Assembly: GCA_016788945.1 (NCBI GenBank)
Contig: JAEUSA010000342.1
Coordinates: forward strand, 1 to 18,663
Source: Leptospiraceae bacterium
GTDB taxonomy: Bacteria; Spirochaetota; Leptospiria; Turneriellales; Turneriellaceae
Direction of reading: 5' to 3'
Length of the DNA stretch: 18,663 nucleotides
The position numbers were made by a program, and so were the translations under genes. Below, in pieces: positions 1 to 18,663 of the stretch; position 1 is the stretch's first letter; each line of letters opens with the position of its first letter. The notes beneath the pieces were generated by a model. That model ran no database searches and was not told the DNA's origin. It saw only the letters and a list, made by a program, of their open reading frames with translations.

Positions 1-112
1 ACGCGAGCAGAAAATCGAGCAGCATCGCGGGCAATGGAATGATCAGCATGGCGACGACCGCAATCACGGCGACGCCAAGCATAATATCACCCTGTTGATA
101 CCATTTTTTCAT
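1..112 (-). CDS. flhA: Flagellar biosynthesis protein FlhA, N-terminal fragment (cut by window edge)
   Basis: Reading down from ATG at 112-110 gives 37 codons to the window edge, beginning MKKWYQQGDIMLG and then a hydrophobic segment containing IIPLPAMLLDFLLA. The charged start, the GD-x-x-LG motif and PLP-x-x-LLD-x-LLA are typical of the FlhA N-terminus, where the first membrane helix begins. FlhA is the large inner-membrane component of the flagellar type III export gate. Its stop-to-start distance from flhB is 18 bp, the classic flhB-flhA order, so the two are probably co-transcribed. No clear Shine-Dalgarno lies before the ATG (TTCACCTC precedes it). A second in-frame ATG lies ten codons in, but it would remove residues that look family-like. 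Identity is fairly sure from gene order plus motif; only the first 37 residues are visible. Confidence 0.85.
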   Translation of the reverse strand, partial: MKKWYQQGDIMLGVAVIAVVAMLIIPLPAMLLDFLLA

Positions 113-130
113 GAGGTGAAAGCGTTTACA

Positions 131-1228
131 TTATGCAACGCGCCGCTCCTGAAATTTCGCCCGCAACGTCGGTATCGCCGCCACGATTTTCACTAATAAT
201 TCAAAAAGATTACCGGGAAGAATTTGGTCGAGTGCTACGTTATCGTAAATGAAGCGCGCAAGCGGTTTATCTTCGTAGAGCGGCACGTCGTTGCGCCGCG
301 CGACCTCACGAATAATGCGCGCAATTTCATCTTCGCCTTTAGCGACGAGCCGCGGCGGCGTGCCTTCCATGTCGAATTCAAATTTGATCGCCACAGCGTA
401 GTGTGTGGGGTTGGTAATGACCAGATCGGCAGTCGCTACCGCCTGACGCATTTGTGTACGCAATGCCTCTTGCATGCGCTGCCGCTGACGCGCCTTAATC
501 TGCGGATCACCTTCTTGCTCGCGGAATTCTTGCTTTACTTCTTGCTTCGTCATCTTCAAACTTTCGATGAATTGCGAGCGCTGGAACAGATAGTCAGGAA
601 TCGCCATTACAAGCAGTATGATAATCAACACAAGCGCGAGTTTGAACGACATGTAGCCGAGAGAGCGCAATGCCTCACCGACACCCATGCGCCCGGTTTT
701 CATGACGCTCAAAAAATCATCGCTGATGATCAGATAGCTGACAAACGTGATCAGCGTCACCTTAACGATCGTCTTGGCCAGATTAACGTAAATCTGTTTG
801 GAGAAAAAAATGCGCTCCACCATGCGGTTGAACGTAAACGAAATATTCGAAAGTTTCGGCCGCAACGGTTCGAGAGAAAACAGAAAACCGGTCTGTGAAA
901 TATTACCGATCACACCTAAGAGCATCACGGCGATAAAAAACGGTGCAAGCAACAGGAAAAATTCGCGCGCAATGGTGATAATCATCGGAATCATCGTCGC
1001 TTCTTGAACCGCGCCAAGGCTTGCGAAATTGCCGACATACACTTTCATGATGCGGGCGAGCGAAGAGAGTATCCAACCGGCGCTCACGAACAATACCACC
1101 AGCCCGCCCAACGTACCCAGCGCCGCCGGTATCTCGGCACTTTTTGGAACGCGGCCTTTTTCGCGTTCACGGCGCTTTCTGAGCTCGGTCGGGTCTTCAG
1201 TGCGGCCTTCGTCTTCGGCCGCAAACAT
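131..1228 (-). CDS. flhB: Flagellar biosynthesis protein FlhB (type III export switch protein)
   Basis: This 365-residue protein matches the FlhB/YscU family in length and layout. The N-terminus FAAEDEGRTEDPTE is followed by the family signature of basic residues and GRVPKS. Four membrane segments lie near residues 37-57, 83-108, 153-172 and 190-211. A cytoplasmic domain follows with the autocleavage motif NPTH at 273-276; cleavage between N273 and P274 switches export from rod/hook to filament substrates in this family. It works with FlhA, encoded just downstream. The chosen ATG has no visible Shine-Dalgarno, and the frame stays open for a further 59 codons upstream without any ATG, GTG or TTG (see findings). 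A perfect TTGACA lies about 180 bp upstream. fliP, fliQ and fliR are not adjacent here. Confidence 0.95.
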   Translation of the reverse strand: MFAAEDEGRTEDPTELRKRREREKGRVPKSAEIPAALGTLGGLVVLFVSAGWILSSLARIMKVYVGNFASLGAVQEATMIPMIITIAREFFLLLAPFFIAVMLLGVIGNISQTGFLFSLEPLRPKLSNISFTFNRMVERIFFSKQIYVNLAKTIVKVTLITFVSYLIISDDFLSVMKTGRMGVGEALRSLGYMSFKLALVLIIILLVMAIPDYLFQRSQFIESLKMTKQEVKQEFREQEGDPQIKARQRQRMQEALRTQMRQAVATADLVITNPTHYAVAIKFEFDMEGTPPRLVAKGEDEIARIIREVARRNDVPLYEDKPLARFIYDNVALDQILPGNLFELLVKIVAAIPTLRAKFQERRVA

Positions 1229-1383
1229 CGACAGTGAATAAATATCGACACCGGGCAGAGCAACGCCAGTAGGCAGAGCCAGTTCGGGTTTAGGGAATAG
1301 GGTATCGAACCAGCTGATTAGCCGCTGGCAAATCTCACGCCAAATGGCAATTAAGGATAGAATCCACGCCGCAATAATGCGAC

Positions 1384-1409
1384 ATAATACGGAAACGCTG
1401 TCCTGTCAA
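1384..1409 (-). promoter_or_regulatory. Candidate sigma70-like promoter for flhB-flhA
   Basis: On the minus strand TTGACA (1409-1404) is a perfect -35 hexamer, and TATTAT (1389-1384) matches the -10 consensus at 5 of 6 positions. The spacer is only 14 nt, shorter than the preferred 17, which weakens the call. Transcription would start near 1377 and leave a leader of about 150 nt before the flhB ATG. No flagellar-type (sigma28) motif was recognised in the gap 1229-1423. Apart from this candidate, that gap holds only a weak short inverted repeat (CCAGC/GCTGG at about 1311-1329). Confidence 0.35.
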
Positions 1410-1423
1410 GGAAATAGCCGGAC

Positions 1424-1785
1424 TTAGGGGCCGCTGACACATCGGGCCAAATAGTGGTACGTCGTGCCATTATTCGCATTGCCCTTGGTGTCCATGCCGG
1501 CAATCTGCGGGATACTGAAATTCAGCAGGTTCGAATAATTCGCGTTGTTCGGCGCCGTTGTCGAGCTCCAGTAATGGTACTGCGTAGCCCCATCTGCCGG
1601 CGTGCCTGGAAAATATCCCAAATCAATATACGGAATCGAAGTTCGCGTTAAGTCGACCAGCGCCACGAGCTCGGCGACACTGGGGAGGCGCCGCCATTGA
1701 GCGCAGCGCAGTCGCTCGCGCCCGTCGCGTGGATCATCGTGGCGGATGTTCCCGTGCACGAAGGGCCAATGCTACTTAATGACAT
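1424..1785 (-). pseudogene. DUF1566 (Lcl C-terminal-like) domain remnant with a frame disruption
   Basis: The downstream frame (1424-1696) encodes a recognisable DUF1566 domain end: WRRLPSVAELVALVD, then PYIDLGYFPGT, YHYWSSTTAP and a terminal YLARCVSGP, matching the family pattern WRLP-x-x-x-EL ... FP-x-T ... YWSST ... RCV. The part expected before WRLP is in another frame: from an ATG at 1785-1783 it reads PSCTGTSATM followed by SDCAALNGGA, and then the frame is lost at about 1688-1700. The two halves fit as one domain (CAALNGGA + WRLP) if 4 or 7 nt have been lost. No signal peptide is present and the ATG overlaps the end of the preceding gene, so the 5' part of the gene is missing as well. 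DUF1566 proteins are often secreted or surface proteins in spirochaetes; molecular function is unknown. A sequencing error is the alternative. Confidence 0.65.
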
Positions 1786-3250
1786 ATTCGAGGCCGATCG
1801 CCGCCCTGAAATATGTCAGATTCTGTTCGGCGTACAGGTATGAGCCCGCGACAAAGCTGACCAGCAAATGCCACGGTGATTTAGGTGCCAGCCTGAAATA
1901 GTTGTTCACACCTATTTCAGGGGAAAATCCTGCTATAGAAAGATAACCCGAATCAATCTGGCGAAAATATCTCTGGTAATGCGTGGCGAAACCAACAAAC
2001 GGCGCCAACGAATAGGTGCGGCCCAGTTTAAACAGGCGATCTATACGCATGCCACCGCCGAGAGATAACAGATGGATTTTCGCCTTGGTCGGGTTTTCGG
2101 CAAGATATTGCGCCATATCGCCTTGGCCATAACCCGATTGCAGAACCAGCGACCAGCGGAGCTGACCCGGCAGAAATTGCCAGCGGCCGGGTGTTATGCC
2201 CGCTTCAAAAAACGCAAACCCCTTCATTGCATCAAGTTGCAGCTTTGAGCCGGGCTCGATCGCCTCGGGGTTTTTCATTCCCAAGGCAGAAAAACTCTGC
2301 ATATGGGGATACCCGGTAGCCAACCACCAGCGGGCTATGATCGGACCACGCGGGTCAGGCAGGTTGATTTTCACGCGATAGACGATCTCTTTGTCGCGGG
2401 CTGTCTTCGTCAGGGTAAGTACGGGATTCGCACCCGTGAACTGACATTTCGCAGCATTGCAGCGTATATCCCGACTGTCCGAAAATCCAGGTTCGAATTG
2501 CCTGCCCCAATACATGTACTTGAGCTCGATCTCTTTGAAGCGTTCTACATCTTCATAGGTGAAATCGACAGAATAATCAAAAGTATCGATATCGAAAGCG
2601 GGTTTGATTTTGAAACCGGTTATCTGCAGATCATCAAGAAATCCTCTGGGCGGATTTTCCAGTCGCCTGATGAGGATTTCAAGTTTGTTGTCACGCTTGA
2701 AACTATCGGCGTCGAGCGGTTTGAGTTTTTGCTTCAGCGCGTCAGAAATTTCTGAAGCAAGGCGCTCAACCTTGTCAAATACACCGGCGTCGACACGGGC
2801 TTCTTGCCTGAGTGTCACAACTGACCGTTCTTCGAGTGCGTCGACGCCTTCTGCTTCAAAGTTGACGATCAGCTGACGGCCATCCTTTTGCGCGGTGAAG
2901 CGACCGACAACCGCGACCTCACAGTTGAGGCGTTTGGCGAAAGCAGATGCGTTTGCCGCATTGAGGTTTTGAAACTGCATCGCCGGATCGATTTTGCGAA
3001 GCAGGGCAACATCGAGGATTTCAAACCGGTCAGACTTCAAAAGGTCGGTCTTCAGGTTATCTGCAATCGAATCGGACATCCACGCGACGTCTTTGTTCTT
3101 CTGCAGGTTGTCGAATGGCAGCACGAGCACGCGGCGTTTGAGTTCAGTGGCGGAGAGTGCGGATGCGGCAATAAGCAAAGCAGAGAGAGCGACCAATGTC
3201 TTTGCAGCCGCGCGAAAATTCTTGAGGATGATTGCGACTATGGATCTCAT
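1772..3250 (-). CDS. Exported TolB/FlgO-like domain protein with C-terminal beta-barrel-like region
   Basis: The product has 492 residues. Residues 1-34 form a signal peptide (basic start, hydrophobic core, cleavage after ALSA). Residues about 38-180 resemble the TolB-N/CsgG/FlgO type of periplasmic alpha-beta domain: RRVLVLPFDNL, then WMSDSIADNLKTDLLKSDRFEILD and CEVAVVGRFTAQKDGRQL. A beta-rich middle (about 200-320) contains two cysteines (DIRCNAAKCQF) that could pair. From about 335 to the end, alternating aromatic/glycine strands (GFAFFEAGITPG, LRWSLVLQSGYG, LLSLGGGMRID, YSLAPFVGFATHYQRYF) suggest a small outer-membrane barrel. The start ATG overlaps the stop of the FG-GAP gene (ATGA at 3250-3247), so the two are translationally coupled. 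A weak GAGG lies about 13 nt upstream of the ATG. The specific function is not recognised; a role in envelope or surface assembly is inference. Confidence 0.85.
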   Translation of the reverse strand: MRSIVAIILKNFRAAAKTLVALSALLIAASALSATELKRRVLVLPFDNLQKNKDVAWMSDSIADNLKTDLLKSDRFEILDVALLRKIDPAMQFQNLNAANASAFAKRLNCEVAVVGRFTAQKDGRQLIVNFEAEGVDALEERSVVTLRQEARVDAGVFDKVERLASEISDALKQKLKPLDADSFKRDNKLEILIRRLENPPRGFLDDLQITGFKIKPAFDIDTFDYSVDFTYEDVERFKEIELKYMYWGRQFEPGFSDSRDIRCNAAKCQFTGANPVLTLTKTARDKEIVYRVKINLPDPRGPIIARWWLATGYPHMQSFSALGMKNPEAIEPGSKLQLDAMKGFAFFEAGITPGRWQFLPGQLRWSLVLQSGYGQGDMAQYLAENPTKAKIHLLSLGGGMRIDRLFKLGRTYSLAPFVGFATHYQRYFRQIDSGYLSIAGFSPEIGVNNYFRLAPKSPWHLLVSFVAGSYLYAEQNLTYFRAAIGLEYVIK

Positions 3251-5094
3251 AAATTTCGGTGCACCTCGTTTAAAGAGTTTGGTCGCGGCATGCGGTGGTT
3301 CTCACCTCGCGATTTAAGACCGAAAATGCTGGCGAGTGTTGCGCCAAATTGACCGGCACCCGCTTCGCCCGAAATCAAACCTTTGGCTAAACCAGCCCCC
3401 TGAGTAACTATGCCAGCTGCTTTGCCGTCAAAAAAATATGCACGTCCTTGCGATGCGCTGAATATTGCACTGGTAGCAATAATGTCAGTTAGACCATCGC
3501 CATTAAGGTCGGCGAGCGTCACCGAAGTCCCAAATTGCTCGCTCGCGACTGCTCCCGTGAGTATGGAATTGGCCGTCCCAGCTGCTTGACTGGCGATGCC
3601 TGCTGCGCCCCCATTAAATATGTAGGTTCTTCCCTGAGTCGCGTTATATCCAGGAGATCCAACAACAAGATCCGCGTAACCATCTCCGTTAGTATCTGCT
3701 GCCACGATTGAGTTGCCAAACAATGGTGTACCAGCTTCACTGCTTAATATGGTGGAAGCTGTTGATGCGCCTTGAGAAGTGAGGGGAGTGCTGCTGCCGT
3801 GGAAAACGTACGTGCGCCCTTGATTCGCATTATAAACGTAGGCGCTAACGACCACATCCAAAAAACCGTCACCGTTAACATCGCCCACAGCACTGGAAAA
3901 ACCAAAGCGACCCGTGCCTGCCTCGCCTGTGAGTGTTGCCGTTGCCGTCGTTGCATCTTGGGTGGCGATCCCAGAGCTGCTGCCATAGAAGATGTACGCG
4001 CGGCCCTGCAATGAATTGTAACCATAGGCCCCGACAATGAGATCTGCGTATGAATCGGCGTTGATATCAGCGAGGGTAGCCGTCGCCCCGAAGGCATTCG
4101 TGCTACCGGCTTCGCCGGTCAAGATGGTCGTAGCGGATCCTGCCCCTTGAGTCGCGATACCTGCAGTACCCCCGTGAAAAATAAACAATCGCCCTGGATT
4201 GCTGCCATATCCATAGGCGCCAATGCCAATATCTTGGCAGCCGTCGCCGTTAACATCCCCCCCCGTCATTGCGTAGCCAAAATAATCGCTACCCGCCACA
4301 CCCGTCAGTATTGCATTTGCAGCCGCAGCACCTTGCGAGGTGAGTAAGACATTCCCGCCGTAAAAGATGTAGGTCCTCCCTTGGTTGGAATTGTATCCTC
4401 TGGCGCCAACAATAACATCTGAATAACCGTCACAATTGATGTCTGTTTCCGAAACGGAACTCGAGAAATAGTTGCTCGCAAGTTCGCCAGTCAAAATTGC
4501 GTGCGCAGCAGTGGCAGCTTGGGTGGGTATACCCGACACCGATCCGTAGAAAATGTACGCTTTTCCTTGGTTCGTATTCAGCGCGGGCGCGCCGATTATC
4601 GCATCAGCATAGCCATCACCATTGATATCTTTATTAGTCTGTCGAATGAAGGTGATCGCCATCGGACTACGCGAATTTCCAGAATTACCCAATGCTTTGA
4701 GGCTTACCTGATGCTTGCTCCCCACCTGCCAGCGTTGCTTGCCTGCGGCTGCCTCCGGCCCTATCGGCACGAATACCCTCCACCTGTTACCGTTGATTTC
4801 CGCCTTTTTCCATGCACCGTCGTCGAACTTTACGTCGACGCCCATTACCCCAGCGGGTAAATCCCCGGCCACGACCCCACTCCACAGCTCGCCGTTGTTG
4901 CGCACGTTCATGGTCTTGAGCAATTCGTTATTATCAGGGGTGGGATCTAGGAAACTGTCCGGGGTAACAATCTTGCAATGAGACAAAAATAGGACGAGCG
5001 CAACCAATAACATTCTTCCCGAACTGCTATAGAACAGAGAATCTCTCAGCTCCTCAGACAATTGGGCTTTGCTTTGCGCAAAATAGATCAGCAT
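3247..5094 (-). CDS. FG-GAP repeat (integrin-alpha-like beta-propeller) putative lipoprotein
   Basis: The product has 615 residues with seven FG-GAP repeats of almost constant length. Their calcium-loop motifs D-x-N-x-D-x-x-x-D start at residues 156, 218, 280, 343, 405, 467 and 529, a 62-residue period. Each repeat continues with a V/I-I-V-G-A strand, YN-x-x-QGR-x-YIF and a GI-x-TQ-A linker. Seven repeats predict one complete seven-bladed propeller, a fold used for protein or carbohydrate contacts on the outside of the cell. A hydrophobic stretch (residues 28-37) ends in LSHC at Cys40, a plausible but non-standard lipobox; spirochaete lipoboxes are relaxed. The start is uncertain. ATG 5094 has no SD and lies where a candidate promoter would start transcription. 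ATG 5013 (Met28) has GGGAAG close before it but would leave a very short, uncharged signal peptide. The downstream gene overlaps it by ATGA. Confidence 0.88.
   Translation of the reverse strand: MLIYFAQSKAQLSEELRDSLFYSSSGRMLLVALVLFLSHCKIVTPDSFLDPTPDNNELLKTMNVRNNGELWSGVVAGDLPAGVMGVDVKFDDGAWKKAEINGNRWRVFVPIGPEAAAGKQRWQVGSKHQVSLKALGNSGNSRSPMAITFIRQTNKDINGDGYADAIIGAPALNTNQGKAYIFYGSVSGIPTQAATAAHAILTGELASNYFSSSVSETDINCDGYSDVIVGARGYNSNQGRTYIFYGGNVLLTSQGAAAANAILTGVAGSDYFGYAMTGGDVNGDGCQDIGIGAYGYGSNPGRLFIFHGGTAGIATQGAGSATTILTGEAGSTNAFGATATLADINADSYADLIVGAYGYNSLQGRAYIFYGSSSGIATQDATTATATLTGEAGTGRFGFSSAVGDVNGDGFLDVVVSAYVYNANQGRTYVFHGSSTPLTSQGASTASTILSSEAGTPLFGNSIVAADTNGDGYADLVVGSPGYNATQGRTYIFNGGAAGIASQAAGTANSILTGAVASEQFGTSVTLADLNGDGLTDIIATSAIFSASQGRAYFFDGKAAGIVTQGAGLAKGLISGEAGAGQFGATLASIFGLKSRGENHRMPRPNSLNEVHRNL
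3325..4629 (-). repeat. Seven tandem 62-codon (about 186-bp) FG-GAP units
   Basis: The coding sequence is a head-to-tail array of seven units, each opening with D-x-N-x-D-G and ending with an A-x-x-I-LTG-type strand. The start-to-start spacing of the calcium loops is 62, 62, 63, 62, 62 and 62 codons. The units are clearly diverged in sequence (for example DINADSYAD in the fourth and DTNGDGYAD in the sixth), so this looks like an old, stable propeller rather than a freshly expanded array. The boundaries given run from the first calcium loop to the end of the seventh repeat and are approximate. Confidence 0.85.
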
Positions 5095-5100
5095 GCCATG

Positions 5101-5129
5101 AAGATAGCATGATCGAACGACGGTGACAA
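5101..5129 (-). promoter_or_regulatory. Candidate sigma70-like promoter of the FG-GAP/TolB-like operon
   Basis: On the minus strand TTGTCA (5129-5124, 5/6 to consensus) and TATCTT (5106-5101, 4/6) are separated by exactly 17 nt. Transcription would begin near 5094, at or next to the annotated ATG. The message would then be essentially leaderless, or translation begins at Met28 (5013). The -35 hexamer overlaps the last bases of the 25-bp repeat at 5127-5151, a typical position for an activator site. Confidence 0.4.
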
Positions 5130-5151
5130 TCCCCCATATGGCCTATGCTAC
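5127..5151 (-). repeat. 25-bp repeat, copy 2: candidate operator upstream of the FG-GAP operon
   Basis: This is identical at 22 of 25 positions to 5856-5880, including an unbroken 15-mer, CCCCATATGGCCTAT on the plus strand. The centre is the palindrome CCATATGG. This copy covers the stop codon of the response regulator (5150-5148) and reaches the -35-like TTGTCA of the next operon. The stop codon sits in a different phase relative to the repeat than in copy 1, so the conservation is not due to shared coding sequence. I infer a protein-binding site; the adjacent LuxR-type regulator is the obvious candidate ligand. Confidence 0.55.
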
Positions 5152-5804
5152 AACAATCCTAACTGGCGAGCACGATTAAGTGCTTCGACCTTCGAGGTTA
5201 CTTCAAGTTTTTCGTAGATGTGATTGATGTGCCGGCGCACCGTATGCGGGCTAATGTCGAGATCTTCGGCGATATCTTTGTAGTTAAGCCCGAGCGCTAT
5301 AAGATTGATAACTTCTTGTTCACGCTCGCTGAGGGGATTCGCACCCGAGACCGTCTCTGAACCAAAATCGGCGATCAATTTTTGCGCCACACGTTCGGTA
5401 AGCGTTGAGCCGCCGGCTTCAATGACACCCAGTTCGGCGAAAAGCAGTTCGTCCGAAATGTCTTTTAACAGGTAACCGCGAATGCCTTGGCGCATCAGGC
5501 GCACAATGCGTGCCTGATCTTCAAAAACAGTAAACACAACAATCTTGACTTCAGGATACCGCGCTCGTAATACCGTTATAAGATCTTCACCTGACTTTCC
5601 CGGCAGTTCAAGGTCGACCAAAATGATTGCGGGCTGTACCTGCGCGAGTTTCGCGAGGGCTTCATCTACAGAGCCACAGATACAAAGCAGTTTGTATTTA
5701 TCTGAGGTCGCAAAAGCACGGCGCAGACGTTCTTGAATCACAGGCTGATCTTCGAGGGCCAGTACGGGAGTCATTGCCATGTTTTGGGATTCTGCCGGAG
5801 TCAT
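5148..5804 (-). CDS. NarL/FixJ (LuxR-type) DNA-binding response regulator
   Basis: The product has 218 residues. The receiver domain (about 12-130) has the acidic pair E18/D19, the phospho-acceptor D64 (LVDLELPGKSG), T92 and K114 (YLLKD), so it looks fully functional. The LuxR-type helix-turn-helix (about 155-215) reads LSEREQEVINLIALGLNYKDIA, then DISPHTVRRHINHIYEKLEV. It is the natural partner of the histidine kinase whose stop lies 67 bp upstream. No good Shine-Dalgarno precedes ATG 5804, and Met9 and Met11 are alternative starts that leave the receiver domain intact. The 25-bp repeat (5856-5880) lies 52-76 bp upstream, and a second copy lies at its own stop codon in front of the FG-GAP operon. 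This suggests autoregulation and control of that operon (inference). Confidence 0.93.
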   Translation of the reverse strand: MTPAESQNMAMTPVLALEDQPVIQERLRRAFATSDKYKLLCICGSVDEALAKLAQVQPAIILVDLELPGKSGEDLITVLRARYPEVKIVVFTVFEDQARIVRLMRQGIRGYLLKDISDELLFAELGVIEAGGSTLTERVAQKLIADFGSETVSGANPLSEREQEVINLIALGLNYKDIAEDLDISPHTVRRHINHIYEKLEVTSKVEALNRARQLGLL

Positions 5805-5829
5805 GAGAAATTGATTTTTTTAATTGTTG

Positions 5830-5858
5830 TTCTTAAGGGAAAATAACTCGCCGGGCAA
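5830..5858 (-). promoter_or_regulatory. Weak candidate promoter for the response regulator
   Basis: TTGCCC (5858-5853) and TAAGAA (5835-5830) are separated by 17 nt on the minus strand. Both match the consensus only partly, as would suit an activator-dependent promoter. The -35-like box overlaps the 25-bp repeat copy at 5856-5880 with the same offset as at the FG-GAP operon. Transcription would start near 5823, about 19 nt before the ATG. The gene may also be reached by read-through from the kinase gene. Confidence 0.25.
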
Positions 5859-5880
5859 TACCCCATATGGCCTATTTTAC
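5856..5880 (-). repeat. 25-bp repeat, copy 1: candidate operator upstream of the response regulator
   Basis: This is the partner of the copy at 5127-5151 (22/25 identical, shared 15-mer CCCCATATGGCCTAT). On the minus strand AATAGGCCATATGGGGTATT forms an imperfect 20-bp dyad around CCATATGG. It covers the TAG stop of the kinase gene (5874-5872) and lies directly before a -35-like TTGCCC. By rough estimate, two 25-mers this similar are expected by chance about 0.01 times in a window this size. Finding both in two successive short intergenic gaps makes chance less likely still. Confidence 0.55.
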
Positions 5881-7743
5881 CAAAGGCACAACGAGCAGCA
5901 TGAGTGTGCCGGTGTGCCGTTTGCGGCACGAAATGTTTGCACCGATTTCTTTTGCCCTGAGCTCGAGCCCCTTCAGCCCGCCGCGTTCGGCTTTGCCGCT
6001 CCACTGGAATGGCGTGGAATCTTGATAAAAAAAGATGCGCACTTTATGTGGTCGCACCTGCCAACCCAAAACAAGCTGTTTAGCGTTGCGGGCATGGCGA
6101 ATGACATTGGCGCTCCATTCCGAAAGTATGCGTTCAATATGCATGCGCGCGAAGGGTGAAATTGCGGCCAGGGCGGATAGATCTTTGTGCTGCTCGCTCT
6201 CTTCGTCGGGATTGGGTTTTTGCCGTAAGTTCACGTAAGGTCGGTTTTGGTAAAACCCGACATCATAGCGCCGCAGAGCATTCAACCGCGCGCGCAGCTT
6301 GTCCAGAATAACCGGCAATGCATCTACCTCAGTCTCGTCTTTCAGTATGTGCGCGAAATCGCGTATTTTTTCGAGTGCGCCGGCTGCGAGTCGTGATAGG
6401 CCGTTACGCGATTTTTCCGATTCGAGTTCGCGGCTTAACACAACCATCTGCGATAACTCCGCACCGACTACATCGTGCAGCTCATGAGCCATGCGCAATT
6501 TGTCATTTGCGTGTTCTATTTCAGCTTCATGGCGGCCCCGGTCGCGCCATAGGTAGAGGTGAAAACTGAAATGGTCAAGAAAGTGAACAACATTGATTAT
6601 GCTCATGTAATGAAATAGCCAAGGCGTATTGAGTTGATAACCAATGACGAGTGCATCGTGGATGTAGAATGCCAAAACGCCGAGCGATTGCGGAAGATAT
6701 CGCCTATAAATAGTGCGGCGCGGACCCGAGAGAGTTTTTCGATAAAACAGAAATGGATAAAAAAGATGTGAAAGAAAAGCGATCTGATTCCAGAACATAT
6801 TGTTTGCAAATTCTGTGAAATTGGAAACCATGAGAGTGGAAACGCTGAGTATACCGCCGAGTATGAGCCAAATAATTTCATGCCGCCAGCGAAAATATCC
6901 AAGATTACGGGCAAAATACAGCGCCGAGAACATGACCGACCAGATACGCGCAATCCATTGCAGTTGGGTGTACCTCAGGTAATCGAAACCAAGCGGAATG
7001 GGCAGAAAATAAAAGCTATGGATAAAATACGAAACAAATGCCAAGACCAGAAAGGCATTGCCCTGTCCTTTTTGCCAGTAGGCAACCACCATCAAGAACG
7101 CGACGACGACGATGATCAGCAGCAACGGAATACCGACGAATATATACTCGCGCCATATACGCAGAGATAGCAGCGAGTACCTGTCTGAGTTTTCATCGGT
7201 CAGTTTAAGCGGCCCCGCATGGATACCCGCTTTATGGTCGAGTACAGTTACCTTGATTTGAATCGTGTTAATTCCTTGGCGCAATGCACCTCGAGGTAAG
7301 TCATAGGCACGTACCTTATTCCAGGCAGAAACAACACTGTTCTGCGTATGGTGGCCTTCTTTGCCGAGCAGAATGCCGTTCAGACGCGTCTCATCGGTCG
7401 AGCCTATCGAACCTAAGATCAGCAGATCGGGTACTCGTGCCGCCATTGCGGAATCATAAATAAACTGGCGACTGAATACCACCTCACCATAAAACCATGG
7501 AACGCGCGAATGCAGGTTCTCGGGTAACAACATGCGGATTGATCGCGGTGAGGTTGCCAGTTTATCATGGCACTGCTTTTCACGCGGTAGACACGATTCA
7601 AACCGTACATCCCAAGGTTCGGCGGCAAGGTCTAAAGACTGAGCGTACAGCCCGACACCTGCAAAAAAAAAGATAGCTGCGCCAACCCACGACCGGCACC
7701 TAAACAGGCGCGTTCGGTGACCGGTGCGACGGCTGTCAGGCAT
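5872..7743 (-). CDS. Sensor histidine kinase: periplasmic jelly-roll domain, 7TM-type membrane region, HisKA_3 kinase
   Basis: The product has 623 residues. A signal peptide (1-35) leads to a periplasmic beta-sandwich (about 80-182) resembling the sugar-binding jelly-roll of GH2-type enzymes and 7TMR-DISM sensors: DETRLNGILLGKEG, VRAYDLPRGALRQGINTIQIKV. About seven hydrophobic segments follow between 198 and 400. The cytoplasmic kinase has a HisKA_3 dimerisation motif MAHELHDVVGAELS with probable phospho-histidine H423, an N-box (SEWSANVIRHA, N546) and a C-terminal glycine box (GGLKGLELRAKEIGA, 588-602). The DxGxG motif is degenerate: D575 is followed by STPF. The start lies 7 bp after the MATE gene stop with only a weak AGAG as SD. 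It pairs with the response regulator downstream. The ligand is unknown; a carbohydrate or cell-wall cue would fit the fold (inference). Confidence 0.88.
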   Translation of the reverse strand: MPDSRRTGHRTRLFRCRSWVGAAIFFFAGVGLYAQSLDLAAEPWDVRFESCLPREKQCHDKLATSPRSIRMLLPENLHSRVPWFYGEVVFSRQFIYDSAMAARVPDLLILGSIGSTDETRLNGILLGKEGHHTQNSVVSAWNKVRAYDLPRGALRQGINTIQIKVTVLDHKAGIHAGPLKLTDENSDRYSLLSLRIWREYIFVGIPLLLIIVVVAFLMVVAYWQKGQGNAFLVLAFVSYFIHSFYFLPIPLGFDYLRYTQLQWIARIWSVMFSALYFARNLGYFRWRHEIIWLILGGILSVSTLMVSNFTEFANNMFWNQIAFLSHLFYPFLFYRKTLSGPRRTIYRRYLPQSLGVLAFYIHDALVIGYQLNTPWLFHYMSIINVVHFLDHFSFHLYLWRDRGRHEAEIEHANDKLRMAHELHDVVGAELSQMVVLSRELESEKSRNGLSRLAAGALEKIRDFAHILKDETEVDALPVILDKLRARLNALRRYDVGFYQNRPYVNLRQKPNPDEESEQHKDLSALAAISPFARMHIERILSEWSANVIRHARNAKQLVLGWQVRPHKVRIFFYQDSTPFQWSGKAERGGLKGLELRAKEIGANISCRKRHTGTLMLLVVPLVK

Positions 7744-7750
7744 TTTTGCT

Positions 7751-9157
7751 CTAGTTAATCACGCTCATCTGCTTCCATTTGCCGCCCATAAATCGACGCC
7801 AGAACACTGACGCCTGCACCAGACTGAAGACCGTTGCGGCGCCCCACGACCAATATACCGCTCCGGGTTCAGCGCTCAGCAAGAAGGTCGGCAAGACCAT
7901 GAGCGGCCACGGCAGAATCAGCGCGACGATGGTGACAAATTTTGTATCCCCGGCGCCTTTGAGTGCGAACGAAAAAATCAGGTTTATGCTGTCCGACGTG
8001 GTAAATATAGCCACGAAGATCAGCAGGCAAGGCGCGATCTGCGTCACCTTCGCCCACATGTCTGCATCCGCTTTATTGGCAAACCAGCTTAGGTAGAAAC
8101 CGGGAAACAGTACAAAGGTGATACCTGCCAAAAGAATGTACATGATCGTTACTTGCCAGCTCGCCCACACCGCGGCTTCGGCATAATGCGGCTTTTTTTC
8201 ACCGAGGTATTGCCCGACAAGAACCGACGCAGCCTGCGCCATGCCGATCGCCGGCAGAATCGAAAGCATCATGATCGTCACCACAATGCTCGAAGCCGAC
8301 AGAGCCGCGTTACCGTCGGCCATGCGCCCGATAAAGATAAGAAACACGCTGAACGCGAGCCCCTCAAGCGCCCATTGCATGCCGCTGGGCAAACCGAAAC
8401 GGATGAAACGCTTCATCAGTTCGCCATTCCAGCGCCAGCCGGATGTCAAATGGTAATCCCGGCGCTCGTGATCGCGAAACACGAGCCACAGGCCATAGAG
8501 CGCCGCCAGCAATGTGCCGATCGCCGTCGCATAACCCGCGCCGGCGATTCCCATTTTGGGAAAACCGCCCTTGCCCAAAATCATGAAGTAATCGAGCACC
8601 GCATTGCCGATGAGGCCAACGCCGTTGATCTGCATGATCACCTGCGTGCGGCCAAGGCCCGTGAAATAGCCGCTCGTCGCAGCGACGATCGCCGTGGGTA
8701 GCGCAGAAAAACACATCGAGACCAGATAATCGACTTCGAGCCGCTGCATCGACGCTGCATGCCCCATGCCGGCGAAAATAATGGGTGCAGCGGGTATAAG
8801 CAGCAGAAAGAGCAATCCGCCGATGATGCTCACCCAGATCGATTGCCAGACTGCAGGGCCGATCATTTCTTTTTTGCCCGCGCCGAAATACTGCGCGACA
8901 AAAGTGGTCACGTAGGCCGCAGTCTGCTGCAACAATGCCATCGGTGTCCAGAACACACCCATAACGGCAATCGCCGCGCCCATCGCTTCGGTCGAGAACT
9001 CGGCGAGAAAGAGCCGGTCGATCGTCATTTGTAGATTCCAAAAACTATTGGCGACGATCAGGGGCCAGGCAATCGAGAGCACCGTTTTCCAGCGTGCTGT
9101 TCGGCTGGCGGGAAAATCCGGTGCAGGTTCGGCGTGTGCTGAAAGAGAACCTTCCAT
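7751..9157 (-). CDS. MATE family efflux transporter
   Basis: The product has 468 residues, the usual length of the NorM/DinF-type MATE family, with about 12 hydrophobic segments. It begins TVLSIAWPLIVANSFWNLQMTIDRLFLA; the P-x-x-x-x-N and x-D-R/x-x-F pattern in the first two helices is typical. The corresponding second half starts at FIRFGLPSGMQWALEGLAF. MATE proteins export organic cations, drugs or metabolites in exchange for Na+ or H+. The start ATG is 3 bp after the stop of the SRPBCC gene, with a weak GGAAAA as ribosome-binding site, so it is clearly in one transcript with its neighbours. The histidine kinase gene starts 7 bp after its stop. The substrate cannot be told from sequence. 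Confidence 0.93.
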   Translation of the reverse strand: MEGSLSAHAEPAPDFPASRTARWKTVLSIAWPLIVANSFWNLQMTIDRLFLAEFSTEAMGAAIAVMGVFWTPMALLQQTAAYVTTFVAQYFGAGKKEMIGPAVWQSIWVSIIGGLLFLLLIPAAPIIFAGMGHAASMQRLEVDYLVSMCFSALPTAIVAATSGYFTGLGRTQVIMQINGVGLIGNAVLDYFMILGKGGFPKMGIAGAGYATAIGTLLAALYGLWLVFRDHERRDYHLTSGWRWNGELMKRFIRFGLPSGMQWALEGLAFSVFLIFIGRMADGNAALSASSIVVTIMMLSILPAIGMAQAASVLVGQYLGEKKPHYAEAAVWASWQVTIMYILLAGITFVLFPGFYLSWFANKADADMWAKVTQIAPCLLIFVAIFTTSDSINLIFSFALKGAGDTKFVTIVALILPWPLMVLPTFLLSAEPGAVYWSWGAATVFSLVQASVFWRRFMGGKWKQMSVIN

Positions 9158-9160
9158 CGT

Positions 9161-9694
9161 TTATTTTCCGGCGACCTTCGCGAGCTTCGCCAGACCTTTG
9201 TCGAACTGGCTGCCGATCATTTTATCCATATCCATGAACACGCAGATAACTTTTGACATAAAAGGCATCGGGCCAGTCATCACCCAACGAACTTCGGTGG
9301 CTTCGCCTTTGGGGGTGAGAATGTATTCCACATTGTTATCGCCTTCCATCGGTTCGATAAAATGCAGAGCCAGTTTCACGCGTTCGTTTTCGACGCTTTC
9401 CGTAATGGTCAATCTGCCTTTACCGACTTCTTTATTGCCCGCCCAGTCATACACCGCGCCTTTTCCCGCGGCGGGTCCACTGAAGGTTCTTTTCACCTGC
9501 AGATCGCCTTCTTCCCATGGTGACCATTCGCGTCCTTTACGCAGATCATTGAGGTAAGGAAAAATTTTTCCGGCTTTCGCAGGTATCAGCAGCGCGCGCT
9601 CAACCTTGAAGTTGTCGGGTTGGCGTGCCGCCATAATCAGCACTCCCCCGATAAAGAGGAAAAGCGCGACCAGTAGGTATTTCAGAACTTTCAT
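9161..9694 (-). CDS. Membrane-anchored SRPBCC (START/polyketide-cyclase-like) protein
   Basis: The product has 177 residues. A single N-terminal membrane segment (about 4-24, LKYLLVALFLFIGGVLIM) anchors a SRPBCC domain. The domain starts with FKVERALLIPAKAGKIFPYLNDLRKGREWSPWEE and continues with the helix-grip pattern GKGAVYDW, VGKGRLTITE, VKLALHFIEP and a long C-terminal helix. Such domains bind hydrophobic ligands in a cavity; many are annotated as polyketide cyclases without that activity. AGGAG five bases before the ATG fixes the start. It follows the beta-barrel gene by 18 bp and precedes the MATE gene by 3 bp, so it may belong to the envelope cassette upstream. Specific ligand unknown. 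Confidence 0.85.
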   Translation of the reverse strand: MKVLKYLLVALFLFIGGVLIMAARQPDNFKVERALLIPAKAGKIFPYLNDLRKGREWSPWEEGDLQVKRTFSGPAAGKGAVYDWAGNKEVGKGRLTITESVENERVKLALHFIEPMEGDNNVEYILTPKGEATEVRWVMTGPMPFMSKVICVFMDMDKMIGSQFDKGLAKLAKVAGK

Positions 9695-9712
9695 GAGATC
9701 TCCTGTTTCAGC

Positions 9713-11053
9713 CTATTTTGCCAGATCAAACTGGTATGAGAGTTGAAAATCGACCCTGTCATACTTGTCAAATATACGCAAATCGGGGTCGCCCGAGGCG
9801 ATAAAGACGCCCGTATATTGCAGGTAAGTGGAAATGACGTCGGTGACTTTGTACGTTACATTAAAACGGAAAAGAATATTGCTGTATTTGAGAAACGTGA
9901 CAACAAATGAGTTGAAACTCAACGTATCGCGCAGGAAATTTTTTGAATAGCCGAATGCATACGAGTGCAAAGGATCATCGCGCAGAAGCTCCGCATCTTT
10001 CTTCGTCGGTGCGGTGGCCGAATACTCCAGAATGAAGCTGCCGTATTCGGTCGTATTGTAATCAAGCCCCACAGTTCCCCCGACGACATCGGCTTTTTTT
10101 ACATCGGTCGGCATCGTGATCGCCGCGCAGGTGAGCGGACACGACGGGTTGGGCAGCTGCATCGCTGTCTGGTTCAGGCGTTGAAACTGGTAAGCACCTT
10201 CAAATTTCAGCAGAAAACCCAACACGGGAAAGTTCGCCGAGAACCCCGTCGTGTTGTACGGCTGGTGTTGGGCTTCAAAAGTAAAATCATCGGGTTTAAT
10301 ACGAAATAGGGGTTCGCGGTTATGGAACCGACCGCCAAATACGGAAACCGCGCCACCGCCAAAATATGCGGTATACTGCGCCCCGCCTTCGACCTCCCGA
10401 CCGTAAGCCGACGCTTTATGAATTTCTACGCCCGGTATCAACGAATATGGGTGATCGCGATCGGTGTAGCGGCTATTCACCGGGTAAGGAATAAAAATAA
10501 GCTGAAGCTCTTGTTTTGGCAGAAACCAGTCGACGCGTACCGAGTTTTGGCCGAGACGCGATTCCTGTGGTTGCGCAAAAAAAGCTTTGGTCAAATCGCG
10601 CGCTGAAATAACGTCGGAAACCGGTAGAATATCTGCCTTACCCCAGACCGTGATAATCTTGCCCGCGGACAACGTCACGTTGTCGAAAGACTTCTTCCAA
10701 TACAGTTCGCTCAAGATCGCTTCGAATTCGTAGCCGTCGCGCGTGTACGAGCTGTCCTTTTCGATGCGGTAGGCCGCATTATAGCGAAAGATCGATTCGC
10801 CGTAGATTTGTCCCCACGAACTCTGGTGGTCGAGGGTTAGACCGAGAAACGGCCCTAAAAAAACCCAGCGGTTATCGATCTGTCGACCAAGTTCTGCCGA
10901 AACTTTTCCCCGCAGAGGCAACTTCGGCATGGCTGAGGCGCCCGATGCCGTGCCCGCCTGCTGCGCCGGCTGTTCTTCAAACTCGAATTCTTCTGCCGAA
11001 ATGCTCCCGATAAACAGAACAAAACCCGCTATCGCGAGTTTTGTTCTAATCAA
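9713..11053 (-). CDS. Outer-membrane beta-barrel protein (DUF1302-like), third gene of the RND cassette
   Basis: The product has 446 residues. A signal peptide with probable cleavage after SISA (residue 20) is followed by a short low-complexity linker and then barrel strands rich in alternating aromatic and polar residues (WGQIYGESIFRYNAAYRI, GSFILEYSATAP, STYLQYTGVFIASG), ending FQLSYQFDLAK. The motif ITVWGKADILPVSDVISARDL is the clearest resemblance to the DUF1302 outer-membrane family, which is often encoded beside MMPL exporters. The start codon is TTG (11053-11051), overlapping the upstream TGA as TTGA. GGAG about seven bases before it supports translation from there. It probably supplies the outer-membrane step of a trans-envelope export path with the RND and LolA-like proteins (inference from context). 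Confidence 0.82.
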   Translation of the reverse strand: MIRTKLAIAGFVLFIGSISAEEFEFEEQPAQQAGTASGASAMPKLPLRGKVSAELGRQIDNRWVFLGPFLGLTLDHQSSWGQIYGESIFRYNAAYRIEKDSSYTRDGYEFEAILSELYWKKSFDNVTLSAGKIITVWGKADILPVSDVISARDLTKAFFAQPQESRLGQNSVRVDWFLPKQELQLIFIPYPVNSRYTDRDHPYSLIPGVEIHKASAYGREVEGGAQYTAYFGGGAVSVFGGRFHNREPLFRIKPDDFTFEAQHQPYNTTGFSANFPVLGFLLKFEGAYQFQRLNQTAMQLPNPSCPLTCAAITMPTDVKKADVVGGTVGLDYNTTEYGSFILEYSATAPTKKDAELLRDDPLHSYAFGYSKNFLRDTLSFNSFVVTFLKYSNILFRFNVTYKVTDVISTYLQYTGVFIASGDPDLRIFDKYDRVDFQLSYQFDLAK

Positions 11054-11955
11054 TTCCGCACTCCACCCATCTGCGATTCGCGAAACGCGCTGTCTTGTAC
11101 GGCGCGCGTGTCGAACAGTGCATCGGGAATCGCGACGTTGATCTTCACCTTCTCGAGTTTCATCATGCTCATGCGCCGGCTTTTATGGTTCACCACAATC
11201 AGCTGTTTGGCGACATACACACCGCCGATCTGCTCGATGTCTTTCGAATAGAAAGTTTTCACCAATCTGTTTTGGCGGTCATAAGAGTCGGATTTCAAAA
11301 CGAGATAGGTTGCTTTGTCGACCCATAGCACGCCCCGACCATAAGACGATTTTGGCGCACGCGATGCGGTCGGGTACGATTCTAAGATGTAACATGGCCG
11401 GCCATCGATAACCTCTTCACCGATGAAGGAATAGACATAGTCACTCAGGCGTACCTTCTCGATATCCTCGTACGCGATTTCTGAACCGAACAGTGTACCC
11501 GTTTTGGGTGAATTCGCGCTTTCGGCCACAATGCGCTTCAGTTTCTTAAGCGCCGGCAAATACATCCACTGCTCAGTGTCTTTACCCGGCACCTCATAGT
11601 CTTTTTGCAGAAATGCCGAGCCCTTCTCGTCTGCCGGATCATCGATCACGCTGAGCCCGATCGTATCTTCGAGCGCCGGCCCGACATCTTTGCTGATCGA
11701 TTCAAACGATTTCGTGCGCGCCTGCCCCGAGCATTTGCGTTTACCACCCTGCTCTTCGAACGCGCACGAAATAACTTTCGTACGATTATACGAAGTTTTT
11801 CCATCGTCGCGCTTTATCATCTTGCGCGCAATTTCCTTCGCTTTTTCGGGTTCTTTCAGAGATTGCGCCGAAAGCGGGGCAACAGACAAAAAGAAAAATA
11901 GCATGCGTGCGTGGCGCGCTTGCATGCTAATTCTGCGATGAGTAAATGTTTTCAT
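11050..11955 (-). CDS. Periplasmic LolA-like outer-membrane lipoprotein-sorting family protein
   Basis: The product has 301 residues with an N-terminal signal sequence (hydrophobic MLFFFLSVAPLSA, cleavage near residue 30). The mature protein matches the LolA-like 'outer membrane lipoprotein-sorting protein' family that accompanies MMPL exporters. It has EKAKEIARKMIKRDDGKTSY at the start, then QWMYLPALKKLKRI, the TLFGSEIAYEDIE segment, RPCYILESYP and GVLWVDKATYLVLKSDSYD. The fold is an open beta-barrel that carries acyl chains across the periplasm in LolA proper. ATG 11955 overlaps the stop of the exporter gene (ATGA), and AGGAG seven bases upstream supports this start over Met11. Genuine lipoprotein sorting is not implied; a lipid carrier serving the RND exporter is the more likely role. 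Confidence 0.85.
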   Translation of the reverse strand: MKTFTHRRISMQARHARMLFFFLSVAPLSAQSLKEPEKAKEIARKMIKRDDGKTSYNRTKVISCAFEEQGGKRKCSGQARTKSFESISKDVGPALEDTIGLSVIDDPADEKGSAFLQKDYEVPGKDTEQWMYLPALKKLKRIVAESANSPKTGTLFGSEIAYEDIEKVRLSDYVYSFIGEEVIDGRPCYILESYPTASRAPKSSYGRGVLWVDKATYLVLKSDSYDRQNRLVKTFYSKDIEQIGGVYVAKQLIVVNHKSRRMSMMKLEKVKINVAIPDALFDTRAVQDSAFRESQMGGVRN

Positions 11956-14579
11956 GTGTCGGCTCCTATAACTTTATTTGAACGGCCAAATGCTACAAGT
12001 AAGGCCGGTAAGAAAAAGAGGTCGGCAATCAGCGCACTGGAAATCGCTATGGCCGATAATAATCCGAAATTGCGGAAAGGTACGTAGATCGACGAGAGAA
12101 AAATCAGGAACCCCGTGACCAAAATGATCGATGTAAAGATCATCGCCTGACCGACTTCACGGAGTGTCGTTTTGATCGATTCGAGCCGGCCATGGCCAGC
12201 CAACAGCTCACCCCGGTAGTGCGTGAGAAAGTGAATGGTATCGTCGACTGCGATGCCGATCGCAATCGGCAGCACGAGCAAGGTATCGGAATCGAGTGGT
12301 ATTTTGAACCAACCGGTGACTCCCACTGTTAAGAGAATCGGAAAAATATTCGGCAGCATCGCGATAAAACCGTAACGCATCGTTCCATAAATGAGGAACA
12401 TGATGATGGTGATAATGACCAGCGCCAGCCCAAACGATTGTAATTGCGACTTCGTGAGAAACCCAGTGAGGCGCATCATAATCGGAATGCCACCCGTCGC
12501 ATAGTAGGTCAGCTCAGGGTTGGTTTTCTTCACAGGCTCGAGATATTCTTTCATCCAACCTTCGACCTGGGTCAGAAAGTCGGTATATTCGAACGAGCTC
12601 TTATTGACGACCTGCAGCGTGATGCGACCTTTTTCCCAGTCGTCATCGGCAAAAAGTCTGCGAGATTCGGGGTCAGCGGAATCATACATGAGCAATACCT
12701 GTTTTAACTTCTGGTTGTCCGAAGGTATTCTGTAATTCTCTTCTTTACCGTTGGTCAGGTTTTTGTTCGCGTCTTTGACGGCGTTGACCAGCGAGGTTGT
12801 TTTAGCCACAAAGTCCGGGCGTTCTTTTTTTGCCCGCTGTGCGAGGTTATCCATCGCCGTCAGAAGACTAACATCTTTAAGGCCATCATTTTTACCGGTG
12901 TTGATGATAATTTCCACATTGGTCGTGCCGCCGAAATGGGTATCGAGGGTTTCGAAAGTTTCTTTGAAGCCGTAACCGGGCTTGATGGATTCAAGAAAAT
13001 TGGTGTCTACAACAACTCTCGGGTAGCCTGTGAGGCTCAGCAGCATGATCACGCTGAAGATCGCGACGATCGTTTTGGGCCGATCGTGAGTGACTCGAAT
13101 GATATAACTGATGAAGCGTTGCAGTTGCCGCTCGAGCAGGCCCTGCATTTTTTCGCCGGTCTTTTTATTTTTGGCGGCACCCGGTGCCCAGATCGTCAGC
13201 AGCGAGGGAAGCAGGTAGATGGTGCCGATGTACGCAAAAGCAATACCCAGCGATGCCGCGATGGCAAAGTTGCGTATAGGCACGATGGGTACGACCACCA
13301 TCGACATAATGCCCGCGAATGTGGTCAGCGTTGCGAGCATGACCGAGACACCTGATTTTTCATAGGCTTTAATCAGGGCAGCGCGTTTGTCCATTGTAAC
13401 GAGGTAATACTTGTAACCCGAAAGTATGTGCACCGAAGACGAAATCCCCACCGTTAAGTTGAGGATCGCGACAATATTGATCATCATCGTCATTGTGACA
13501 TTTGACAGGCCGACGAGCCCCAGAGTCCAGATCACAGAGAGAATGATGATCAGCGTCGGCCAAATCATCGCGGACAAGGACCGGAATGCGATCGCAAGTG
13601 TGATAAAAATCAGCAGGACAGACAGCCCCATGATTTGCCCCATCTGCGATGTCATGATATTCATGAAAAAAGAAGCAACCCAAGGCCCGCCGCCGACAAG
13701 ATATTCCATGGCACACGGATTCGCCGATGGCGACCCAGCCACGGAGGGCTGTGTGCCCATCATGTTAGCGCAATTAGCTTCGCCGACCGTAGGGTTTACC
13801 CATTTCTGTTCTTTCAATACTTTTCCGAGTTCTTCGTTGAACTTCATGTAGTCCGACGGATCGGCGCTTTCCATTTTGGGAATTTTGTTGCGGTCTTTTT
13901 TTGCATTTTGCGTTTCCGTAAAATCAAATTCAGGGGTCGATGGTTTGGCTTCGCCTTTTTCATCGAGCTTTTGTATCCGCGCGCCGTAATCGGTCAGTAT
14001 CAATATGGCGCCAAACTGACTATCCTTGGAAAACCAACTTCCCGGAAAGTGGCGCTGTGCCATCGCGAACTTCTTAATTTCCGCCAGCTGTTTATTATCG
14101 GGTATCGCCGAGCCGATGAACTTGCGGTTTTTCAGCGTATCGCCTTTCGATTCCAGAAAATCTGCCGAAATGATAGTGCGTATACGCGTGATACGGTTGA
14201 GAGGCGATCCCTTTTCAAACCGCTTTTTGTTCAGAGCGTCTTCGAGCGCGTTAACTTTCTTGAGCGTATCGGCATCGAACACTTCTTTGCCTTTCGGCTT
14301 GAACATGATCATCATGTATTCATCGGAACCGAAGAAATAACGGAAGCGCTGGTAATCCAGAAGCGTTGAATCGCCCGCATCGAGCCACGTGTCGAATGTC
14401 ATATCGACTTTGAGCTTGGGCAGACCAAAGCCCAGACCCACAGTAAATAGAACGAAGAAACTAATCACCCACCATCGCCGCCGGAACGAAAACTCGGGTA
14501 TCGCCACCATCCATTCGGTGTATTTTTTCATAAACCGGTCTGTGAGCCGCAATTTTTGTGCTGATTGATTTGTTGTCAT
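11952..14579 (-). CDS. MMPL/RND superfamily exporter
   Basis: The product has 875 residues in two homologous halves, each with a lone helix, a large periplasmic loop and five further helices. TM1 is near 36-53, the first loop about 55-300 and helices cluster at about 305-465. The second half starts near 500 (PKTIVAIFSVIMLLSLTG). The last cluster carries GIAVDDTIHFLTHYRGEL, a signature of the HpnN/COG1033 branch of 'predicted exporters of the RND superfamily'. The first half has the matching GISSSVHILSGYKYY. Such proteins use the proton gradient to move lipids or other hydrophobic compounds from the inner membrane. AGGA lies eight bases before the ATG. It starts 16 bp after the second AHSA1 gene and is coupled by ATGA to the LolA-like gene. 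Cys270 and Cys289 in the first loop could pair. Confidence 0.92.
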   Translation of the reverse strand: MTTNQSAQKLRLTDRFMKKYTEWMVAIPEFSFRRRWWVISFFVLFTVGLGFGLPKLKVDMTFDTWLDAGDSTLLDYQRFRYFFGSDEYMMIMFKPKGKEVFDADTLKKVNALEDALNKKRFEKGSPLNRITRIRTIISADFLESKGDTLKNRKFIGSAIPDNKQLAEIKKFAMAQRHFPGSWFSKDSQFGAILILTDYGARIQKLDEKGEAKPSTPEFDFTETQNAKKDRNKIPKMESADPSDYMKFNEELGKVLKEQKWVNPTVGEANCANMMGTQPSVAGSPSANPCAMEYLVGGGPWVASFFMNIMTSQMGQIMGLSVLLIFITLAIAFRSLSAMIWPTLIIILSVIWTLGLVGLSNVTMTMMINIVAILNLTVGISSSVHILSGYKYYLVTMDKRAALIKAYEKSGVSVMLATLTTFAGIMSMVVVPIVPIRNFAIAASLGIAFAYIGTIYLLPSLLTIWAPGAAKNKKTGEKMQGLLERQLQRFISYIIRVTHDRPKTIVAIFSVIMLLSLTGYPRVVVDTNFLESIKPGYGFKETFETLDTHFGGTTNVEIIINTGKNDGLKDVSLLTAMDNLAQRAKKERPDFVAKTTSLVNAVKDANKNLTNGKEENYRIPSDNQKLKQVLLMYDSADPESRRLFADDDWEKGRITLQVVNKSSFEYTDFLTQVEGWMKEYLEPVKKTNPELTYYATGGIPIMMRLTGFLTKSQLQSFGLALVIITIIMFLIYGTMRYGFIAMLPNIFPILLTVGVTGWFKIPLDSDTLLVLPIAIGIAVDDTIHFLTHYRGELLAGHGRLESIKTTLREVGQAMIFTSIILVTGFLIFLSSIYVPFRNFGLLSAIAISSALIADLFFLPALLVAFGRSNKVIGADT

Positions 14580-14595
14580 AAGAGGTTCCTTTTGC

Positions 14596-15042
14596 CTATT
14601 TCAATTTTTGCAACACCGCTTCAAGGCGGTCGAGATTTTGTTCGTTCGCATCGGTGACAAAGCTGCGAATGCGATTGCATTCATCTGCCGATGCAAATTC
14701 CTGACGGAATTCGATTGAGGTACCACCGGATACCGGGGTGAATATACCAGTCAGTCGAAATCGATGTACTGGTTCAATGTGATCGATTGAAATTCTTTCC
14801 GGTGCTGTGAATTCGTGGAATTCACAGAAATTTTCATAGTCAGTACCGTCGGGCGCATGCATGGTGAAATGCCACTTACCCCCCGGGATAAATTCAAAGT
14901 GATGAAATGTATTTGTGAAACCGTTAGGTCCCCACCACTGGGCCAGTAATTTCGGGTTAGACCAAGCCTCGAAGACCTGCTCGCGACTGTAAGGGACGAT
15001 ACGCTCGTTCACAATCGTCCGTGCATGTTCATTTGCTTCCAT
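14596..15042 (-). CDS. AHSA1-type SRPBCC domain protein (second of a pair)
   Basis: From ATG 15042 the product has 148 residues and is one complete AHSA1/SRPBCC domain: TIVNERIVPYSREQVFEAWS, the family signature LLAQWWGPNGFTN, PGGKWHFTMHAPDG, and a C-terminal helix after FRQEFASADE. The open frame extends to 15297, but GGAG five bases before 15042 and the domain start show that the upstream 85 codons are only overlap with the preceding gene. It overlaps that gene's stop by 14 bp. AHSA1 proteins are related to the Hsp90 activator Aha1 but in bacteria mostly have unknown small-molecule or stress roles. It is a diverged paralogue of its neighbour. Confidence 0.9.
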   Translation of the reverse strand: MEANEHARTIVNERIVPYSREQVFEAWSNPKLLAQWWGPNGFTNTFHHFEFIPGGKWHFTMHAPDGTDYENFCEFHEFTAPERISIDHIEPVHRFRLTGIFTPVSGGTSIEFRQEFASADECNRIRSFVTDANEQNLDRLEAVLQKLK

Positions 15043-15493
15043 TCTTGCTCCGCAAATAAGTCTCGAGCCGGTCGAACATATTCGACCAGCCATCATTGTT
15101 TGCACCGCGCTGTGCGACTGAAGGAAAGGGTGCCTGCCGAAAGTCCATGCGGGTTTTGTTGCCCTCTTCGAAAAACTGAATAGTAACGATATTCTCAACG
15201 CCCATATCACCTTCCGCCTCAAAGACAAAGGTAAATTCGAGCAAATCGTATGGATTAACTTTCCGGAAGACGCCACCTTGCCAGAGATCGCCGCCATGCG
15301 GCTCTGAGGCGAGGCAACAACGCCAGCGACCGCCGGGGCGCACGTCCATATCGACCTGCTTGGCGGGGCAAAACACCGGCCCCCACCAGGCGAGCATGGT
15401 CGATGGGTCTGTCCAGGTTTTGAAGACCAGCTCGCGCGGTGCGTCGAAGACGCGGGTGATTTTGAGTTCGCTTTCGGCGGCCTGAAATGACAT
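15029..15493 (-). CDS. AHSA1-type SRPBCC domain protein (first of a pair)
   Basis: The product has 154 residues forming a single AHSA1 domain: LKITRVFDAPRELVFKTWTD, the signature MLAWWGPVFCP, RPGGRWRCCL, LWQGGVFRKVNPYDLLEFTF, and a terminal helix with WSNMFDRLETYL. AAGGAG five bases before the ATG fixes the start. It begins 2 bp after the stop of the alpha/beta hydrolase and overlaps the next AHSA1 gene by 14 bp, indicating tight co-translation. The WWGP-x-x-F motif shared with the neighbour supports origin by duplication. Function is unknown; many such genes sit with small regulators or DoxX-like proteins. Confidence 0.9.
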   Translation of the reverse strand: MSFQAAESELKITRVFDAPRELVFKTWTDPSTMLAWWGPVFCPAKQVDMDVRPGGRWRCCLASEPHGGDLWQGGVFRKVNPYDLLEFTFVFEAEGDMGVENIVTIQFFEEGNKTRMDFRQAPFPSVAQRGANNDGWSNMFDRLETYLRSKNGSK

Positions 15494-15495
15494 GC

Positions 15496-16287
15496 TTACT
15501 CCTTGCCGAGGTGCGAGATCAGCACCGGGGCCAATACTTTCATGGAAACGTTGTGGGATTGTTTTGCGAGCAAAACGGATTCTGCGTTCGGCATGGCTTC
15601 GGCCGTTGCCTTAACTGCAAGGCGCAGGGACTCTGGGCTTTTTTCTCCCCCGATCACAACCGCAGGAATGCGCACCGATGCGGCGACTTTCGTAGGGAAT
15701 GAAAAATCGTCCATAATCGCCATGTCATATGGTAGTGTGTGGGCGACCACTTTGAGGCTTTTCCAGATGGGCATGAGAGGCATGATCCAGGCTAAAAAAG
15801 CGGGGGCGCCGATGATTTTCGTAACAAAATATTTAACGGCGCCGGAGCGGTTATTCGCATCGACTAGCTTCTGTAGTTGCGCGCGGTAATCCGCTGGCGG
15901 TTTTTTCGCGTTCGGGTCGACACCCACAAACGGCGGCTCGTACAGCGCGAGTTTTTTTATTCCTCGCAATTTGCTGGCGGCGATGAGCGCCAGAGCGGCT
16001 CCCGAAGACATGCCATAAACATAGGCCGAGCCACCGGCTGCGTTGATGAGCGCAGAAATGTCCTCAATCTCGCGGTCGATGGCATAGGGCTGGGTATCTC
16101 CGCTATCACCCCGGCCGCGGCGGTCAAAGTTGATGACCGTAAAATGGGCAGAGAGCAACCCTGCGAGTTCCCGGGCTCCCGAAAAATTCCGGAAGCCCAG
16201 CGCTCCACCGACCATCACCAGCACGGGGCCTTGCCCCGTCTCGTCATAGGCGATGCGCGTACCGTCTTTGGATAATACGGTTTTCAA
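15496..16287 (-). CDS. Alpha/beta-hydrolase fold protein (TTG start)
   Basis: From TTG 16287 the product has 263 residues. The open frame continues to 16461, but the extra 58 residues are not hydrolase-like. GAGG six bases before the TTG, eight bases after the stop of the DoxX-like gene, marks the start. The fold is recognisable from KDGTRIAYDETGQGPVLVMV, the FDRRGRGDSGD loop, and the nucleophile elbow GMSSG with Ser94 as probable catalytic serine. LLAKQSHNVS supplies His245. The acid position after strand 6 reads VIGGEKSPES, without the usual aspartate, so the third triad member is uncertain. The substrate is unknown; it resembles small esterase/peroxidase-type hydrolases in general layout. 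Confidence 0.88.
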   Translation of the reverse strand: MKTVLSKDGTRIAYDETGQGPVLVMVGGALGFRNFSGARELAGLLSAHFTVINFDRRGRGDSGDTQPYAIDREIEDISALINAAGGSAYVYGMSSGAALALIAASKLRGIKKLALYEPPFVGVDPNAKKPPADYRAQLQKLVDANNRSGAVKYFVTKIIGAPAFLAWIMPLMPIWKSLKVVAHTLPYDMAIMDDFSFPTKVAASVRIPAVVIGGEKSPESLRLAVKATAEAMPNAESVLLAKQSHNVSMKVLAPVLISHLGKE

Positions 16288-16295
16288 AACGAACC

Positions 16296-16682
16296 TCAGA
16301 ACAGCTTTTCCGTTCGCCGGCTTGCGGGCCGCAGTGCCCAAGAGGCGATCACGAACGCGAGAAACACCATGGGCAAAACAATATGTTGTACCGGAAATTT
16401 GGCAATGCCGTTTGATATCGATGCACCGGTCAGGTTGATGAACATACCGGCATAGGCCCACTCCTTAACGATCGGAGTGCCGGGTAAGACAATCGCGACT
16501 GCACCTAAGAGTTTCCAGACGCCAAGCAACGCGAAAAAATACAGCGGATAACCAAGAGCCTTGGCCCCCATCTGTATATCTGGCCCTTGGTGCAGGTATA
16601 ATACGCCCTGGAGCGCGAAATTTGCCGCGACGAGTACCGTGATGATCCAATACGCGATCAGTTTGCCTTTGCTTTCTTTCAT
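16296..16682 (-). CDS. DoxX-like small integral membrane protein
   Basis: From ATG 16682 the product has 128 residues with four hydrophobic segments (about 8-28, 43-65, 76-95, 99-118). The pattern LGYPLYFFALLGVWKLLGAVAIVLPG followed by KEWAYAGMFINLTGA is typical of the DoxX-like family. AAGGAG seven bases upstream fixes this start; the 28 extra codons of the open frame are untranslated or overlap the previous gene. The stop TGA is part of the TGAGG ribosome-binding site of the hydrolase. DoxX-like proteins are widespread and mostly uncharacterised; some relate to redox or thiol stress. Confidence 0.87.
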   Translation of the reverse strand: MKESKGKLIAYWIITVLVAANFALQGVLYLHQGPDIQMGAKALGYPLYFFALLGVWKLLGAVAIVLPGTPIVKEWAYAGMFINLTGASISNGIAKFPVQHIVLPMVFLAFVIASWALRPASRRTEKLF

Positions 16683-16693
16683 AAAAAATCTCC

Positions 16694-17080
16694 TTAAATC
16701 TTTTGCTTCGAAAGTATTACAATATAATAAACGGGATACAGCATCAGATACAGATTGGGCAACCACCAGCTGATATCAAAATCGTGGCGGATCGTCCAAA
16801 AGGAAAGCGCCATAAGGCCCGAGGCAAAAGTCAGCACGAGCGAAATCAACGCGACATTTTTCCAGCGCGCATCAGCCTTTGACATGAGGCGAAGGCTCCA
16901 AAGGCCCGAAAACGAAATCATCAGATCAAGCGGCAGAAACGACCAGTTCCACGCGCTCAAAATCGGGTTGTGATAATCTTTGAAGAGGTAAGAAGCAGGG
17001 ATCACGCCGATCAGGGTAATGACCCAATAGAGAATAAAACCGATGTCGGTGATCAGAAAGAAGATTCTGAGCGATTTCAT
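16694..17080 (-). CDS. YvaD/DUF5360-like membrane protein
   Basis: The product has 128 residues with four membrane segments. It starts MKSLRIFFLITDIGFILYWVITLIG and has NPILSAWNWSFLPLDLMISFSGLWSL, then a third helix and LYLMLYPVYYIVIL. The DIGF-x-LYW and NWSFLPLD-x-x-SxxG motifs fit the DUF5360 (YvaD) family as I recall it. ATG 17080 overlaps the TGA of the helix-hairpin-helix gene, with GGAG seven bases upstream. The next gene's ribosome-binding site begins in its TAA stop. Function is unknown for the family. Confidence 0.8.
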   Translation of the reverse strand: MKSLRIFFLITDIGFILYWVITLIGVIPASYLFKDYHNPILSAWNWSFLPLDLMISFSGLWSLRLMSKADARWKNVALISLVLTFASGLMALSFWTIRHDFDISWWLPNLYLMLYPVYYIVILSKQKI

Positions 17081-17280
17081 TTTTTAGCTCCGGTTTTCTT
17101 GAAAGCCACGCCTGCCTTTTTCATAGCGGCCTTCAATGGCGGGATTGCACTCGGCCCGATACCATGCAGCGCGAGCAGATCCTTTTCTGTCCACTTGGCC
17201 AAATCTTTCAGCTTTGAGATATTCGCATTCGCCAGCGCCCGGTGCGCGGGTTTGCTCAGTTTTGGGAATTCAGGATTCAT
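17077..17280 (-). CDS. Small helix-hairpin-helix protein (RNA polymerase alpha-CTD-like)
   Basis: The product has 67 residues: FPKLSKPAHRALANANISKL, then DLAKWTEKDLLALHGIGPSAIPPLKAAMKKAG and a lysine-rich tail. The paired helices with HGIGP form a helix-hairpin-helix, and the spacing matches the C-terminal domain of the RNA polymerase alpha subunit (A-x-x-AL-x-x-A-x-I-x-x-x-x-DL). Stand-alone proteins of this type are usually annotated as DNA-binding or as pathway-linked accessory proteins. Both ends overlap neighbours by 4 bp (ATGA at 17280-17277 and 17080-17077), so it is translated as part of a coupled set. DNA binding is inferred from the fold and charge. Confidence 0.85.
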   Translation of the reverse strand: MNPEFPKLSKPAHRALANANISKLKDLAKWTEKDLLALHGIGPSAIPPLKAAMKKAGVAFKKTGAKK

Positions 17281-17894
17281 CGCTTAGGTATTACTCCCTT
17301 GGTGAATGCGAGGCGAAACTCCGAGGGTTGCATTTCGACCTCAAGTAGTTTCAGCAAAAAATCCATCCGCTGCGCACGCGTCGTCGGCGTCTTGGCGGAT
17401 AACAAGCGGTGCAGAAAAGCCTTGCGCGTTGAAGGCGCTAAGGTGTCGAAGTGCTTACGCAGCTTGGGCTTTTTTTCCAGGGCCGCCGTGAAATCTGCAG
17501 GTTCTTCGTGATTCTCAGAAGCGTCGATCTTGTTCCACGAACCGTCTTTTTTAGCGGCTGCGATCACTTTGAGTCCCGACGCATGGATCAGCTTTTTCTT
17601 CTTTAAGTTAACAATGCGGCTCTTGTTGAGTTTTGACCATTCGCTGCCGCGTTTTCTCGGGCTGATGTAGAGACTTGCCTGACTCTCCGAAACCTTACGC
17701 GGCTGGCTGTCGATGAACCCGAAGCACAGGCATTCTTCGACGATGTCGGCATAGGTCAGGTGGCGTTTGCCGTCTTTGATTTTGTCGTAGATCAGCCAGA
17801 AGGCGCCCGTCTTAGCGTGGTTCTTGAACAACCAAGCGCGCAACGCCTTACGGTCGGCAAAATGAATCTTCGGTGCGGCGGCAAGTTTTGACAT
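17277..17894 (-). CDS. YdeI/OmpD-associated family protein
   Basis: The product has 205 residues with the layout of the YdeI/OmpD-associated ('bacteriocin-protection') family: HFADRKALRAWLFKNHAKTG, FWLIYDK, TYADIVEECLCFGFIDSQPRKV, YISPRKRGSEWSKLNKSRI, and a C-terminal lysine-rich part with ADFTAALEKKPKLRKHFDTL and FLLKLLEVEMQPSEF. The start ATG lies 16 bp after the SBBP-like gene's stop and has no strong ribosome-binding site (CGAAA). The stop overlaps the next ATG. The family is cytoplasmic and of unsettled function; it has been linked to envelope stress and peptide resistance in enterobacteria. Confidence 0.9.
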   Translation of the reverse strand: MSKLAAAPKIHFADRKALRAWLFKNHAKTGAFWLIYDKIKDGKRHLTYADIVEECLCFGFIDSQPRKVSESQASLYISPRKRGSEWSKLNKSRIVNLKKKKLIHASGLKVIAAAKKDGSWNKIDASENHEEPADFTAALEKKPKLRKHFDTLAPSTRKAFLHRLLSAKTPTTRAQRMDFLLKLLEVEMQPSEFRLAFTKGVIPKR

Positions 17895-17910
17895 TTTCGT
17901 GTTGTTTACT

Positions 17911-18663
17911 TTATGGATATTTTACTATCTGTAAGTTTAAGCCCGTCGTATTTGCGCCCGCGGCGCTGAGACCCGTGTCAAAGGTGTATGATCCGTTGTT
18001 CGTCGCAAAGCCGGCAGCGACGATCGTATCGAAGTCTCCAATCGCGACACCATTATGGCCCGACGCATTGGCTCCCGAGGTGACAATTTTCGAAAGTACG
18101 GCGGTGCCAGAGCTGTTATACTTCAAAACCAGGGCATTATTACCCGAAAACCCCGATGTTGCCGTGGCTGTGATACCGCCAGCGTATCCAATGGGCGCAA
18201 CGCCATTCTGAAAGCCGGCAACGATGACGTTTAGTTGTGAATCGATGGCAACAGCACTGAATTGTGTACTCCCCGCGGCACCCGATGTCGTCGTGCTTGC
18301 CCAAATCGGCGTTAAAGTGTTATCGTATTTTACAAGGACGGCGTTTTGACCGCTGGATGAAGCCCCCGTGGCCGATACACCGGAGCCCCAGTTAAAGGCT
18401 CCGCCAAAATTCTGAAAACCCACCGCATAGACATTGCCTTGCTTATCTGCCCTACAGGCAAAGAAGTTTGAAGTGCTGGGTGCGGCTACCTGCGTCGAGC
18501 GCGCAGTAATCGCGTTGCCCGTCTGCGCCGAAAATTTGACAATCGCCGCGTTTAGTCCGCCGTTGCCACCCGACATAGAGGTACCGGTCCAGTTGAAAGT
18601 CACCGTGCTGTTGATTATACCGCAGGAAAAAACGGAGCCATTGTTGTCGACGGTAATCCCTTT
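17911..18663 (-). CDS. SBBP-like beta-propeller repeat protein, C-terminal part (5' end outside window)
   Basis: At least 250 codons are open to the window edge, so the GTG at 18603 is internal. The visible part holds about four to five degenerate repeats of the type x-x-A-VD-x-x-x-NV-x-x-AGF-x-x-G followed by a glycine/serine/threonine loop and A-x-L-V-KY. Examples are GITVDNNGSVFSCG near the edge, FFACRADKQGNVYAVGFQN, FSAVAIDSQLNVIVAGFQN and GVAIGDFDTIVAAGFATN, with NAVLVKYD, NALVLKYNS and LQIVKYP closing strands. This is the pattern of SBBP (seven-bladed propeller) proteins exported by many spirochaetes. The sequence is rich in Gly, Ser, Thr and Ala, as expected of a surface or secreted protein. 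The stop TAA is 16 bp before the YdeI-like gene. Confidence 0.82.
   Translation of the reverse strand, partial: KGITVDNNGSVFSCGIINSTVTFNWTGTSMSGGNGGLNAAIVKFSAQTGNAITARSTQVAAPSTSNFFACRADKQGNVYAVGFQNFGGAFNWGSGVSATGASSSGQNAVLVKYDNTLTPIWASTTTSGAAGSTQFSAVAIDSQLNVIVAGFQNGVAPIGYAGGITATATSGFSGNNALVLKYNSSGTAVLSKIVTSGANASGHNGVAIGDFDTIVAAGFATNNGSYTFDTGLSAAGANTTGLNLQIVKYP

Follow-up and report, generated by a model that had tools for sequence, protein, structure and literature searches.

The window, meaning the whole 18,663-nucleotide stretch analysed here, carries on its minus strand one co-directional gene series. From our reading of the frames, the head of the series presumably encodes an RND transporter and LolA-like, OMP-like, and SRPBCC-like proteins; these are followed by MATE (Pfam), kinase, regulator, FG-GAP, TolB-like, and Lcl_C genes, all on the minus strand. 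Two copies of a 25-bp repeat flank the regulator gene, and the features that bear on them are listed below in the order of transcription.

5872..7743, minus strand: membrane sensor kinase, partner of the regulator (our reading of the frame and its relatives)
5859..5874, minus strand: candidate operator copy A (7-2-7), TAGGCCA-TA-TGGGGTA, between kinase and regulator
5830..5858, minus strand: putative promoter A, TTGCCC (5858-5853), 17 nt, TAAGAA (3/6, weak); predicted start ~5823
5148..5804, minus strand: NarL/LuxR-type response regulator, recognition helix SPHTVRRHINHIYEKL; Pfam Response_reg and GerE
5130..5145, minus strand: candidate operator copy B (7-2-7), TAGGCCA-TA-TGGGGGA, between regulator and FG-GAP operon
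5101..5129, minus strand: putative promoter B, TTGTCA (5129-5124), 17 nt, TATCTT (4/6), with TG before the -10; predicted start ~5094
3247..5094, minus strand: FG-GAP repeat (beta-propeller) lipoprotein-like gene; likely true start 5013
1772..3250, minus strand: TolB-like N-terminal domain protein (TIGR02800, E = 2.7e-4, far under the curated cut-off)
1424..1759, minus strand: Lcl_C-domain protein, 12 bp past the TolB-like gene

Both a receiver domain (Response_reg, E = 1.1e-17) and a GerE helix-turn-helix (E = 1.3e-17) are present in the regulator, whose nearest solved sequence is NarL (1a04; E = 1.4e-25). The kinase gave no Pfam or NCBIfam match at E 0.001, and its relatives keep H..D..G and C-terminal ATPase-like columns. 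The FG-GAP frame probably begins 27 codons early, its true start being codon 28 (5013), where by our reading a lipoprotein-like signal starts and near which (residue 27) the homologue alignment begins. With this start, the gap between regulator and FG-GAP gene is ~134 bp rather than 53, and promoter B would sit upstream of the FG-GAP gene; the first-pass annotation, which placed each repeat copy directly before the next gene, needs amending at that junction. The start of the TolB-like gene overlaps the FG-GAP stop. A short minus-strand frame (5804-5871), with its ATG inside copy A and its TGA overlapping the regulator ATG, may be a chance occurrence.

The repeat and its promoters

Positions 5856-5880 (copy A) and 5127-5151 (copy B), 729 bp apart, are identical at 22/25 bases and have the 15-mer CCCCATATGGCCTAT in common, exactly as first described. 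Confirmed as well is the overlap with gene ends, copy A covering the kinase stop (TAG, 5872-5874, minus strand) and copy B the regulator stop (TAG, 5148-5150, minus strand). A direct pair matching at 22/25 or better arose in 1/271 first-order Markov surrogates of the window, which makes the earlier chance estimate of 0.01 a fair one; since exact 15-mer pairs arise in 25% of the same surrogates, the unusual part is the 25-base match. Outside the element, local alignment picked up just one weak stretch with gaps in the coding ends, and strong similarity stays within the element.

The source genome (3.70 Mb, 465 contigs, 94% complete) was searched for further copies. No third copy of the 15-mer was found at up to one mismatch, and TAGGCCATATGGGGNATTG at up to three mismatches matched only the same two copies (control, 1); the genome-wide scan suggested earlier thus yielded no copy of the pattern outside this locus and, at three mismatches, no larger regulon in this genome. 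With CCCATATGGSNTAT at one mismatch, nine matches were obtained, including the window's three readings, versus 17 in the control. Plasmid records held no match to the repeat with its surroundings. The many genomic copies expected of a dispersed repeat or mobile element were not found, with two copies in 3.70 Mb (94% complete).

Read on the minus strand, both copies are TAGGCCATATGGGG[T/G]A followed directly by TTG. Each has 16 bp, with two heptamers around a 2-bp centre; the spacing is that of NarL 7-2-7 sites and the dyads are imperfect, the arms matching at 5/7 positions in copy A and 4/7 in copy B. Of the fixed positions in the rule TAnnnCA..TGnnnTA, copy A has 8/8 and copy B 7/8. When at least 7/8 and a following TTG were asked for, copies A and B were the only matches in the window; this rule was written after the window had been seen, and at least two matches occurred in 48/1000 surrogates. 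A matrix trained on relatives only placed copy A at rank 2 in the window, beaten by at least 10/40 surrogates, and copy B outside the best ten listed; the window copies differ from the relatives' sites mostly in the half beside the -35.

The -35-like boxes pointed out earlier, with -10-like boxes at 17 nt, are both in place (TTGTCA/TATCTT and TTGCCC/TAAGAA, the latter weak), and the dyad centres lie at ~-43.5 relative to the predicted starts. Copy B matches class II geometry, and copy A has the 17-nt spacing with a 3/6 -10 (both starts being predictions). A consensus promoter scan of 4900-7900 listed promoter B, not promoter A, and returned three promoter-like sites versus a mean of 3.4 in shuffles; because shuffles give as many, the promoter match alone carries no weight.

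Sites in relatives

The 12-mer GGCCATATGGGG was found in 5/61 genomes including the source genome, and each of the remaining four has it once. For the 19-mer, with as many as two mismatches allowed, 11/392 phylum genomes gave a match, again including the source genome, and the reversed control gave more (~36, our count), as expected of chance matches.

Among the class genomes searched, the kinase has eight close full-length members: the window, G002, G009:C172, G032, G040, G043, and two in G045. Searching 48 class genomes with the eight aligned as query recovers them by construction, and the one addition was the more distant, near-full-length G009:C19. A kinase-only search of the contig database gave five stretches that fitted a pattern and no relatives. 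Kinase and regulator adjoin in the window, G002, G009, G032, and G045; in G040 two FG-GAP genes come between them, and the distance is ~3.3 kb.

Outside the window, the regulator is complete on its contig at four of these loci (G009:C172, G032, G040, and G045:C255). At all four, a TAGG..CCTA palindrome whose 6-nt arms match perfectly sits directly against TTG, upstream of neighbouring surface-type genes; such a palindrome occurred in 0/300 surrogates per locus, under a rule set after the sites were seen. The form TAGGGCA..TGCCCTA-TTG is present in G009 (TAGGGCATATGCCCTA-TTGACA, with centre CATATG as in the window), G032 (TAGGGCATACTGCCCTA-TTGACA, with the -10 TATACT at 16 nt), G045 (TAGGGCATTTTGCCCTA-TTGCCC), and the more distant G016. 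The form TAGGAT..ATCCTA-TTG occurs three times in G040, where TAGGATCGCATCCTA-TTGTG lies ahead of two FG-GAP genes and the regulator, divergent from one FG-GAP gene, has the same palindrome reversed (TTGACG, 17 nt, TATCAT). Arms are perfect 7-2-7 in G009, G010, and G016, and heptamer spacing is 3 in G032 and G045.

Next to these four pairs lie genes for surface-type proteins whose fold varies from locus to locus: an LVIVD propeller (G009:C172), an RCC1 propeller lipoprotein with a DUF5683 gene (G032), three FG-GAP_2 proteins (G040), and a lipoprotein-like gene without Pfam match with a DUF5683 gene (G045:C255); the lipoprotein signals among these neighbours are our reading. In G040 (L046:419-6095, contig C17), the three FG-GAP_2 lipoprotein-like genes are interleaved with regulator and kinase, and two of them are near-identical in the upstream region and N terminus, as after recent duplication. 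In G032 (L045:14600-15240), the palindrome is separated from the DUF5683 gene by a short lipoprotein-like frame, whose GGKAWYSDDRGVTW motif recalls the Asp-box repeat.

No perfect site was seen in G002:C98, G043, or the second G045 contig. In G002:C98, the same-genus orthologue, the contig ends inside the regulator, and copy A has no counterpart because kinase and regulator overlap there. No regulator was found by tblastn in G043 or the second G045 contig, and no site was found at the more distant pair of G009:C19 (helix NTVRKHI). Conservation in relatives, a check named in the first-pass annotation, gave a divided answer: the exact word of the element is not conserved, and the element type is. 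A refuting condition set by that annotation is borne out in part, since relatives lack the exact word and copy A is missing from G002:C98.

Pattern searches over the 48 class genomes extended the set of sites. TAGGGCAN{2,3}TGCCCTATTG was matched at five places in four genomes (reversed control, 1), four of which adjoin a kinase-regulator pair with the helix HT[VI]RRHI. Three of the places are loci already described. The fourth place (G016:C130), newly found by this search, is ahead of two surface-type genes and beside such a pair (helix SPHTVRRHIENIY); the fifth (G009:C139) is ahead of an 862-residue lipoprotein-like gene, with no regulator by tblastn within the 9.3 kb fetched. The general frame TANNNCANNTGNNNTATTG gave 105 matches versus 40 in the reversed control (our summation of the table), and 26/105 rows were followed. 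Twelve of the 105 are fully palindromic; six are the G009, G010, and G016 sites already counted, two (G018 and G034, identical in sequence) are near a NarL-type regulator, and four (G017, G024, G025, and G041) have no NarL-type regulator in the stretch fetched. Nor was such a regulator found at the matches, not fully palindromic, of G018:C2:1231000-1247000 and G010:C5, or at G009:C90, where the match lies among housekeeping-type genes. Loci L042, L047, L048, L049, L111-L114, L116, L118, and L120-L124 had no TAnnnCA site.

Recognition helices and spacing

Where a site was found, the helix HT[V/I]RRHI pairs with TAGG operators, NTVR[V/A]HI mostly with TAAT operators, and GTVRNQ with TATCC operators. 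Helix class and operator class agree over 13 loci with both a site and a regulator; G016, G018, and G034, having been found from their sites, are no independent test of this rule. The same architecture, with TAATGCA-type operators, recurs at the paralogous NTVR[VA]HI pairs (G001, G004, G006, G010, and C133/C448 of the source genome): G004 has three such sites within 12 kb, G010 and C133 have two each, and G001 and G006 have a single site next to the pair. Genes close by on the downstream side encode TolB-like and lipoprotein-like proteins, some of which carry beta-helix or propeller domains. TATCCCATTTGGGATA-TTG stands ahead of lipoprotein-like genes in both G018 and G034, two genomes of different families, at ~1.3 and 6.5 kb from a regulator whose helix reads EGTVRNQ. 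The contigs of two NTVRVHI pairs, G002:C706 and G005:C58, yielded no site, the latter contig ending just upstream of the kinase.

Promoter spacing was compared over 19 site readings (relatives plus C133; one G009 palindrome enters twice, the second time in reverse). A -10 with at least 4/6 matches to TATAAT lies exactly 17 nt past the -35 in 13/19 readings, and every other spacer from 12 to 23 nt accounts for at most 2/19. A dyad centred near -43.5, together with a spacer that stays at 17 nt in most cases, is a placement common among class II activators.

Interpretation

We regard the two repeats as operators of the NarL-type regulator encoded between them, with a probability of roughly 0.8. 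It is the repeat, its location, and the comparison taken together that carry the case for the window. Under this explanation, the adjacent membrane kinase would read a signal and the regulator would become phosphorylated; its dimer would then bind at two places: copy A, where it would set the amount of regulator made, and copy B, where it would govern how strongly the FG-GAP lipoprotein, TolB-like, and Lcl_C operon is expressed. Each dyad would be centred at ~-43.5 of a sigma-70-type promoter, with the TTG of the -35 directly after the site. This regulator very probably binds both copies; autoregulation through copy A is somewhat likely, and activation rather than repression is the mode that we lean towards. 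The hypothesis of the first-pass annotation, in which the regulator acts from class II sites on the gene that encodes it and on the FG-GAP/TolB-like operon, gains support because palindromes of the same type, the 17-nt spacing, and operator letters that track the helix recur in relatives; the exact word that it described is missing there.

The same operators could serve a repressor, bound next to or over the -35 and blocking polymerase until a signal removes it, which we consider possible and rather unlikely. The palindrome does abut the -35, and with the perfect TTGACA at the palindromes of G009, G010, G016, and G032 an activator is perhaps needless; however, the position of the dyad centre and the spacer are those usual for class II activators, and most sites of the TAATGCA group pair a poor -35 box with a good -10 box. 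That the operators belong to another transcription factor, not to the neighbouring regulator, is improbable: the window dyads do not match the relatives' sequence, most differences falling in the half beside the -35, but operator letters track the recognition helix of the neighbouring regulator over several families, and 4/5 TAGGGCA places in the 48 genomes adjoin such a regulator.

Still less probable is a functionless relic of local duplication or gene shuffling, in which the placement of the regulator between the kinase and FG-GAP genes came with the copying of a 25-bp stretch. Such an origin would accord with the finding of only two genomic copies, so close together, and with the overlap of kinase and regulator in G002; against it, strong similarity is confined to the element, the form matches the relatives' sites, and the -35 phase kept in both copies is not expected of a relic. 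An element that acts at the RNA level close to the stop codons, as a hairpin, in coupling, or as a leader, is the least credible of these alternatives. The element starts at stop codons and the short frame ends at the regulator start, but folding was not clearly better than in shuffles (z of 1.43 and -0.71 for the regions, 0.14 and 1.29 for the 25-mers alone), and no Rfam family was matched at threshold.

If the repeats are operators of the intervening regulator, an anonymous repeat can be read as a predicted operator whose protein partner is named, and targets can be predicted for such regulators in several uncultured relatives. Similar sites before surface genes in those relatives suggest that each such regulator may have its own docking word. 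A broader proposal, on which we are evenly divided, is that many NarL-type regulators of the window's class share the frame TA-NNN-CA-N2/3-TG-NNN-TA flush with the -35, that the recognition helix sets the NNN triplet, and that each kinase-regulator pair privately wires one fast-changing surface cassette, the twin copies in the window being one diverged word of that code. The triplets are GGG or GGC with RR helices, mostly ATG (with GTG, GCG, and ATA halves) with RV or RA, and TCC with RN; the GGA site of G040 departs from the shared frame at CA. The cassettes in question hold FG-GAP, LVIVD, or RCC1 propellers, beta-helix lipoproteins, or TolB-like proteins. The natural series of helix and operator variants could allow NarL-type DNA recognition to be tested letter by letter, and it suggests how little-studied spirochaete relatives wire several surface lipoprotein operons.

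Several known systems resemble this one in part. GerE (Bacillus subtilis; 1fse, among the solved-sequence matches listed) has the GerE-type DNA-binding domain in common with the window regulator, and its consensus TRGGYY fits the TAGGCC half of the window sites; GerE is not known to have a receiver domain, and its organism and regulon differ from the window's. DesR and DevR/DosR, the second and third nearest solved sequences to the window regulator, have the NarL-family architecture in common, and the DesR helix GTVRNY resembles the GTVRNQ class of the relatives; to our knowledge, their operators and regulons are unrelated to surface lipoproteins. For NarL (Escherichia coli), the nearest solved sequence, PMC4549865 gives sites as inverted heptamers 2 bp apart (7-2-7 layout) and an engineered site, TACCCCTAAAGGGGTA, that resembles the window half TACCCCA. 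The window differs from NarL in the letters of its half-sites and in having one site flush with the -35; the likely targets here are surface-type genes beside the regulator, and the heptamer spacing of 3 in G032 and G045 is a further difference. A literature search (NarL sites, Turneriella, Leptospira lipoproteins) gave no title on this operator among the matches listed.

Three further observations concern the TAATGCA group. The source genome holds a second, paralogous kinase-regulator/surface-gene locus, apparently split over two contigs (L214, G000:C133, and L119, G000:C448), with two TAATnCA operators ahead of TolB-like and beta-helix genes; the end of C133 holds the first part of a kinase that is probably continued on C448. 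In G004, an isolated TAGTACATATGCACTA-TTGACT-17-TAGAAT (L218:4882, G004:C1:2176881) lies ahead of a DUF1554 gene, far from the kinase-regulator locus and with no regulator in the 10 kb fetched. In G001:C344 (L117:4903-5088), a frame of ~71 residues with a GerE-type helix-turn-helix only (SPHTVRRHM) lies between a TAATGCA operator and a TolB-like gene, and the helix rule is blurred there because an RRH-type short frame adjoins a TAATGCA site. Similar short frames were matched in G001:C196 and G002:C366, and it is possible that such GerE-only frames are stand-alone competitors of the full regulators.
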